The notes beneath the pieces are model-generated. The model was not told the DNA's origin and did no database searches. It saw only the letters and a program-made list of their open reading frames with translations. The position numbers and the translations under genes are program-made. A stretch of DNA of 64,000 bases, from positions 9,176,001-9,240,000 of the forward strand of contig NZ_CP109149.1 of the NCBI RefSeq assembly GCF_035920345.1, written 5' to 3'. This document shows positions 1 through 64,000 of this stretch, piece after piece. The first letter of the stretch is position 1. Each line of letters starts with the position of its first letter. The stretch comes from Nocardia vinacea. Its GTDB lineage: Bacteria; Actinomycetota; Actinomycetes; Mycobacteriales; Mycobacteriaceae.

Positions 1-1113
1 GACATGGGTGGCGCCGGTGGGCGCGAACCCGATCGGTGCGACATCGTAAGAGCTGACGCAGATTCCGCGCGCGGGCTGGAAGGATCGCCACGCGTTGTGG
101 GTGCGGTCGTCGTCGGTGTCCATATTGACGAAGGTTGTGCTGGTGGTGAACCCGAGTTCGGCCGGGGTGGCGTCCAGGCCCATGTGCAGCACGAAACCGG
201 ATACGCCGATTCGCCTGGTAGCCAGATCATCTCGTACCGCAGCGGGCAGATCGATGCCTTCGAGCATTCCGTAGGTGGTCGGCAGCGAGGCGTTGGACAC
301 TACGTCGGGAGCGGTGACCTCGGTGCCGTCATCGAGCCGGACGCCAAATACCTGGTCCGCATCGGTGAGAATGGCCTCGACCGCGGTGTTGAACCGCACC
401 GCACCGCCCGCCTGCAGGAAGGCGTCGAGGATGGCGGTGGACATGGCTTGTGAGCCGCCGCGCAGATGCCATGGCTTGAATTCGAAGTAGGCGAACAAGG
501 TAAGCGCCAGATCCTGGAACCGCAGCTTCGACGGCGGCTGCCCGAGATAGGTCCAGTACATACCGAGCGCGACCTTGATCCGGTCGTCGTCGAAGAACTC
601 GTCGAGCACCGCCTTCAGCGGCCGCAGCCCGTATTCGAACAGCACCGGGTCGATCTGCTCGACCGGCATCCCGCGCATGGCGGCGATCTGCCAGAACGTC
701 ACCTGCTTCAGCAATTCGAAGAACTTCGCCGTCCGGTCGCGGTTGCCGGGGAACTCGGCTTCGATAGCGTCGATTGCGGCATCCCAGTCCGCGGGCAGCG
801 TGAGATCGAGCTGCCCGGGAATCACCGCACGGTACAGGTCATGCTCCTGTACGAATTCAAGCTTGTCGGCGATACCCAGCTGCTGGAACAGGCCCTCCCG
901 CAACGACATCGGCTGCCCGTCGGCACCGACACCCGAAAGTTGGTGCAGCGCAACCTCGAATTCGAAACGTCCACGGCGGAACGAAGTTCCGCAGCCGCCG
1001 GGAACGTTGTGCCGCTCCAGCAGCAGAGTTCGCGCACCCGCGCGCTGCAAGGTGGCCGCGGCCGTCAGCCCGGCATTGCCAGCGCCGATGACGATGGCGT
1101 CGTAATCGGTCAC
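1..1113 (-). CDS. FAD-dependent oxidoreductase, phytoene-desaturase-like (3' end outside window)
   Basis: Reads from a GTG at 1113 leftwards off the window, so only the first 371 codons are visible and the C-terminus is missing. The N-terminus has a Rossmann FAD-binding motif (VIGAGNAGLTAA, residues about 8-19), an acidic residue ending strand 2 (LLLERH) and PGGCGTSFRRG, the pattern of CrtI-type carotenoid desaturases and related NAD(P)/FAD amine-oxidase-fold enzymes. The middle part (LRGGSQAMSTAILDAFLQAGG..VRFNTAVEAIL) also fits that family. The start overlaps the stop of the upstream NTF2-like gene by four bases (GTGA), which indicates translational coupling. The substrate cannot be told from sequence; it may be a retinol-saturase-like or carotenoid enzyme. 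Family confident, function open. Confidence 0.8.
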   Translation of the reverse strand, partial: MTDYDAIVIGAGNAGLTAAATLQRAGARTLLLERHNVPGGCGTSFRRGRFEFEVALHQLSGVGADGQPMSLREGLFQQLGIADKLEFVQEHDLYRAVIPGQLDLTLPADWDAAIDAIEAEFPGNRDRTAKFFELLKQVTFWQIAAMRGMPVEQIDPVLFEYGLRPLKAVLDEFFDDDRIKVALGMYWTYLGQPPSKLRFQDLALTLFAYFEFKPWHLRGGSQAMSTAILDAFLQAGGAVRFNTAVEAILTDADQVFGVRLDDGTEVTAPDVVSNASLPTTYGMLEGIDLPAAVRDDLATRRIGVSGFVLHMGLDATPAELGFTTSTTFVNMDTDDDRTHNAWRSFQPARGICVSSYDVAPIGFAPTGATHV

Positions 1114-1526
1114 GCCTGCGCCGCCTCACGCTGCAACTGCTCGGTGGCCTCGGCCTTGATCTGCTCGAACTGCTCACCCATGCGTGCGGCCAACGCCTGC
1201 GCGGCCGAGAGCGGACGCACCATCACCATGAAGTCGTCGATCTTGCCGTGCTCGTCGAAATGCAGGAAGTCGCAGCCGGTGAGCTGCTTGCCGTCGACGG
1301 TGGCCTCGAAGACGAAGGCGTGGTCGCGGCCATTCGCGTCGGCGATCTCGCGTACATAGCGGAAGTCCTCGAATACGCGGATCACCCCACGCAGGATGGC
1401 CGCGGTGATCGCCTTGCCCGGATACGGCTTGAACGCGACCGGACTGGTGAACACCACGTCGTCGGCCAGCAACGCCTCGATTGCGGCCTCGTCGCGGGCC
1501 TCCACGGCTGCACGGAAGGGATGCAT
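1110..1526 (-). CDS. NTF2-like / SnoaL-like domain protein
   Basis: A 138-residue single-domain protein (MHPFRAAVEARDEAAIEALLADDVVFTSP..) with the length and helix-then-curved-sheet pattern of SnoaL/NTF2-like proteins, a fold used both by small isomerases or hydrolases and by non-catalytic pocket proteins. I chose ATG 1526 because AAAGGTGGAGCG sits directly before it; another ATG lies 21 bases upstream without such a site. The gene is coupled to the downstream FAD oxidoreductase (4-base overlap) and diverges from a PadR regulator, so the two enzymes probably form one PadR-controlled unit. Substrate unknown. Confidence 0.75.
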   Translation of the reverse strand: MHPFRAAVEARDEAAIEALLADDVVFTSPVAFKPYPGKAITAAILRGVIRVFEDFRYVREIADANGRDHAFVFEATVDGKQLTGCDFLHFDEHGKIDDFMVMVRPLSAAQALAARMGEQFEQIKAEATEQLQREAAQA

Positions 1527-1551
1527 CGCTCCACCTTTCATAGTCAATTAT

Positions 1552-1613
1552 TTGTCTATCAACTCCGAACGGTATCCGTGTATATGCTCTGGTGTCTATA
1601 GTTGATTAGACAA
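1552..1613. promoter_or_regulatory. Candidate PadR operators in the divergent intergenic region
   Basis: TGTCTA-N8-TAGACA (1593-1612) is a perfect 6-bp dyad just upstream of the padR-type gene. A second TGTCTA with following TCAACT (1553-1564) is the reverse complement, minus one base, of the AGTTGATTAGACAA at 1600-1613. PadR proteins commonly bind dyads with an 8-bp centre (family knowledge); assignment to this PadR is inference from position. Confidence 0.5.
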
Positions 1614-1650
1614 GAATTTGAATAATAATCGAGGGTGGTAGCCTGAGCGG

Positions 1651-2250
1651 ATGGCGTTACGTGACGCGGTGCTGGCCGCTCTGCTGGAAGGGGAGACGTC
1701 CGGCTATGACCTTGCCAAAGGCTTCGACGCCTCGGTGGCGAACTTCTGGATGGCCACTCCCCAGCAGCTCTACAAGGAACTCGAGCGGATGGCCGCCGAA
1801 GGCTTGATCGAGACCCGGGTCGTGCAGCAGGAGCGTCGTCCGAATAAGCGCCTGCACGCCATCACGGCGGCCGGTCGGGCTGCGCTGCGCGCATTCATCG
1901 CCGAGCCCGCCAAACCTACCGCCGTCCGCGACGAATTGATGGTCAAGGTACAGGGCATGGACGCCGACGATGCGCCGACCGTACGCGCCGCGGTGGCCGA
2001 GAAGCTGGACTGGTCCAAGGCGAAACTGGCTCGCTACGAACGCTTGCGCGCCCGGCTGCTCGATGGGCGCAGCGAACAGGCGTATCTGGCCGAGGCCGAG
2101 CGCATCGGTCCCTACCTGACCTTGCTGCGCGGAATCTCCTTCGAGCAGGAGAACATTCGCTGGGGGGAGTTCGCACTGGCTGCCATCGACCGGCGTATCG
2201 CTTCGGGATCCGCGACCCCGGCCGATCTGGACTCGATCACTCCGCGGTGA
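1651..2250 (+). CDS. PadR-family transcriptional regulator
   Basis: A 199-residue protein. Residues 1-75 are a PadR winged helix (LRDAVLAALLEGETSGYDLAKGF, then a basic wing QQERRPNKRLHAIT). The C-terminal ~100 residues are a helical, charged dimerisation domain of the PadR C-terminal type (KLARYERLRARLLDG..). ATG start at 1651. It is divergent from the NTF2-like/FAD oxidoreductase pair, and the gap holds dyads that could be its operators, so autoregulation and repression of the neighbours is the natural reading. The inducer is unknown. Confidence 0.85.
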   Translation: MALRDAVLAALLEGETSGYDLAKGFDASVANFWMATPQQLYKELERMAAEGLIETRVVQQERRPNKRLHAITAAGRAALRAFIAEPAKPTAVRDELMVKVQGMDADDAPTVRAAVAEKLDWSKAKLARYERLRARLLDGRSEQAYLAEAERIGPYLTLLRGISFEQENIRWGEFALAAIDRRIASGSATPADLDSITPR

Positions 2251-2337
2251 GTGCCGACCGTATTCGGCGAGCGTGTTCCAGCCCGTCCGTCGAGGCTGAG
2301 GCCGCCCTGCGATGGCGCGGTGTGCCAGAATTCGCGG

Positions 2338-3054
2338 GTGTGCAGTCCCGTGATCGACGTTGCGGTGGGCAGCGATATCGGCAGACGCTATACGGCGAAT
2401 TTCGATGTCACCTATCTCCGTGAGCAGCCGTTGCTAGCGCTGGTGGCCGATGGCATGGGAGATGGGCCGGGCAGCGCGGCGGCGGGGAGGACTGCGGTAG
2501 ATATCTTCGTCGAACACGTCGCGGATGCGGTCGAACTCGGGCCGGACACGCTGCGTGCCGCAGTGGCGGCGGCGCATGCTCGGGTGAGTCGGATCGGTCA
2601 GGAATTGCGGACTTTGGCCGGATGCACACTGACCGCCATGGTCGCCGCGCCGCAGGGCTGCTGGCTCGTGCAGATCGGTGACTCCCGGGTGTATCGGCTG
2701 CGCGCCGGGCTGCTCGAACTACTGACAACCGACCACACGATGGCGTGGCTCGGCGCTGTGCACGGCTGGTATCCGTTCGATTCACCGCAGGCCGCGTCGG
2801 CGCGGTATCAGCTGACCCGCTACATCGGACACAGTGACTCGCCGGAACCGGATGTGCTGAGCGTGACGATGCAACCCGGCGATAGGTACCTGCTGTGCAC
2901 CGACGGTGTATCCGAGCAGGTCGGCTACGACGACCTCCGGAACTGGTTGAGCCGTGGCGTCAATCCGCAGTCCGTTGTCGTCAGGCTTTTGGCTGCCGCC
3001 GATCGGGCGGGCGGAAACGACAACGCGACGGCTATCGTCCTCTACGTCAACTGA
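2338..3054 (+). CDS. PP2C-family serine/threonine protein phosphatase
   Basis: A metal-dependent phosphatase expected to dephosphorylate Ser/Thr residues. All core PP2C motifs are visible: SDIGRRYTANFD near the N-terminus, the metal-binding DGMGDGPGS (about residue 38), GDSRVYRL, LCTDGVSE and the terminal GGNDNATAIVL. It is a stand-alone domain of about 238 residues without a membrane segment or an adjacent kinase gene. The start is uncertain: the frame is open back to a GTG at 2251 that abuts the padR stop, but the PP2C fold begins within ten residues of GTG 2338, so I prefer the shorter form. Co-transcription with padR is possible. Confidence 0.8.
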   Translation: MCSPVIDVAVGSDIGRRYTANFDVTYLREQPLLALVADGMGDGPGSAAAGRTAVDIFVEHVADAVELGPDTLRAAVAAAHARVSRIGQELRTLAGCTLTAMVAAPQGCWLVQIGDSRVYRLRAGLLELLTTDHTMAWLGAVHGWYPFDSPQAASARYQLTRYIGHSDSPEPDVLSVTMQPGDRYLLCTDGVSEQVGYDDLRNWLSRGVNPQSVVVRLLAAADRAGGNDNATAIVLYVN

Positions 3055-3183
3055 ATTATCTTTCGGTACAACCAATTTGATGCTCGGGACGGTGTGAACG
3101 TCAACCGACTCACGCTTGCCTGGAACGCAATCGCCCTTGATGGAGCGGTGCGCCGATTCGCTAATCGGAGTAGGGGGTCAGTC

Positions 3184-3207
3184 TGAGGCGCAGGGGCATT
3201 CGCCTCA
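3184..3207. terminator. Hairpin between convergent genes
   Basis: TGAGGCG (3184-3190) pairs with CGCCTCA (3201-3207) across a 10-nt loop. It lies between the convergent phosphatase and chelatase genes and could act as a weak bidirectional terminator. There is no U-tract. Confidence 0.3.
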
Positions 3208-3242
3208 TGCACGGAACTGTTCGGAGGTCGTTCGGCCGAAGA

Positions 3243-4145
3243 TCAGGCAGAGAGGCTCAATGCGCCGGTGAGCGCGGTGTCGTAGCGGTCCCAAACTATT
3301 TCGGTCAATGCCGTATCCGGCCCGATGACCTGCGCATGCACCACCTCGGGCGCGGCGGCCACCAGGCGGTCGGTCAACAGCCCCGGCGCGAGGAACCACG
3401 GCGCCACGAGCGCCCGCTCGGCACCTCGGGCGCGCAAACGCGAAATTGCCTGGGTGACAGAAGGTTCGGTGGTGGCGAAGCAGACCTCGGTAAGCCAGCC
3501 GGTCATCGCCGCGAGCTGTCTGGCCACCTCGCTGGTCCGCGCATTTGCCGTCGCGGATGCCGCCCCAACTGCGGCCACGACGACCCCTACTGGTTCACCA
3601 TGCCGCGGCCAGGTCGCCGGTCCCAGCGCGGCCAGGGTGCGGTCGCGGAGGGTAGTGACGAGTCGCGGGTCCGGCCCGAGAACGTCGGCTTGGGTCAGCG
3701 CGAGTTGGGGGTGGGCGGTGCGGGCGGCAGCAAGCAGTCCGGGTAGATCGACTCGCGCATGGTAAGCGCTGCCCAACAGCAACGGTGCCACGACCGCATG
3801 CGTGTGCCCTTGCGCGGCAATGGCATTCACGACCTGCTCGACCGACGGCGCATTCAGATCGAGGAACGCGAGCCGCACATCGATATCCGGCCGGGCGGCG
3901 GCAATATCGGCCACGACCGCCGACATCGTCGCGGCCGAGCGCGGATCCCGACTGCCGTGTGCCACCGCGATGAGCGCCGGCCTGGGCTCCGCGTATTCGC
4001 CGATCGGCGTGGCAGCCGTCACCCGGACAGGCCCGAATATCGGTCTACTCGGTCCCTGTCCGTGGTCCGATAAGCGCTCCAGTTCCGCCCACATGGACCC
4101 GCCCGGTAGCCGCGCCACCGAGCCGATACCTGCGGGCGAATTCAC
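3243..4145 (-). CDS. Sirohydrochlorin chelatase (CbiX/SirB-like)
   Basis: Inserts a metal into sirohydrochlorin; next to sirA the likely product is siroheme (Fe), the SirA cofactor. The core begins PALIAVAHGSRDPRS, the CbiX active-site region with the catalytic His, and a second half repeats the fold (GVVVAAVGAAS..ALVAPWFLAPGLLTDRL), so this is a two-domain long form of about 300 residues. GTG 4145 is taken as start because it follows the cysN stop by one base; ATG 4094 is an alternative that still keeps the whole domain. It is the last gene of the sulfate operon. Metal specificity (Fe or Co) is inferred from context. Confidence 0.8.
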   Translation of the reverse strand: MNSPAGIGSVARLPGGSMWAELERLSDHGQGPSRPIFGPVRVTAATPIGEYAEPRPALIAVAHGSRDPRSAATMSAVVADIAAARPDIDVRLAFLDLNAPSVEQVVNAIAAQGHTHAVVAPLLLGSAYHARVDLPGLLAAARTAHPQLALTQADVLGPDPRLVTTLRDRTLAALGPATWPRHGEPVGVVVAAVGAASATANARTSEVARQLAAMTGWLTEVCFATTEPSVTQAISRLRARGAERALVAPWFLAPGLLTDRLVAAAPEVVHAQVIGPDTALTEIVWDRYDTALTGALSLSA

Positions 4146-4146
4146 C

Positions 4147-5436
4147 TCAGACCCCGACCTCGACCGCGGACAGCACGTCACCGACCAGACCGGCGGCGAG
4201 GGTATTGCCGCCCGCCGGATCGATGAGCAGGAAGCTGCCGGTGTGCCGGTTGACGCGGTAGTCGTCGGCCGCGATCGGCTCGGCGACGCGCACCGAGATG
4301 CGGCCGATATCGTTGAGCGCCAACGACTCCGGGCTCGCTTCCGCGGTCAGGTTCTGCTCGTCGAACCGCTCGACGAGCGCGCCGACGATCGCCTGCGTGG
4401 TGCGGGTGCCGTGCTTGAGCAGCAGGCGCGCGCCGGGGCGCAGCGGCTTATCGCCGAGCCAGCAGACGGTCGCGTCGAAGGTGTCGATCGGCTCCGGCGC
4501 ATCGGCGGGGGAGGCGATGATGTCACCGCGCGAGATGTCCACATCGTCGGCCAGGATCAGCGTGACGCTGCGGCCGACCTGTGCGACCGCGAGCTCACCA
4601 TCGGGGGTATCGACCCGCTCGACGGTGGAGCGAATTCCCGAGGGCAGTACGACGATTTCGTCGCCGGGCGAGACCGAGCCCGCCGCGATCTGGCCCGCGT
4701 AGCCGCGGTAGTCCGGGTATTCGGCGGTGCGCGGCCGGATCACGTACTGCACCGGGAAGCGCAGGCCGAGCGCATGCTCGCCCGAGCTGTCGGCGTCCAC
4801 CGGCACCGATTCGAGGTGCTCGATCAGCGAAGGCCCGTCGTAGTACGGAGTGTTCGCCGAGCGCGAGGCGATATTGTCACCGTGCAGTGCAGAGACCGGA
4901 ATCTCCAGTACATCGTCGGCAGCCCAGCCGAGCGTGCTGGTGAGGGTGTTGAATTCGGCCGAGATCGCGGCGAATACGGTCGCCGGGTCATCGACCAGGT
5001 CGATCTTGTTCACCGCGAGCACCAGCTTCGGCACGCCGAGCAGCGCGAGTACCGCGGCATGCCGACGGGTCTGCTCGATGACGCCCTTGCGCGCGTCGAC
5101 GAGCAGGATCACCAGCTGCGCGGTGGACGCGCCGGAGACGGTGTTGCGGGTGTACTGCACATGCCCGGGCGTATCCGCGAGCACGAAAGAACGCTTGGGC
5201 GTTGCGAAGTAGCGGTAGGCGACATCGATGGTGATGCCCTGCTCGCGTTCCGCGCGCAGCCCGTCCACGAGCAGCGAAAGATCCGGTGTGGCAAGACCTT
5301 TGTCCACCGACGCGCGGGTGACGGCGTCGATCTGGTCGGCCAGTACGGATTTCGTATCGTAGAGCAGGCGTCCGACCAGGGTGGACTTACCGTCGTCGAC
5401 AGAACCGGCGGTGGCCAGCCTCAGTAGGTCGGACAT
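4147..5436 (-). CDS. cysN: Sulfate adenylyltransferase subunit 1 (GTPase)
   Basis: The GTP-hydrolysing subunit of ATP sulfurylase; with CysD it makes APS from sulfate and ATP. At 429 residues it has an EF-Tu-like G domain with GSVDDGKST (near residue 12), DTPGH and NKID, followed by two beta-barrel domains. It ends there: the APS-kinase (CysC) domain fused in the ~600-residue M. tuberculosis CysNC is absent. This fits the APS-type reductase (CysH) in the same operon, which needs no PAPS. It starts one base after the cysD stop and stops one base before the chelatase. Confidence 0.95.
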   Translation of the reverse strand: MSDLLRLATAGSVDDGKSTLVGRLLYDTKSVLADQIDAVTRASVDKGLATPDLSLLVDGLRAEREQGITIDVAYRYFATPKRSFVLADTPGHVQYTRNTVSGASTAQLVILLVDARKGVIEQTRRHAAVLALLGVPKLVLAVNKIDLVDDPATVFAAISAEFNTLTSTLGWAADDVLEIPVSALHGDNIASRSANTPYYDGPSLIEHLESVPVDADSSGEHALGLRFPVQYVIRPRTAEYPDYRGYAGQIAAGSVSPGDEIVVLPSGIRSTVERVDTPDGELAVAQVGRSVTLILADDVDISRGDIIASPADAPEPIDTFDATVCWLGDKPLRPGARLLLKHGTRTTQAIVGALVERFDEQNLTAEASPESLALNDIGRISVRVAEPIAADDYRVNRHTGSFLLIDPAGGNTLAAGLVGDVLSAVEVGV

Positions 5437-5437
5437 A

Positions 5438-6367
5438 TCAGAAATATCCCTCTCGCTTGCGGTCTTCCATCGCGGCCTCGGACACTCGGTCGTCGCCGCG
5501 GGTAGCGCCGCGCTCGGTCAAACGGGACGCGGCGACCTCGGCGAGAATCGCCTCGTTATCGGCCGCGTCGGAAAGAATTGCGCCGGTGGAGGATCCGTCG
5601 CCGACGGTGCGGTAGCGCACCGAACGGGTCTCGAGCACCTCACCATCGCGTGGGCCGCCCCAGACGCCGGGGGTCATCCACATGCCGTCGCGCTGGTACA
5701 CCGGACGCTCGTGCGAGTAGTAGATGCTCGCCAGATCGACATCCTCACGTGCGATGTAGCGCCAGATATCGAGTTCGGTCCAGTTGCTCAGCGGGAACAC
5801 CCGGACGTGCTCGCCGGGAGCATGCTTGCCGTTGTACAGATTCCACAGCTCGGGCCGCTGCCGCTTCGGATCCCACTGCCCGAAGGCATTGCGCAGCGAG
5901 AAGATTCGTTCCTTGGCGCGCGAACGCTCTTCATCGCGACGGCCACCGCCGAAGACCGCGTCGAAGCGGTGCTCGGTGATGGCGTCCAGCAGTGGAACCG
6001 TCTGTAGGGGATTGCGGATGCCGTCCGGGCGCTCGGTGAGCCTGCCATCGGCCAGATAGTCCTCGACCTTCGCGACATGCAGTCGCAGGCCGTACTTTTC
6101 GACCACCTTGTCGCGGAATTCGAGCACCTCGGGCAGGTTGTGCCCGGTGTCGATGTGCAGCAGCGCGAACGGCAGCGGCGCGGGCCAGAAGGCCTTGAGC
6201 GCGAGGTGCAGCAGCACCGTGGAATCCTTACCGCCGGAGAACAGGATCACCGGCCGCTCGAATTCGCCTGCCACCTCACGGAAAATATGGATCGACTCCG
6301 ACTCCAACGCCGCGAGGGTGTCGAAGTCGGTGATGCCCAAGGAACGTGCGCTGATGGTTTCGGTCAT
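5438..6367 (-). CDS. cysD: Sulfate adenylyltransferase subunit 2
   Basis: Catalytic subunit of ATP sulfurylase, 309 residues. The PP-loop SGGKDSTVLLHLALKAF (about residues 49-65) binds ATP; GGGRRDEERSRAKERIFS and the C-terminal YRTVGD...EGYF are typical CysD signatures. ATG 6367 was chosen because its ATGA overlaps the cysH stop, giving translational coupling; the frame stays open further upstream but there it only reads through cysH. It acts in the cytoplasm as the CysDN complex. Confidence 0.95.
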   Translation of the reverse strand: MTETISARSLGITDFDTLAALESESIHIFREVAGEFERPVILFSGGKDSTVLLHLALKAFWPAPLPFALLHIDTGHNLPEVLEFRDKVVEKYGLRLHVAKVEDYLADGRLTERPDGIRNPLQTVPLLDAITEHRFDAVFGGGRRDEERSRAKERIFSLRNAFGQWDPKRQRPELWNLYNGKHAPGEHVRVFPLSNWTELDIWRYIAREDVDLASIYYSHERPVYQRDGMWMTPGVWGGPRDGEVLETRSVRYRTVGDGSSTGAILSDAADNEAILAEVAASRLTERGATRGDDRVSEAAMEDRKREGYF

Positions 6368-7098
6368 GACTGATGCAACCCGCATTCGGTCTTGGCGAGG
6401 CCGGCCCAGCGGCCGCTTCGCGGATCGGAGCCCGGCTCCGGCTTCCGTGTGCACGGAGCGCAGCCGATGGACGGATATCCCTCCTCCACCAGGGGATTGA
6501 CGAGGATGCCGTGCTGTTCGATATAGGCCTGCATCTCGTCGTCGGACCAGGCGGCGATCGGGTTGATCTTCACCAGTCCGAACGCCTCGTCGAACGAGAT
6601 GAGCGGGGAGTTGGCCCGGGTCGGGGCCTCCACCCGGCGGATGCCGGTGACCCAGGCGTTGTAACCGCCGAGCGAGCGCTTCAGCGGCACAACCTTGCGC
6701 AACCGGCAGCATTCACCGGCATCACGCGTGAACAAGTCCTTGCCGAGCAGCTGATCCTGTTCGGCCACAGTGCTTTCCGGCCGCACATTGATCACATTGA
6801 CGCCGTATACGGCCTCCACCGCATCCCGGGTGCCGATGGTCTCGGCGAAGTGGTATCCGGTATCCAGGAAGAGCACGTCCACGCCCGAATGCACTTGGGC
6901 GGCAAGGTGAACCAGCACGCCGTCCTGCATATTCGAGGCGACGATGTAGCCGGTGCCGAAGACGTCCTCGGTCCATCGCAGCAAATCCAGTGCCGTGGCG
7001 TCGGCACCGAGTTCGGCCGCGCCTTTTTCGGCGATCGCCCGCAATTCGTCTTCCGACAGCTTCGCGGGAAGGTCCGCCGTTACTTGATCCGTTGTCAC
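6364..7098 (-). CDS. cysH: Adenylyl-sulfate (APS) reductase
   Basis: Reduces activated sulfate to sulfite with thioredoxin. The paired cysteines ECCRLRK, the CAPC pair (GCAPCTRKP) and the terminal KTECGLH catalytic Cys are all present. The CC...CxxC set marks a [4Fe-4S] enzyme, which is typical of APS reductases and not of the PAPS reductases of enterobacteria. GTG 7098 is chosen because GGGAGA lies 8 bases upstream; the product is 244 residues. It sits 14 bases after sirA and overlaps cysD by four. APS rather than PAPS specificity is inferred from the Fe-S ligands and from the lack of an APS-kinase domain on CysN. Confidence 0.93.
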   Translation of the reverse strand: MTTDQVTADLPAKLSEDELRAIAEKGAAELGADATALDLLRWTEDVFGTGYIVASNMQDGVLVHLAAQVHSGVDVLFLDTGYHFAETIGTRDAVEAVYGVNVINVRPESTVAEQDQLLGKDLFTRDAGECCRLRKVVPLKRSLGGYNAWVTGIRRVEAPTRANSPLISFDEAFGLVKINPIAAWSDDEMQAYIEQHGILVNPLVEEGYPSIGCAPCTRKPEPGSDPRSGRWAGLAKTECGLHQS

Positions 7099-7112
7099 GC
7101 TAGTTCTCCCAT

Positions 7113-8924
7113 TTACCGAAGGTCGGCCTCGTCGGCACGAACCGCCCACTGAGCGAACCGTTCGCCGTCCTCGCGGTGCTTGATGAAGTTGCGCACCACC
7201 CGTTCGATGTAGTCACCGAGCTCGTTGGTGGTCACCTTGTGCTGACGCAGTTTGCGACCGAAGGCGCTGTCGAAGCCGAGGCTGCCACCGAGATGAACCT
7301 GGAAACCCTCGACATGATTCCCGGCGCCGTCATCGATCAGCTGACCTTTGAAACCGATATCGGCGACCTGCGCACGCGCGCAGGAGTTCGGGCAGCCGTT
7401 GATATTGATGGTCACCGGAACGTCCAGCTGCGCATTGAGATCCGCGAGTCGCTCCTCCAACTCCGGCACCAGCGCCTGGGACCGCTTGCGGGTCTCGGCG
7501 AAAGAGAGCTTGCAGAATTCGATCCCGGAGCAGGCCATCAGGTTCCGGCGCCACAGCGACGGACGTGCCTGCAGGCCAAGGGGTTCCAGCTCGTCGATCA
7601 GCGCGTCGACCTTGTCGTCGGCGATATCGAGCACGATAAGTTTCTGGTACGGGGTGAACCTGATCCGGTCCGAGCCGTACTTCTCCGCCGCCTCGGCGAC
7701 CTTGGTCAGGACGGTGCCCGAAACCCGGCCCGCGATGGGGGAGAAGCCGACCGCATTGAGCCCGTTGCGCAGCTTCTGCACGCCGACGTGATCGATCGGC
7801 TTCTTCGGCTGCTCCGGCGCGGGGCCGTCGATCAGCTTGCGCTTCAGGTACTCGTCCTCGAGCACCTGACGGAACTTCTCGATGCCCCAGTCCTTGATGA
7901 GGAACTTCAGCCGGGCCTTGGTACGCAGGCGGCGGTAGCCGTAGTCGCGGAACAGCGAGACGACGGCCTCCCACACATCGGGAACCTCGTCCAGCGGCAC
8001 CCACACACCGACGCGCTGGGCCAGCATCGGATTCGTCGACAGACCGCCGCCGACCCACAGATCCAGACCCGGGCCGTGTTCCGGGTGATTCACCCCGACG
8101 AACGCGACGTCGTTGATCTCGTGCACCACATCCTGCTGGCCCGAGATCGCGGTCTTGAACTTGCGCGGCAGGTTGGAGTATTCCTTCTTGCCGATGTAGC
8201 GGCGCACGATCTCGTCGATCGCGGGCGTCGGGTCGATGATCTCGGTCAGCGATTCACCGGCCAGCGGCGAGCCGAGCACCACGCGCGGGCAGTCGCCGCA
8301 CGCCTCGGTGGTCTTCAGGCCGACGCCTTCGATCCGCTTCCAGATCTCGGGGACATTCTCGACCTCGATCCAGTGGTACTGGACGTTCTCGCGGTCGGAC
8401 AGGTCGGCTGTGTCGCGGGCGAACTCGGTGGAGATCTGGCCGAGGGTCTTCAGCTGCGCGACGTTCAATGCGCCCGCATCGCAGCGGATGCGCATCATGA
8501 AGTACCTGGCCTCGAGAATGTCGATGTTCTCGTCACCGGTCCAGGTGCCGTCGTAGCCCTGTTCGCGCTGGGTGTAGAGACCCCACCAGCGGAACCGGCC
8601 GCGCAGATCGCCCTTGTCGATGCTGTCGAAGCCCTGCTTGGAATAGATGTTCTCGATCCGGGCCCGGACATTGAGCGGGTTGTCGTCCTTCTTGGACTGC
8701 TCGTTCGGGTTCAGCGGCTCGCGGTAGCCGAGCGCCCACTGGCCCTCGGCCTTGCGGCGCACCGGCTTACCGGTGCGGACCCGCGGACCCGCCGCTACCT
8801 CGGTCCGGGGACGGTCCGGGCGGACCCGTCGTTCGGAGGCCGGGCGGACCGGGCGCGCGTGCTGCCCAGGCCGGGATTCCGGCTGGGGCTGATCCGTGGG
8901 ACCGGCGTCGGTGCTCGACGTCAT
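7113..8924 (-). CDS. sirA: Ferredoxin-dependent sulfite reductase (SirA)
   Basis: Six-electron reduction of sulfite to sulfide using siroheme and a [4Fe-4S] cluster. The ligands are visible as CSGIEFC (C-x5-C) and CPNSC (C-x3-C) near the C-terminal third, and substrate-binding Arg/Lys regions lie in RYFMMRIRCDAG and EACGDCPRVVLGSPL. The length is 603 residues from ATG 8924, which has AGGAG 9 bases upstream. The first ~65 residues are a low-complexity Arg/Pro-rich extension before the conserved GYREPLNPNEQSKKDDNPLNV core. First structural gene of the sulfate operon. Nitrite reductase is the alternative in this family, but the cys neighbours favour sulfite. Confidence 0.93.
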   Translation of the reverse strand: MTSSTDAGPTDQPQPESRPGQHARPVRPASERRVRPDRPRTEVAAGPRVRTGKPVRRKAEGQWALGYREPLNPNEQSKKDDNPLNVRARIENIYSKQGFDSIDKGDLRGRFRWWGLYTQREQGYDGTWTGDENIDILEARYFMMRIRCDAGALNVAQLKTLGQISTEFARDTADLSDRENVQYHWIEVENVPEIWKRIEGVGLKTTEACGDCPRVVLGSPLAGESLTEIIDPTPAIDEIVRRYIGKKEYSNLPRKFKTAISGQQDVVHEINDVAFVGVNHPEHGPGLDLWVGGGLSTNPMLAQRVGVWVPLDEVPDVWEAVVSLFRDYGYRRLRTKARLKFLIKDWGIEKFRQVLEDEYLKRKLIDGPAPEQPKKPIDHVGVQKLRNGLNAVGFSPIAGRVSGTVLTKVAEAAEKYGSDRIRFTPYQKLIVLDIADDKVDALIDELEPLGLQARPSLWRRNLMACSGIEFCKLSFAETRKRSQALVPELEERLADLNAQLDVPVTININGCPNSCARAQVADIGFKGQLIDDGAGNHVEGFQVHLGGSLGFDSAFGRKLRQHKVTTNELGDYIERVVRNFIKHREDGERFAQWAVRADEADLR

Positions 8925-8964
8925 GGGGGTCGCTCCTGCTGGGTGAGGGTACATCCGTGCTGAA

Positions 8965-8987
8965 GGCGTGAGGGGCTGACTCACGCC
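8965..8987 (-). promoter_or_regulatory. Strong hairpin in the sirA leader
   Basis: On the minus strand GGCGTGAG pairs perfectly with CTCACGCC across a 7-nt loop. It lies between the leader-peptide stop (9060) and the sirA Shine-Dalgarno (about 8933-8937). A second small hairpin, CCGGG-TTTG-CCCGG, lies between it and the leader peptide. These are candidates for the attenuating or anti-attenuating structures of a cysteine-responsive leader. Confidence 0.5.
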
Positions 8988-9059
8988 TGCGGTGTCAGCG
9001 GGCCGATGTCCGTCGAAATCGGGAATCACCGGGCAAACCCGGGAATGCGCGCCGCTGAG

Positions 9060-9152
9060 CTACCGGAGAGAGCCGGGCAGACAGCAGGCGCTACAGACGC
9101 GCTTGTAGTCGACGTGGCGACGTGCCACAAGTCGTACTCCAGATCCGCGCAT
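9060..9152 (-). CDS. Cysteine-rich leader peptide upstream of sirA
   Basis: A 30-codon reading frame from ATG 9152 to TAG 9060. Its centre reads VARRHVDYKRVCSACC: three Cys codons in a five-residue span (codons 20, 23 and 24), seven codons from the end. The RRHVD..RV.S motif is the one recalled from actinobacterial leader peptides ahead of sulfur and cysteine genes, where ribosome stalling at Cys codons controls the downstream operon (established in mycobacteria). There is no Shine-Dalgarno; CACAAT (9165-9160) ends 7 bases before the ATG, so the mRNA is probably leaderless. The stop is 135 bases before sirA. Regulation by cysteine is inferred by analogy. Confidence 0.8.
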   Translation of the reverse strand: MRGSGVRLVARRHVDYKRVCSACCLPGSLR

Positions 9153-9159
9153 GGGGCCT

Positions 9160-9188
9160 ATTGTGCCACGTCAGGGCGGCCCTTCCGA
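9160..9188 (-). promoter_or_regulatory. Promoter of the sirA leader transcript
   Basis: Minus-strand -10 CACAAT (9165-9160) with a weak -35 TCGGAA (9188-9183) at 17-bp spacing. The predicted start coincides with the A of the leader-peptide ATG. Just upstream lie TTTC-N4-GAAA (9202-9213) and AGGGAA-N1-TTCCCT (9217-9229), dyads at about -50 to -77 that could bind an activator. Confidence 0.5.
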
Positions 9189-9329
9189 CCGCGCGGCCAT
9201 ATTTCCCGCGAAATCTAGGGAAATTCCCTGGACTATGCGGGCTGATTGTGATGGCTGTCATAGTTAGCGGTCTCAATGCGTCGCATGATTCGTCAAGATC
9301 ATCGCCAGTGAAGCGAGTCACTCGGATTG

Positions 9330-9349
9330 ACCTCGAGCTAGGTCGAGGT
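9330..9349. promoter_or_regulatory. Inverted repeat upstream of the small NTF2-like gene
   Basis: ACCTCGA (9330-9336) and TCGAGGT (9343-9349) are perfect 7-bp arms with a 6-bp spacer, ending 16 bases before the ATG at 9365. Possible operator; no adjacent regulator gene. Confidence 0.3.
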
Positions 9350-9364
9350 AGCAGGCTCGGTGGC

Positions 9365-9754
9365 ATGAGTACCGATATCGACCTGGACGCCATCCGCGAG
9401 GTCGTCGCCATCATTCAACATTCCCAGCAGAACGAGCTCGTCGACGAATTCGTCGGTCTGTTCCGCGAGGACGCCATCTGGACGACCGGAGGTGGCAAGC
9501 GCCTGTTCGGCCGCGCGGCCATCGGTGAGTTCACCGCCCAGGTGCTGCCGGGTGCGATGCGGGACGGCACCGCGACCTACGAGGTCGAGCATGTGCTGTT
9601 CATTCGTCCGGACGTGGCCGCGGTCAAGGTGGTCCAGCGGTACTTCGACGGCGACGGTCAGCTGTCCGGTCAGGGCTCGCCGATGTACGTCATGGCCAAG
9701 GAGGAGGGCCGCTGGCTGCTCACCGCGAACCAGAACACCGTCGTCGCCGACTGA
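9365..9754 (+). CDS. SgcJ/EcaC-type NTF2-like protein
   Basis: 129 residues, MSTDIDLDAIREVVAIIQHSQQ..., with the layout of small DUF4440/SgcJ proteins: an N-terminal helix, FREDAIWTTGGGKRLFGRAAIGEF, then strands ending in a conserved W-L-L (GRWLLTANQNTVV). These NTF2-like folds act as steroid-isomerase-like enzymes or ligand carriers; many are uncharacterised. It stands alone between the sulfate leader (divergent) and hemW, with a dyad in front of it. Function not assignable. Confidence 0.65.
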   Translation: MSTDIDLDAIREVVAIIQHSQQNELVDEFVGLFREDAIWTTGGGKRLFGRAAIGEFTAQVLPGAMRDGTATYEVEHVLFIRPDVAAVKVVQRYFDGDGQLSGQGSPMYVMAKEEGRWLLTANQNTVVAD

Positions 9755-9919
9755 ATCCGCTCGCAACAGCGCAGGGAGCCGCGCTCACCGCAGAAACGGG
9801 GTGGGTACACCCTGCTGGGTGTCGAGAACATAGACCAGGGCGCTCGCTGAGCGTTCAGGCGGTTTGAGCCAAGTATCCCCCGCCTTCAGCCTCAGACGGG
9901 GAAGGACCAAACTGGTGGG

Positions 9920-11125
9920 GTGAGTTCCGTCGCCGCCCCGATCGAAGCCGAGAGGCCTGCCCTCGTGCTGCGCGATTTCGGGGGCGGGCCGTTCGGGATC
10001 TACATCCACGTGCCGTTCTGTGCGACACGCTGCGGATATTGCGATTTCAACACCTATACCGCGGGTGAGTTGGGCACTTCGGCATCGCCGCAGTCCTGGC
10101 TGGAAGCGCTGCGCGGCGAATTGGCGACGGCGGCCGGCGAGTTCGCGAAGCTGCCGACGGACACGCCCGAGGTCGCGACGATCTTCGTCGGCGGTGGCAC
10201 GCCGTCGCTGCTCGGCGGTGACGGCCTGTCGGAGGTGCTGGACTCGGTGCGCGCGAACTTTATTCTCGCCGCCGATGCCGAGGTGACCACCGAATCCAAT
10301 CCGGAGTCGACCTCAGCGGAGTTCTTCGAACGTATCCGCACGGCCGGATTCACCCGGGTCTCGCTCGGCATGCAATCCGCGGCCCAGCATGTGCTGAAGG
10401 TGCTGGATCGCACCCATACGCCGGGTCGGGCCGTCACCGCGGCGAAAGAGGCACGTGCCGCGGGATTCGACCATGTGAATCTCGACCTGATCTACGGCAC
10501 CCCGGGCGAACGCGACAGCGATCTGGACGCGAGCCTGGACGCGGTGCTGAGCGCGGGCGTCGACCACGTCTCGGCCTACTCGCTCATCGTCGAGGACGGC
10601 ACCGCACTGGCTCGCCGCGTCCGCCGCGGCGAACTCCCCGCCCCCGACGACGATGTGCTCGCCGCCCGCTACGAACGCATCGACTCCCGCCTGACCGCGG
10701 CCGGCCTCACCTGGTACGAGGTATCCAATTGGGCCGCAGGCGATTCCGCGCGCTGTCGGCACAACCTCGGCTACTGGGACGGCGGCGATTGGCTCGGCGC
10801 GGGCCCCGGCGCACACAGCCACGTCGGCGGGGTGCGCTGGTGGAACGTCAAACACCCTGCGCGCTATGCCGATACCGTCGGGCGCGGCGGTTTGCCCGCG
10901 GCGGGCTGGGAAATACTCACCGCCGACGAGCAGCACACCGAACGCGTCATGCTCACCATCCGCCTGCGCACCGGTCTGCCGCTGAAGGAATTGGCCCCGA
11001 CAGAATCCGCCGCCGCGAGCCGAATCATCGCCGACGGTCTGGCAATTCACTCGAACGACCGTCTGATCCTCACCGACCGCGGCCGCCTACTCGCCGATGG
11101 CGTCGTCCGAGATCTGCTGACCTGA
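9920..11125 (+). CDS. hemW: Radical SAM heme chaperone HemW
   Basis: 401 residues. IYIHVPFCATRCGYCDF carries the CxxxCxxC [4Fe-4S] motif near residue 35, followed by VGGGTPSLL (SAM binding), ESNPEST, SLGMQSAAQHVL and the C-terminal HemW winged domain (TPSE-like TPTES, LRTGLPLKEL). HemW inserts heme into target proteins; older annotations call it oxygen-independent coproporphyrinogen oxidase (HemN), but it lacks the long HemN N-terminus. GTG start at 9920. In mycobacteria the same gene lies between the cys/sir genes and hrcA, which this window repeats. Confidence 0.9.
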   Translation: MSSVAAPIEAERPALVLRDFGGGPFGIYIHVPFCATRCGYCDFNTYTAGELGTSASPQSWLEALRGELATAAGEFAKLPTDTPEVATIFVGGGTPSLLGGDGLSEVLDSVRANFILAADAEVTTESNPESTSAEFFERIRTAGFTRVSLGMQSAAQHVLKVLDRTHTPGRAVTAAKEARAAGFDHVNLDLIYGTPGERDSDLDASLDAVLSAGVDHVSAYSLIVEDGTALARRVRRGELPAPDDDVLAARYERIDSRLTAAGLTWYEVSNWAAGDSARCRHNLGYWDGGDWLGAGPGAHSHVGGVRWWNVKHPARYADTVGRGGLPAAGWEILTADEQHTERVMLTIRLRTGLPLKELAPTESAAASRIIADGLAIHSNDRLILTDRGRLLADGVVRDLLT

Positions 11126-11241
11126 CCGCAGCGCGCATTGTGACTCATCCCCACTTCACGGATGGGTTCCTCGGATGCCGACCGTTGCACTATCACAGAT
11201 CGGTAAAGACGCGTAGGCTGCGGACCAACCCAAGGAGTCCT

Positions 11242-11457
11242 ATGCCAACGGCACGACACATCACCCTTATCTCCGAGCAGAGCGAGTTCGCCGAGGCGCG
11301 GGCCGCGGAGAAGGCTGAAACCGCGCGACAGTGCGCGATAGCCGCCCGGACGGTCGCCAGCCATGCCGAGGACGCGGCTGATTGTGAGTCGCTACTCGCC
11401 ATGCTCGGCCTCGACGCACTGGCGGGCAAGATGGCAAGAACCGGGTCCGAGCTGTAG
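11242..11457 (+). CDS. Small hypothetical protein
   Basis: 71 residues starting MPTARHITLISEQSEFAEARAAEKAE, with AAGGAG 5 bases before the ATG, one of the clearest ribosome sites in the window. The sequence is Ala/Glu-rich and predicted helical, with two Cys (RQCAIA, DCESLLAMLG) and no signal peptide or membrane segment. I do not recognise a family. It follows hemW by 116 bases. Confidence 0.55.
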   Translation: MPTARHITLISEQSEFAEARAAEKAETARQCAIAARTVASHAEDAADCESLLAMLGLDALAGKMARTGSEL

Positions 11458-11760
11458 CTGCGGCTTCGCCACGGTTGCATGCCGTCGCTCGCTGGGTGAG
11501 ATATCGCTGCATCGGTGGGCGACGGCTGCTCGCGGGTGGACTGCGGCTACATCGACGCGGTCGTCGAGGGTCAGCGGCAGGTCGAAGGCATCGGTGCGCG
11601 CCCGATGTGGGCTGGCCGATGATCTATCGCGAATGGTCGTTGTCAGCGGTCGTGCTTGCGGGGTGTAACCGACCGGGTGGTCTGTCTAGCTGTTAGTGCT
11701 CGGCAAAAGGTGACAACATCAAGAGCCGACAGCTATCACCGACCGACAGGCAGGGCTCCG
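11458..11760. other. Intergenic stretch without a gene
   Basis: About 300 bases between the small hypothetical gene and the secreted hydrolase. No convincing coding frame or structured RNA was seen. The last ~80 bases presumably hold the hydrolase promoter, but I cannot place it. Confidence 0.4.
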
Positions 11761-12564
11761 ATGAATATCACCCGAAGTCTCCGCGCCTGCATCGCGGCGC
11801 TCACCTTAGCTTTCACGCCCGTACTCATGGCTGCCCCCGCGAGTGCCGAACCCCTCCCGACGATCGTGCTCGTGCACGGGGCCTTCGCCGACACCACGAG
11901 TTGGAACGGCGTCGCCACGACGCTGCGCGACCACGGTTATCGGGTGGTTGTTCCCGAGAACCCGCTGCGCGGCCCCGCCAACGACGCCGCGGCCGTACAG
12001 CGAACCCTGGACGCCATCTCCGGACCCGTTGTCCTGGTGGGCCATTCATACGGCGGCTTCGTCATCAGCAACGTCCACGACCCGAAAGTTCGAGCGCTGG
12101 TCTATATCGCGGCCTTCGCCCCGGTACAAGGCGAATTCGCCTTGCTCGAAATCGACCCGATTCGCTTCCCCGGCAGTCAGCTGCTGCCCCCGGCACTGCA
12201 GGTGCGCGTCGTAGACGATCCAAATGGCGTGGCGGGCAAGAACCTCGACGGCTACGTGGCCCCCGACCGCTTCAACGCCGTCTTCGCCCAAGATGTCACC
12301 CCTGATGTAGCCGCCGACATGGTCGCTCACCAACGTTCCCTGGCTGTAGCCGCCAACCTCGAACCCTCCGGCAACCCCTCCTGGTCCTCGACCCCGAGTT
12401 GGTACCTCATCTCAGCCGATGACCGCGTGATTCCCCCTGCCTCCCAACGCTTCATGGCGAATCGAATGGGTGCCCACACCAGTGAAATCGCAGCCTCCCA
12501 CGCCTCCCTGGTCTCCCGCCCCGACGATGTCGCCGCTGTCGTGGAGGCCGCCGCCCAGGGTTAG
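11761..12564 (+). CDS. Secreted alpha/beta hydrolase
   Basis: 267 residues with an N-terminal signal peptide (MNITRSLRACIAALTLAFTP..ASA-EP, cleavage near residue 28). The catalytic set is readable: oxyanion loop VLVHGAFAD, nucleophile elbow GHSYGG, acid in ISADDRVIPP and His in AASHASLV. This is the pattern of small esterase/EstC-like hydrolases of the AB hydrolase-6 group. ATG 11761 starts directly at the signal peptide; the frame is open upstream but adds only a non-signal segment. It overlaps the convergent gene by four bases. Substrate unknown. Confidence 0.8.
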   Translation: MNITRSLRACIAALTLAFTPVLMAAPASAEPLPTIVLVHGAFADTTSWNGVATTLRDHGYRVVVPENPLRGPANDAAAVQRTLDAISGPVVLVGHSYGGFVISNVHDPKVRALVYIAAFAPVQGEFALLEIDPIRFPGSQLLPPALQVRVVDDPNGVAGKNLDGYVAPDRFNAVFAQDVTPDVAADMVAHQRSLAVAANLEPSGNPSWSSTPSWYLISADDRVIPPASQRFMANRMGAHTSEIAASHASLVSRPDDVAAVVEAAAQG

Positions 12565-13232
12565 TACGTGAGCACCTGGTAAGCGCCGAGAACCATCGTC
12601 AGAACCGCCAATGAGGTGAACAGCAGCCAGTTGATGATGCCGGGAATCCAGCGCTGTGGTTGTGGTCCGAGTCGGCCCGGGATGCTGGCGGCCAGGGATG
12701 CCCGGGAGTAGACGCGGGTCTGGTGGCCTGCGGTGACCGGCACCATGATGTCGGCGGGCATGGGGTGGCTGCCGAAGCGGGACCAGGGCGCTCGCCATGG
12801 CGGTGGTCCGACGCGCAGATGGTGTAGTCCTGGTTCGGCTGGGATGAAGGTCACGCCCCAGCCGACCTTCTGTGGCACATGCTGTCCGTTGAGCACGACT
12901 TCCGGGCGGGTGAACAGATGCGCCAAGACCCTCGGCATGCAGGACGCCACCAACGCGATTCCGGTCTCCGCGGGTTCCCGCTGGAAGCGGGGCATCGGAT
13001 CGTCCTCGTCGACGCCGTGCGCCAGGATGAAATTGAACGGCAGGAGGGTGCCCCGGTAGGGCGGCATCGGGGTCTGCGGGAGCGAGCCGTCGGGCAGCAC
13101 GTAGTCGGCCAGCTGCAGCACGCGGTAGTCCGGCGCTTTCGGCGGCAACCCGAAGGGGCGGAAGCCGATCGGTGGAGTCGCTGGACCGCCGAGGGCGGGC
13201 GCGAGGATTTGCGGATAGTCCGGTTTGTTCAC
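12561..13232 (-). CDS. Hypothetical protein with C-terminal membrane anchor
   Basis: 223 residues, Pro-rich, with a single hydrophobic segment at the very C-terminus (INWLLFTSLAVLTMVLGAYQVLTY), so probably tail-anchored with the bulk in the cytoplasm. The body (DYRVLQLADYVLPDGSLPQTPMPPYRGTLLPFNFILAHG..) matches no family I know. It is convergent with the secreted hydrolase and divergent from hrcA. The composition is like its neighbours and the frame is intact, so it is likely real. Confidence 0.6.
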   Translation of the reverse strand: MNKPDYPQILAPALGGPATPPIGFRPFGLPPKAPDYRVLQLADYVLPDGSLPQTPMPPYRGTLLPFNFILAHGVDEDDPMPRFQREPAETGIALVASCMPRVLAHLFTRPEVVLNGQHVPQKVGWGVTFIPAEPGLHHLRVGPPPWRAPWSRFGSHPMPADIMVPVTAGHQTRVYSRASLAASIPGRLGPQPQRWIPGIINWLLFTSLAVLTMVLGAYQVLTY

Positions 13233-13356
13233 TGCTTCCGAATCCCCCTGTTACTGGCTGCGCGGTGAGGTTAGTAGTCGGATCTCGCTCCGGCGCAACG
13301 TCAGTCGGTCCCGAGGGGATCTGGATCACAAGCGTCCAGGGTGCGCGAACGGGCAA

Positions 13357-13385
13357 TTGTCGAATAGGCAATTAGACTGGATAAA
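13357..13385 (+). promoter_or_regulatory. Candidate hrcA promoter
   Basis: TTGTCG (13357-13362), 17-bp spacer, GATAAA (13380-13385), about 100 bases before the hrcA ATG. No CIRCE inverted repeat was seen in this intergenic region. Confidence 0.4.
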
Positions 13386-13483
13386 CAGACGTACCTAGTA
13401 ACCTGCATCGAATTCGGGTCGATGCGGACGGTGCGCACGTGACCGTTACGACGTACCCGAGGACGAGCGAGGAGGTGGGGCCC

Positions 13484-14515
13484 ATGTCGAGCACCGAGGA
13501 TCGGCGCTTCGAGGTCCTACGTGCGATCGTCGCGGACTATGTCGCGACCAAGGAGCCGATCGGGTCGAAGACCCTGGTGGAGCGGCACAACCTCGGGGTA
13601 TCCAGCGCGACGGTTCGCAACGATATGGCGGTACTGGAGGCCGAGGGCTACATCACCCAGCCGCACACCAGTTCCGGTCGCATTCCGACCGATAAGGGCT
13701 ACCGGCAGTTCGTCGATCGCATCTCCGAGGTGAAGCCGCTCTCGCCGGCCGAGCGCCGGGCGATCATGGAATTCCTGGAGTCCGGCGTCGATCTCGACGA
13801 CGTGCTGCGCCGCGGTGTTCGGCTGCTTGCTCAGCTCACCCGCCAGGTCGCGGTCGTCCAGTATCCGACGGTGTCGGCCTCCACGGTCCGCCACATCGAA
13901 GTGGTCGCGCTGAATCCGGCACGGTTGCTGCTGGTCGTGATCACCGATACCGGTCGCGTCGACCAGCGTCTGGTGGAACTCGGCGCACTCATCGATGATC
14001 AGGACCTCGCCGCACTGCGCGGCATGCTCGGTGGTGCGATGGACGGCAAGCGCCTGTCCGACGCCTCCGCGGCCGTCGCCGAACTGCCCGAGCGGGCGCC
14101 GGTGCGACTGAAGGATGTGCTGGTGCGCGTCTCGACCGTGCTCGTCGAGACGCTGGTCGAGCATCCGGAGGAGCGGTTGGTCCTCGGCGGCACCGCCAAC
14201 CTGACCCGCAATGCCGCCGACTTCGTCTTCCCTGGTTCGCTGCGCGATGTGCTCGAGGCATTGGAGGAGCAGGTCATCGTGCTGAAGCTGCTGGCGGCCG
14301 CACAGCATCCGGGTACCATCACGGTGCGCATCGGCGAGGAAACCCAGGTCGAGCAGATGCGCGGAACTTCGGTGGTGTCGACCGGCTACGGTGCTGCGGG
14401 TGCGGTGCTCGGCGGTATGGGCGTGCTCGGTCCGACCCGGATGGACTATCCGGGGACCATCGCATCGGTCGCGGCCGTTGCCCGTTATATCGGTGAGGTG
14501 CTCGCGGAGCGCTGA
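13484..14515 (+). CDS. hrcA: Heat-inducible transcriptional repressor HrcA
   Basis: 343 residues. N-terminal winged helix ([51 protein letters not shown]) is the HrcA signature, followed by the GAF-like inserted domain. HrcA represses groEL and related chaperone genes through CIRCE elements. ATG 13484 is preceded by GGAGGTGGGG. It is followed by dnaJ and rsmE, the usual actinobacterial order, and the three probably share one transcript. Confidence 0.93.
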
Positions 14516-14608
14516 GGGCACCCGTCGCTGATACGCTCGATCCTCCGGCGGATAAAGTTGAGTGCATCCGACTAATGCTGTTGCAAACCAAGGACTAGAG
14601 AACTCAAA

Positions 14609-15760
14609 GTGGCACGGGACTACTACGGACTGCTCGGCGTCGCGAAGAACGCGACCGACCAGGAGATCAAGCGCGCCTACCGCAAGCTGGCGCGGGAGCT
14701 CCACCCCGACGTCAACCCCGACGAGGCGGCGCAGGCCAGGTTCAAGGAAGTGTCGACCGCCTACGAGGTGCTGTCGGACCCGGAGAAGCGGCGCGTCATC
14801 GATATGGGCGGCGACCCGATGGAGTCCGGTGCTGGCGGCGCGGGCTTCTCCGGCGCCGGCTTCGGCGGGCTCGGCGACGTCTTCGAGGCCTTCTTCGGCG
14901 GCATGAGCGGCTCCAGCGGGACGCGCAAGCCGCGCGGCCGGGTGCAGCCCGGCGCGGATTCGCTGCTGCGGACCCGGCTCAGCCTGGCCGAATGCGCGGT
15001 CGGTGTCACCAAACACCTCACCGTCGACACCGCCATCCTCTGCGATATCTGCCACGGCGCAGGCACTAATGGCAAGTCCAAGGCGGTGCGCTGCGAAACC
15101 TGCGGTGGTGTGGGTGAGGTCCAGTCCGTGCAGCGTTCGTTCCTTGGTCAGGTGCTGACCTCACGTCCGTGTCCGACCTGTCGCGGCGCGGGTGAGACCA
15201 TTCCCGATCCGTGCCACAAGTGCGGCGGCGACGGGCGGGTGCGGTCGCGTCGCGAGATCGCCGCGCCGATTCCGGCCGGTGTCGCCAATGGCATGCGGGT
15301 GCGGCTGGCCGCGCAGGGCGAGGTCGGTCCCGGCGGTGGGCACGCGGGCGATCTGTATGTGGAGATCGTCGAGCAGCCGCACGATGTCTTCGTTCGCGAC
15401 GGCGACGATCTGCACTGCACTGTTCGGGTGCCGATGGTCGATGCCGCTCTCGGCACCACCGTCGTCATCGACACCATCCTGGACGGCCCGACCGAGCTGA
15501 CCATCCCGCCGGGCACCCAGCCGGGCGAGATCTCGGTGCTGCGCGGCCACGGCATGCCGCGCCTGCGCTCCGGCGCGCGCGGTGATCTGCTCGCGCATCT
15601 GGACATCGTGGTGCCGACCAAACTCGACGCCAAGACCACCGATCTGCTGCGCAAATACAAGGGCATGCGCACTGGTGAACGCGCCGAGGTGATGTCGGCG
15701 CAGTCCGAGCACAACAGCGGTCTGTTCGCCCGGCTGCGAGCGTCGTTCAGCGGGCGATAG
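14609..15760 (+). CDS. dnaJ: Chaperone DnaJ (DnaJ2 type)
   Basis: Hsp40 co-chaperone of DnaK, 383 residues. J domain at residues 1-70 with HPDVNPDE, a short Gly-rich linker ([15 protein letters not shown]), and a zinc-finger domain with four CxxCxGxG repeats ([32 protein letters not shown]), then the C-terminal substrate domain. GTG start. It follows hrcA at a distance of 93 bases rather than grpE, so it corresponds to the second, HrcA-linked actinobacterial DnaJ. Confidence 0.93.
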
Positions 15761-15763
15761 GCG

Positions 15764-16504
15764 TTGGCCGCCACGGTCTTCTATCTGGCCGATATTCCGG
15801 AGCCGGGTGCCATCGCGGTTCTGGACGGTCCGGAGGGACGCCATGCCGCGACGGTCCGCCGCATCCGGGTCGGCGAGCCGATCACGCTGTCCGACGGCTC
15901 CGGTCAGCTCGCGGCATCGGAAGTCGTTGCGGCGCAGAAGGATCGGCTCGAGCTGAAGGTGCTCGACCGGGTGCTCGCCGCACCCGCGTCGCCGCGGGTG
16001 ACCGTCGTTCAGGCGCTGCCGAAGTCCGACCGCTCGGAGCTGGCCGTCGAGCTGATGACCGAGGCGGGCGCCGATGTCATCGTCCCGTGGCAGGCCGCGC
16101 GCTGCATCGCCAACTGGGAAGCCAAGGCGGGCAAGGCCGTTGAGAAATGGCGTGCCGCCGCCCGCACGGCCGCCCGGCAGTCCCGCCGTGCCTACATCCC
16201 CGAGGTCGCCGACCTGCACCGCACCCGCGACCTGCTCGACAAGATCCGTGCGGTGGTCGCCGCGGGCGGCATCGCGGTGGCACTACACGAATCCGGCACC
16301 GCCCGCTTCGCCGAGCTGCCTTTCGACCAGGCCTCCGAAATCCTGCTCATCGTCGGCCCCGAAGGCGGTCTAGACGACTCCGAGCTCACCGCCTTCGCTG
16401 CTGCGGGCGCCGACGTAACCCTGCTCGGCCCCACCGTCTTGCGCACCTCCACCGCTGCCGCCGTCGCCCTCGGAGCCTTGGGCGCGTTGACCTCCCGCTG
16501 GTAG
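15764..16504 (+). CDS. rsmE: 16S rRNA (uracil-1498-N3)-methyltransferase
   Basis: 246 residues; SPOUT-class enzyme methylating U1498 of 16S rRNA. The PUA-like N-terminus (HAATVRRIRVGE) and the SAM knot motifs IVGPEGGLDDSEL and LGPTVLRTSTAAAVAL are clear. It starts with TTG three bases after the dnaJ stop, so translation is probably coupled. The last 135 bases run antisense to the 3' end of the following minus-strand gene. Confidence 0.9.
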   Translation: MAATVFYLADIPEPGAIAVLDGPEGRHAATVRRIRVGEPITLSDGSGQLAASEVVAAQKDRLELKVLDRVLAAPASPRVTVVQALPKSDRSELAVELMTEAGADVIVPWQAARCIANWEAKAGKAVEKWRAAARTAARQSRRAYIPEVADLHRTRDLLDKIRAVVAAGGIAVALHESGTARFAELPFDQASEILLIVGPEGGLDDSELTAFAAAGADVTLLGPTVLRTSTAAAVALGALGALTSRW

Positions 16505-17611
16505 TGACTCGACTGCTCGGTACGGCACCGTGAAGATCGCGAGCACGCAAAGTATTGCGACCGCGAAGCACGACAGCGTGTACCACAGATTCCCGATGGG
16601 GTCGCCATTGCTCGTCGAACCGTCGACGGCAGCGAAGTAATCGGGCAGCGCGCTCACCCAGAGCAATGCCATCACGCCCAGATACACGACGCTGTAAATC
16701 CGTACGAAGCGGTTCGTGTAGTCCGAATGGTCTCGCCTCAGCCGCAGCCACTGGCGAGTGAGAATCGGAATCGCGACGATGCTGACGATGACCAATTCGG
16801 CCGCATAGAGGAATCCACGCAAAGACGTGCTCCCGGCACCGAAAACCGTTGCCGGGATTGGCAATACGCCCGTACCCAACGACCCGAGAATGCCGATGAC
16901 GACAGTGCGCCACACCAATTGTGGTCCAGAGAAGCTGCGCCCCTGGTCGACATGACGACCGACGAACAACTGGACGAAGAACGCCAGCGACATCGGCCAC
17001 AGCGCGGCGAATACCACCACACTCGGCAGCGGAACCGAGTCGAACATCGGTTGATTGAGCGAATTTTCGGTCGACCACTCCCACCAGCGCAGCTGCGGTC
17101 CCAGATGGTCGAAGATCTCATAGAAGCCGTGGTGGACGAAGCCCACGCAGACGGCGCCGACCAGAACACCGTACCGACGGAAAACGCCCAGCATTCGGAC
17201 GATTTCAAAGGCCAATGTGGCCATCAATGGGTAGATCGCCACGATATAGAGGGGCAGCCGACCCCAAAGGAAATCCACGGTGAAGACGTTGTGCGCGAAC
17301 ATCGTGTCGACGTGCGCGTCGATACCGAAGGCCGCCGGAAAGTACAGCGGCGGTTCGATGATGAACAGATATGCGGTCGCGCCGAACCAGACCACGAGAT
17401 TGGTGGGATCGCCGTGACGTCGCAGGCGCACAATCGCGTAGATCAGCGCGAGCACCGCGCCGAGGACGATGGTGAACTCGAGAACCGGCAGCGTCCAGTT
17501 CTCCAATGCGAAAGGGTTTCGCACCTCGACGAGTCCACCGGCCTCCTGACAGGAAAAGCCGAGCGCCTTCGCGAGTTCGTCGAAGGTGGGTGCGCAATGA
17601 TCGGCCATCAT
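16370..17611 (-). CDS. Multi-pass membrane protein of unknown function
   Basis: 413 residues with about seven or eight hydrophobic spans between residues 40 and 360 (e.g. LPVLEFTIVLGAVLALIYAIV, VVVFAALWPMSLAFFVQLFV, LWYTLSCFAVAILCVLAIFTV). The final ~48 residues (AVESLPAGGQRAQGSEGDGGSGGGAQDGG..) are a Gly-rich tail encoded entirely opposite the end of rsmE, so the native stop may have been lost. Its ATG overlaps the stop of the PF10118-like gene (ATGA), making a two-gene TetR-controlled operon. A membrane partner of that enzyme is likely; no known fold was recognised. Confidence 0.7.
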   Translation of the reverse strand: MMADHCAPTFDELAKALGFSCQEAGGLVEVRNPFALENWTLPVLEFTIVLGAVLALIYAIVRLRRHGDPTNLVVWFGATAYLFIIEPPLYFPAAFGIDAHVDTMFAHNVFTVDFLWGRLPLYIVAIYPLMATLAFEIVRMLGVFRRYGVLVGAVCVGFVHHGFYEIFDHLGPQLRWWEWSTENSLNQPMFDSVPLPSVVVFAALWPMSLAFFVQLFVGRHVDQGRSFSGPQLVWRTVVIGILGSLGTGVLPIPATVFGAGSTSLRGFLYAAELVIVSIVAIPILTRQWLRLRRDHSDYTNRFVRIYSVVYLGVMALLWVSALPDYFAAVDGSTSNGDPIGNLWYTLSCFAVAILCVLAIFTVPYRAVESLPAGGQRAQGSEGDGGSGGGAQDGGAEQGYVGARSSEGGELGVV

Positions 17612-18540
17612 TCCCCCTGCGCTGCAACGGAATCAGCGGTGTACCAGTGCGATACGTCGTAACCGGCGTCATAGCGCTTGAACCACACATCGGCGAGTGC
17701 GGGCAGCTTCTCGTGATCCGGGTTGTGCCTGGGCAATTGACTGCGGATGATGCCCACCAGCGCGATCAGTTGTTCGCCGAGGCGTAGATCGTCGAACGCG
17801 CGCGACATCGGTCCGTTGTCCTCGACGGGCAGCCGCAACAATTTCCGCAGCTTCTGCTTATTCCGGTGCATCGCGAACATCGCCAGTGCATCGATGCGCC
17901 GATCCTCCTGCGGCACATGCTTATTGAAGCCTGTGCAGGCCACCTTGATGACCTTCATGACGTGCCGGAAAATCGATGGAGCCATGCGCATCCGGTAGGC
18001 GTCGCTGCCGACAATGGAATCGAAGATGATCAGCGCCGAACTACGATGTTCGACTTCCTCGACGAAGTGCCAGATGAACAGCGATGCGACACGGTCGTCT
18101 CCCGGCTGGAACAGGGTCGAATCGTTGTCGAGCATCAGTTTGAACACCGGGGTGAAGGTGGCCTCCAGGTCGGCGGTGTAGGCGAGCCGATATTCCAGGG
18201 AGGTCTTCACGGTGAGGCGATCGAATTCCGCGATTACGTCGTTGAGGGTCTCCTGGAGCCCTGGGTATCGCCTGATCAGACCATTGGCGTGCTGGCGGTG
18301 GGCGGTCGAATGCTGCCCCTCCTGACGCACGAACGCGTCCGCCTCTTCGGCGACCGCGGGATCGGTTATCCGCGGCATGGCCTCGCGAATCATATTGACG
18401 ATCATCTTCTCGAAGCCGATGGCCAGGAAGGACACCGCGTTGGCCATGGACGAGAAGGCCGGATTCTCTTCGTTCCACAGGAACGGTACGTCGTAGTCCG
18501 CGAATGCGAATCGCATCTTTCGGACTTGTAGATCGGTCAC
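17608..18540 (-). CDS. Predicted metal-dependent hydrolase (PF10118-like)
   Basis: Long helical protein with spaced Glu/His pairs expected to bind a di-metal centre: EEADAFVRQEGQHSTAHRQHA, then WHFVEEVEHRSSALIIFD. This is the pattern of the metal_hydrol family, whose biochemistry is essentially unknown; its fold recalls ferritin-like diiron proteins. GTG 18540 is taken as start (310 residues) because an ATG at 18615 lies inside a perfect palindrome that looks like an operator. Coupled to a membrane protein, divergent from a TetR gene. Confidence 0.7.
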   Translation of the reverse strand: MTDLQVRKMRFAFADYDVPFLWNEENPAFSSMANAVSFLAIGFEKMIVNMIREAMPRITDPAVAEEADAFVRQEGQHSTAHRQHANGLIRRYPGLQETLNDVIAEFDRLTVKTSLEYRLAYTADLEATFTPVFKLMLDNDSTLFQPGDDRVASLFIWHFVEEVEHRSSALIIFDSIVGSDAYRMRMAPSIFRHVMKVIKVACTGFNKHVPQEDRRIDALAMFAMHRNKQKLRKLLRLPVEDNGPMSRAFDDLRLGEQLIALVGIIRSQLPRHNPDHEKLPALADVWFKRYDAGYDVSHWYTADSVAAQGE

Positions 18541-18610
18541 TTGGCTGTACCTCGTAATTCGGAAGGGGGCTGTAGCCGTGTTCGGACGTGCCGAAGCTTC
18601 GATGCGGCTG

Positions 18611-18640
18611 ATCATACACAGATCGGACCGAGTGTATGAT
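18611..18640. promoter_or_regulatory. 30-bp perfect-arm palindrome, candidate TetR operator
   Basis: ATCATACAC (18611-18619) and GTGTATGAT (18632-18640), 9-bp perfect arms with a 12-bp centre, between the divergent TetR and PF10118-type genes. TATGAT (18635-18640) on the plus strand and TACACT on the minus strand are both reasonable -10 hexamers, so a bound repressor could shut both promoters. Confidence 0.65.
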
Positions 18641-18769
18641 TAGAATTGCTCGAGCTGGGGCGACGATGGCCCTGTGGTAGCGTCGAGCCCCTGATCTGGA
18701 CGGTCGGCGGGGTTGTCCCGCTGTCGGTTTCGCATACGAGGGACATCGTTCGAACCGAGGAAGCGAGCA

Positions 18770-19396
18770 GTGGCAGGAAGGCGCGGGTGGGGCGGGAGTC
18801 CGCCGAGCAGCGATGAAGAAGCGTCCCGTCGAATAGTCGCCACCGCAGTAGATCTGATCGGACGGACAGGTTCGGAGATCAGCATCGCCGATGTCGCGGA
18901 GTCGCTGGGTGTCATCCGTCAGACGGTGTATCGATACTTCCCCAGTGCGGACGCGCTGATGCAGGCCGCGGCGATCGCGTCGGTCGACGGTTTTCTGGAT
19001 CGGCTGACAGGGCAGGTCAGCGGCATCGAGGACCCGGTCGAAGCCATGACCGAGGGCGTGGTCTACACGCTGGCCGAGGTGCGCCGGACGCCCCACCTGG
19101 GCATTCTGCTCTCGAGCACATATTCGAATGTGCACCCCGAAAGCCTTACCTCCGAAGAGGCGCAAACCTTCGGCATGATGATGATCAAGCGCTTCGACGT
19201 CGATTGGGAGCGGTACGGATACGACGACACATCGCTGCCCGAGCTCGTCGAATACATTCTGCGAACGATGCAGTCGTTCTTCGTTTCTCCGGGCAATCCG
19301 CCACGGAGTGATGATGAGCTGCGTCGATATCTAGGACGCTGGATGGGGGCCGCGATCATCGCGCAACCGAAGCCGGACGGACGACGCGGGGGCTGA
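18770..19396 (+). CDS. TetR-family regulator
   Basis: 208 residues; HTH at residues 20-65 (RRIVATAVDLIGRTGSEISIADVAESLGVIRQTVYRYFPSADALM). GTG 18770 was chosen for the GAGGAAG just upstream; the frame is open 19 codons further without a ribosome site. It probably represses the divergent PF10118/membrane-protein operon and itself through the palindrome at 18611-18640. Ligand unknown. Confidence 0.85.
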   Translation: MAGRRGWGGSPPSSDEEASRRIVATAVDLIGRTGSEISIADVAESLGVIRQTVYRYFPSADALMQAAAIASVDGFLDRLTGQVSGIEDPVEAMTEGVVYTLAEVRRTPHLGILLSSTYSNVHPESLTSEEAQTFGMMMIKRFDVDWERYGYDDTSLPELVEYILRTMQSFFVSPGNPPRSDDELRRYLGRWMGAAIIAQPKPDGRRGG

Positions 19397-20005
19397 CCCG
19401 GTTGTTGCGACCGGGAAGCCAACGTCGGCGAGCGTATATCGCTCGGGTCAGCGGCTACCAGGGAGCGTTGGCAGGCTGCTGTTCCGAGAGGACGTTGGGT
19501 CCGCGGGGAGGTGCGCTGTTGCCAGTTGGCGTTGGGTCTGCTGGGAGGTGGGCTGTTGCCAGTTGGCGTTGGGTCTGCTGGGAGGTGGGCTGTTGCCAGT
19601 TGGCGTTGGGTCTGCTGGGAGGTGGGCTGTTGCCAGTTGGCGTTGGGTCTGCTGGGCGGGCTGCTGTCGGTGGGTGTTGGGGGCGTTGGGGGCGTGCTGC
19701 CATTCGACTACGGTCGTCGCGGGCCGACCCTCGATCGGGTCGGACCCTGCCAGGGGCGTTCGGTGCGCCGGGCGGGCTGCTGCTGTCAGTGGGCATGGGG
19801 TGCGTTCCGGGGCAGCTGACCTTTGTTGCGTGCGGCGGGGCAAGCTGCCGTTCGGCTGCGGTCGGCGGGCGTACGTCGATCGGGTCAACGCTGCCGGGGC
19901 GCGTTCGGCGCACCGGAAGGTGGGTGCTGTCGGTGGGCGTTGGGTTTGTTGGGGGCGTGCTGCTATTCGACTACGGTCGTCGCGGGCCGACCCTCCTCGA
20001 TTGGG
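19397..20005. repeat. Diverged repeat region behind the zinc-ribbon gene
   Basis: About 600 bases with no credible gene. The minus strand resembles the Pro/Gln/Asn-rich tail coding of the zinc-ribbon gene, and one minus frame ends in EQQPANAPW, like that tail. Three diverged copies of a roughly 100-130-base unit are seen: about 19663-19797, 19825-19925 and 19926-20060; the first and third share ~45 bases around ATTCGACTACGGTCGTCGCG almost exactly. Reads as decayed 3' coding repeats. Confidence 0.6.
19515..19662. repeat. Four tandem copies of a 37-nt unit
   Basis: Units begin GCTGTTGCCAGTTGGCGTTG and start at 19515, 19552, 19589 and 19626. The first three are essentially identical; the fourth diverges at its end. 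The units abut without spacers, so this is not a CRISPR. The period is not a multiple of three, so each copy shifts reading frame. Confidence 0.9.
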
Positions 20006-20491
20006 TCAGCGCTGCCACGGGCCGGTCGGCGCGCCGGGGGCGGGCTGCTGCTGCCAGGGGGCGTTCGGCGTGCTGGGGGCGGGCTGCTGCTGCCAGGGCG
20101 CGTGGGGTGTGCTGGAAGCAGGCTGCTGCAGGTGGGCGTTAGGTGCGCCAAGAGCGGGCTGCTGCTGCCAGTTGGTGTTGGGTGCGCCGGGGGCGGGCCA
20201 CTGGCCGTTAGGGCCTGGGGAAGGCTGCTGGTACTGGGCGGAGCCCATTTTCTCGGCGTTGGCGCGTGCGATGAGGCCGGTGACTTGAGGTACGGCGAGG
20301 GGTGTCGATGCGCCGCACCAGGTGCATTCCATGTAGTGCTTGTTGCCGAGTGGGAGGATCGGGATGAAGAAGACTGTGAATGTGGTGGCGAGTCTGCGCA
20401 GCGCGTGTGCGGCGGGGTTGCCGCAGCGACCGCAGACCAAGGTGATCATGGCGAGCGTGTGGAGACGCCTCTGCCAGCCGAAGATCAGCAT
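20006..20491 (-). CDS. Zinc-ribbon protein with Pro/Gln-rich repeat tail
   Basis: 161 residues. Residues 1-62 form a zinc ribbon: CGRCG and, after a hydrophobic stretch (TTFTVFFIPILPLG), CTWCG. This is a small domain found in many actinobacterial proteins of unknown role. From residue ~80 the chain is a low-complexity tail with units like APNAPWQQQP. GGGGGT precedes the ATG. The stop falls inside a repeat unit, and similar sequence continues for 550 bases downstream, so the tail may once have been longer. Confidence 0.65.
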   Translation of the reverse strand: MLIFGWQRRLHTLAMITLVCGRCGNPAAHALRRLATTFTVFFIPILPLGNKHYMECTWCGASTPLAVPQVTGLIARANAEKMGSAQYQQPSPGPNGQWPAPGAPNTNWQQQPALGAPNAHLQQPASSTPHAPWQQQPAPSTPNAPWQQQPAPGAPTGPWQR

Positions 20492-20753
20492 GTGAAACCC
20501 CCGAAGAAAGAGAATCTGATGTCGGTCACAGTAGGTAATCGGCCAAGCGGCCTATCTAGTTAACAGGCGGCGACCTCTGCAGTCGGCGCATATGGCCCAA
20601 ATCCTGCGGTGTTATCGGTGGAGCGGTATCCGGCGACCTTGCTCTTCGATTGCTGAAGACGTCAGAGCTCAGGTTGCATACAGCCCTAGGCCCCGAGATC
20701 GTTGGCCCGGCCTCGCGGTCATGAGCGCCGACACCGCAGGTGACCGTCGGATA

Positions 20754-21989
20754 TCACGCCGTCGGCGCGGCGCATACTTCGGAAGCGGCAACGGTTTCGA
20801 CTCCACGGCGAGCGTGAATCGTCAAGTACCACACCAGAACTGCGGCCACGACCAGCAGCGCCCCGACGCAGGCTGCCAGACCGACCCACCCTCCCTTCGT
20901 ATATGCGATGCCTGCCGTACCGCCGATGATGGCGCTGCCGAGGTAGTAGGTGAACAAGTACAGCGACGATGCGGCGCCACCGGGAGCTATCGTGCCGACC
21001 CAGGTGCTCGCCACCGCGTGGGCACCGAAAAACCCTGCGGTGCAAAGTGTTATCCCCAAGATGACCGCGATCAACTGGTCCGGAATGGTGACCAGTATTC
21101 CGATGCCCATCAGTGCGACGGAGGCCGCGAGCACACGGTGCTTACCGATGCGATCGGCCCAACGCCCGGCCGCGGCCGAGGCGAGCGTGCCTGCCAGGTA
21201 CAGCAGGAACACCGAACCCGCGACGGCCGCAGGTAATTCGAACGGTGGCCGGGTCAGCCGATAGCCGAGGAAGTTGTAGATCGAAACGAATCCGCCGACC
21301 AATACGAAGGCCAACCCGAACAGCGCCAGCAGGCCGCCACGCTGCAACGGCGCACCGATATCGCGCAGCACGGTGCGCATTCCGGCGGGTCGAGCGACGA
21401 ACCCGCGCGACGGCGGCAACCCACGCACGAACCAAACGGTGCAACCGGCCGCCGCAACGCCAACCGCGGCCTCGGCCCAGCGCCACGAGGTCAGATCCAA
21501 AGCGAATGCCGGAATCAACCGCCCGGACAACCCGCCGATCGACGTGCCCGCGACATAAACACCCATCGCCGCGCCCAACCCGTCCCTACCGATCTCCTCC
21601 GCCAAGTACGCCATCGCGACGGCGGGCACTCCGGCCAACGCCACGCCCTGCAGCGCCCGCCCCGCCAACAGCACCTCCAGCGATGGACTCGAGGGCAGCA
21701 GCAGACCGATGGCCGCAGACGTCACCGCCGACCCCGTCATCACCCTGGTCCGTCCGATCCGTGCGGACAACGCACTGACCGGCACGATCGCCAGCGCGAG
21801 AAACCCGGTGGTCAACGACACGGCCAACGCGGCCTGCGCCGGGGCGACTCCGAATGCCACCGACAGACTCGGCAGCAACGCCTGCGCGCTGTACATCGAC
21901 ACGAAGGTGGCCAGCCCTGCGGCGAACAGCGCGGTAGTGATCCGACGTTCGTGCGATGTGCTGGTCGAACGGATATCCGTGCTGGTCAT
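20754..21989 (-). CDS. MFS transporter
   Basis: 411 residues, about 12 membrane spans. The loop 2-3 motif reads ALSARIGRTRVM and the central cytoplasmic loop separates two six-helix halves (RPAGMRTVLRDIGAPLQRG). The order of motifs resembles the YnfM/YgaY-type exporters of small molecules. The ATG at 21989 is divergent from a LysR gene 88 bases away, a common regulator/exporter arrangement. Substrate unknown. Confidence 0.85.
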   Translation of the reverse strand: MTSTDIRSTSTSHERRITTALFAAGLATFVSMYSAQALLPSLSVAFGVAPAQAALAVSLTTGFLALAIVPVSALSARIGRTRVMTGSAVTSAAIGLLLPSSPSLEVLLAGRALQGVALAGVPAVAMAYLAEEIGRDGLGAAMGVYVAGTSIGGLSGRLIPAFALDLTSWRWAEAAVGVAAAGCTVWFVRGLPPSRGFVARPAGMRTVLRDIGAPLQRGGLLALFGLAFVLVGGFVSIYNFLGYRLTRPPFELPAAVAGSVFLLYLAGTLASAAAGRWADRIGKHRVLAASVALMGIGILVTIPDQLIAVILGITLCTAGFFGAHAVASTWVGTIAPGGAASSLYLFTYYLGSAIIGGTAGIAYTKGGWVGLAACVGALLVVAAVLVWYLTIHARRGVETVAASEVCAAPTA

Positions 21990-22034
21990 GGCACCAGCAT
22001 CGAGACTCGTCCTTAAGAAGGGAAATGAATAGTA

Positions 22035-22057
22035 ATCTGGTTTCTAATGCGCCAGAT
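22035..22057. promoter_or_regulatory. Candidate LysR-type binding site
   Basis: ATCTGG (22035-22040), 11-bp spacer, CCAGAT (22052-22057): an interrupted dyad with the size typical of LysR recognition sites, in the gap between the MFS and LysR genes. Confidence 0.5.
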
Positions 22058-22077
22058 GCATAAGGAAAGGTCCGTAC

Positions 22078-22995
22078 GTGCTGGGTGACGACCTGCTGTG
22101 GTTCACGACACTCGCCGAGCTGGAGCGTGTCGGCGCGGCCGCCGAGCGGCTGCATATCGCCCAACCGACGCTCTCGCGCATGCTGGCCCGTCTCGAGCGC
22201 CGTCTCGGCGTCGAACTCTTCGACCGCCACGGAAAACGCATCGTGCTGAACGAATTCGGCCGGACCTACTACGAACACGCCCGTCGTGCCCAGTCCGAAC
22301 TCGATGCCGCCGCCCAGGCCCTCGCCGACCTGGCTGATCCCGCGAAAGGCGTTGTTCGCCTGTCGTTTCAGCACTCCTTCGGCAGCTGGCTGATCCCGCA
22401 ACTGATCGGCGGCTTCCGGCGTGGTTCGTCCCGCATCTCGTTCACCCTCTGGCAGGGTGCGTTCGATGCGGTAATCGATCAGATAGTCGACGGCACAGCG
22501 GATTTGGCAATCGTGTCGCCCCGTCCGTCGGTCCCGGGCATCGGCTGGCGCAAGCTGCTCGCGCAGCCGCTCGCGCTGGCCGTGCCCGCGGAACATCGGC
22601 TCGCCGCCCGCCGACAGATCCGTCTCGCCGATCTCGGCGACGCCGAATTCATCACCATGCATTCGGGTTTCGGTATGCGCCGCATTCTCGACGAACTCTG
22701 CGCCGCCGCGAATATCCGCCCCCGCATTGCCTTCGAATCGAGCGATCTGCTCACTGCCGCGGGTCTGGTCGCGGCCGGCCTCGGTGTCGCGGTGTTGCCG
22801 CTGGAAGATCCCACGCCCGCAGCCGGTTCGCTATCCGGCATCGTGACTGTCCCGCTCGCCGATGCCGCAGCGGCCCGCGATGTGGGGCTGATCTGGTCGG
22901 CGACCGCCCCGCCATCGGATGCGGTGCGTCGATTTCGTGACTTCACCGAGGATTGGGCAGGCCGGCGCGCGGGAATCCAGATGCTACGACGGTGA
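22078..22995 (+). CDS. LysR-family regulator
   Basis: 305 residues. N-terminal LysR HTH (FTTLAELERVGAAAERLHIAQPTLSRMLARLERRLGVELFDRHGK) and a periplasmic-binding-like effector domain (GVVRLSFQHSFGSWLIPQLIGGFRR...). It starts at GTG 22078 behind AAGGAAAGG. Likely regulator of the divergent MFS exporter through the dyad at 22035-22057; the inducer is unknown. Confidence 0.88.
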   Translation: MLGDDLLWFTTLAELERVGAAAERLHIAQPTLSRMLARLERRLGVELFDRHGKRIVLNEFGRTYYEHARRAQSELDAAAQALADLADPAKGVVRLSFQHSFGSWLIPQLIGGFRRGSSRISFTLWQGAFDAVIDQIVDGTADLAIVSPRPSVPGIGWRKLLAQPLALAVPAEHRLAARRQIRLADLGDAEFITMHSGFGMRRILDELCAAANIRPRIAFESSDLLTAAGLVAAGLGVAVLPLEDPTPAAGSLSGIVTVPLADAAAARDVGLIWSATAPPSDAVRRFRDFTEDWAGRRAGIQMLRR

Positions 22996-23157
22996 GTAGC
23001 GATCAGCAGGCAATCGCCACGCCCCGCTTCGAGCGATCCGCAAGCAACCGCGAACGGCCGAGGTAGCGGTTTATTCACTGCGTGTTGTCAGTGCGGCGCG
23101 TTAAACTTTCATCAACGACGCAGCAATTCGAGACCGGAAAGCAGGCTATAGCCACTT

Positions 23158-24264
23158 TTGAGAACACAAGGCGAGATCGGCGACCCGACTACCCCCACTG
23201 CAGGCATCGGTGCAGACAACAGTTCGGGCCCGGCAGCACGCACCGTGCGTTCCAGTATCGAACTCGCTCCCGAATCCGTGTTCCCGTTCCTCGGTTCGGC
23301 CGACCAGAACCTGCGTGAACTCGAGCAGCTGCTGGATGCGGATATCCATGTCCGCGGCAATTCCGTCACCCTCACCGGCAAGGCGGCCGATGTCGCGCTG
23401 GCCGAGCGGGTTATTGAACAGCTCGTCGCGCTGACGGGTCGCAATCGAGTGGTGACCCCGGAGGCGGTGCGCCACACCGTATCCATGCTCACCGAGGGTT
23501 CCTCGGAATCCCCGGCCGAGGTACTGAGCCTGGACATTCTGTCCCGGCGCGGCAAGACCATCCGGCCCAAGACGCTCAACCAGAAGCGCTACGTCGACGC
23601 GATCGACGCCAACACCATCGTGTTCGGCATCGGCCCCGCGGGTACCGGCAAGACGTATCTGGCGATGGCCAAGGCCGTGCAGGCATTGCAGACCAAGCAG
23701 GTCAACCGGATCATCCTCACCCGCCCCGCCGTCGAGGCGGGCGAGCGGCTCGGCTTCCTGCCCGGCACGCTCAACGAGAAGATCGATCCCTACCTGCGCC
23801 CGCTCTACGACGCGCTGCACGACATGATGGATCCGGAGGCCATTCCGAAGCTGATGGCGGCCGGTGTCATCGAGGTCGCACCGCTGGCGTACATGCGCGG
23901 TCGCACGCTGAACGATTCGTTCATCATTCTCGACGAGGCGCAGAACACCACGGCCGAGCAGATGAAGATGTTCCTCACCCGGCTCGGATTCGGTTCGAAG
24001 ATCGTGGTGACCGGTGACGTCACCCAGGTCGACCTGCCCAATGGCGCGCGCTCGGGTCTGCGCGCGGCGGGTGAGATCCTGACCGGCATCGAAGATATCC
24101 ATTTCGCCCAGCTGACCAGCAGCGATGTGGTTCGGCACCGGTTGGTCTCCGATATTGTGGACGCCTACGAGCGGGCTGAGGCCGAACGGGTCACCCAGGT
24201 CGGACCGCACTATCCGGGCAATCGCGCACAGCGTCGTGCCGCGAGCCGTGGAGATCGGCGATAG
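23158..24264 (+). CDS. phoH: PhoH-family ATPase
   Basis: 368 residues. An N-terminal KH-like segment ([27 protein letters not shown]) precedes a RecA-like ATPase with Walker [14 protein letters not shown] and Walker [10 protein letters not shown]. Bacterial PhoH proteins of this type are linked to RNA metabolism and often sit next to ybeY, as here. The start is uncertain; TTG 23158 is the earliest reasonable codon and no strong ribosome site is seen. First gene of a run through era. Confidence 0.88.
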
Positions 24265-24328
24265 TGGGACGGACGTGTCCGGGCCAGCCGCGCGGTGCGG
24301 TCCCGGGCACACCGAATACCCTGATCAG

Positions 24329-24883
24329 GTGAGCATCGAGATCGCCAACGAGTCGGGTGTCGACGTACCCGAAGAAGACCTGGTCAGTGTCGCGCGATTC
24401 GTGATCGGCCGGATGGACGTGCATCCGGCCGCCGAGCTGTCGATGGTGCTCGTCGATCTCGACACCATGGCGGATCTGCACATGCGCTGGATGGACCTAC
24501 CCGGCCCGACCGATGTTATGTCCTTCCCTATGGACGAACTGGAGCCCGGTGGTCGACCGGACAGTGCCGAACCGGGTCCGTCCATGCTCGGCGATATCGT
24601 GCTGTGCCCCGAATTCGCCGCCGGCCAGGCCCGCAAGGCCGGTCACTCGCTCGATCACGAACTCGCGCTGCTCACCGTGCACGGCGTGCTCCACCTGCTC
24701 GGCTACGACCATGCCGAGCCGGAGGAGGAGAAGGAGATGTTCGCGCTGCAGGCACGGCTGCTCGAGGAGTGGTACGAGAGCCTGCGCGAGGCACAGCGGC
24801 GAGCCGAATTGGCCGAGCGCGATGCCCGGCTGCTGGGGAAGGCCGGCTTCACAACGCCCGGTGAGGCGCTAGGCCCCGCGTGA
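24329..24883 (+). CDS. ybeY: Endoribonuclease YbeY (rRNA maturation factor)
   Basis: 184 residues from GTG 24329. [11 protein letters not shown] is the zinc-binding motif H-x3-H-x5-H of YbeY, a single-strand RNase needed for 16S rRNA 3'-end processing. The core also shows DVMSFPMDE and MLGDIVLC. The C-terminal ~30 residues are a charged helix ([16 protein letters not shown]). It follows phoH by 64 bases and its stop overlaps the next start. Confidence 0.93.
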
Positions 24884-26229
24884 GTTCGCTGACCCTGATC
24901 CTGCTGGCGGGTCTGCTCGTCCCGGTCGGTGGGGTGTTCGCCGGAGTCGATTCGGCGCTGAATACCATCTCACCGGCGCGTCTCGACGATATGGTCCGGG
25001 CGGAGCGGCCCGGCGCGGTTCGGCTGACCAGGATCGTGGCCGATCGGCCGCGATATGTGAATCTGCTTGTGCTGCTTCGTATTCTGTGCGAGATCTGTGC
25101 GACGGTGCTGTTGGCGGCAGCGCTGATTCCGCTGTGGGACGACAATTGGGCGCTGCTGTTCACCGCGGCCGTCATGGTGCTGGTGGACTATGTGGTGATC
25201 GGGGTCGGACCGCGCACACTCGGCCGTCAGCACGCCTACTCCATTGCTTTGGCCTCGGCGCTGCCGCTGCAGTTCATCGGCACGGTGCTCGGTCCGGTCA
25301 GCAGGCTGCTGATCCTCATCGGTAATGCGATCACCCCGGGTAAGGGATTTCGCAACGGCCCCTTCGCATCCGAGATCGAGCTGCGGGAAGTGGTCGAGAT
25401 GGCCGGTGAACGCGGTGTGGTGGCCGACGACGAACGCCGCATGATCCAGTCGGTCTTCGAACTCGGCGATACCCCGGCCCGCGCGGTCATGGTGCCGCGC
25501 ACCGAAATGGTCTGGATCGAGGCGGATAAGACTGCGGCACAGGCGATGTCGCTCGCGGTGCGCAGTGGTCACTCCCGCATTCCGGTGGTCGGCGAGAACG
25601 TAGACGACATCCTCGGCGTGGTATATCTGAAAGACCTTGTGCCGTATGCGGATAGAAGTCGCAAGGTGCAGGTGCGCGATGCCATGCGCCCGGCGGTGTT
25701 CATGCCCGACTCCAAACCGTTGGACAGTCTGCTCGACGAAATGCAGCGCCGCAGAAACCATATGGCGCTACTGGTCGACGAATACGGCGGCATTGCCGGA
25801 CTGGTGACCATCGAGGATGTGCTCGAGGAGATCGTCGGTGAGATCGCCGACGAATACGACACCGACGAAACCCCACCCATCGAGGACCTCGGCGAGGGCC
25901 GCTACCGGGTTTCGGCACGACTGTCGGTCGACGATCTGGCCGAACTGTACGGCCTGGAAATCGAGGAAGAGGACGTCGATACCGTCGGCGGCCTACTCGC
26001 CCACGCACTGGGCCGGGTGCCGCTGCCCGGCTCCAAAGCCGTTGTGCACGGCCTGGTGCTGCGCGGCGAAGGCGGTGCGGACGCGCGGGGACGGGTGCGG
26101 GTGCACACCGTCGTGGTGCGCAAGGCGCAGGAGAAATCGCATGCCGAAAAGGTCAACGGCAAGCGCAAAAGTAACGGATCCGAGCGGGAAATCCCGACCG
26201 ATCGTGATGAGAACGGAGACAGCGAATGA
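24880..26229 (+). CDS. Hemolysin-family/CorC-type CBS-domain membrane protein
   Basis: 449 residues: an N-terminal DUF21 (CNNM) membrane domain with about four spans ([20 protein letters not shown]...), two CBS domains ([42 protein letters not shown]) and a CorC_HlyC C-terminal domain ([21 protein letters not shown]). The family is associated with Mg/Co or other cation export. GTG 24880 overlaps the ybeY stop. A Lys/Ser-rich tail ends the protein. Cation specificity unknown. Confidence 0.9.
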
Positions 26230-26585
26230 CCGAATTGGACGCCGAGGATACCAAACTCGTGGTGCTGGCCAAGGGCGCGCTCGGCCGCACCGGCGGCAAC
26301 TCGGGCGCGGCCATCCGCGATACCGACGGCCGCACCTACGCGGCCGGTGATGTCGCCCTGCAGTCCCTGCGACTGACCGCCTTGCAGGCCGCCGTCGCGG
26401 CCGCGATCTCCAGTGGCGCAGAGGGATTCGAGGCGGCCGTGGTCGTCAGCGGCAAGCTATCGGATGCGGGCGTCTTCGCGGTTCGCGAGGCTTCGCCCGA
26501 GGCGCGCATCGTCTTCACCGATCGCTCGGGTGCGGTCTTCGAGATTGTCGACGATGCCGCCGGCGCGGAGGTGCAGGGTGGCTGA
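26226..26585 (+). CDS. Cytidine-deaminase-like protein lacking zinc ligands
   Basis: 119 residues. It follows the cytidine deaminase layout ([28 protein letters not shown]...[32 protein letters not shown]), but the positions of the catalytic CAE and PCxxC motifs read LTALQAAVA and GVFAVRE, so no zinc ligands remain. Mycobacteria have an equivalent small protein between the CBS protein and era. Its conserved place suggests a structural or binding role in the ybeY-era unit. The start overlaps the previous stop (ATGA) and its end overlaps era. Confidence 0.75.
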
Positions 26586-27489
26586 TACATCCACCGAATT
26601 CCGTTCCGGCTTCGTCTGTTTCGTCGGCCGCCCGAATACCGGCAAGTCGACGCTGACCAATGCGCTGGTCGGCCAGAAGATCGCGATCACCTCCTCGCGC
26701 CCGCAGACCACCCGCCACACCATCCGCGGCATCGTGCACCGCGAGCACGCCCAGCTCATCCTGGTCGACACCCCTGGTCTGCACCGCCCGCGCACCCTGC
26801 TCGGCCAACGCCTGAACGACCTTGTCCGCGATACGTATTCCGAAGTCGACGTGATCGCGCTGTGTATTCCGGCCGACGAGAAAATCGGCCCCGGCGATAA
26901 GTGGATCCTGCAGCAGATCAAACAGATGGCGCCGAAGACCACTCTGCTCGGTGTGGTCACCAAGATCGACAAGGTGAGCCGCGACCAGGTCGCCGAACAG
27001 CTGATGGCGCTGTCACAACTGCTCGGCCCGGACCACGATGTCGTGCCGGTATCCGCGGTCAAGGGCGAACAGGTCGAGGTCCTCGTCGACGTCATCGCCT
27101 CGAAAATGCCGGAGGGCCCGGCCTTTTACCCCGACGGCGAGCTTACCGACGAGCCCGAGGAAACCCTGATGGCCGAGCTCATCCGCGAAGCCGCCCTGGA
27201 GGGTGTCCGCGACGAGCTCCCGCATTCGCTCGCGGTGGTCATCGAAGAGGTCCTCCCGCGCGAAGAGAACGAAGACCTGCTCGACGTGCACGCCCTGCTC
27301 TATGTCGAACGCTCCTCCCAGAAGGCCATCATCATCGGCAAGGGCGGCGCCCGCCTCAAAGAGGTCGGCACCAACGCCCGCAAACAAATCGAACACATCC
27401 TCGGCGCCCGCATCTACCTACACCTACACGTCAAGGTTGCCAAGGATTGGCAGCGCGACCCGAAACAGCTTGGCAAGCTGGGGTTCTGA
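26578..27489 (+). CDS. era: GTPase Era
   Basis: Ribosome assembly GTPase acting on 16S rRNA, 303 residues. G1 GRPNTGKST, G3 DTPGL, G4 TKID, and a C-terminal KH domain with IIIGKGGARLKEVGTNARKQIE. GTG 26578 overlaps the preceding gene by 8 bases and gives [19 protein letters not shown]; longer readings only duplicate the previous gene in another frame. Last gene of the phoH-ybeY-CBS-era run; YbeY and Era both act on 16S rRNA. Confidence 0.95.
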   Translation: MADTSTEFRSGFVCFVGRPNTGKSTLTNALVGQKIAITSSRPQTTRHTIRGIVHREHAQLILVDTPGLHRPRTLLGQRLNDLVRDTYSEVDVIALCIPADEKIGPGDKWILQQIKQMAPKTTLLGVVTKIDKVSRDQVAEQLMALSQLLGPDHDVVPVSAVKGEQVEVLVDVIASKMPEGPAFYPDGELTDEPEETLMAELIREAALEGVRDELPHSLAVVIEEVLPREENEDLLDVHALLYVERSSQKAIIIGKGGARLKEVGTNARKQIEHILGARIYLHLHVKVAKDWQRDPKQLGKLGF

Positions 27490-27607
27490 CGCAGGGATTT
27501 CCCCGCTGTCGCCGGGACCTCCTCGAACGCTGGTGGCGAAACGTACCGGTCCAGCACCGAAAGGTCTTGTACCGTCGTACTACTGAACCACGGGGGAGGT
27601 CACTGCG

Positions 27608-30457
27608 ATGCGAGGTGCCAACGATATCGGCAAGCTCCTGGAGTTGTTGCGGACACTGTATGTGCCGCATGAGCGCCCCCGGGTGCTGCGAACCCTGATG
27701 CGTAGGCGGCGCAAGCTGCCGCGCCCGCTGATATGCCTGGTCGGGCCTGCGGCCAACGGTGACTTGCTCACGGAGATCTATCGCTGGCTCGGCGAGTCCG
27801 GTGGTCGTCGCGCGGTGCCGCGCGCCCGGGTCGAATTGCACAGTCTGGCAGCGGATGCCATCCGGCCCGCCCCGAGCGCGATCGGCCAGGAGGTGGCCAC
27901 GCACTGCCTGCCGATTCTGCAGCGGCTGGTCGCGGGGTTCTCCACCGACGACACCGCCATGGGCCCGATTTCGTTCCCGCGCTATCGAACTGCGGACTGG
28001 CTCACCAGGCAGCGCGTCATAAGTGATGACACCGAAGCCGCGGTGGAGTTGCGGACTCGGTTGCCGAAGTTGCTACGACTCGGTTCTCGCGACTCCGATA
28101 TGGGTGGCGAGGTCGGGGACTGGATCACCCGGGTGGTCTTCGCCGTGCTCGCATTGTGGCCGGTGCTGCGGCTGTGGATGTGGATCAGTGGCATGGTGCC
28201 GGGGCTGTCGAAGGAGACCCGCTGGTTCATGCGCCAGCGGTATATGGCACCCGAACTATCGGACAGTTTCCTGGGTTTCGCGACTCGGCTGACCGCCCCG
28301 CTGCGCAATGACGAGAACGAGGACCAGGTCGCCAAGCTGCTGGTGCACGCATTCCTCGAGGATCTGCGCGACGCGTACCGGCAACGGATCTGGCGGCCGT
28401 CGAGCTGGCGTCGCACCGCCTATCCGGTGGCGCTGCTCGACACCATCACGGTGGGTAGCCCCGGTGCCCAACTGCTGCGCCGGATCAACGATATCCGCAA
28501 TGAGACCGGGATTTTCGATCCACTGGTGGTGGTCGCCGCCCTCGACCACGACCCGCGCGATCTGGAACCCGCGCAGCCGGTGCACGAACTTGCGAGCATC
28601 GGCGATCTGCACAGTCTCGACAACCTCGAAAGCCTGGACGACAGACCGGCTTCCGGACCGGTGCCGGATCCGCTGCAGCAATGGCTGCGCGATATCGACA
28701 ACAGCCGGACCAACCGGTTGTCGGACGCCTGGTACCTGCGATTGGCGTTGCCCGACCCGGCCCACGGCCGGATCGGTGACCCCGACCGCACGCACCTGGC
28801 CGTGCCACCGGCGCCGCCCCTTGCCGCCCGCAAATGGTTTGTCACGATCTGCGTGCTGATCCCGGTGGCGGCATTGGTGGCGACGGCGCTGGTGTATGTC
28901 CCGGCGCTGCGCGGCGTCCCCTGTTCACACTGGCCGTGGACCTCCGGCATCGCGGTGGCCGAACGCGGCGGTGAATGCGTCGGCTACAGCGATAACGACC
29001 GGCAGGTTTTCGCCGACGACCGGGAACTGTCGTCGATGCAGCGGGAAGTGTTCCGGCAGAACAAGATTGCCACCGATATCCGCCGCGCGAATCCGCGGCG
29101 TCCGCTGGTTTCGCTCGTCTATTTCGCTGGAATCAGCTACTCCGACAGCAATGTTCGATATCCGCACGCGCAAGTGCAGGAGTTGGCCGGATTGGCCGTG
29201 CGGCAGCGCCGTGCTATCGGAGCGCCCGACGAATCGGAGCCGCTGCTGCGCATTGTTGTCGCCAACGGTGGTTCGAATATGCGCGAGGCATCGTGGGTGG
29301 TCGATCATCTGCTGGCCGATATGCTGCGCAAGGACACGGGGGTGCTCGGTGTTGTCGGTATGGACCGCAGCACCGCGGAGACGGCGCGGGCGATCGGCAA
29401 ATTGGGCGATCTCGGGGTGCCGGTCGTCGCGACGACACTGTCGGCCGACGGGTTGGAGGCCGCGTCGCCGATGTTCTTCCAGTCCGTGCCGAGCAATCGG
29501 GTCCAGGCCAGGCTGATCGCGGATTACGTTGAGGGAGCGCGTTATCCGGACGGTGAACCGGAAGCCGGACGACGACGTTACGACCGCGTGCTGGTGTACT
29601 ACCCGAATGTCGCCGACGACGTCTATGTCAACACCTTGGTGAGTGACCTGAACGCTGAACTCGACCGGCGCGGGGTGCCACGCGACAGCCGCAGCTGGGA
29701 CGTGCAGCAGGAACTGTACGGGTTTCCGGCACCGTGCGAGACGCCGGGTTTCAATCGTCACACGCTGCTGTTCTTCGCCGGGCGCAACGACGACTTCGCT
29801 ACCTTCGGAAATGCCGTCACCCGGGGGTGCCTGGCCACGGAATCGCCCGCGATCCTGGGTGCCGATACGGTGACGCGCCTGATCGCCGACCCCAAGGCGA
29901 TGGCAGCGCTACCGGCGAGCCTGACGGTGCGCTACGTCGCCAAGGGGGTGCCCGTAATTCTGGGCGGCGCGGAGTGCGTGCGCGGCAACGGTGTGATCGG
30001 CAGCGAAGCGCCCACCCTCGACTTTCAGGAGTTGTGCGGTGAATTGCCCAGGCTCGTAGCGGATCTGGCTGCCTACCCCGATATGGCGCCCTACCATCCG
30101 TCGTGGCCCGGCGACCGCACCGGACTGGCCTACGACGTCGCCGGTGTGATCCTGCAGGCGGTCCGTGCCAATCGCGCCCGGCCCGAGCGCGCCCGCGATG
30201 TCAATCGCGCCGCCATCGCACTGCAACTGCGCGGCACCGACTATCTCGGAGTCACCGGGACGCTGTACTTCTCCCGAGGTCGAGTGGCCGACGAGTCGAC
30301 CATCGGCATTCTCGTCGCCACCGGCCTCGGGAAGACCAGTCAGCCGCGGCAGTGTTTGCTGATGTATCCGCAGGGCGTCGTCAACGGCCGGGGTCCGGAC
30401 GGGTGCCCGGCGGGCACCAAGAGCGATACCGAGGTCTGGACCCTGCCCGATCGCTGA
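27608..30457 (+). CDS. Large membrane protein with degenerate NTPase-like N-terminus and extracytoplasmic ligand-binding-like domain
   Basis: 949 residues, ATG behind GGGGGAGGT. Residues ~1-170 are cytoplasmic and include PRPLICLVGPAANGDLLTEI, which sits like a Walker A loop but lacks the GK[ST]. A first hydrophobic segment (~172-198) and a second (WFVTICVLIPVAALVATALVYV, ~410-432) flank a ~210-residue cytoplasmic part. The remaining ~510 residues should lie outside and resemble type 1 periplasmic binding proteins (IVVANGGSNMREASWVVDHLLADML..VLGVVGMDRSTAETARAIGKLGDLGVPVVATTLSADGL). No transporter genes are adjacent. Possibly a ligand sensor; function unknown. Confidence 0.75.
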   Translation: MRGANDIGKLLELLRTLYVPHERPRVLRTLMRRRRKLPRPLICLVGPAANGDLLTEIYRWLGESGGRRAVPRARVELHSLAADAIRPAPSAIGQEVATHCLPILQRLVAGFSTDDTAMGPISFPRYRTADWLTRQRVISDDTEAAVELRTRLPKLLRLGSRDSDMGGEVGDWITRVVFAVLALWPVLRLWMWISGMVPGLSKETRWFMRQRYMAPELSDSFLGFATRLTAPLRNDENEDQVAKLLVHAFLEDLRDAYRQRIWRPSSWRRTAYPVALLDTITVGSPGAQLLRRINDIRNETGIFDPLVVVAALDHDPRDLEPAQPVHELASIGDLHSLDNLESLDDRPASGPVPDPLQQWLRDIDNSRTNRLSDAWYLRLALPDPAHGRIGDPDRTHLAVPPAPPLAARKWFVTICVLIPVAALVATALVYVPALRGVPCSHWPWTSGIAVAERGGECVGYSDNDRQVFADDRELSSMQREVFRQNKIATDIRRANPRRPLVSLVYFAGISYSDSNVRYPHAQVQELAGLAVRQRRAIGAPDESEPLLRIVVANGGSNMREASWVVDHLLADMLRKDTGVLGVVGMDRSTAETARAIGKLGDLGVPVVATTLSADGLEAASPMFFQSVPSNRVQARLIADYVEGARYPDGEPEAGRRRYDRVLVYYPNVADDVYVNTLVSDLNAELDRRGVPRDSRSWDVQQELYGFPAPCETPGFNRHTLLFFAGRNDDFATFGNAVTRGCLATESPAILGADTVTRLIADPKAMAALPASLTVRYVAKGVPVILGGAECVRGNGVIGSEAPTLDFQELCGELPRLVADLAAYPDMAPYHPSWPGDRTGLAYDVAGVILQAVRANRARPERARDVNRAAIALQLRGTDYLGVTGTLYFSRGRVADESTIGILVATGLGKTSQPRQCLLMYPQGVVNGRGPDGCPAGTKSDTEVWTLPDR

Positions 30458-30459
30458 AC

Positions 30460-31890
30460 TCACCACCACGGTTCGGGGCGGTGGCGCTCCCAGTGCAGTT
30501 CCGATTCCAGTTGTGCCGCAACGGAAACCAGCAGCGGTTCGGTGTTCGCAGTGCCCATGAGTTGGGCACCGACCGGCAGACCGGTGTCGGTGAAACCGGC
30601 GGGGACATTCACCGCGGGCCAGCCGAGCACATTCCAGGGCCAGGTGTACGGGCATGCGGCCGTGATGAGATCGTTGGTGGCGTTGACGCCGATGCCGTCG
30701 ATCTCTTCGGTGCGTGGCGGGGGAGTCGCGGTGGTCGGGGCCAGCACCAGGTCGTAGTTGCGGAAGAAGCCGCCGATTCGCTTGTGCAGCAACGTTTCCG
30801 CCTGACGTGCCGCGAACAGTGCCGGCCCGCTGAGTGCGCGGCCGAACCAGACGTTCGCGGTGGTGCGTGGATCCACTTGTACGCCAGGCATTTTGTCGTA
30901 GACGTGTCGGACGCCAGCCAGCGAGCGGGGTAGGAAGGACGCACCGATCATGATCCCGTAGTGCAGATCCGCCACGGTTACCGAATGACCGAGGCGGCGA
31001 AGTGTGGTGGCGATGCGCTGCACCGCGACTTCGACCTCCGGATGCAGCGCGGTTCTGGTGGCGGTGAACGGGATTCGCAGCGAGAGGGCGATGCGTAGTC
31101 GTCCTGGATCGCGGCCGACGGCATCGGAGACGGTGAGCGGTTCGGGGGTGTGCAGGTCGCCGGGATGCGGTCCGGCGGCGGTGTCGAGCAGCAGTGCGGC
31201 ATCGGCGACGGTGCGGGCCAATGGTCCGTTCACGGTGAGGCCGTGGAATGCCTCGGCCGCGGGCCAGGTGGAGATGCGGCCGCGCTGTGGTTTGATGCCG
31301 ACGAGATTGGTCCATGCGGTCGGGATGCGGACCGAGCCCGCGCCGTCGGAACCCAGTGCGGCGGGTACCAATCCGGCCGCGACGGCAGCCGCAGAACCGC
31401 CGGATGAGCCGCCCGGTGTGTATTCGGCACCCCATGGGTTGCGAGTGTGGCCGAAGGCGGCGCCGCTGGTGAACGGCAGTTGGCCGAGTTCGCAGGTATT
31501 GGTCTTGCCGACGATCACCGCACCGGCGGCGCGCAGCCGTCGAACCGATTCCGCGTCTTCGATTTTCGGCGGGAGCTCGCCGCCGCAGCCGAATGCCGTT
31601 GGCTCACCGGCGATATCGGTATCGTCCTTGATCGCAATCGGCACGCCGAGCAGGGGGAGACGTTCGCCGGCGGCCAAGCGCTCGTCGGCCGCGACGGCCT
31701 CGGCGAGTGCCTTTTCGCGCCGGACGATGCGGAAGGCATTCAGGGTCGGCTGACTCGCCTCGATCCGGTCCAGTGCGGCGCCGACCGCGGCCACGGAGCT
31801 GATCCTGCCCTGCGTGAGGGCGGCCGCGAAGTCGGCGAGGCCGAGTTCGGCGGTCGCGAATGGGTGCAGGGTGGCGTCGGACACCGTCAT
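30460..31890 (-). CDS. Amidase (amidase signature family)
   Basis: 476 residues. The Lys-cisSer-Ser triad regions are visible: VPIAIKDDTDIAG (Lys) and GGSSGGSAAAVAAGL with GSDGAGSVRIP. The family hydrolyses amides from simple nitrile-derived amides to Glu-tRNA transamidation; there are no gatB/C neighbours, so it is a stand-alone amidase, as is the amidase at the same chromosomal position in mycobacteria (AmiA2, from memory). ATG 31890 follows GGAGACGGAG; longer readings upstream run into the operator region. Substrate unknown. Confidence 0.88.
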   Translation of the reverse strand: MTVSDATLHPFATAELGLADFAAALTQGRISSVAAVGAALDRIEASQPTLNAFRIVRREKALAEAVAADERLAAGERLPLLGVPIAIKDDTDIAGEPTAFGCGGELPPKIEDAESVRRLRAAGAVIVGKTNTCELGQLPFTSGAAFGHTRNPWGAEYTPGGSSGGSAAAVAAGLVPAALGSDGAGSVRIPTAWTNLVGIKPQRGRISTWPAAEAFHGLTVNGPLARTVADAALLLDTAAGPHPGDLHTPEPLTVSDAVGRDPGRLRIALSLRIPFTATRTALHPEVEVAVQRIATTLRRLGHSVTVADLHYGIMIGASFLPRSLAGVRHVYDKMPGVQVDPRTTANVWFGRALSGPALFAARQAETLLHKRIGGFFRNYDLVLAPTTATPPPRTEEIDGIGVNATNDLITAACPYTWPWNVLGWPAVNVPAGFTDTGLPVGAQLMGTANTEPLLVSVAAQLESELHWERHRPEPWW

Positions 31891-31995
31891 GTGAGCTCCG
31901 TCTCCTTCGATCTTTCGTTGCACGGTAGCGCGGAGCTGGTCAACCGTCCACATCGGCTCCCGAATCTCCACCCCAGGTAGGAGGCCGAGCTGTAG

Positions 31996-32016
31996 ACATA
32001 CATACCGTATGTATGT
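31996..32016. promoter_or_regulatory. 21-bp palindrome, candidate TetR operator
   Basis: ACATACATAC (31996-32005), one central C, then GTATGTATGT (32007-32016): perfect 10-bp arms. It lies 36 bases before the hydrolase start and between divergent transcripts, so it is the likely operator of the TetR encoded by the second gene of the operon. Confidence 0.7.
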
Positions 32017-32052
32017 AATGGTGGACACGAACTGCGAACACATGGAGGAACC

Positions 32053-32919
32053 ATGGGAATCAGTACGTCACTCGGCCGCACGGATGAGGTGGATCTCCCC
32101 GGCGGCCGCATCCGGTATCACGACACGGGGGAGGGCGCACCGGTCGTTTTCGTGCACGGCCTGCTCGTCAACTCCGATCTTTGGCGCAATGTCGTCCCCA
32201 CCATCGCGGCGGCGGGCTATCGCTGCCTCAGTCCGGACCTGCCGCTCGGCTCACACGAAATCCCGGTCCCCGCAGCGGATCTCACGCCCACTGGGGTTGC
32301 CGATCTGATCGCCGACTTTCTGGAGCGACTCGACCTCACCGACGTCACCGTTGTCGCCAATGACACCGGCGGCGCGATCACCCAGGTGTTGCTGACCCGT
32401 CGTCCGGAGCGGATCGGCCGCGTCGTACTGGCCTCGTGCGACGCCTACGAGGCTTTCTTCCCGCCTGCCTTCGCGGCGCTGCCGGTGCTGGCGCGGGTAC
32501 CCGGCTCGCTGCGGCCGCTGACCGAGTTGATGCGGATCCGTGCGCTGCATCGTCTGCCGATCGCCTTCGGCTGGGTGACTAAGCGCCCGGTCCCGCCGGA
32601 GATCGCCGACTCCTACCTGCTGCCGAGCCGGAATTCGGCGGCGATCCGCAAGGATCTGCGCCGGTTCCTGAAGACCGTGCATCGCCGCTACACGCTCGAC
32701 GCCGCTACCCGATTCCCGTCGGTGCGGATTCCGGTGCTGATCGCATGGGCTCGCGAGGACAAGATCTTCCCGGTGAAATTCGCGGAACGCCTGGCCGCCG
32801 ACCTGCCGAACGCGACCCTGAAGTTCATCGACGACTCCTACACCTTCCTGTCCGAAGATCAGCCCGAGTTGCTCTCCGAAACGATTCTGGAGTTCACTCG
32901 GGCGCATGCAACGCCGTAG
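32053..32919 (+). CDS. Alpha/beta hydrolase with Asp nucleophile, haloalkane-dehalogenase-like
   Basis: 288 residues. VVFVHGLLVNSDLWRNV forms the oxyanion region, and the nucleophile elbow reads VVANDTGG with Asp where esterases have Ser, as in haloalkane dehalogenases and epoxide hydrolases. The usual catalytic His before the C-terminal helix appears replaced: DDSYTFLSEDQPELL has Tyr where GHF/HFL is expected. It is cotranscribed with a TetR gene (14-base overlap) behind a palindromic operator. Either a catalytically altered enzyme or one using a different His. Substrate unknown. Confidence 0.75.
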   Translation: MGISTSLGRTDEVDLPGGRIRYHDTGEGAPVVFVHGLLVNSDLWRNVVPTIAAAGYRCLSPDLPLGSHEIPVPAADLTPTGVADLIADFLERLDLTDVTVVANDTGGAITQVLLTRRPERIGRVVLASCDAYEAFFPPAFAALPVLARVPGSLRPLTELMRIRALHRLPIAFGWVTKRPVPPEIADSYLLPSRNSAAIRKDLRRFLKTVHRRYTLDAATRFPSVRIPVLIAWAREDKIFPVKFAERLAADLPNATLKFIDDSYTFLSEDQPELLSETILEFTRAHATP

Positions 32920-33505
32920 TCAGGAGGATCGCTCCCGTGCCACCCGAGCCGCGCTCGAGCAGGCCGGTCGCCGGTTGTTCGCCGAGCGCGGTTTCGCGGC
33001 GACCTCGGCAGAGGAACTCGTGACCGAGGCGGGAGTCACCCGCGGCGCTCTGCACCACCACTACGGCGATAAGCGCGGTCTCTTCCTGGCCGTGCTCGAA
33101 AAAATAGAGGTCGAGACCACGCAGGAAATCGAAAACGCCATCGGAGCAGGTAATCCCGATGACATTGTCGCCTCGATGGCCATCGGCCTGAATGTCTTCT
33201 TGGAGATATGCCAGCGCCCGGAGATGATCCGCATCACCCTCTACGACGGCCCCGCGGTCCTCGGCTGGCAGGCATTTCGCGAATTCGAGGCGCGCCATGG
33301 GCTGGGGTTGGTCATCGCCCAATTGGAACGCGCCCGTGACGCGGGGCTGATCGCCGACGCGCCGATTCAGGTCCTGGCCCAGCTGATCTTCAGCGCGGTC
33401 ACCGAGGCGGGACTCATCGTCGCCCACGCCACGGATAAGGACGCCGCCCGAGCGCAGGCACAACAGTCCCTGATGCTGCTGATCGGCGGCATTCTCCGCA
33501 CCTGA
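32906..33505 (+). CDS. TetR-family regulator
   Basis: 199 residues. HTH in residues 10-55 (TRAALEQAGRRLFAERGFAATSAEELVTEAGVTRGALHHHYGDKRGLF). Starts inside the end of the hydrolase gene (14-base overlap), so it is an autoregulated second cistron. The C-terminal domain has the usual TetR helical dimer core. Expected to bind the palindrome at 31996-32016. Confidence 0.88.
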   Translation: MQRRSQEDRSRATRAALEQAGRRLFAERGFAATSAEELVTEAGVTRGALHHHYGDKRGLFLAVLEKIEVETTQEIENAIGAGNPDDIVASMAIGLNVFLEICQRPEMIRITLYDGPAVLGWQAFREFEARHGLGLVIAQLERARDAGLIADAPIQVLAQLIFSAVTEAGLIVAHATDKDAARAQAQQSLMLLIGGILRT

Positions 33506-33527
33506 CGTATGTGCGGTCGCGCGGGTG

Positions 33528-33591
33528 TCGCATAACTAGTGGTTTCCTCGCAGAGGTCGCGATTTGTGTGCGGTGACCACTAGCTATGCGA
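33528..33591. repeat. ~64-bp imperfect palindrome, copy 1
   Basis: TCGCATAACTAGTGG (33528-33542) pairs with CCACTAGCTATGCGA (33577-33591), 14 of 15 matching, around a 34-nt centre. It lies between the convergent TetR and VanX-like genes and could act as a terminator, but a similar ~63-bp structure at 41781-41843 with shared ends suggests a dispersed palindromic element. Confidence 0.6.
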
Positions 33592-33602
33592 GGGTGGGCA
33601 TG

Positions 33603-34376
33603 TCATTGGATGGGGAAGTCGAAGTAGGTGTTGGGGAAGGGCTCGCTCTTCAAGGTGAAGTGCCACCATTCCTCTGGGAGGTTTTTGAAACCGTGCTCGT
33701 CCATGAGGGTCGTCAGTAGTTCTCGGAGGGCGCGCTGGGTGGCGCTCGGTGCTGGGTTGGCCGTGTGCGCGAGCGGGTCGAAGCAGTCGTAGCCGGTGCC
33801 GAAGTCGAGGCTGTTGTCCCGGAAGCGCTGGTCGGCGGGCAGTGTGCAGGCGCGCAGCGGATCACCTCCGTGATACTGCTCCTGATCGGCGGGTGGTAGC
33901 GCGACGATCGTGAGATCCAAGGTGCTGCCCCGGCTGTGCCCGGACTTCTCCGCGATGTATCCGTCCCGGAACAGATTCGCCTTGTCCACCGTCGGATAGA
34001 ACTCCGCCCGCATCTTGGTATCGCCGAGATCCTTTGCCCAACTGACGAATTGGTCCACCGCACGCTGCGGTCGAAAGCAGTCGTAGGTCTTCAGCCCCAA
34101 CCCCATCGGCCGCAATTCCAGCTGCACTTCGGCAAGGGCCGCAGCCGCCTCTTTCGTCAACAAGCATTTGGGCGCTTCATACCCATTGATCCGCCCACCG
34201 ATGAAGTTGTGCTCCCCGAAGTACCGCGCATCGACAATGATCGTCGGATCCAACTCCGTCACCGAAACGAACGCCGACTCATCAGCGACAGGCGAACTCG
34301 GCTTATCCCCACATCCCGCGACCCCGACAGCCGCGATCGCCGCCAAAACCACTGAGCAGAACCGAATTCCGCGCAT
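33603..34376 (-). CDS. D-Ala-D-Ala dipeptidase-like lipoprotein (VanX/DdpX type)
   Basis: 257 residues with a lipoprotein signal (VVLAAIAAVGVAGC-GDK). Peptidase M15 zinc motifs are present: SGHSRGSTLDLT (H and D ligands) and EEWWHF (catalytic Glu and His). The enzyme would cleave D-Ala-D-Ala dipeptide outside the membrane, anchored by its lipidated Cys. No van resistance genes adjoin it, so cell-wall turnover is more likely than glycopeptide resistance. Convergent with the TetR gene; HIT gene just upstream. Confidence 0.85.
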   Translation of the reverse strand: MRGIRFCSVVLAAIAAVGVAGCGDKPSSPVADESAFVSVTELDPTIIVDARYFGEHNFIGGRINGYEAPKCLLTKEAAAALAEVQLELRPMGLGLKTYDCFRPQRAVDQFVSWAKDLGDTKMRAEFYPTVDKANLFRDGYIAEKSGHSRGSTLDLTIVALPPADQEQYHGGDPLRACTLPADQRFRDNSLDFGTGYDCFDPLAHTANPAPSATQRALRELLTTLMDEHGFKNLPEEWWHFTLKSEPFPNTYFDFPIQ

Positions 34377-34397
34377 CCGCAGATCATAGCTGCGGAT

Positions 34398-34898
34398 CTA
34401 CGTTCCCGAACCGAGTTCCGCCCGCAACCGCCCACCCAACTCCGCCGCCTCCGCCTCCGACCAAGGGATCACCCCGTTCTCCGCCATCAACGCATGAAAC
34501 TGCTGATGCTCATACGGCGTTCCAGGAGTGAGCGGCTGCACATGCCAGTGCACATGCGCATTTCCCTGCTGGCTGCCGAGCGAGAGCAGATAGGTGCGCT
34601 CGGACGGCACTACGGCTTCGACAGCGCGCGCGACCCGATGAACCACCGCCTGCAATCGCAGGTACGCATCCTGATCGAAATCGCGAACCACATGCTCGAT
34701 ATGCGCCTTCGGAGCCACCAGCACGTGCCCGTACATCGTCGGATATCTCCCGAGAAATGCGATATGCGCGCCGTCATCGAATACCACCTCGTGCTCCGAC
34801 CCGGGTGCACCCGCGACCAGGTCGCAGATGAAACAAGGCCCTGACCGAACCCGCTCCTGATATCCCGCCGAATCGAACGGCATCCGATCCACGTGCAC
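34398..34898 (-). CDS. HIT-family nucleotide hydrolase
   Basis: 166 residues. CFICDLVAGAPGSE at the N-terminus and the histidine triad NAHVHWHVQPL mark a HIT protein that hydrolyses or transfers nucleoside monophosphates from dinucleotides. The C-terminal part is longer than a minimal Hint. ATG 34898. It lies 21 bases upstream of the VanX-like gene in the same direction, so they may be co-transcribed. Exact substrate unknown. Confidence 0.88.
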   Translation of the reverse strand: MHVDRMPFDSAGYQERVRSGPCFICDLVAGAPGSEHEVVFDDGAHIAFLGRYPTMYGHVLVAPKAHIEHVVRDFDQDAYLRLQAVVHRVARAVEAVVPSERTYLLSLGSQQGNAHVHWHVQPLTPGTPYEHQQFHALMAENGVIPWSEAEAAELGGRLRAELGSGT

Positions 34899-35122
34899 GA
34901 TTCCTCCCCGGGTAGATCAGTCACGATAGTGCCCGGACCGAGGGCGAGCGCGTTGGTTCGAGCGGAGCGTCACGTTGTCGGCAAGACCAGGGATTCGTGG
35001 ACGCCATCGGCTATCCGCTCGATGACCAGTGAGGTGTTGTTCGATCAGCCGCAAATGGCGTGGATGCGTTCCGATGGTCGCGTCTGGGGGTGGGGGTCGG
35101 GGGTTCGTGGGAGGATGGCGGG

Positions 35123-35908
35123 GTGCGGTTGTACAGAGACGAGGCGGTGGTGGTTCGCCAGCATAAGCTGGGGGAGGCGGATCGCATTGTCACGTTGTTG
35201 ACGCGGCAGCACGGGTTGGTGCGGGCGGTGGCCAAGGGGGTGCGGCGGACCAAGTCGCGGTTCGGGGCCCGTTTGGAACCGTTCGCGTATGTGGACGTGC
35301 AGCTGCATCCGGGGCGCAATCTCGACACGGTCACCCAGGTGCACACCATGGAGGCATTCGCCGCCGATATCGTCGACGATTATGGCCGCTACACCACGGC
35401 CTGCGCGGTACTGGAGACCGCGGAGCGGCTGGCGGGTGAGGAGCGCGCACCCGCGCCGAAGCTGCACGCATTGACCGCGAGCGCGCTGCGGGCGATCGCC
35501 GCCAAACAGCGCCCGCACGAGCTGATCCTCGACGCATACCTGTTGCGCGCCATGGGTTTTGCGGGCTGGGCGCCCGCGCTGGACGAATGCGCGCGCTGCG
35601 CGACACCCGGCCCGCATCGCGCCTTCCACGTCGCGGCGGGCGGTGCGGTCTGCGTGCACTGCCGCCCGCCAGGGTCGGCCACTCCGGCCCCGGGCGTGCT
35701 CGACCTGCTGGTCGCTCTGCTGAAAGGCGACTGGGATTACGTCGAGCAGGTCCCCGATCAGATCCGCAGACAGGCCAGCGGCCTGGTCGCGGCGCATCTG
35801 CAGTGGCATCTCGAGCGTCAGCTGCGCACACTTCCACTGATCGAGCGTTCGCGTTCGGCAGACGGAACGACCGGGCTGGAGTCGTCAACCGCCGCACAGG
35901 TGGGCTGA
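35123..35908 (+). CDS. recO: DNA repair protein RecO
   Basis: 261 residues. N-terminal OB fold (VRLYRDEAVVVRQHKLGEADRIVTLLTRQHGLVRAVAKGVRRTKS), helical domain, and a zinc site CARC...CVHC. RecO works with RecF/RecR in loading RecA on gapped DNA. GTG 35123 has GGGAGG upstream and matches the usual start just before the OB fold. Followed by uppS after 187 bases, as in mycobacteria. Confidence 0.93.
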   Translation: MRLYRDEAVVVRQHKLGEADRIVTLLTRQHGLVRAVAKGVRRTKSRFGARLEPFAYVDVQLHPGRNLDTVTQVHTMEAFAADIVDDYGRYTTACAVLETAERLAGEERAPAPKLHALTASALRAIAAKQRPHELILDAYLLRAMGFAGWAPALDECARCATPGPHRAFHVAAGGAVCVHCRPPGSATPAPGVLDLLVALLKGDWDYVEQVPDQIRRQASGLVAAHLQWHLERQLRTLPLIERSRSADGTTGLESSTAAQVG

Positions 35909-36095
35909 GGAGGCGAGACGTCGTCGCATTCTTGCCCGCGTACCCGTCCGAACCAGGGCAGACCGCTGATGATCTGGGCATAGACCGGCATCATCGAATC
36001 GGAGCCGTATCCGACCCGAACCGCATGACGAGCGCCGTCACCGGGTATCGGTGGTCCGCACAATCCCTCCACAACCATCAGGCAGGATAGGTGCC

Positions 36096-36920
36096 GTGAT
36101 CCTCCGTCGAGACTCTGCCGCGTCGACCAGGTCGACCAGCGCACGGTCGGGTGCCGAACGCACCGTCCGCCCGCCGTCGCCGCATCCATCGGGGGCGACG
36201 CCGCCGGAACTGCCGCCGGAGTTGGTGCCCAATCATGTGGCGCTGGTGATGGACGGCAACGGTCGTTGGGCGCAGGAGCGCGGGCTGCCGCGCACCGCGG
36301 GGCACGAGCGCGGCGAGGCGGTCCTGATGGACACCGTCGAGGGCTGCATCGAGATCGGCGTGAAGTGGCTCTCGGCCTACGCCTTCTCCACCGAGAACTG
36401 GCGGCGCAGCCCGGATGAAGTGCGCTTCCTCATGGGGTTCAACCGGGATGTCATCCGCCGCCGCCGCGACGAGATGCACGAAATGGGTGTGCGAGTGCGC
36501 TGGGCGGGGCGGCGACCGCGCCTGTGGCGCAGCGTGATCAACGAACTCGAGACCGCGCAGGAGCTGACCAAGGACAACACGGTGATGACCCTCACCATGT
36601 GCGTCAACTACGGTGGTCGCGCCGAAATTGCCGATGCGGCAAGGGAAATCGCGCGTCGCGTGGCCGCAGGTGAGATCGATCCGGAGCGGGTGACCGAGGC
36701 GACGATCACCAAATACCTGGACGAGCCGGATATGCCGGACGTCGACCTGTTCCTGCGCCCGTCCGGCGAATTCCGTAGTTCGAACTTCCTCATCTGGCAG
36801 TCCGCCTATGCCGAGTTCGTCTACCAGGACACGCTGTTTCCCGATTTCGACAGGCGCAACTTGTGGGAGGCCTGTCTCCAGTACGCTTCGCGTGACCGCC
36901 GCTTCGGGGGGACCAAGTGA
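36096..36920 (+). CDS. uppS: Isoprenyl transferase (decaprenyl/undecaprenyl diphosphate synthase type)
   Basis: 274 residues from GTG 36096. [18 protein letters not shown] contains the catalytic Asp; [20 protein letters not shown] and [23 protein letters not shown] are cis-prenyltransferase regions. In Actinobacteria with a recO neighbour it is the Z-decaprenyl diphosphate synthase that makes the lipid carrier for peptidoglycan and arabinogalactan. A ~45-residue Arg/Ser/Pro-rich N-terminal extension precedes the core; the exact start is uncertain. Confidence 0.93.
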
Positions 36921-36933
36921 ACGGCGGCAGCAA

Positions 36934-37362
36934 ATGAACGGCGGCACCGATATGGACGCAGCAGTCACCCCCGAACAAGAGCTACAGGCCCGCGCCGGCG
37001 CCTGCCTATCGCTCTACGACGTCGATGTGCGCGTCGACCCGGAGGGTTCGATCGGCTTCGAATACCAGGGCGCGCTGTGCTCGTTGCGCGCGGTAACGCT
37101 GGCACCCGGCCTGGATGTGCTGACGCTGACCTGCGTGCTGGCCTGGGACCGCCCGCTCAAGCCGCAGCTGCACAAACGAGTCGCCGAGCGCAACAGCGCG
37201 ATTCAGTTCGGTTCGATCACGCTGATCACCCGTGGCAACCAGGCCGATGTCATGCTGCGCTACACCTTCCCGGCCGCCGGTCTGGACGATCAGGCGCTGG
37301 CCACCATGCTGCTGCTGGTGCTCTCCGGCGCGGGTAAGGCGAGGCAGGGATTGCTGCCCTGA
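36934..37362 (+). CDS. YbjN-like protein
   Basis: 142 residues. Starts ATG 36934, 13 bases after uppS, so probably in its operon. The pattern (SLYDVDVRVDPEGSIGFEYQGALCSLRAVTL...VLTLTCVLAWDRPL...NSAIQFGSITLITRGNQADVMLRYTFP) fits YbjN/T3SS-chaperone-like proteins: small alpha-beta folds that bind partner peptides. A similar small gene follows uppS in mycobacteria. Role unknown. Confidence 0.6.
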   Translation: MNGGTDMDAAVTPEQELQARAGACLSLYDVDVRVDPEGSIGFEYQGALCSLRAVTLAPGLDVLTLTCVLAWDRPLKPQLHKRVAERNSAIQFGSITLITRGNQADVMLRYTFPAAGLDDQALATMLLLVLSGAGKARQGLLP

Positions 37363-37388
37363 GTTGTCGACCGCATAGCCGCTGACCG

Positions 37389-37404
37389 CATGACAGATGT
37401 CATG
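37389..37404. promoter_or_regulatory. Palindrome upstream of the ABC exporter
   Basis: CATGACA-GA-TGTCATG, a perfect 7-bp-arm dyad 58 bases before the ABC ATPase start; a further half-site-like GTGACA lies at 37413. A plausible target for the NarL-type response regulator encoded 3.7 kb downstream. Confidence 0.45.
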
Positions 37405-37461
37405 GCAGGTTCGTGACACACGTGCGAGGTACCGGCCCCCGGTTTGCGTGACCGTTGAGCC

Positions 37462-38424
37462 ATGACATCGGCACTGACATCCACGGCCATCTTGGCCGCG
37501 GCGGGCGGCTCGGGCAGGCACCGGGCGTCGTCCGCGATCGAACTGCGCGACCTGCACAAGAGCTTCCGACTCCCGGGCGGTGGCGAGGTGCATGCCGTCG
37601 ACGGACTCGACCTGGTGGTCGCGCCGGGGGAGATCATCGCCTTCCTCGGCCCCAATGGCGCGGGTAAGACCACCACCATCGATATGCTGCTCGGGCTGGC
37701 AACGCCGGACTCCGGCAGTGTCCGGGTTTTCGGCGGCCCACCAGCGGAAGCGCTTGCGGCAGGCCGTATTTCGGCGGTCATGCAGTCCGGCGGCCTACTA
37801 CCTGATCTGACTGTCGCCGAGACCGTGCAACTGGTGGCCACCCTGCACGCGCATCCGCGTTCGGTCGATGCGGTGCTCGCGCGCGCCGGTATCGCCGATA
37901 TCGGCGGTCGGCTGGTCGGCAAATGCTCGGGCGGCCAGAAGCAGCGGCTGCGCTTCGCACTCGCGCTGCTGCCGAATCCGGACCTCATCGTGCTCGACGA
38001 GCCGACCACCGGCATGGATGTCGAAGGACGTCGGGAATTCTGGAATGCGATGCGCGAGGATTCCGATCGCGGCCGCACCGTCCTGTTCGCCACCCATTAC
38101 CTCGACGAGGCCGACGCATACGCGGATCGGATCGTGCTGGTGCGTGCGGGTCGCGTCGTCGCCGACGGCAGTGCCGCCGAGATCAAGAACCTGGCCGCGG
38201 GACGCGCCGTCAGTGCGACACTGCCCGGTGCCGATCCTGCCCGCCTGCTCGCGGTCCCGGGCATCGATGATGTCGAGCTGCGCGGTGACCGAATCATCGT
38301 GCACACCAAGGATTCCGACGCCATCGCCCGCTATCTGCTCACCGAGACCACCGCAGTCGATCTCGAAATCACCTCGCACAATCTCGAATCCGCATTCCTG
38401 GCGCTCACCACCGGAGACAATTGA
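37462..38424 (+). CDS. ABC transporter ATP-binding protein
   Basis: 320 residues with Walker A GPNGAGKTTTIDML, Q-loop region (VMQSGGLLPDLTVAET), signature CSGGQKQRL, Walker B LIVLDEPTTGMD and switch His in FATHYLDEADAY. The C-terminal extension is typical of drug/lantibiotic or DrrA-type exporters. The first ~25 residues are a short variable lead. Coupled to the permease gene with a one-base gap, so together they form an ABC-2 exporter. A histidine kinase/response regulator pair lies 0.7 kb downstream. Confidence 0.92.
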   Translation: MTSALTSTAILAAAGGSGRHRASSAIELRDLHKSFRLPGGGEVHAVDGLDLVVAPGEIIAFLGPNGAGKTTTIDMLLGLATPDSGSVRVFGGPPAEALAAGRISAVMQSGGLLPDLTVAETVQLVATLHAHPRSVDAVLARAGIADIGGRLVGKCSGGQKQRLRFALALLPNPDLIVLDEPTTGMDVEGRREFWNAMREDSDRGRTVLFATHYLDEADAYADRIVLVRAGRVVADGSAAEIKNLAAGRAVSATLPGADPARLLAVPGIDDVELRGDRIIVHTKDSDAIARYLLTETTAVDLEITSHNLESAFLALTTGDN

Positions 38425-38425
38425 A

Positions 38426-39205
38426 ATGACCACCCTTGCCCCACAGCCTGTTTCGACGCGCATCTCACTCGGCGGCTTCAGCCTCGGCTTCTTGCGCCTG
38501 GAACTGCGCCGCATGCTGCGCAATCGGCGCACCATGATCTTCACGCTGGTCATGCCGCCGCTGTTCTTCGTCATCTTCGGCCTGCAATCCGATTACCGGA
38601 CAGAGTCATTCGGATCGGGCAATGTGACCGGCTATGTAATGGTGTCGATGGCGGTGTACGGCGCGATGCTGGCCACCACCAGCGGCGGCGCCATGGTCGC
38701 GATCGAACGCGCGCAGGGCTGGAGCCGCCAATTGCGGCTCACCCCATTGCGTCCCGTCGCCTACATCGCCACCAAGGTCGCCGTCGCGATGGTGCTCGGG
38801 CTGGTCTCGGTTACTGCGGTCTTCGTCATCGGGGGAATCTTCGGCGCCCACCTGACGGTCACCGCCTGGGTGAGCTGCTTCCTGCTCGCGTGGATCTGCT
38901 CGCTGGTCTTCGCCGCCTTCGGCCTGTTCGTCGGCTACCTGCTGCCCTCGGAGAATGTCATGCAACTGCTCGGTCCAGCCCTCGCGGGCCTGTCCTTCGC
39001 GGGCGGCCTGTTCATGCCGCTGCACGGCTGGTTCGAGACGGTCTCCAAGATCTTCCCGACAAACGGCGTCGCCACCTTGGCCCGCATGCCCTTCGGCGAC
39101 ACCAGCACAGCATCGATCGCGCTGGCCATCCTCAATGTCGTCGTCTGGGCCACGATCTTCGTCGGCGGCGCGGCCATTCTGTTCCGCCGTGACACCGCGC
39201 GTTGA
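38426..39205 (+). CDS. ABC-2 type permease
   Basis: 259 residues, six membrane spans (e.g. TMIFTLVMPPLFFVIFGL, VAVAMVLGLVSVTAVFVIGGIFG, CFLLAWICSLVFAAFGLFVGYLL, LNVVVWATIFVGGAAILF). A short cytoplasmic N-terminus leads to FLRLELRRMLRNRRTM, the coupling helix of ABC-2 permeases, and IERAQGWSRQLRLTPLRP follows the second span. Partner of the upstream ATPase. Substrate unknown; linkage to a DesK/NarL-type pair suggests a membrane-active compound. Confidence 0.88.
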   Translation: MTTLAPQPVSTRISLGGFSLGFLRLELRRMLRNRRTMIFTLVMPPLFFVIFGLQSDYRTESFGSGNVTGYVMVSMAVYGAMLATTSGGAMVAIERAQGWSRQLRLTPLRPVAYIATKVAVAMVLGLVSVTAVFVIGGIFGAHLTVTAWVSCFLLAWICSLVFAAFGLFVGYLLPSENVMQLLGPALAGLSFAGGLFMPLHGWFETVSKIFPTNGVATLARMPFGDTSTASIALAILNVVVWATIFVGGAAILFRRDTAR

Positions 39206-39892
39206 ACGATCGGGCACGACCAGCCGCCTGCCCAGGAGGGTGGGCGGCTGTGCCGTGCTCAGTGCCCGCGGCCAGTGGCCCTACGGTGCCGGGTCCGCCG
39301 TGACGTGCTGGGCGGTGTTGTGCGGTGGCGTCGTGCGAGTTGACCACGTGATGCGAGGTTGCCGGGCGCGGCTCTTCAGCGATTCCGCATCGGCGGGCAA
39401 TACGGTGTCGCGCGGCCAGGAGGCTGGGCGGGTGTGCCGTGCTGGGCGGCTGTGCCGTGCAGGTGGCACGCCGTGCACGGGGCTGACATGCGAGTCGGGT
39501 ACACGATGCGGTGTTGGTCGGGCGTTCGGACGGGGAGGCGGTGGCGTGCGAGGCAGTTGCGCGATGCGGAGTGGCGATGTGGCCCCTGCCCGGCATATGG
39601 AGCCAAGAGGAGATGGTGTGTCGGGCGCTGTGCGAGGCAGCGTTAGTGCGCGCTGTACGAGGCGGCGTTGACGTGCCAGGCGACAGTCACATGCGAGGCG
39701 GCGGGGTGATGCCGGGCGGTCATCCTGGGTCGGTTGGCGCGGCGGAGCCGCTCGGCTGGGGAGATCGTGCGGGGCGTGGGTTTCGGCGGCGCGGACGAGT
39801 GAGGGTTCGGTAGCGTCGAGACTCGTGATCGACCACTGTGCGCGCAATCGGGGTCTGGGTTCGGCGTGCGTGCTGTTGGTTTGGGAGTGCCG
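39206..39892. other. Repeat-rich noncoding block
   Basis: 687 bases between the permease and the histidine kinase without a credible gene. A hairpin CAGCCGCCTGCCC/GGGTGGGCGGCTG (39221-39250) follows the permease and may terminate it. Degenerate copies of (T/G)(A/G)CGAGG(C/T) recur near 39350, 39547, 39631, 39656 and 39691, and the segment around 39231-39260 (CCAGGAGGGTGGGCGG) is repeated at 39416-39435. Composition is strongly G-rich on the plus strand. Confidence 0.5.
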
Positions 39893-41050
39893 ATGCGGGT
39901 GAAGTCCGTGCTGCGGGGTGGTGCGGCATCCGAATTACTCGATCGGGTGGTCCGCGACGGCGGAATCGGGGCGAACGGGAAGCGGCGCGGATGGTTCGGC
40001 GGGTTCATGTCGGTCATCTGGCTGTCGTACATGATCGGACCGATCATCCAGAGCTGGCAGGACGCGGATCAGCCGACGGCGAGTCTGGCGACCGCGACAC
40101 TGCTCGCGTACGCGGCGCTGATCGTCGGTTCTTTTATTGTCTTCCGGCGGACCGATGGCACCAGCCGGTTGGTGGAGCGTCCGGTCGATCGGCGCATGTG
40201 GCCGGTGCTCGTCGGTATGACGGCGTGCAGCGCGGGGTTGATGGCATTGCTAGGCGCGGTCGCACTGCCGACATTGATCTTTGTCAGCGTGATCGCGATC
40301 TTTCATATGCCCTCGCGGGAATCCGGTTATGTCGCGTTCACGGTGACGCTCGCGATGTTGCTCGTGCCGATGGTGCTGCCGAGCCTGTCCGGGGTGCCGT
40401 TCTACGTGTCGTTCGTACCCGCCCTGATCTGGATGGCCAGGCAGTTGGGCGTGCGTGGCGAGCGGTTGGCCGAGCTGGCCCGACGGCAGCAGGCCGAACT
40501 CGCGATTGTCGAGGAACGCAACCGGGTCGCGCGCGACGTACACGATATCCTCGGCCACTCACTTACCGTGATCACGGTGAAAACCGAACTCGCACAACGT
40601 CTTATCGATGTGGATCTGACGCGGGCGAAGGCTGAGATGGCCGATGTCGAGCGGCTGGCGCGGGAGGCGCTGGCTGGAGTGCGGGATACCGTCGGCGGTC
40701 TGCGTGAGGTATCGCTGCGCGGTGAATTAGCCAATGCGCGAACCGCACTGGCAGCCGCCGATATCGACGCCGCGCTGCCGGATGCCGTACCCGATACACG
40801 CCACAGCGAATTGTTCGGTTGGGTGCTGCGCGAGGCGGTCACCAATGTGATTCGGCACAGTGCCGCACGACAGTGCACGGTCACGGTGACCGATACGAGC
40901 ATCGAGGTCGTCGACGATGGTCGCGGGCTGGGGACCGTCGAATCCGGGTCGGGACTGTCCGGCCTGCGCGAACGGGTGCGGGCCGCTGGGGGAACATTGA
41001 CGCTGTCGTCCGAGGGAGGTGTTCGTGTTCGTGCAACGGTGCCCGAGTGA
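39893..41050 (+). CDS. NarL-type sensor histidine kinase
   Basis: 385 residues. Four or five membrane segments in the first ~165 residues, then a HisKA_3 dimerisation domain with ERNRVARDVHDILGHSL (phospho-acceptor His) and a HATPase_c domain (LREAVTNVIRHSAARQC, VVDDGRGL, GSGLSGLRERVRAAGG). ATG 39893 has GGGAG 7 bases upstream; a GTG 9 codons earlier is possible. With the response regulator 93 bases downstream it forms a DesK/LiaS-like pair, probably sensing membrane or drug stress. Confidence 0.88.
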   Translation: MRVKSVLRGGAASELLDRVVRDGGIGANGKRRGWFGGFMSVIWLSYMIGPIIQSWQDADQPTASLATATLLAYAALIVGSFIVFRRTDGTSRLVERPVDRRMWPVLVGMTACSAGLMALLGAVALPTLIFVSVIAIFHMPSRESGYVAFTVTLAMLLVPMVLPSLSGVPFYVSFVPALIWMARQLGVRGERLAELARRQQAELAIVEERNRVARDVHDILGHSLTVITVKTELAQRLIDVDLTRAKAEMADVERLAREALAGVRDTVGGLREVSLRGELANARTALAAADIDAALPDAVPDTRHSELFGWVLREAVTNVIRHSAARQCTVTVTDTSIEVVDDGRGLGTVESGSGLSGLRERVRAAGGTLTLSSEGGVRVRATVPE

Positions 41051-41143
41051 TCCGGAAATGGGTTTGCACTCGTGCAGTTTCCGCTGCGATTCGGCCGAAA
41101 GTGCACGCTCAGGCCAATTCCCGTCGTCGAAGGACCACCTCGC

Positions 41144-41749
41144 ATGATCCGTCTGCTCCTCGCCGACGACCAGGCACTCGTCCGTGGCGCACTCGCCGCA
41201 CTGCTCGGCCTGGAATCCGATCTGGAAGTCGTCGCGGAGGTCGGCCGCGGTGACGAAGTCCTCGATGCGGTCGCGCGCACCACACCCGATGTGGTGCTGC
41301 TGGATGTGGAAATGCCGGGCATGGACGGCATCGCGGTCGCGGCGCAACTGCATGCCGCTCATCCGGATCTCCGTATCCTCATGGTTACGACCTTCGGCCG
41401 TCCCGGCTATTTGCGGCGCGCAATCGATGCGGGCGCAAGCGGATTCGTCGTGAAGGACACCCCGGCCCGCGAACTCGCGGACGCGGTGCGCCGAGTCCAC
41501 ATGGGCTTACGCGTTGTCGATCCCGCCCTCGCCACCGAAACCTTGACCGTCGGTACTTCGCCACTGACAGCCCGCGAACGGGAGGTCCTCGCCGCCGCGG
41601 CCGACGGTGCTACCGCCGGCGCCATCGCCAAACAGTTACACCTGTCGGAAGGCACTGTCCGCAACCACCTTTCATCCGTCATCGGCAAAACCGGAACCAG
41701 CACCCGCGCCGAAGCCGTCCGCGCCGCCGAACGCCTCGGCTGGCTCTGA
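41144..41749 (+). CDS. NarL/FixJ-family response regulator
   Basis: 201 residues. Receiver domain with acidic pocket (LLADDQALV), phospho-acceptor Asp in VVLLDVEMPGMDG, and Lys in FVVKDTPA; C-terminal LuxR-type HTH (LTAREREVLAAAADGATAGAIAKQLHLSEGTVRNHLS). ATG 41144. Presumed partner of the preceding kinase and regulator of the ABC exporter upstream. Confidence 0.92.
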   Translation: MIRLLLADDQALVRGALAALLGLESDLEVVAEVGRGDEVLDAVARTTPDVVLLDVEMPGMDGIAVAAQLHAAHPDLRILMVTTFGRPGYLRRAIDAGASGFVVKDTPARELADAVRRVHMGLRVVDPALATETLTVGTSPLTAREREVLAAAADGATAGAIAKQLHLSEGTVRNHLSSVIGKTGTSTRAEAVRAAERLGWL

Positions 41750-41780
41750 GCGCTCGGCGGGTGGCAGCCGGACTGTGCTG

Positions 41781-41843
41781 CCGCATAACCAATGCCTACC
41801 TTGCGAGGCTGCAACTAGTGCCAGGTAGCAACTGGATATGCGA
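41781..41843. repeat. ~63-bp imperfect palindrome, copy 2
   Basis: CCGCATAACCAATGCCTACCT (41781-41801, split here as 11+10 bases: CCGCATAACCA then ATGCCTACCT) pairs with AGGTAGCAAC TGGATATGCGA (41823-41843), about 16 of 21 positions. It begins and ends like the structure at 33528-33591 and also contains ACTAGTG. Located between convergent genes. Confidence 0.55.
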
Positions 41844-41913
41844 CCGTGCCTCGCTCTGACTGAGGCGCCCGCGGATCCGAGGCTCGCGTCGAACGGCCGG
41901 AGTGCACCTCGGA

Positions 41914-42534
41914 CTATGTGTCGCCCGTGTGGGCGGCCAATTGGCCGAAGGGCAGCAGGGTCGCGACGCCGCGAGCCAGGGTTTCCGGATCCACGTCGCC
42001 GATGATCAAGTGCTGCAACATGAATCCCGGCACCAAGCCGATGATCGCCGTTGTGACCGCGTGGATATCGGTATCGGGCGGTAACCAGCCGACCTCCACC
42101 ATGCGTTCGACGTATTCGTACCACCGATCGCGCATCGCGCGCACGGCGTCCTTGACGTATTCGGCTGCCTCCTCGTGCACCAGCGCCAGCGCCCACGCCT
42201 GCGGTGCGAGCCGGACCGGACCTTCCGGACCGCTGCGCTCGACTACGTACTCGGCGATGACCCGGACGAGCTGGGCCGGCGTCGGCAGCGGATCGGACCG
42301 GATTGCCCTGGTCATCGTGGCGCGCAGCTCGACCGTTGTCTCGGCGGCCAGGGCGGCGATGATGTCGTTCTTGCTCTTGAAGTACCGGTAGACCGCCCCG
42401 GCCGAGAGGCCCGATTCGGTGAAGATGTCCTGCATCGAGGTCTCGTAGAAACCCTTGCGGGCAAAGCAGAGCTGCGCGGCGTCGAGGATCTGCTGCCTGC
42501 GACGTTCCAGGTGTTCTTCACTGACTCTGGGCAT
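41914..42534 (-). CDS. TetR-family regulator
   Basis: 206 residues. HTH: RRRQQILDAAQLCFARKGFYETSMQDIFTESGLSAGAVYRYFKSKNDII. ATG 42534 gives the canonical short TetR N-terminus (MPRVSEEHLE); the frame is open 21 codons upstream but runs through the operator. Divergent from a membrane protein gene, with two matching operator-like sites between them. Confidence 0.88.
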   Translation of the reverse strand: MPRVSEEHLERRRQQILDAAQLCFARKGFYETSMQDIFTESGLSAGAVYRYFKSKNDIIAALAAETTVELRATMTRAIRSDPLPTPAQLVRVIAEYVVERSGPEGPVRLAPQAWALALVHEEAAEYVKDAVRAMRDRWYEYVERMVEVGWLPPDTDIHAVTTAIIGLVPGFMLQHLIIGDVDPETLARGVATLLPFGQLAAHTGDT

Positions 42535-42550
42535 GACTCCAAAGTAAAAC

Positions 42551-42618
42551 GAATGCTCGTTCTTGACAACCTCGAGAGGTCGTGCGACGGTATCCACATC
42601 GAAAGAGAACGGTCATTC
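42551..42618. promoter_or_regulatory. Two TetR operator-like sites and promoter
   Basis: GAATGCTCGTTC (42551-42562) and, in the opposite orientation, GAACGGTCATTC (42607-42618): both fit GAACG-N2-CATTC or its complement, one next to each divergent gene. TTGACA (42563-42568) abuts the first site and is a good -35 for the plus-strand gene, so the regulator would block it directly. Confidence 0.6.
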
Positions 42619-42636
42619 GATTTTCGGGAGAACGTC

Positions 42637-43614
42637 ATGAATACAATCCAGCGGGCAGTCGGTGTCGGCGTCGCTGCGGCCCTGCTCCAGGCATTGATGT
42701 TGATCGCCTTCGCCTGGCCAGCGGCCCATATCGCGCCGCGCGATCTGCCCATCGCCGTCAGCGGCCCGCAGGCCGCCGTGGTCGCCGACAAACTGACCCA
42801 GCACGATCCCGATGCCTTCGATATCAGCAACCCCGCCGACGAAGCGGAGGCGCGCGAGGCGATCGAGAACCGGGACGTCTACGGTGCCGTCATCACCGGC
42901 GGCGGCGCCCCGCGCGTATTGGTCGCCTCCGGCGCGAGTCCCGTTGTGGCACAACAGCTCACCGCGATTGCCCAGCAGCTGTCCGGTGCGCCGGCCCCGG
43001 CGGTCGAGGATGTGGTGGCCGCCGATCCGGACGATCCGCGCGGCACCGCCTTCGGGGCGATGGTATTGCCGCTGGTCATGTCCGGTATCGCGGCGGGTGT
43101 CGTGCTCAGCCTGTTGATTCCGTCGGTCGGTGGTAAGACGATCGGACTGATCACCTTCGGCATCGCGGGTGGGCTGTTGAGCATCGTGATCATCCAGGCC
43201 TGGATGTCGGTTGTTCCCGGCCCCTATCTGACGCTGGCCGCCGTCGCGGGCTTGGTGTCCTTCGCGGTCTCCGGTGCGGTCGTCGGCCTGTCCAGTGCGA
43301 TCGGCCGCGCGGGCATCGGTATCGCCGCCCTGACCATGCTCCTGGTCGGCAACCCGTTCTCGGCCGCGACCTCGGCTCCGGAACTGCTGCCGCAGCCGTG
43401 GGGAGCCATCGGCCAACTGCTGCCGCCGGGCGCCGCCGCATCACTGCTGCGCTCGGTTGCCTTCTTCGACGGCGCCGCCGCCACCAAACCACTTGTGGTC
43501 CTGGGCATCTGGGCTCTCGCCGCACTTGCCCTCTTGGGTGTAGGCGCACTTCGCGAACGCCGTTCGGCTGCGGAGTCGACCCCGGTCCGCTCCGGCGACC
43601 CGGTCGCCGTCTGA
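42637..43614 (+). CDS. ABC-2/DUF3533-like membrane protein
   Basis: 325 residues. An N-terminal span (VGVGVAAALLQALMLIAFAW), an external ~130-residue domain (APRDLPIAVSGPQAAVVADKLTQ...EAREAIENRDVYGAVITGG) and five or six C-terminal spans: the layout of YhgE/Pip- or SNG1-type proteins related to ABC-2 permeases but without an ATPase partner. GGGAG precedes ATG 42637. Controlled by the divergent TetR. Likely an envelope transporter or export accessory; function unknown. Confidence 0.7.
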   Translation: MNTIQRAVGVGVAAALLQALMLIAFAWPAAHIAPRDLPIAVSGPQAAVVADKLTQHDPDAFDISNPADEAEAREAIENRDVYGAVITGGGAPRVLVASGASPVVAQQLTAIAQQLSGAPAPAVEDVVAADPDDPRGTAFGAMVLPLVMSGIAAGVVLSLLIPSVGGKTIGLITFGIAGGLLSIVIIQAWMSVVPGPYLTLAAVAGLVSFAVSGAVVGLSSAIGRAGIGIAALTMLLVGNPFSAATSAPELLPQPWGAIGQLLPPGAAASLLRSVAFFDGAAATKPLVVLGIWALAALALLGVGALRERRSAAESTPVRSGDPVAV

Positions 43615-43640
43615 TCCCAAAACGCTCCGAAATCGACTGC

Positions 43641-43677
43641 AGGCCGCCACTACCGGGTAATCCGGCGGTGGCGGCCT
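43641..43677 (+). terminator. Strong GC hairpin after the membrane protein gene
   Basis: AGGCCGCCACTACCGG (43641-43656) pairs with CCGGCGGTGGCGGCCT (43662-43677), 14 Watson-Crick pairs plus one G-U, with a 5-nt loop. It lies 27 bases after the stop. No U-tract, as is common in actinomycetes. Confidence 0.65.
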
Positions 43678-43830
43678 GTGTCATGTGTCAGCCGCGACGC
43701 CTCGCGTTCACGGCGTGAGCGATCCGTATCCCTGGAACCCGCACTTGTTGTGCGCGCCTATAAAGGAGCGGCGAGACAAGCGGGCCAGCGCCGCTCGAGT
43801 TATCCGAATGATATTGGCCCGCTGGTATTC

Positions 43831-44790
43831 TCAGGAGATGGTGAAGGAGAAATTCGGGGCGCTGCTCGCACCCTTCTCCGCGTCGTAGGCCACCACGTAG
43901 GTACCGGTGGGCGGGGACGGAACCACGAAAACGACGTAATTCTTTGCGTTGTCGATAGTTTCGTTGGTATTCAGCAGTTCGTTGATCGGCCCGCGGATAT
44001 CGGCCGGAATCGTTTGGCCGTCCAGGGTTTTCACGGTGAAGTAGTCGTAGAAGACATTCAGTCCGCCCGCCGAGATCCCGGGTCCACCGATGATCTTGAT
44101 GCGCAACGAGAGATCCATCTTGTCGCGCTCGTTCTTGGTGTAGCTCGGAGCCAGTGTGCCGCCGGTGATTTCGATCGTCGTCTGATCCTGCACCAGTTTG
44201 CCGGTGACATTCAGCGTCTTCGGCGCGACACCTTCGACCTGAGTCGAGGCCTTCAGTGGAATCTTGGTCTGGTTATCCGAGGCCTGTCCGTAGATCGCGG
44301 TAATGGTGTCGAGCAGGTGCTCGGCATCGTGCAGCGTCTTGACCGACGTGGTGACATTTCCGGTGGCCGAACCCTTTCCGGGCACAGTCGGCGAGTCGAA
44401 GCTCGCTCCGGCGTCGATCTCCTTGTCGACCTGCAGGTAGGTGTTATTGCTGATCGTCTTGTTGTCGGGCGTGGTGTTCTTGTAGGTGATATCGATCAGC
44501 ACCTTGGCGCCGCCGAACTCGTCGGGCACCACGGTCGCTTTGTCCACCGTGATATCGAAGCCCTCGTACCATCCGGTCTTGCCGATACTGCGGACGGTCG
44601 ACTGACCGTTTTTCGCCCCCGGCTGCCCCTGGCCGACGGTGCTCTGCGCGGCCGCCGACGTGGTCGGTCCCGACTTGGCGTCCTTGTCGTTGCACGCGGT
44701 CATGAGCAGGGCGGAGCTGCCGATGAGCACGGCCGCTCCGATTGTGGTGATTTTCCGGCGTCTGTCCGCCGCAAAAATGGTCGATCGCAC
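43831..44790 (-). CDS. Lipoprotein with DUF4352-like beta domain
   Basis: 319 residues. Lipobox LLMTAC-NDK near residue 33 after a basic N-terminus, then a Ser/Thr/Gln-rich linker. The body holds beta-rich stretches (IDITYKNTTPDNKTISNNTYLQVDKEID; SFTIS at the end) recalling DUF4352-type surface domains, two of them in tandem by my reading. Probably anchored outside the membrane. Function unknown; it stands alone before zur and is transcribed in the same direction. Confidence 0.65.
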   Translation of the reverse strand: MRSTIFAADRRRKITTIGAAVLIGSSALLMTACNDKDAKSGPTTSAAAQSTVGQGQPGAKNGQSTVRSIGKTGWYEGFDITVDKATVVPDEFGGAKVLIDITYKNTTPDNKTISNNTYLQVDKEIDAGASFDSPTVPGKGSATGNVTTSVKTLHDAEHLLDTITAIYGQASDNQTKIPLKASTQVEGVAPKTLNVTGKLVQDQTTIEITGGTLAPSYTKNERDKMDLSLRIKIIGGPGISAGGLNVFYDYFTVKTLDGQTIPADIRGPINELLNTNETIDNAKNYVVFVVPSPPTGTYVVAYDAEKGASSAPNFSFTIS

Positions 44791-44903
44791 GCTGCCTCCC
44801 AGAAGATTTCGATCTCAGTGCGCGACGCCCGGAACCCCCGGACGTTATGTGATTCGCAGTGAAATCTTCCTCGGCACCGGCGCCGTTAACTGTGTGACTG
44901 TCG

Positions 44904-45344
44904 TCACACGTTGGAGCGGTCCGCCTTCGCGCATTCGCAGCAGGTTCCGAAGATCTCCATGGTGTGGCTTACCTCGGTGAATCCGTGTTCGCCAGCGATG
45001 GTTTCGGCCCAAGCCTCGACTGTCGGGCCCTCGACCTCGACGGTACGACCACAGTGTCGGCAGACCAGATGGTGATGGTGTCCGGTGGAGCACTGTCGGT
45101 AGACGGATTCGCCGGTGTCGGTGCGCAATACGTCGACGAGTCCGGCATCGGCCAGCGACTGCAGGGTGCGGTAGACGGTGGTCAACCCGATGCCCTCGCC
45201 GCGGCGGCGCAATTCGTCGTGCAACTCCTGCGCGGAGCGGAACTCCTCGATATCACCGAGCAGCGCGGCGATAGCACTGCGCTGGCGGGTACTGCGAATG
45301 CCTACCGGCTTCTCCGGCAAGGCCGTCTTATCTGGCACGATCAC
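44904..45344 (-). CDS. zur: Fur-family zinc uptake regulator (Zur/FurB)
   Basis: 146 residues from GTG 45344. Winged helix (STRQRSAIAALLGDIEEFRSAQELHDELRRRGEGIGLTTVYRTLQSLADAGLVDV) and metal sites HHHHLVCRHCG and CCECAKADR. Second gene of a two-gene unit after the ArsR/SmtB gene, overlapping it by four bases. The smtB-zur pair next to glyS is the mycobacterial zinc-regulation module: SmtB represses in low zinc, Zur in high zinc (established there). Zinc, not iron, is inferred from this context. Confidence 0.9.
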   Translation of the reverse strand: MIVPDKTALPEKPVGIRSTRQRSAIAALLGDIEEFRSAQELHDELRRRGEGIGLTTVYRTLQSLADAGLVDVLRTDTGESVYRQCSTGHHHHLVCRHCGRTVEVEGPTVEAWAETIAGEHGFTEVSHTMEIFGTCCECAKADRSNV

Positions 45345-45691
45345 CCTTCCTCGGCATGGGCCACGGCATCGACCACGATATGCGCCAGGTGGTCGTCGAC
45401 GAGTTCGTACAGCACTTCCCGGCCGGAGCGTTCCCCGTGCACCACGCCCGCGGACTTGAGAATCCGCAGATGCTGGCTGACCAGCGGTTGGGTAACACCG
45501 AGAACATCGACCAATTCGTGCACACAACGCGGCGATTCACGCAATTGCAGCACAATGGCGATGCGCACCGGGGCGGCAAGGGCGCGCAGCAACTCGCCCG
45601 CGTCCTCCAGGACGCTCCGCGATGGCACCGGCGCCGGCGCGGGTGATCGGTACGGGTTGTGCGGGTGGGCGGTAGCGGTCTCGGCGGTCAT
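45341..45691 (-). CDS. smtB: ArsR/SmtB-family zinc-responsive regulator
   Basis: 116 residues. Winged HTH (LRALAAPVRIAIVLQLRESPRCVHELVDVLGVTQPLVSQHLRILKSAGVVHGERSGREVLYELVDDHLAHIVVDAV). The C-terminal helix has D..H..H spacing (DDHLAHIVVDAVAHAEE), the alpha-5 zinc site of SmtB-type sensors. AAGGAG 9 bases before ATG 45691. Coupled to zur. The AT-rich segment upstream (about 45712-45735) probably contains the promoter and operator, but I could not define the dyad. Confidence 0.85.
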   Translation of the reverse strand: MTAETATAHPHNPYRSPAPAPVPSRSVLEDAGELLRALAAPVRIAIVLQLRESPRCVHELVDVLGVTQPLVSQHLRILKSAGVVHGERSGREVLYELVDDHLAHIVVDAVAHAEEG

Positions 45692-45962
45692 CGAACCAAC
45701 TCCTTATTGGAAAGCATTACCATTTTGATATGCACAGGTGCGCATGTCAAATGAGGCGTGCCTCGGAGTGTTGAGCAAACGTCGGTGAATGCGGCGCGAA
45801 AACCGATTGGCCCGTGCGGTGGAAGACGGCTGGGACCTGGGCGATAGTCTGTAGTCAACGCTATAGGTTGTGGTCAACTCTGTGGCGTCGGGGCATACCG
45901 CATCGGGCCTCGCCCGATCCGGCCGATCTGAATCCGACTCGTACTGGATGGAGAATTCTCGC

Positions 45963-47354
45963 GTGGCACCCAAGTCGAAGGTGGACACCGTTGCCAACCT
46001 CGCCAAGCGCCGGGGTCTGGTGTACCCGTGTGGTGAGATCTACGGCGGCACCAAATCGGCATGGGACTACGGTCCGCTGGGTGTCGAGCTCAAGGAGAAC
46101 ATCAAGAAGCAGTGGTGGCGGTCCATGGTCACCAGCCGCGAGGATGTCGTCGGCCTCGACTCGTCGGTGATTCTGCCGCGTCAGGTGTGGGTCGCCTCCG
46201 GTCACGTCGGCGTGTTCAACGATCCGCTGGTCGAATGCCTGAACTGTCACCACCGGCACCGGCAGGACCACCTGCAGGAGGCCTACGCGATCAAGCACAA
46301 GATCGACGATCCGGACTCCGTCTCGATGGAGCTGGTGGTGTGCCCGGACTGCGGCACCGTGGGTCGCTGGACCGAGCCGCGTGACTTCAACATGATGCTC
46401 AAGACCTACCTCGGCCCGGTCGAGTCCGAAGAGGGTCTGCACTACCTGCGCCCGGAAACCGCGCAGGGCATCTTCATCAACTTCGCGAATGTGATGACCA
46501 CCGCGCGCAAGAAGCCGCCGTTCGGCATCGCGCAGATCGGCAAGAGCTTCCGCAACGAGATCACCCCCGGCAACTTCATCTTCCGCACCCGTGAGTTCGA
46601 GCAGATGGAGATGGAGTTCTTCGTCAAGCCGGGTGAGGACGCGGAGTGGCACAAGTATTGGATCGACACCCGGTTCGCCTGGTACACCGACCTCGGCATC
46701 GACCCGGAGAACCTGCGGCTCTTCGAGCACCCGAAGGACAAGCTGTCGCATTACTCGGCGGGCACCACCGATATCGAGTACCGCTTCGGCTTCCAGGGCA
46801 ATGAGTGGGGTGAGTTGGAGGGCGTCGCCAACCGCACCGACTTCGATCTGAAGACCCATTCGGAGCATTCCGGCAATGACCTGAGCTACTTCGACCAGAC
46901 CACCAATGAGCGCTACACCCCGTATGTCATCGAGCCCGCAGCCGGCCTGACCCGCTCGCTGATGGCGTTCCTGGTCGACGCGTACACCGTCGACCAAGCA
47001 CCCAACGCCAAGGGCGTCATGGAGGAGCGCATCAGTCTGCGGCTGGACCGCAGGCTCGCGCCGGTAAAGGCAGCGGTGCTGCCGTTGTCGCGCAATGCGG
47101 ATCTGACGCCGAAGGCGAAAGACCTTGCCGCACAGCTGCGTAAGAGCTGGAATGTCGAATTCGACGATGCCGGCGCCATCGGCCGTCGCTACCGGCGCCA
47201 GGACGAAATCGGCACGCCGTTCTGCATCACCGTCGACTTCGACACTCTCGAAGACCAGGCGGTGACCGTCCGCGAGCGTGATTCCATGGCGCAGGAGCGG
47301 ATTGCGCTGGACAAGGTCGAGGGCTACCTGGCGCAGCATCTCATCGGCGCCTGA
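45963..47354 (+). CDS. glyS: Glycyl-tRNA synthetase
   Basis: 463 residues, homodimeric class II enzyme. Motif 2 region [25 protein letters not shown], motif 3 [15 protein letters not shown], and a zinc-type pair CLNCHH...CPDCG. GTG 45963 gives [29 protein letters not shown], the conserved N-terminus; the frame is open 31 codons upstream without support. Divergent from smtB-zur. Confidence 0.95.
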
Positions 47355-47370
47355 AGTCGATAGCGATCGA

Positions 47371-47398
47371 CGCCCTGTCGCGCTGCGGCAGGGCGTTT
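47371..47398 (+). terminator. Terminator of glyS
   Basis: CGCCCTG (47371-47377) pairs with CAGGGCG (47389-47395) across an 11-nt loop and is followed by TTT. It lies 17 bases after the glyS stop. Confidence 0.7.
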
Positions 47399-47435
47399 CG
47401 CATGTCGATGTGCCCCTGGAGCGAATCCGTAACCG

Positions 47436-47885
47436 CTAGGTGGATTCGGACGTACCCGGGGATCGCGGGTTTCTTACGTCGGAAGTGAATTCAGCACCAG
47501 GTTTCCGGTCCGACTGGACGAGCATCCCGATCGCGCTCGGGATCAGCAGCGCGCACCCCCACGGCACCGCGACCCAGAACGGCCAGAAGTATCCGGCACC
47601 GGTCGCCAGCCAGATCGTGACGCACAGTGCGTTCACCGCGACCCACGGAATCCACATGATGACGACCCATTGCGGCACTCGTTGTGCCGCGGAGGCCGCA
47701 TTGCGCGGTACGGGCAGGTCCGACAGCAGCGGAGTCAGCTCGCCATAGGTTTTGGCGGCATACACCTGTTTGAGTCGGTCGTCGTATTCGTGCAGCGACA
47801 ACCGGCCGTCGTTCATCGCCACCCGCAATTGTTCGGCGATTTTCTCGCGGTCTGCGTCCGATGCCCGCAGCCTTTCCTCTCCCAC
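47436..47885 (-). CDS. DUF1707 membrane protein
   Basis: 149 residues. The N-terminal domain LRASDADREKIAEQLRVAMNDGRLSLHEYDDRLKQVYAAKTYGELTPLLSDLP is the actinobacterial DUF1707 motif, a short helical domain of unknown role usually fused to membrane segments. Two spans follow (VVIMWIPWVAVNALCVTIWLA; WPFWVAVPWGCALLIPSAIGML). GTG 47885 is taken as start; an ATG 13 codons upstream also reads in frame. Confidence 0.8.
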   Translation of the reverse strand: MGEERLRASDADREKIAEQLRVAMNDGRLSLHEYDDRLKQVYAAKTYGELTPLLSDLPVPRNAASAAQRVPQWVVIMWIPWVAVNALCVTIWLATGAGYFWPFWVAVPWGCALLIPSAIGMLVQSDRKPGAEFTSDVRNPRSPGTSEST

Positions 47886-48008
47886 GGGTGTCAGCTTAGG
47901 GCCTGGTGCCGTCCATGGCAGCACGTCGCGAAGATCGTCGGTGCATGGAAACTTCCTGTCGGGTTACTCGGTTGACGGCGTATGTCACCGAGTAGGCGGG
48001 AGCCGGAT

Positions 48009-48929
48009 ATGGCAAGAGCTGTGAAGTTCGATCGTTATGGCGGAATCGAAGAGTTGAAGGTGGTCGAGGTGCCGACGCCGAAGGCGGGACCCGGTCGGGT
48101 CGTCGTCGAGGTCCTGGCGGCCGGTATCAATCCAGGGGAGGGATATATCCGTTCGGGTGCGCTGCACGAGCGTTGGCCCGCGACGTTTCCTTCGGGTGAG
48201 GGGGCCGATTTCGCGGGTCGCATCGTCGAGATCGGATCGGGCGTCGGCGGGATCGAGATCGGGGCCGAGGTGCTCGGATTCACCGATGAGCGGGCCAGTC
48301 ATGCCACCCACGTGGTGGTGCCCGCCGAGCAGGTGACCCTCAAGCCCTCGAAGCTGGATTGGGATGTCGCCGGATCGCTGTATGTCACCGGGACAACAGC
48401 TTTCGCTGCCGTGCGGGCCATAGATCCGCAAGTGGGCGATACGGTCGCGGTCTCGGGTGCCGCGGGTGGCGTCGGTTCGATCGTCGTACAACTCCTGCGG
48501 GCCAGGGGCGCAACGGTTCTCGGCATCGCGAGCGAGGTCAATCACGATTGGCTGCGCAAGGTCGGGGTGATTCCGGTGGCCTATGGGGCGGGGCTGATCG
48601 ACCGGATCCGTGCGGCCGCCCCCGATGGCGTGGGCGCGTTCATCGACACGTTCGGTGCCGAATATGTCGATCTCGCAATCGAACTCGGCATTGCGGTCGA
48701 ACGCATCGACACCATTGTCAACTGGGAGGCCGCCGAGAGGTACGGCGTGAAGACCGACGGCAATGCCGCCGCAGGCACCATCGATGTGCTTGCCGAACTT
48801 GCCGATCTGGCCGCCGGGGGCACGGTGGAGGTACCCATCGCGGCTGTTTATCCGCTCGACAAGGTTCAGGAGGCGTATCGCGAACTCGAGCAACGCCACA
48901 CGCGCGGCAAGATCGTGCTGCACCCCTAG
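48009..48929 (+). CDS. NADP-dependent quinone-oxidoreductase-like MDR enzyme
   Basis: 306 residues. GroES-like N-terminal half (VRVVVEVLAAGINPGE; FPSGEGADFAGRIVEIGSGV) and a Rossmann half with VSGAAGGVGSIVVQLLRARGATVLG. It has no zinc-ligand cluster, so it belongs to the zinc-free MDR reductases that reduce quinones or enones. ATG 48009. Overlaps the convergent tenA-like gene by four bases. Substrate unknown. Confidence 0.85.
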   Translation: MARAVKFDRYGGIEELKVVEVPTPKAGPGRVVVEVLAAGINPGEGYIRSGALHERWPATFPSGEGADFAGRIVEIGSGVGGIEIGAEVLGFTDERASHATHVVVPAEQVTLKPSKLDWDVAGSLYVTGTTAFAAVRAIDPQVGDTVAVSGAAGGVGSIVVQLLRARGATVLGIASEVNHDWLRKVGVIPVAYGAGLIDRIRAAAPDGVGAFIDTFGAEYVDLAIELGIAVERIDTIVNWEAAERYGVKTDGNAAAGTIDVLAELADLAAGGTVEVPIAAVYPLDKVQEAYRELEQRHTRGKIVLHP

Positions 48930-49552
48930 CCGGGCACATCCCAGAACTCGTATTCGTGGCGCATGCCCTGCAGGAATAGCGCTTTCGCACGCGCCGGATC
49001 GCCACCCGCCTCATCGAGCATCTGCCCACAGCGGCGGGTGAGCGCACCGAATCCGGGGTCGGCGTAGGTGTCGACCCAGCGGCGGTAGCGCGGTTCCGAC
49101 GGCGGATTCTCGGCCAGGATTGTGCCGAGCGTCGAATAGCCCCACATGCACGGGTACAGCGCGGCCAATCCGTCGGCGTAAGACGCGGCCGACTCCAGCA
49201 GGAACGCGGTGTAGGCCGCGCACGGCGCACCCTTCGTCGCACCATCGAGATCCGCGCCGAATTCGGCGGCCAGCGACCGATGCAGGGACAGCTCCTCGTG
49301 ATACGTCGCGTGCGCGAGATCCACCAGATCGCCCACATGTGACGCCGGCGCCTGCCAGGCGAGTCGGGCGAACACCCGCACATAGTCCAGGAGGAACAGA
49401 TAGTCCTGTTCGAGCCAGGACCGGAAGACCGGTTCGGGCAGATCGCCCTTGGCGATGCCCGCCACCGTCGGATGCGCCAACTGACCTACCACCAACGGAA
49501 AACCTAGCTCTTCCAGATGCGTCGTAAGACTGATGTGTGCCGCGGGACTCAT
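48926..49552 (-). CDS. tenA: TenA-family aminopyrimidine aminohydrolase / thiaminase II
   Basis: 208 residues from ATG 49552. Conserved TenA regions: FRSWLEQDYLFLLDYVRVFA, ATYHEE and AALYPCMWGYSTLG, whose Cys matches the catalytic Cys of TenA_C enzymes, and the C-terminal LFLQGMRHEYEFWD. Role in salvage of thiamin pyrimidine breakdown products. No thiamin genes are adjacent. Divergent from the acyltransferase. Confidence 0.85.
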   Translation of the reverse strand: MSPAAHISLTTHLEELGFPLVVGQLAHPTVAGIAKGDLPEPVFRSWLEQDYLFLLDYVRVFARLAWQAPASHVGDLVDLAHATYHEELSLHRSLAAEFGADLDGATKGAPCAAYTAFLLESAASYADGLAALYPCMWGYSTLGTILAENPPSEPRYRRWVDTYADPGFGALTRRCGQMLDEAGGDPARAKALFLQGMRHEYEFWDVPG

Positions 49553-49648
49553 GTGGGCAGTCTCTCTCAGTCGGAGCGGCTCCGGGTTTGCGCCCCGGTC
49601 TGTAGTTGCCGCACCCTGAGCAACGTGTTGTGGGATGAGGAGGTTTTG

Positions 49649-50890
49649 GTGCGGGTGTTGGGTGCCTCGGAACAACGTTTCGTGCGCGCGGGGACCTACA
49701 CCGGACGATCCGTCACGGTCGTCGGTGATCTCGATACGAATGCGTTGGGTGCGGCCTTCACCGCACTACAGCGCGCCTATCCGGTGGTGACCTGCCGGAT
49801 CAGCGAGGACGCTACCGGCCGCGGCTATCTGCTACGACGCGGCGAGGCTCCGGAGATCGGCATGACGGCGAGCCTCGGCGATCCGGACGCCATCCGCATT
49901 CCGGAGCCGATCGATCCGGCGGGACAGCTGGCGTACCTGGATGTCGTGCGCTCCGAGCGCGGCCGCTCGCGCGTGACACTCTTCGCCCACCACAGCATCG
50001 CCGACGCGGGCCACTGCGTCGAACTCCTCGCCCGACTATGGGACTTCTACACCGATTACGTCGAATCCGGTACGACAACCGTTGTGCCGCACGACTATCC
50101 GCAATCACTGGAATGGCATGCGTCGGCGCGTGGAATCGCCCGCTCCTCGATCTCCGGTTTCGAGGATGTGACCAAGCCGCTTGAGCCCGTGGTCATACCG
50201 CGCGCGCCCGCGATTCCCGCGCCCGCCGCGCTGGTTCAGCCGCGGCGCATCATTCTGGACGAGCAGGCGAGCGCCCGCATCATCGGACTGGGGCGCTATC
50301 CGGGAGTGACCGTCAACGGGGTGGTCACCGCCGCCCTGCTGCGCGCTTTCGCCGCGGAAAAGGCCAGGGCGACCGGCGATCCCGTGCCGCTCGGCTGTCT
50401 GTATCCGGTGGATATGCGCACCCGCCTGGACCCGCCGGTCGCGCGTGCGGAAGGCACCAATATGGCGGGTCTGGCCTCTTTCGCCGCGGCGGTCGACCTC
50501 TCCGCGGACATCCTCGAACTGGCCCAACATATTTCGGCCCGATTGCGACATGACCTGGCCGAGGGCATCGTCCAGCAGTCGGTGCTGCACTTCCCGGATT
50601 ACTTCGGCCCAACCCGGATCCACTCCCTGGCCGGACACGTCGCGGTGACGAATACCGGTGCCGTGCCCGCCTTCCGCATCCCCGCGAATATCGCGCTCAC
50701 CGACTACGAGATCGTTTACGTCTCCGCTCATCCGCGTCCCTCCGCGGGCGCCTCGGCGGCAGTCACCTTCCTGGTCTACACCTTCGAGGGCCGACTGACC
50801 GTCGGCGTGCTCGGCGGCGATGCCGACCGGCTCGTGCCCGCGGTGCGCGACGAATTGACGGCCCTCGCGGAGGAGGCCGTCAGCTCCTGA
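49649..50890 (+). CDS. PapA-like condensing acyltransferase
   Basis: 413 residues. The catalytic motif HHSIADAGH (HHxxxDG-like) lies near residue 112, with the condensation/PapA fold continuing (NGVVTAALLRAFAAEK; LGCLYPVDMRTRL). GTG 49649 is preceded by GAGGAGG; TTG 49646 is equally close. Mycobacterial PapA proteins esterify polyketide or trehalose lipids; with no pks gene adjacent here, the acceptor is unknown. A related route is a phthiocerol-type diester. Confidence 0.75.
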   Translation: MRVLGASEQRFVRAGTYTGRSVTVVGDLDTNALGAAFTALQRAYPVVTCRISEDATGRGYLLRRGEAPEIGMTASLGDPDAIRIPEPIDPAGQLAYLDVVRSERGRSRVTLFAHHSIADAGHCVELLARLWDFYTDYVESGTTTVVPHDYPQSLEWHASARGIARSSISGFEDVTKPLEPVVIPRAPAIPAPAALVQPRRIILDEQASARIIGLGRYPGVTVNGVVTAALLRAFAAEKARATGDPVPLGCLYPVDMRTRLDPPVARAEGTNMAGLASFAAAVDLSADILELAQHISARLRHDLAEGIVQQSVLHFPDYFGPTRIHSLAGHVAVTNTGAVPAFRIPANIALTDYEIVYVSAHPRPSAGASAAVTFLVYTFEGRLTVGVLGGDADRLVPAVRDELTALAEEAVSS

Positions 50891-50902
50891 GGGCGCCTGC
50901 CG

Positions 50903-51298
50903 CTACTGGTAGGTGGCGTGTGTCGGGCGCATGACGAGCACGACCCGGCGCGGATGGTCGGCGACCGGACGCTGATACGGCAGGTCGTAGCGGCGCGCGA
51001 GCACATCGAAGAATTCCCCGTTCGGATCGGGTTCGATGGCCTCGATGACGCCGCGGACCTCGAGGTAGCGGTAGGGCTTCTCCGGATCGTTGATGCTCAC
51101 CGCGACTTCGGGATTCTGCTTGGTATTGACGGCCTTCCGTCGATCGATCGTGGTGGTGAAGCGCAGGCGCCCGCCATCCCACACCTGCCATACCGGCGTC
51201 ACCTGTGGAGTGCCGTCCGGGTTCAGCGTTGCGAGATGGGCGAACAGCGGTCGCGATAGCAAATCGGCGTGGCTCTCGGGGATTACGGGGTTGTCCAT
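50903..51298 (-). CDS. PPOX-class F420-/flavin-dependent oxidoreductase
   Basis: 131 residues. The split-barrel flavin fold of the pyridoxamine-oxidase-like family: LLSRPLFAHLATLNPDGTPQVTPVWQVWDGGRLRFTTTIDRRKAVNTKQNPEVAVSI.. is shown here only in outline; PQVTPVW, DRRKAVN and EVRGVIEAI are its hallmarks. In Actinobacteria this subgroup often uses F420. Divergent from a MarR gene, whose palindrome lies 9 bases upstream of this start, so probably MarR-controlled. Confidence 0.85.
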   Translation of the reverse strand: MDNPVIPESHADLLSRPLFAHLATLNPDGTPQVTPVWQVWDGGRLRFTTTIDRRKAVNTKQNPEVAVSINDPEKPYRYLEVRGVIEAIEPDPNGEFFDVLARRYDLPYQRPVADHPRRVVLVMRPTHATYQ

Positions 51299-51307
51299 GC
51301 TTCAAAG

Positions 51308-51327
51308 ACTATCAAAGCTTTGATAGT
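51308..51327. promoter_or_regulatory. 20-bp perfect palindrome, candidate MarR operator
   Basis: ACTATCAAAGCTTTGATAGT, fully symmetric, between the divergent PPOX and MarR genes, 9 bases upstream of the PPOX ATG. A degenerate half (CTATCTTTGA) follows at 51332. Confidence 0.7.
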
Positions 51328-51346
51328 TCAGCTATCTTTGACACTT

Positions 51347-51769
51347 ATGAAATTGCCTGCGGAGCAGCGGCTCGGCCTGGACCTCAAGCGCGCCGAGCAG
51401 GAGCTGATGGCCGTCAAACACGAGGCGGTCAAACCGCTTACGGTGCCGCAGTACGCGGCGCTATACGCGCTGTCGGAGAACCCGGGCGTCTCCGCCGCCG
51501 CCCTCGCCCGGGAATGCATGGTGACGCCGCAGGCGATGACAGTGGTGCTCAAGAACCTGCAGGAGCGCGGTTTCGTGGAGCGGACACCGCATCCATGGCA
51601 CCGCGGTGTGCTCGAAACCCGCCTGACCCCCGCCGGTCGCAAAGCCTTCGCCAAGGCCGATGCCAAGGCCGCCGCCATCGAACGCCGCGTGGCCGCCGCC
51701 TTCAGTGCGCGGGAGCGCGAACAGTTGCGAGAGTTGTTGGCCCGGTTCACCGAGGCGCTACAGGAGTGA
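51347..51769 (+). CDS. MarR-family regulator
   Basis: 140 residues. Winged helix with LTVPQYAALYALSENPGVSAAALARECMVTPQAMTVVLKNLQERGFVERTPHPWHRGVLETRLTPAGRKAF typical of MarR. TATCTT (51333-51338) lies 8 bases before the ATG and there is no Shine-Dalgarno, so the mRNA may be leaderless. Likely represses the divergent PPOX gene and itself via the 20-bp palindrome. Confidence 0.88.
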   Translation: MKLPAEQRLGLDLKRAEQELMAVKHEAVKPLTVPQYAALYALSENPGVSAAALARECMVTPQAMTVVLKNLQERGFVERTPHPWHRGVLETRLTPAGRKAFAKADAKAAAIERRVAAAFSAREREQLRELLARFTEALQE

Positions 51770-51825
51770 GGGGCGGTAGGTTCATAGCGAATGCGTTGTG
51801 ATCGAGGAAAGCGGGTGTTCGAACA

Positions 51826-53271
51826 GTGCGGACCAACGGAGAACGCGGAAGTGTGCTCGGTGCCGCCGCGATCGGTGTCGGGGCGCTCGGCGTCGGCGAG
51901 TTGATCGCGGCCTCGCGCGGTGATTCGCTGATCGACGCCATCGGCCGGGTCATGGCCGATACCGCGCCGGTGCCGGTGGTCGAAACGACCGTCGCCCTGT
52001 CCGGCAAGCACGATAAGGCCGTGACGCGCCTAGGCGTCGCGGTCGGTACGGTCGCCGCGACCGTCGGGCTCGGAGCGCTGTCCGATCAGGCGCGTACGCC
52101 TGCCATCGCCGCCTTCGGTGCCGCCGCGGCCGCTCTGGGTTTCCGTCGACCGACCCGCTCGCCCGCCACCGTCGCCGGTGCGGCCGCCGCCGCGGGTGTG
52201 CTCGGTCTCGGATTGCGCAGACGCCCGCATGGACTGTTCGGCGCGCTGCTGTGGGCGGGCGCCGGCGCCGGACTGCTGGCCGGGGCGCGGGCACTGATAC
52301 GTGACTACGACCGCAGGCAGCGCGATGCGATCCGTCGGGTCGGCCCGCTGGGCGGGATTTCGATGGTGCCGCAGGACGGGCTGGAGGACGAGCCCGGACT
52401 GTCGTCGCTGATCACCGCAAACCGGAGTTTCTATGTCGCCGATGTCAATCTGAGTCCGCCGCGGATCGATCCGACGCGCTGGCGACTGTCGGTCACCGGC
52501 AAGGTCGCGCATCCGTTGCGTCTGTCGCTGGCCGAATTGGCCGCGGATGCAGTGGAATTCGATGCGGTCATGGTATGCGTGCACAATCGGCCCGGTGAGC
52601 GTCGCGCGGGTAACGGCCGCTGGTACGGGGTTCCGCTGGCCAAGTTACTCGAGCACGCGATCCCCGAAACCGGTGCGACCCGGCTGGTGACCAGGGCCGT
52701 CGACGGCTACACCATCTCACTGCCGGTGGAGCCGCTGCGCTCCGGCGCGTGGCCCGGATATCTGGTGATCGGCGTGAACGGCGAGCCGCTCGCCCCGGAG
52801 CACGGATTCCCCGCTCGCGTCTTCGTGCCAGGCCTCTACGGCCAGTACACCGGCGCGAAATGGCTTGCCGAACTGGAACTCACCGACGACAGCCACATCG
52901 ACTACTGGTGGAAGCGCGGTTGGCCGTCGGATCCGATCTGGGTGACACCGCAGGCCCGCATCGACGTCACCGCGCCGGGCCGTGTGGCCGCGGGCGCCAC
53001 CAGCATCGCCGGTGTCGCATGGGCGCCGCCGCACGGTGTCGAGTCCGTAGAGCTCCGCATCGACGAAGGCGATTGGCGCCCAGTCGATCTCGGCACCGAA
53101 CTTGCCCCCGCCGCCTGGCGTCGCTGGCGCACCACCGTCGATTTGCCCGCAGGTGAACACACCATCCAGGCCCGCGCTATCAGCCGCTCCGGTGCGGTCC
53201 AAGACGGCACCTCGCGCTCACCCTTCCCCTCCGGTCCAACCGGCTTCCACACCGTCACCCTCGAGATCTGA
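51826..53271 (+). CDS. Membrane-linked sulfite-oxidase-like molybdopterin oxidoreductase
   Basis: 481 residues from GTG 51826. Residues ~1-150 are hydrophobic, Ala/Gly-rich segments (about four spans) with no obvious Tat RR signal. The C-terminal half is a sulfite-oxidase-type Mo domain: the Mo-ligating Cys lies in DAVMVCVHNRPGERR, followed by RWYGVPLAKLLEHA and a dimerisation domain (IAGVAWAPPHGVESVELRIDEGDW). Possibly YedY-like with an integral anchor. Natural substrate unknown; topology decides whether the Mo site faces in or out. Confidence 0.8.
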   Translation: MRTNGERGSVLGAAAIGVGALGVGELIAASRGDSLIDAIGRVMADTAPVPVVETTVALSGKHDKAVTRLGVAVGTVAATVGLGALSDQARTPAIAAFGAAAAALGFRRPTRSPATVAGAAAAAGVLGLGLRRRPHGLFGALLWAGAGAGLLAGARALIRDYDRRQRDAIRRVGPLGGISMVPQDGLEDEPGLSSLITANRSFYVADVNLSPPRIDPTRWRLSVTGKVAHPLRLSLAELAADAVEFDAVMVCVHNRPGERRAGNGRWYGVPLAKLLEHAIPETGATRLVTRAVDGYTISLPVEPLRSGAWPGYLVIGVNGEPLAPEHGFPARVFVPGLYGQYTGAKWLAELELTDDSHIDYWWKRGWPSDPIWVTPQARIDVTAPGRVAAGATSIAGVAWAPPHGVESVELRIDEGDWRPVDLGTELAPAAWRRWRTTVDLPAGEHTIQARAISRSGAVQDGTSRSPFPSGPTGFHTVTLEI

Positions 53272-53318
53272 CCGCGGCTGTCAGGTGTGGATGGGTTCCC
53301 ATTACTGAGGGGCACCCC

Positions 53319-55298
53319 TCAGAATCGGCCGCCTCGGCTGATGCGGCGGGATCCGCTGGAACCGCCGAACGAACCGGGGGTGTAGCCGCTGGAGCGTTGG
53401 CGGGTGGCGCTGCCCGCGCCGCGCAGCAGTCCCTCGATCAGGATTCCGCCGAGTACCGCACCTGCCTGCGCCGTGCCGGATGGCGGCTGGCTCTTCTCCC
53501 AGGCCCGCACGCTGGCCTGCGCCTCCTGCAATGCGCGAGCACCCAGGTCTGCGGCGGTGTGCGCGCTGATGAGGGCCTGCGCCGGATCGCTGGTGGAAAG
53601 CTGTTGTGCCGCATCGAGATTGCGCTGAGCCTCGGACAAACGGGTGCGCGCCTGTGCGTCGATGCCGCCGCGTCGGGTGCTGATGTAGTCGGCTGCCGCG
53701 CCGATCCGGGCGCGGGCATCGGTGAGCGCCCGGTCGAGTCGGCGCTGTAGATCCTCGGCGGCCAGTTTGCGGTCGGTGGCGGCGGCATTGGCGAGGTCCA
53801 GCGCGTTGTCGGCCGCGACGGCGTCGTGGAAGGCGTCCAATGGGTCGCTGGTTGCGGTGGCGGTTGCGATGGTCAGGGCCGTTTCCGCCGCCGTGATGGC
53901 GGCGTGCAGATCGACACCGCCGTAGCCCGAGAGCTCCTTCGCGATGTCGATATCCGCGCGCAGCTCGGCGAGGACGGCGGGCAGCCCATCGGTCGCCTGC
54001 TGGATATTCGTCGCCGCATTGTCGACGGCATCGAGCAGCGTGCGCGCCTGTCCCACTGCGCCTTCCGCGGCCCGGATCGCGGCAACCGCACCGCCCTGTT
54101 TGCCGACCGGTCGAGTGAGGGCAAAGCGTCCCGTGTCGATATTCTGCTCCGCGAAGGTGATTCGCTCGCGCGCCATGGTCACGTTGTCTCGTACCGGCGT
54201 GAGGGCACTGGCCGGATACGCGGTGGCGAGCCGGGTGAGTTCAGTCTCCGAACCGGGTGCGCGTCCGGTCAATTCGACCAAATCCCTGGTCAGCCCGTCC
54301 AAGCGAGCGGATGCGTTGATGAGCAGATCCCGCATCGCATCGAAGTCGGTCACTTGAGCGTCGAGTTCCCGATCGGCTCGCCCGACCGTGCCGATCAGAT
54401 CGACCAGCATGGTGCGCTGCAGATCCGGCGTCTCGGGAATATTGTCGTCGAGCTGCTGTCTGATCGAGAATGCCTTGGCGGCAGCCGATTTCGCATTGGC
54501 CAGGGCGGTGCTGAACGGAGTGGCCGCGGTATCGCCGAATTCACCGGTCGCCAACGCCAACTCCTCGGCGCTGGTCCGCACGGAATTGTCGATCTCGACC
54601 AGCACCTCCTTCGACCGATCCTGCAATGCATCCAGTGACAATGCTGCCAGCGCGGTGGAATTATCGGGATCCAGTTGCCGCGCTGTCGCCAACTCGGCAC
54701 GCCTGCGGTCGGCGCGCCGCTTGCGCGAATACAGCACCAGCGCAACGACAATCAGCACGATCAGAAGGGCAACGAGCAGCAGCGTCCGTAGGCTGGCCCC
54801 GCCACCGCGCATCACCGAATCCAGCCCATCGGCCATCGCGACCCCGGCGTCGGCCCACCGGCCGTTGCGCAGCGCGGGCTCCACATCGCGCGTCAATACG
54901 CCGTCCAACTCGGAATCGCTGACACTGCTCGGCAACTCGCCGTTGAACCAATACGCGCGATCCTGGGTGGCGACGGCTAGCAACAGATCACGCTCACCGA
55001 ATCCGGACATGGTCGCGGTGCGAGCGGCCCATGCCTGCGGACTCATCCCGTTGAAATCGTGCACATAGACAACCCAGAGCCGCATCTGCTGATCGGCGTA
55101 GAGATCGTCAACCGCCGCTGACACCCGATCGAGTTGTCCTTGATCGAGCACCTGCGCCGAGTCGACGACGTACGATCCCATCCGCAGCGGTGGCTCGGCG
55201 CCGACCGTGCCACCGGCCGGTGCGACACAGAGAAACGCCACGCTGAGGACCACCGCGGCGAACCAGCGGATTCGACGAATCGGCGCTATCAACGGCAT
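53319..55298 (-). CDS. TPM-domain protein with long helical region
   Basis: 659 residues from ATG 55298. Signal-like N-terminus (FAAVVLSVAFLCVAPAGG), a TPM domain outside the membrane (VVDSAQVLDQGQLDRVSAAVDDLYADQQMRLWVVYVHDF.. in outline; YWFNGELPSSV), one span (TLLLVALLIVLIVVALVLYS) at about 170-190, then ~400 residues of Ala-rich helices, probably coiled coil, and a Gly/Ser/Arg-rich end (YTPGSFGGSSGSRRISRGGRF). The same architecture lies upstream of dgt-dnaG in M. tuberculosis (Rv2345). Role in the envelope unknown. Confidence 0.8.
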   Translation of the reverse strand: MPLIAPIRRIRWFAAVVLSVAFLCVAPAGGTVGAEPPLRMGSYVVDSAQVLDQGQLDRVSAAVDDLYADQQMRLWVVYVHDFNGMSPQAWAARTATMSGFGERDLLLAVATQDRAYWFNGELPSSVSDSELDGVLTRDVEPALRNGRWADAGVAMADGLDSVMRGGGASLRTLLLVALLIVLIVVALVLYSRKRRADRRRAELATARQLDPDNSTALAALSLDALQDRSKEVLVEIDNSVRTSAEELALATGEFGDTAATPFSTALANAKSAAAKAFSIRQQLDDNIPETPDLQRTMLVDLIGTVGRADRELDAQVTDFDAMRDLLINASARLDGLTRDLVELTGRAPGSETELTRLATAYPASALTPVRDNVTMARERITFAEQNIDTGRFALTRPVGKQGGAVAAIRAAEGAVGQARTLLDAVDNAATNIQQATDGLPAVLAELRADIDIAKELSGYGGVDLHAAITAAETALTIATATATSDPLDAFHDAVAADNALDLANAAATDRKLAAEDLQRRLDRALTDARARIGAAADYISTRRGGIDAQARTRLSEAQRNLDAAQQLSTSDPAQALISAHTAADLGARALQEAQASVRAWEKSQPPSGTAQAGAVLGGILIEGLLRGAGSATRQRSSGYTPGSFGGSSGSRRISRGGRF

Positions 55299-55328
55299 GG
55301 GATGAATGTAGCTGGCTAGCATCGAAGC

Positions 55329-56003
55329 GTGATCACGATCGACCTGCCGTACACCGGTCACGTGTCCCCTGGATCGAATCCGCAACAGCGGGACGTCCCC
55401 GGTGCCCGCATTATCAAAATGTCCGTCGGTGGCATGGACAACAACTGCTATCTAGTGCAGTGCACCGCCACCGGCGCGGCACTGCTCATCGACGCCGCCA
55501 ACGAAGCCGACCGCATAATCGAACTCGTCAACCAGGAGACGCCGGGCCGTGTCGCCCTGGTTGTCACCACCCATCAGCATCGGGACCATTGGTGGGCCCT
55601 GGAAAAGGTCGCCGCCGCCACCGGCGCACCGACCGCCGCGCATCCACTCGATGCCGAACCGCTCCCGGTGCGCCCGGACCGGCTACTGGCCGACGGCGAC
55701 CTCATCGAGGTCGGCGAACTCGCCTTCGAGGTCATCCACCTGCGCGGACATACCCCCGGCTCGGTTGCCCTCGCCCTGGTAGACGGTCCGGGCGTGCACC
55801 TGTTCACCGGCGACTCCCTTTTCCCGGGCGGAGTCGGCCGCACCACCAATCCGGACGATTTCAACTCCCTCTACACCGACGTCAGCACCAAGATCTTCGA
55901 TCGCTACCCGGATGACGCCGTCGTCTATCCCGGTCACGGTGATGACACCACGCTCGGCGTCGAACGCCCGCATCTCGGCGAATGGCGAGAACGCGGCTGG
56001 TAG
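55329..56003 (+). CDS. Metallo-beta-lactamase-fold hydrolase
   Basis: 224 residues. Di-metal motif THQHRDHWW (HxHxDH), the second His in HLRGHTPGS, the Asp in FTGDSLFPGGVG and the final YPGHGDDTT: a glyoxalase-II-like MBL fold. GTG 55329, only 30 bases from the divergent TPM gene. Probably a small thioesterase or lactonase; substrate unknown. Confidence 0.85.
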   Translation: MITIDLPYTGHVSPGSNPQQRDVPGARIIKMSVGGMDNNCYLVQCTATGAALLIDAANEADRIIELVNQETPGRVALVVTTHQHRDHWWALEKVAAATGAPTAAHPLDAEPLPVRPDRLLADGDLIEVGELAFEVIHLRGHTPGSVALALVDGPGVHLFTGDSLFPGGVGRTTNPDDFNSLYTDVSTKIFDRYPDDAVVYPGHGDDTTLGVERPHLGEWRERGW

Positions 56004-56005
56004 GT

Positions 56006-56875
56006 CTATGCGGCGCGCGGGTTGAGGCTTTCGAATATCCGCTCGCTGCTGTCCGCGCCGTGGCCGTCGGCGACCTGGCGATCGACGAGATTCTTGATCG
56101 CGCCGACGATGTCCAGGTCGACGCCCGCATCGCGGCTGGCCGACACGATGGCATCCACGGCGGCCTTGGTGAAATCCAAGGGCTGGAAAGGTTTCGAGTA
56201 ATCGCCGGAGTCGATGGTGGCTCCGGCCCTCGGGAGTGATCCGGTCATCGCGGCGATCCAGCCGGACGCGCGTTGGCCGAATTCCTCGGCCGAAATGCCG
56301 ATCGTGCGAACCATGGCGGCACCGTGATAGAAGCCCGCGAACATGGCGTACATCCCGGCGAGCAGGGCGAAGTCGACCAGTGCGGCCTGCCCGGCGTCCG
56401 TGCCGAAATACTCGGCGCTGCCGAGTAATTCGAGAGTTGCGCGATGGTTGTCGAAGAGCTCACGGGAGCCGCTGTAGAGCACAGACGAGCCGGGCAGGCC
56501 GATCATCGGCGGGACGGCCATGATGCCGCCGTCGAGGAAGTCGATGCCGTAGTTCGCGGCCCATTCGGCCAGTTCACGCGACCCGCGCGGCTCGGTGCTG
56601 GTCAGGTTGACCAGTGCGCGGCCGGCGAGGATATCGGTCACCGGATCGAGTACCTCGTGCACGGATCGATGGTCCAACAGGCAGGCCACAACGAGGTCGC
56701 TCGCGGTCACCGCCTCGGCCACCGTCTGTGCCGACTTCGCACCTGCCGCAACGAGTTCCGTGTCCCGACCGGCACTACGGTTCCATACTGTCGTCGGATG
56801 TCCGGCTTGTACGAACGCCGCGGCCAGCGCCTGTCCCATCGCGCCGAGCCCGAGAACCGTCACGGATGTCGTCAT
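56006..56875 (-). CDS. NAD(P)-dependent reductase of the imine reductase / 6-phosphogluconate dehydrogenase type
   Basis: 289 residues. Rossmann start TVLGLGAMGQALAAAFVQAGHPTTVWNRSAGR (GxGxxG, Arg favouring NADPH), the typical inter-domain helix with no catalytic Lys (the site reads ALVDFALLAGMYAMFAGFYHG), and the C-terminal dimer domain. This resembles imine reductases and hydroxyisobutyrate-like enzymes. ATG 56875. A perfect 8-bp-arm dyad lies 75 bases upstream though no regulator gene adjoins. Confidence 0.75.
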   Translation of the reverse strand: MTTSVTVLGLGAMGQALAAAFVQAGHPTTVWNRSAGRDTELVAAGAKSAQTVAEAVTASDLVVACLLDHRSVHEVLDPVTDILAGRALVNLTSTEPRGSRELAEWAANYGIDFLDGGIMAVPPMIGLPGSSVLYSGSRELFDNHRATLELLGSAEYFGTDAGQAALVDFALLAGMYAMFAGFYHGAAMVRTIGISAEEFGQRASGWIAAMTGSLPRAGATIDSGDYSKPFQPLDFTKAAVDAIVSASRDAGVDLDIVGAIKNLVDRQVADGHGADSSERIFESLNPRAA

Positions 56876-56950
56876 TTGTCCACTCCTCAAAGTATCGAGA
56901 TGCTGGTTCGGCGCCGGAATTCATTCTCGATACCTGCTGCACTATCAACA

Positions 56951-56975
56951 AGTACTGACTAATAAGTTCAGTACT
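56951..56975. promoter_or_regulatory. Inverted repeat upstream of the IRED-like gene
   Basis: AGTACTGA (56951-56958), 9-bp spacer, TCAGTACT (56968-56975), perfect 8-bp arms in an AT-rich intergenic region between divergent genes. A likely operator of an unlinked regulator. Confidence 0.55.
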
Positions 56976-57052
56976 AACCAAAAGGTAAGTGTGCGCGGAT
57001 CGATATCCGCCGGTTACGTTCTCGTCGAGGGTGACCTGGCAAACTTGGTGAG

Positions 57053-57736
57053 ATGAATTCGGCGACCCTGGTCTCGGCTACCGCCTCCGGCGCAGCACGC
57101 AGCGTCGGAGGCGGGCTGGTGCGCTGGGTGCGGCGGCTGGTAGTGGGCGCGATAGTGATGGGCGCGGTGCTGGTCGGCGGCACGGCATTCCGGGTCTGGC
57201 AGGTCGCGCGAGTCGACGACTACACCAAAGCCGACGCGATCGTCGTACTCGGCGCCGCGCAATACTCCGGCACCCCGTCGACGGTGTTCGAGGCGCGATT
57301 GGACCAGGCCTACAAACTGTTCAAGGCCGGTGTCGCACCGAAGGTGATCACCGTGGGGGGTAAGCAGGACGGCGATCTGTACACCGAGGCCGCCTCCGGC
57401 AAGAACTATCTGGAGGAGCGCGGCATACCGAGCGACCGGATCCTCGCGGTGGAAACGGGTTCGGACACCTTGCGCAGCATCGAGGCCGTCGCGACCGCCA
57501 TGAGTGCCCGCGAGTTGTCCTCGGCGGTGCTGGTCAGCGATCCGTGGCATTCGCTGCGCACCAGAACCATGGCCCGCGACGCCGGGCTGGAGGCCTGGAC
57601 CGCGCCGACCCGGACCGGCCCCGCCGTCTACACCAGAGAGTCGCAGGCGCACGGAATCGCAAGGGAGACCGGCGCTTTGCTCTGGTATCAGCTCACACAC
57701 TTCTCGTCGGACTTCAAATACTCAGCGGGACAGTGA
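57053..57736 (+). CDS. YdcF-family (DUF218) membrane-anchored protein
   Basis: 227 residues. One N-terminal span (LVVGAIVMGAVLVGGTAFRVW) and a SanA/YdcF domain: ADAIVVLGAAQYSGTPS, ARLDQAYKLFKAG, VITVGG, SSAVLVSDPWHSLRTRTMARDAG. These proteins bind nucleotide-like ligands and are tied to cell-wall integrity in other bacteria. Operonic with dgt and dnaG (6-base gap). Confidence 0.85.
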   Translation: MNSATLVSATASGAARSVGGGLVRWVRRLVVGAIVMGAVLVGGTAFRVWQVARVDDYTKADAIVVLGAAQYSGTPSTVFEARLDQAYKLFKAGVAPKVITVGGKQDGDLYTEAASGKNYLEERGIPSDRILAVETGSDTLRSIEAVATAMSARELSSAVLVSDPWHSLRTRTMARDAGLEAWTAPTRTGPAVYTRESQAHGIARETGALLWYQLTHFSSDFKYSAGQ

Positions 57737-57742
57737 GATTCG

Positions 57743-58984
57743 ATGTATAACGAACACGACCGCGAGCGAATGGTGGTGGAGGGAGCCAAAACCGCCGGAC
57801 TCGGCCCGCCGCGCAGTGAATTCGAAACCGGTCACCGTACCGAATTCGCCCGCGACCGCGCTCGTGTGCTGCATTCCGCGGCCCTGCGCAGACTCGCCGA
57901 CAAAACCCAGGTCATGGGGCCGCGTGATGGTGACACCCCGCGCACACGCTTGACCCATTCGATCGAAGTGGCCCAGATCGGGCGCAGCATCGCCGACGGT
58001 CTCGGCTGTGATCCGGATCTGGTCGATCTGGCCGGATTGGCGCACGATATCGGCCATCCGCCCTATGGCCACAATGGCGAGAAGGCTCTCGATCTCTTCG
58101 CCGACGCGTACGGCGGATTCGAGGGCAATGCGCAGAATCTACGCATCCTCACCCGGCTGGAACCGAAGGTTCTGGATGCGGACGGCACGAGCGCGGGTTT
58201 GAACCTCACGCGCGCTGCGCTCGACGCGGCCATCAAATACCCTTGGGGCAGAACGGGTTCGGGTACCAAATTCGGTGCCTACGATATCGATCTGGATCGG
58301 CTGGAATGGGTGCGCAAGGATGCGCCGGACCGTCGCAAGAGCCTCGAATGCCAGATCATGGACTGGTCCGACGATGTCGCGTACTCGGTGCACGATGTGG
58401 AGGACGGCGTAATCGCGGGGCGCATCGAATTGCGGGCGCTCGCCGATCCGTCCGAACAGGCGGCACTCGCCGAACTCGGGCACGGCCAGCACCCCGCGCT
58501 TTCGGTGGACGACCTGATCGGTGCCGCCCAGCGGCTCTCCGAACTGCCGGTGGTGGCCGAAGCCGCCTGCTACGACGGCACCCTCGCCAGTTCGGTCGCG
58601 TTGAAGCGCCTCACGAGTGAACTGGTCGGCCGGTTCGCCACGGCTGCGATCATGGCCACGCGGGAGGTCGCCGGGCGCGCGGTGTTGTCCCGCTATGCCG
58701 CGGATCTTCAGGTTCCGCCGATCGTCGCCGCCGAGGTCGCGATGCTCAAAACCGTCGCCCTGCGCTACGTCATGTCCGATCTCGTGCACAAGCAGCGTCA
58801 GGCCGTGCAGCGCGAGCGGATTCAGGCGGTCGCGAACCGACTGCTGGCGACGGCACCGCACGGGCTGGACCCGCTGCTGCTTCCGTGGTGGCACGCCGCG
58901 ACCGACGACACCGCGCGAGTCCGGGTAATCGTCGACCAGATCGCGTCCTATACCGAGAGTCGGCTGGAGCGGGTAGACGCGTGA
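57743..58984 (+). CDS. dgt: Deoxyguanosinetriphosphate triphosphohydrolase-like protein
   Basis: 413 residues. HD-domain motifs: [34 protein letters not shown] (HD pair) and [12 protein letters not shown]. Hydrolyses dNTPs to deoxynucleosides and PPPi. ATG 57743. Directly upstream of dnaG as in mycobacteria, linking dNTP control and replication initiation. Confidence 0.93.
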
Positions 58985-59030
58985 CCAGCCGCTGGGCGTG
59001 TCGAGGCCGGACTAGCCTAGACTGACCGCC

Positions 59031-60956
59031 GTGGCCGGACGACTCCCAGATCGCGATATCGCGGCAATACGCGAACGCGTCCGGATCGAGGATGTAGTGG
59101 GGGAGTACGTCGCGCTGAAGCGGGCGGGTGCGGACTCCATGAAGGGCCTGTGCCCGTTCCACGACGAGAAGTCGCCGTCGTTCCATGTGCGGCCCAACCA
59201 CGGCCTGTACCACTGCTTCGGCTGCGGTGAGGGCGGCGACGTCTTCGCCTTTCTGCAGAAGGTCGAGCACGTCGGCTTCGTCGAGGCGGTCGAACAGCTC
59301 GCCGATCGGATCGGCTACCAGATCAACTACGAGGGCGGCGGCACCTCGGTGCAGCGTGACCGCGGCACCAGGGCCAGGTTGGTCGCCGCCAATGCCGCCG
59401 CACACGAGTTCTACATGGCCAAACTGCGCGAGCCCGACGCCGAGGTGGCGCGCAAGTATTTGACCGACCGCAACTTCGACGGCAATGCCGCCCAGCAGTT
59501 CGGCTGCGGCTACGCCCCCGCGGGCTGGGACGCGCTCACGAAGCATCTGCTGCGCAAGGGCTTCGACTTCAAGGAACTCGAGGCGGCCGGGCTGTCGCGC
59601 CAGGGACAGCGCGGCCCGATCGACCGCTTCCACCGGCGACTGCTGTGGCCGATCCGCAATCTCGGCGGTGACGTCATCGGTTTCGGTGCGCGCAAGCTCT
59701 TCGACGACGACACCATGCCCGGCAAGTACATCAATACGCCGGAAACCTTGCTGTACAAGAAGTCTCAGGTGCTCTTCGGCCTCGACCACGCCAAGCGCGA
59801 GATCGCCAAGGGCCACCAGGCGGTGGTGGTCGAGGGCTACACCGACGTCATGGCCATGCACCTGGCCGGGGTGAAAACCGCCGTTGCCTCCTGCGGCACC
59901 GCCTTCGGTGACGAACATCTCGCCCTGTTGCGCCGACTGCTCATGGACGACAACTTCTGGCGCGGCGAAATCATCTACACCTTCGACGGTGACGCGGCCG
60001 GACAGGCGGCGGCGCTGAAAGCCTTTGCGGGCGACCAGAAGTTGGCCGGGCAGACCTACATCGCCATCGCGCCCGACGGCCAGGACCCGTGCGAACTGCG
60101 CCAGCACTCCGGCGACGGCGCCGTGCGTGACCTGGTGGCCCGGCGAACCCCGCTGTACGAGTTCGTGATTCGCGGCCTACTCGCCGACCACAACCTGGAC
60201 ACCGCCGAGGGACAGGTGGAGGCGCTGCGCCGCGCCGTGCCGGTGGTGGCGCAGATCAAGGACAACGCGCTGCGCAAGGCATACGCGACCAAACTCGCGG
60301 GCTGGGTCGGTTGGGACGATATCCAGACCGTGGTGCGGCGGGTCGGTGAGGAAGCCAAGCGCAATCGCAACGGTGGGCGTCCGGGCGGACGTGGCCCGGC
60401 GGCCGGCGCGCCACAGCCCAGCGCGGTCGTCGCCGAACACCCCGCCGCGCGCCCGAACCCGAACGACCCGACGCTGCTGCCGCAACGGCAAGCGCTCGGT
60501 GCGGCACTGCAGTATCCGGCGATGGCCGGTGTGGTTTTCGATTCGATCGAGACCGAGGCCTTCACCCATCCGGCCTACGCGGCTGTCCGCGCCATGATCG
60601 CCGAGGCCGGTGGCACGGTATCCGGGCTCAGCGGCGCGGAGTGGGTCAACGCTGTGTCCGACGGGACCGACGATCTGACCATGCGTGCGCTGGTTTCCGA
60701 GCTGTCGGGTGAGCAGATGCCGGTGAAGTCGGCCAATGACATCCCCCGGTTCGTCACCGGGGTGCTGGCTCGGGTGCAGGAAGCCTGGGTCGGCCGTCAG
60801 ATCGCGGAGCTGAAGTCGAAGCTGCAGCGGGTGTCGTCGACCGAGCAGGCCGAGGCTTATTTGGCGCTGTTCGGTGATCTGGTGGCGTTGGAGCAGTACC
60901 GCAAGAGTTTGCTCACCCAGGCGATGGGGAATCACAATGACTTCGCCGCGGGCTGA
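59031..60956 (+). CDS. dnaG: DNA primase
   Basis: 641 residues. CHC2 zinc finger CPFHDEKSPSFHVRPNHGLYHCFGCG (ligands C, H, C, C; shown as CPFH...CFGCG), TOPRIM domain with VVVEGYTDVMAMHLAG and FDGDAAGQAA, and a C-terminal DnaB-interacting helical domain. GTG 59031. Primes lagging-strand synthesis. Last gene of ydcF-dgt-dnaG. Confidence 0.95.
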   Translation: MAGRLPDRDIAAIRERVRIEDVVGEYVALKRAGADSMKGLCPFHDEKSPSFHVRPNHGLYHCFGCGEGGDVFAFLQKVEHVGFVEAVEQLADRIGYQINYEGGGTSVQRDRGTRARLVAANAAAHEFYMAKLREPDAEVARKYLTDRNFDGNAAQQFGCGYAPAGWDALTKHLLRKGFDFKELEAAGLSRQGQRGPIDRFHRRLLWPIRNLGGDVIGFGARKLFDDDTMPGKYINTPETLLYKKSQVLFGLDHAKREIAKGHQAVVVEGYTDVMAMHLAGVKTAVASCGTAFGDEHLALLRRLLMDDNFWRGEIIYTFDGDAAGQAAALKAFAGDQKLAGQTYIAIAPDGQDPCELRQHSGDGAVRDLVARRTPLYEFVIRGLLADHNLDTAEGQVEALRRAVPVVAQIKDNALRKAYATKLAGWVGWDDIQTVVRRVGEEAKRNRNGGRPGGRGPAAGAPQPSAVVAEHPAARPNPNDPTLLPQRQALGAALQYPAMAGVVFDSIETEAFTHPAYAAVRAMIAEAGGTVSGLSGAEWVNAVSDGTDDLTMRALVSELSGEQMPVKSANDIPRFVTGVLARVQEAWVGRQIAELKSKLQRVSSTEQAEAYLALFGDLVALEQYRKSLLTQAMGNHNDFAAG

Positions 60957-60995
60957 GCTGCGGCTCGACGCTTCCCCGGTTCGCCCCCGCCTAAC

Positions 60996-61241
60996 TCAGC
61001 GGCGCAGCTGATCCTGCGGCACCAGAACCGTGGTCCGCTCATCCAGCGGCACCATCGGCTCCAACTTCGCCTGGGTGCTGAGCTTGTCCGACAGCTTCTG
61101 TCGCCCGAAGAGAACCAGCTTGCGAGTCACCGGGCTCCCGGTCACCGCGCGGGTCGCCGCACTGATCTGTTCATAGCGACCCCGCCCGGCCTTCGTCCCG
61201 AGCACGTATCCGGCCGCAATGCCGATGATCAACCGCAGCAT
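60996..61241 (-). CDS. Small membrane-associated protein (Rv2342-like)
   Basis: 81 residues starting MLRLIIGIAAGYVLGTKAGRGRYEQI, a Gly-rich hydrophobic N-terminus that is common in small actinobacterial proteins of unknown function, then a charged region. ATG 61241 has GGAGGAG 11 bases upstream. Convergent with dnaG; mycobacteria carry a similar small gene at this place. Confidence 0.6.
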   Translation of the reverse strand: MLRLIIGIAAGYVLGTKAGRGRYEQISAATRAVTGSPVTRKLVLFGRQKLSDKLSTQAKLEPMVPLDERTTVLVPQDQLRR

Positions 61242-61384
61242 CTCGTAGAGCTCCTCCCAAAGTGCCTGTGCGCGGCTACCATCCTGCCCGACGCCGGGTA
61301 CGCCTGTCGATCCGGATCCACCCCCACCGCGCGTCATCCCCAGACACGCCGAAGCCCCCGCATGTCTCCAGGTAGAGACGCGAT

Positions 61385-61414
61385 TTGGGAAGGCAAGCGC
61401 CGATAAGCTAAAGT
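61385..61414 (+). promoter_or_regulatory. Candidate tRNA-Asn promoter
   Basis: TTGGGA (61385-61390), 18-bp spacer, TAAAGT (61409-61414); the tRNA begins about 40 bases after the -10. Confidence 0.4.
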
Positions 61415-61453
61415 TTCACCTCGGCCCGCCCAGTACGGACGAGCCAAGGATAG

Positions 61454-61526
61454 TCCCCTATAGCTCAATTGGCAGAGCAGCCGACTGTTAATCGGCAGGT
61501 TTCTGGTTCGAGTCCAGATGGGGGAG
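61454..61526 (+). tRNA. tRNA-Asn (GTT)
   Basis: 73-nt cloverleaf: acceptor TCCCCTA/TGGGGGA with discriminator G, D-arm GCTC-AATTGGCA-GAGC, anticodon stem GCCGA/TCGGC around CTGTTAA (anticodon GTT), T-arm TCTGG-TTCGAGT-CCAGA. CCA is not encoded. Its 3' half (61493-61526) is the left attachment site of the mini-element that follows. Confidence 0.95.
61493..61526. other. Left attachment-like site (tRNA-Asn 3' end)
   Basis: 34 bases CGGCAGGTTTCTGG... ending in the discriminator G, identical to 63077-63110. Confidence 0.8.
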
Positions 61527-61530
61527 CATA

Positions 61531-61570
61531 AAAAAGCCCTCTACCAGCGCAAGCAGGTGGAGGGCTTTTC
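61531..61570 (+). terminator. Terminator after tRNA-Asn
   Basis: AAAAAGCCCTCTACC (61531-61545) pairs with GGTGGAGGGCTTTT (61556-61569), a long hairpin followed by U residues. It lies inside the element, so the tRNA terminator may have been supplied by it. Confidence 0.8.
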
Positions 61571-61599
61571 GGTTGTCCGGGGAAATCTCCCCAGATCGA

Positions 61600-61619
61600 C
61601 TACTTTCCGACTACAAACG
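61600..61619. repeat. 20-bp repeat, left copy (arm-type site?)
   Basis: CTACTTTCCGACTACAAACG, identical to 62943-62962. A shorter GACTACTTTCC also recurs at 61623-61633. Confidence 0.7.
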
Positions 61620-62053
61620 AGGGACTACTTTCCCTTCGTGAACTGGTCAAGGGCCTTTCTTGCGTCCGGTCCGACAGTTCGCCGTTCAAGAGCGCCTGCG
61701 GCGGCGCGTGCGCGCCGCCGCCGCGCAACCGGGCACCCTGGCTTCGCTGGCGGGAGCCCGGCGCGTCGGCGGCCCTCACGCGCTATCGGCAGTCACTCCG
61801 AGTTCTGATTGCTGAACGAATCACAGACCCCGGATTCGTCCCGGCACTCTGCCTGATCGACAGCCCCAGCCGCGGCGACCCGCATACGGTGCTGCCGCAC
61901 GAGCTTCGCTCGCTTGTCTCGTAAGACCAGCCTGCCGGACCCACGCACTTGGCCACCGAGCTCCCTTTACCGGTCAGTTGGCTTCCGGGCGCCGGTGAGC
62001 AATGCTTGAATCCAGAGGTATTGACAATTGCTCTGTCAGCGCGCCGGGCACTT

Positions 62054-62614
62054 CTATGATCGGCACTCGAAGGTGAACCACTCGTCGGTCAAGCGTCCGT
62101 CACTCTGTGCGTTGCATCCGTCTTCGGCAGCAGCGCCACGGGGGCGGTGGACGAATCCGCCCGAACCCCCGGCGAAACCCGCTCCCTCGACGGCGAAGTA
62201 GGTGTTGGCGCCTGTCTTCCAGGTCTTGGTGACCTGATAGCTGCCGATGGTCCGTTCGTCTCGGGCAGCCGATCGGTAGTCGTCTCCGCTGTCGGAGTCG
62301 GCCCGGACTTCCGCGAGCGCGCGATCGAACGACGGCTGAGCAAAGTGCCAGCGCGCCTCCAGCGGACTGACGACGAATTGCGGTCCGATCACCGCCGCTA
62401 CCAGGAGCGGAGCAGCAGTCACCCAGAGCCGCGAACCCGCCGGGCGCCAGAGGCTGACGATCACCAGAATCAGCCACGCGATGGCCAGCATGGCGAGCAG
62501 CGCAATGAGTCCGAGGAACAAGGAGCTTCCGCCGCCGTTCGGCTTGCTCCCGATCCAGGCGAGGCCGACGAGCACGCAGGCCGTAGGCGCGAGATGTATC
62601 CGGAGTGCCGTCAT
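62054..62614 (-). CDS. Membrane protein, element cargo
   Basis: 186 residues from ATG 62614 (AAGG 7 bases upstream). Three hydrophobic spans in the first half (ACVLVGLAWIG; LFLGLIALLAMLAIAWLILVIVSLW; LWVTAAPLLVAAVIGPQFVV) followed by a soluble domain (RWHFAQPSFDRALAEVRADSDSG..) with two Cys near the end (DGCNAQS, FECRS). No family recognised. Present only inside the element boundaries, so probably acquired with it. Confidence 0.65.
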   Translation of the reverse strand: MTALRIHLAPTACVLVGLAWIGSKPNGGGSSLFLGLIALLAMLAIAWLILVIVSLWRPAGSRLWVTAAPLLVAAVIGPQFVVSPLEARWHFAQPSFDRALAEVRADSDSGDDYRSAARDERTIGSYQVTKTWKTGANTYFAVEGAGFAGGSGGFVHRPRGAAAEDGCNAQSDGRLTDEWFTFECRS

Positions 62615-62942
62615 CGTGCCTTGTTCTGTGTGTGCCGATGTTTCGATATGAGGATGCCATGGGAGCTGCGCACAAAGGTGTCGAAAAGGTGCAGATACCG
62701 GCGGTGAGGTCGGTGGTATCGCGACCGGTCGCCGCGTGGCCCTGTACTGGGTTGGCCTGCATTGTGATCCCGCGCCCCTCACACCTCGAGGGCGCATTCG
62801 CGTCAGCTCCGCTGATGGCATTCGCCACCCTTGACCTGTGAGCCTCTGCGCGTGAAAGGCAGGCCATATCGGGCAGGCGGTGAGCCAGCCCCTTTGATGC
62901 GCAACCCAACCCAGAACAGGGCCAAGGGAAACGACTCACCTA

Positions 62943-62962
62943 CTACTTTCCGACTACAAACG
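62943..62962. repeat. 20-bp repeat, right copy (arm-type site?)
   Basis: CTACTTTCCGACTACAAACG, same orientation as 61600-61619. Confidence 0.7.
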
Positions 62963-63076
62963 CCCGACGATTGGGGCGTATGACGGCATACGGCGGGGAA
63001 TGATCCACCGCGAAACACACTGGTACCGGCGGGTTTACGGAGACATCAGCGGACAGTTATGGACCGCCGAGAGAAC

Positions 63077-63110
63077 CGGCAGGTTTCTGGTTCGAGTCCA
63101 GATGGGGGAG
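63077..63110. other. Right attachment-like site (tRNA-Asn 3' copy)
   Basis: 34 bases identical to the tRNA-Asn 3' end; the 5' half of the tRNA is missing, so it is not a second tRNA gene. Confidence 0.85.
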
Positions 63111-63119
63111 TATAACTAC

Positions 63120-63150
63120 CAGGTCAGGCACGGTCACCGTGCCTGACCTG
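63120..63150 (+). terminator. Strong terminator after the right attachment site
   Basis: CAGGTCAGGCACGG (63120-63133) and CCGTGCCTGACCTG (63137-63150), perfect 14-bp stem with a 3-nt loop, followed by TTTAG. Probably the original tRNA-Asn terminator, displaced 1.6 kb by the insertion. Confidence 0.8.
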
Positions 63151-63456
63151 TTTAGTCTGCGGGCTGCGACCAAAAATACGCCAAGAATTCCGGTCCAAAC
63201 TCCTGGCGCGGGACCCTAGCAGGGCTTTTCGCTGATTTCGCCCACAAGATTCACTCTCCGTGCACGGCCTATCTCAGGCGGTTGACAACCTCCGTGCTGT
63301 GTTGGAACCGCCAGATTGTTGACAGCCCTCAGCCGGTTGAGCGCGCCCGCATATAGCGGCACATTACCTGCCACAGCCGCCCATGTGAGCTGGGCAGATG
63401 CGACCGCCGAAGTGGCTGGACTCCGCGAATTATCTGCGGTAGTCGGGCAACCGGTT

Positions 63457-63487
63457 GCATCGGATGAAGGAATCTTGCATCCGATGC
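63457..63487. terminator. Hairpin before the TetR gene end
   Basis: GCATCGGATG (63457-63466) pairs with CATCCGATGC (63478-63487) across an 11-nt loop; it could end transcription of the minus-strand TetR gene. Confidence 0.4.
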
Positions 63488-63558
63488 GAGCTTCTCGAGT
63501 CGAGCACGCTCGCGAACGGGGCTTACCGCGACTCTCCGGCCCACTGGACCTCACGAGC

Positions 63559-64000
63559 CTAACTGTGGTCGGCGGGCAGTAGGACGGATCGCATCATCGT
63601 CAGCAGGAGGGTGCCGCCGGCCGCGAGTCGGGTGTCGGCGGTGTCGGGATCCTCGCTGATCGTCTCGATGGTGGTCTTCAGGCCGTCGAAGGCGCCGACC
63701 AGGACGGTGGCCAGCAGTTCCGGGTCGATTCCGCCGGCGACGCCGCCGAGGTTCTGGCCGTCCCGGATGAGGCCGGCGACGGTGTCGATCCAACGGCGGG
63801 TCAGTTCCGCGGCGAGGGCGCAGGTCGCGGGCACCTCGGCGAGGTTCTGGGTGAGGCGCGAGATGACCCAGGCGTCCGGGTCGTCGCGGTGTAGTTCCAG
63901 CATGGCGGGCAGCAGGGCCTCCAGGCGCCCGCTGCCGGGGGTGGCGGCCGCGAGGCGGGCTTGTACGCGGGCGAGCCATTCCGCGTGCTTCTCGGTGAGG
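63559..64000 (-). CDS. TetR-family regulator, C-terminal part (5' end outside window)
   Basis: The frame is open to the right edge (LTEKHAEWLARVQARLAAATPG...). It reads as the ligand-binding C-terminal domain of a TetR protein: LEALLPAMLELHRDDPDAWVISRLTQNLAEV, AGLIRDGQNLGGVAGGIDPELLATVLVGAFDGLKTTIE. The HTH lies outside the window. An internal ATG at 63903 is not the true start. Confidence 0.7.
   Translation of the reverse strand, partial: LTEKHAEWLARVQARLAAATPGSGRLEALLPAMLELHRDDPDAWVISRLTQNLAEVPATCALAAELTRRWIDTVAGLIRDGQNLGGVAGGIDPELLATVLVGAFDGLKTTIETISEDPDTADTRLAAGGTLLLTMMRSVLLPADHS

Follow-up and report, generated by a model that had tools for sequence, protein, structure and literature searches.

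AICEs (actinomycete integrative and conjugative elements) are widespread gene carriers in actinomycetes. An element that replicates by rolling circle must have a place at which its second strand is started, and this place functions in one orientation only. Two kinds of reduced element come closest to the locus described here. In the accessible text on the ICESt1-related elements of Streptococcus thermophilus, a CIME (cis-mobilizable element) is defined as an element that has lost its integration and transfer genes and has kept attL and attR; the term is used for ICE- and IME-derived elements alike (PMC5704250). Decayed AICEs have been described in Streptomyces, where, according to the accessible part of the report, the defective AICEs (DAICEs) retain traB (PMC9513070). 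In pIJ101-type Streptomyces plasmids the single-strand replication origin (sso), known as sti, is stated in the accessible text to turn the single-stranded DNA intermediate of rolling-circle replication into double-stranded DNA by means of host factors (PMC4170104).

The window analyzed is a stretch of 64,000 nucleotides from the genome of Nocardia vinacea (10.36 Mb, a single contig). It contains a 1.6-kb insertion at a tRNA-Asn gene that we regard with considerable confidence as a decayed AICE of the pSAM2 type. As such it is a further case of a decay already described; the new part of the finding is a structured foldback, RE, carried within it. With attL and attR kept and the integration and transfer genes lost, the segment fits the definition of a CIME and of a decayed AICE, but it differs from the CIMEs of the accessible text in that its parent is a RepSA/FtsK-type AICE and no accretion is seen at the site (PMC5704250). 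The decay is of the same kind as in the Streptomyces decayed AICEs, as far as the accessible description goes; unlike these, the segment is in Nocardia, at tRNA-Asn, only 1.6 kb long and has kept a conserved foldback, and unlike the DAICEs it has no FtsK-type match (PMC9513070). Other AICE-derived elements without core genes, in the accessible accounts, are without tra or rep, whereas this segment is without int, rep and tra. No description of a conserved AICE structure or of a second-strand start was found in the literature on AICE, pSAM2, RepSA, sso and ssi (including the accessible text of PMC3218068, PMC9513070, PMC12169178, PMC4170104 and PMC5714925), a body made up mostly of papers outside subscription journals, so that work on the pSAM2 or pMR2 origin may exist.

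An insertion at tRNA-Asn and its complete relative

The tRNA-Asn gene (gtt; 61454..61527, plus strand) is the integration target, and the element presumably contributed the 3' part of the present gene, to judge from the empty sites in relatives. The attL core (61490..61531) is the tRNA 3' end; the attR core (63074..63115) is the chromosome's own tRNA 3' end, now displaced, which in empty sites directly continues the tRNA. These two plus-strand copies (direct-repeat family D1) are 42 nt long, 95% identical and 1,584 bp apart, and contain an exact 34-nt core that ends at 63110. An insertion into a tRNA gene with direct att repeats at the tRNA 3' end is the arrangement of an AICE. Behind attL stands an element-borne terminator hairpin (61532..61569, plus strand; inverted repeat I4), and the original chromosomal terminator of the tRNA has been displaced to 63120..63150 (plus strand), where it forms a 31-nt perfect inverted repeat (I6); in the related locus L052 this terminator is directly 3' of tRNA-Asn. 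One copy of a perfect 21-bp direct repeat lies inside each element end (left, 61599..61619; right, 62942..62962; both plus strand), and the two are presumed to be integrase arm sites. With up to two mismatches, the first 16 bases of this repeat occur at only two sites in the 64 kb, against 0.01 expected.

Empty sites were sought in 150 Nocardia genomes with a 159-nt query in which the tRNA was joined to the sequence 3' of attR, one uninterrupted match being taken as an empty site. At least seven genomes (G138, G063, G023, G050, G066, G041 and G106) have the site empty at 90-97% identity, the match running the full length of the query (158 of 159 nt in G023). At least eight further matches cover 146-159 nt from the query start at 79-82% identity. 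The tRNA-Asn site is occupied elsewhere: a second att copy lies 9 kb away in G013 and 13.4 kb away in G003, and in G018 the att copies bound a 0.6-kb segment, smaller than that of the window. The 1,584-bp segment is a true insertion. The preliminary description had reported an exact 34-bp copy of the tRNA-Asn 3' end at 63077-63110 and a displaced perfect terminator, had read them as an insertion that restored the tRNA 3' end, and had named empty sites in relatives as the check; the copy is indeed there, inside the 42-nt repeat, the terminator is a perfect inverted repeat, and the empty sites support the insertion. A local duplication of the tRNA end without any insertion, for which the mere existence of a direct repeat is the sole point, has a negligible chance of being correct: the contiguous empty sites in at least seven of 150 genomes refute it, and in G149 a homologous complete element occupies the same site.

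That element (locus L089) measures 9.84 kb from att to att and is apparently a complete AICE. By Pfam it encodes Int (PF00589), RepSA (PF20199), FtsK_SpoIIIE (PF01580), DUF2637, GntR/UTRA and DUF218 proteins, together with a 144-aa protein without a Pfam match; such a gene set is the hallmark of AICEs. Its left end matches that of the window in the terminator after tRNA-Asn (84%) and in the left arm (88% over 105 bp), which includes an identical copy of the 21-bp repeat adjoining the open Int frame. Its right end has parts of the conserved block LE (see below), RE at 85%, the right arm at 69% with a 91% copy of the 21-bp repeat to the right of RE, and the att copy at 35 of 35 positions. A search for the short repeats beside a full-length integrase, proposed in the preliminary description, thus found them in G149. 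The same tRNA, the homologous ends and the shared integrase C-terminus mark the window segment as a descendant of a complete element of this kind. Within one genus the tRNA site is found empty, with a complete element and with a collapsed one, which shows a conjugative element shrinking to its ends.

What is left of the integrase gene in the window is its 3' remnant of 21 codons and a stop (LERRTVGPDARKALDQFTKGK; 61625..61690, minus strand), detected by tblastn at E 1e-6 over the last 17 residues. It agrees in 20 of 21 residues, in frame, with the C-terminus of the G149 Int (LERRTMGPDARKALDQFTKGK). Just upstream the remnant passes into LE, a non-coding block (61686..61965, minus strand) recognized by its sequence conservation among RE loci; some part of it is matched in 15 of 20 other RE loci and none in the remaining 5. 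The short sequence TCAAG(A) is found nearby on both sides of this junction. The segment has no match to RepSA PF20199, and when 61454-63150 was searched by tblastn with RepSA and FtsK proteins from relatives, nothing scored better than E 0.47. An element with one membrane-protein gene and no intact integrase, either a remnant or non-autonomous, had been suggested before; both statements stand, but the inventory was incomplete, as it left out this remnant and two conserved non-coding blocks.

The passenger gene (62054..62614, minus strand) encodes 186 aa, a probable membrane protein with three hydrophobic stretches according to the ORF, its hydropathy and its homologues. It is very probably a real gene, because a large protein set holds four homologues of similar length: two have 186 aa, one at 95% and the other, from Nocardia sp. 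N2S4-5, at 90%, and two have 196 aa, at 74%. Among the named genomes the protein has no relative, and the 150 Nocardia genomes hold four remote ones at 29-34%, the window's own aside. A longer reading of the ORF (255 aa) has no Pfam match above cut-off and none in NCBIfam, its best Pfam score being DUF5337 at E 7e-5 (23.1 bits against a cut-off of 27).

The history of the segment is simplest if a single internal deletion is assumed. A tyrosine integrase would have inserted the AICE at tRNA-Asn, the element restoring the tRNA 3' end and displacing the chromosomal 3' end with its terminator to attR. One deletion, possibly at the short TCAAG(A) homology, would then have taken away rep and tra entirely and int for the most part. 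The leftover would be a CIME-like relic consisting of attL, the left arm repeat, LE, the passenger gene, the RE foldback, the right arm repeat and attR. Mobilization by another integrase is possible, since neither att site and neither arm repeat has been lost. If an AICE with a matching integrase entered the cell, it might still excise the relic or capture it by accretion.

Two other readings of the segment have to be weighed against such a relic. One is that it is a working mini-element, an AICE satellite under selection and mobilized in trans by AICEs with the same integrase. The intact att cores and arm repeats would suit this, as would the intact passenger ORF, which is closely matched in Nocardia sp. 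N2S4-5 and JGI data, and the still smaller att-bounded segment at tRNA-Asn in G018. Against it, the source genome has a single RE match and no close relative of the G149-type integrase (three matches at 33%, 30% and 32%, the third spanning less than half its length), no second copy of the whole segment was found in the 40 genomes compared, the RE tip has a broken pair, and a 21-codon int remnant is the residue expected of decay by deletion; we consider a working mini-element unlikely. Far less probable still is a phage satellite or gene cassette, with which the preliminary description had compared the layout. Small size, a tRNA site and a single gene are in keeping with it, part of the left end (61498-61579) matches at 83% identity a Gordonia phage Easley sequence that carries a tyrosine integrase annotation, and in Pfam the passenger ORF weakly resembles a holin (E 0.17, below cut-off). 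The conserved parts, however, recur in the G149 AICE, and the strict tip pattern (see below) has no match in viral_contigs, a count to be read with the fact that the window's own tip also misses that pattern. Two ORFs searched in Pfam gave nothing above cut-off, and the passenger had no NCBIfam match. With a RepSA/FtsK-type AICE as the parent, the layout is explained by one internal deletion, and the comparison with satellites and cassettes was dropped in favor of the decayed AICE.

LE and RE were also considered as the ends of a separate mobile unit of the omega-RNA, bridge-RNA or MITE type. This was rejected, because 20 other loci have no long flanking repeats (chance-like ones of 13-14 nt at 3) and because RE sits in elements with int, rep and tra genes.

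Structure, spread and strand of the RE foldback

RE (62720..62926, minus strand) is a structured foldback of about 205 nt, delimited by its fold and by covariation. Homologues are present in at least 85 of the 150 Nocardia genomes, with up to 5 matches per genome, and RepSA is found at E 1e-20 or better in at least 77 of the 150. The minus-strand structure was derived from 38 of 39 reference copies, a partial second copy (L082:10889-11095) being left out. It has 53 pairs, in which 97.0% of the alignment cells are paired, compared to 32-50% when the structure is slid along the alignment. Compensatory double changes occur in 18 pairs, and none of 500 shuffles reaches any of the five covariation measures. 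The fold z-scores are -3.5 for the plus and -3.9 for the minus strand. The minus strand is the better candidate for the functional strand and the likely one, because several pairs are A-C on plus where minus has G-U; pair 179-202 of the plus-strand fold is the opposite. Rfam contains no RE family above threshold, the sole match over RE being BjrC174 at E 7.2, and in the window stretch and 11 related loci only tRNA reaches the gathering score.

The apex of RE is a tip of three mini-hairpins (62786..62834, minus strand), which scores 55.4 bits (E 5e-18) with the covariance model R2, itself with 99.4% of cells paired. The middle mini-hairpin has a C-GNA-G loop in 35 of the 38 RE copies picked by similarity alone. 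When 76 distinct tips from 81 matches were scored for CGNAG words, 39 had three, 24 had two, 10 had one and 3 had none; many of these were chosen by a pattern that fixes the middle loop, and 35 of 38 is the selection-free count. Single-base shuffles of the tips give two or more such words in about 5%. Across 23 RE loci, with the loop class counted on both strands, C-GNA-G triple clusters number 3 versus 4 for C-GNC-G. In the window's tip C-GNA-G occurs in the middle loop only, and one outer-stem pair is an A-C mismatch.

The strand of RE relative to RepSA was compared among the matches listed, using 122 hand-picked RE copies and 129 RepSA matches, with short fragments (for RepSA, mostly these) and the window's RE omitted. 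In all 43 of these RE copies with a RepSA within 20 kb, the functional strand is the RepSA coding strand; the 43 agreements are not independent, because the gene order of AICEs is partly inherited. The nearest RepSA is downstream of RE in 39 of the 43 and upstream in 4. For two of the upstream cases, those of G045 and G144, another RepSA on the same strand is present on the usual side, which leaves the two G109 copies as the only true positional exceptions. The other 79 of the 122 copies listed lack a RepSA on their contig within 20 kb; contig ends, other replicases and relics are candidate causes. Outside the genus, tip and RepSA share the strand in four of four loci with a long RepSA match (L171, L172, L173 and L179, from three genomes), with the tip between rep and int in L171 and L172; in L175 a short RepSA fragment is opposite to three tips.

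Possible functions of RE

We give RE about an even chance of being an sso, a reading that fits because RE is conserved as a single-strand fold and is bound to the RepSA strand. On this reading RE would have been, and might still be, the site of second-strand synthesis in the rolling-circle stage. The displaced strand would fold into the long stem with its three apical mini-hairpins, and host enzymes would prime there; that RE acts as DNA, and that it is primed, we infer from these features. Of the properties of an sso, RE has the strongly folded, conserved non-coding structure and the fixed orientation to the initiator gene. A match to a known sso was not obtained: model R2 run against pIJ101 with filters off gave a best E of 0.2. 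Like sti in the accessible account, RE is found in elements with a rolling-circle type initiator, but apart from the missing match it differs in that RE-type tips sit on several stems (PMC4170104).

The named plasmid pMR2 of Micromonospora rosaria has a RepSA-type initiator that is 38% identical. R2 has no match in it either (best E 0.14), and its non-coding region carries, on the rep strand, three perfect C-GNA-G mini-hairpins within about 72 bases. These favor an RE-type origin only weakly, because a shorter-stem scan of 450 kb of background also yields clusters (1 C-GNA-G triple cluster versus 12 C-GNC-G clusters). What speaks against an sso, besides the missing match in pIJ101, are the RE copies without a nearby RepSA, the opposite case of L175, the variable loops and the broken outer pair in the window's tip. 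To these are added the inverted tip pairs described below, some with hardly any AICE gene nearby, which a single sso leaves unexplained. Each such pair could serve a helicase-type replicon, with a site of this sort on either strand.

RE might instead be a small non-coding RNA or a structured leader of the passenger gene, in which case the strong covariation on the minus strand, which also encodes the passenger, the bias to GU and not AC on that strand, and the fold z-scores on the two strands would all find an explanation. This is unlikely given that, by eye, the alignments have no conserved promoter-like block past the stem, that the ORFs downstream of RE differ between copies, that Rfam has no match above threshold, and that RE keeps the RepSA strand even where its position in the element differs. 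The C-GNA-G triloop, moreover, is a stable motif of DNA: as DNA, d(GCGNAGC) hairpins have exceptional stability, and they are found at the ends of linear replicons as well as in phage origins. A nick origin (dso), a transfer locus (clt) or a site bound by a protein of the element would likewise be conserved and orientation-bound, and RE lies outside the annotated genes of the G149 AICE; two tips in some elements would also be compatible. The same tip, however, is common to RepSA elements and to elements in whose examined stretch RepSA was not found, which favors a host factor over a single element protein, and we hold such a site to be about as improbable as the RNA. As a candidate sso, RE offers a testable start for second-strand synthesis in AICEs, and a marker for AICEs and their relics in draft genomes, because the structure is conserved, bound to the RepSA strand and strongly matched in many genera.

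The three-mini-hairpin tip in other elements

In 49 of the 150 Nocardia genomes the strict tip pattern is matched, 80 times in all, compared to none for the reversed pattern, and by eye the matches sit on at least three different long stems. Model R2 has matches at E <= 1e-3 in 115 of 394 genomes and 50 of the 137 genera of the class, with E-values that are rough and of which the weakest may be chance; in named contigs the matches listed include Streptomyces, Frankia, Labedaea, Nonomuraea, Actinomadura, Actinokineospora and Planosporangium. No relevant paper was found on GNA hairpins and telomeres or on repetitive palindromes.

Thirteen inverted tip pairs, with members 0.3-2.5 kb apart, were examined in Nocardia. 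They invite a comparison with RSF1010, in which ssiA and ssiB are paired primase sites formed by two inverted single-strand initiation hairpins on opposite strands. The inverted pairs of the other Nocardia elements may be likened to these by layout alone; unlike RSF1010, the paired-tip elements have a helicase-like protein with only a sub-threshold match to AAA_25 (24.5 and 21.8 bits against 27), and searches of NCBIfam and of solved structures returned nothing for these proteins. Inverted pairs were also considered as gene cassettes and rejected, as the 18 pairs among the matches listed have no consistent gene between the tips.

We tentatively suggest, at rather less than even confidence, that RE, with its tip, represents a family of single-stranded DNA initiation sites of Actinomycetes that has so far gone undescribed. 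Its members would carry a three-mini-hairpin cloverleaf, the hairpins frequently of the C-GNA-G type, on interchangeable long stems. The site would be present as a single copy on the displaced strand in rolling-circle RepSA elements; where the replicase is another, it would form inverted pairs with one site on each strand. In Streptomyces the module would be scattered as inverted pairs, possibly spread by the replication machinery, and it would be kept in deletion relics such as that of the window.

Around the tips of G570 and G561 (seven stretches, L164-L170) no AICE protein match was found. Among the matches listed, AICE proteins lie within 5-8 kb of 2 of 15 Streptomyces pairs (GntR only) and of 2 of 3 Nocardia pairs (DUF2637). 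The 15 Streptomyces pairs listed all face apart and the 3 Nocardia pairs listed all face each other. In two Nocardia pairs besides the thirteen examined, from G110 and G112, both tips have the same orientation.

Occupants of the tRNA-Asn site

The window's 61498-61579, which comprises the tRNA end and the terminator of the element, is 83% identical to positions 27126-27207 of Gordonia phage Easley (MH155867). This phage stretch is annotated as tyrosine integrase, and the sequence likeness suggests an attachment site common to the phage and the window element. In one relative (L067, G009), DNA on the upstream side of the tRNA is 96% identical to the window over 300 bp, and what comes after tRNA-Asn does not match the sequence that follows in the window; tRNA-Asn is therefore a possible hot spot for insertions. 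A segment of only 0.6 kb, smaller still than the window element, lies at tRNA-Asn between att copies in another genome (L051 143-858, G018). Its terminator and left arm are the same as those of the window element.

The LE block and other putative AICE traces in the source genome

LE, the non-coding block at window 61686-61965 (minus strand), is conserved and contains a GC-rich hairpin; in several relatives it carries TTGCTGAAC repeats. It is possibly a site for a regulator or transfer protein. Elsewhere in the source genome, RepSA (G000:C1:5060803-5062341, in a 660-aa open frame) is followed by an integrase (5062771-5063358, in a 446-aa frame), probably representing another AICE. A piece of the LE block (G000:C1:9922190-9922232) and a RepSA fragment (9927285-9927767), 5 kb apart, are possibly a second AICE relic.

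Tip foldbacks in other settings

The tip, i.e., the apical three-mini-hairpin part of the RE foldback, occurs as inverted pairs spaced by 0.3-2.5 kb in 13 Nocardia loci other than the window's (L127-L138 and L087). These pairs belong to three different stem classes. No tblastn match to RepSA was found at the 13 loci; DUF2637 or Int is present at several. AICE protein matches are nearly absent near the tip copies of L164-L170 (G570 and G561), which are single or in inverted pairs, and near the same tip at 15 Streptomyces loci among L192-L268. G570 has 14 tip matches, seven of them with an identical score that ranks among the highest.

The named Micromonospora rosaria plasmid pMR2 (L310) has an initiator of the RepSA type. 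On the rep strand, its non-coding part contains three C-GNA-G mini-hairpins, all of them perfect (2381-2570). The non-coding part also has a near-perfect long hairpin (2821-3040) of -135 kcal/mol with RNA parameters.
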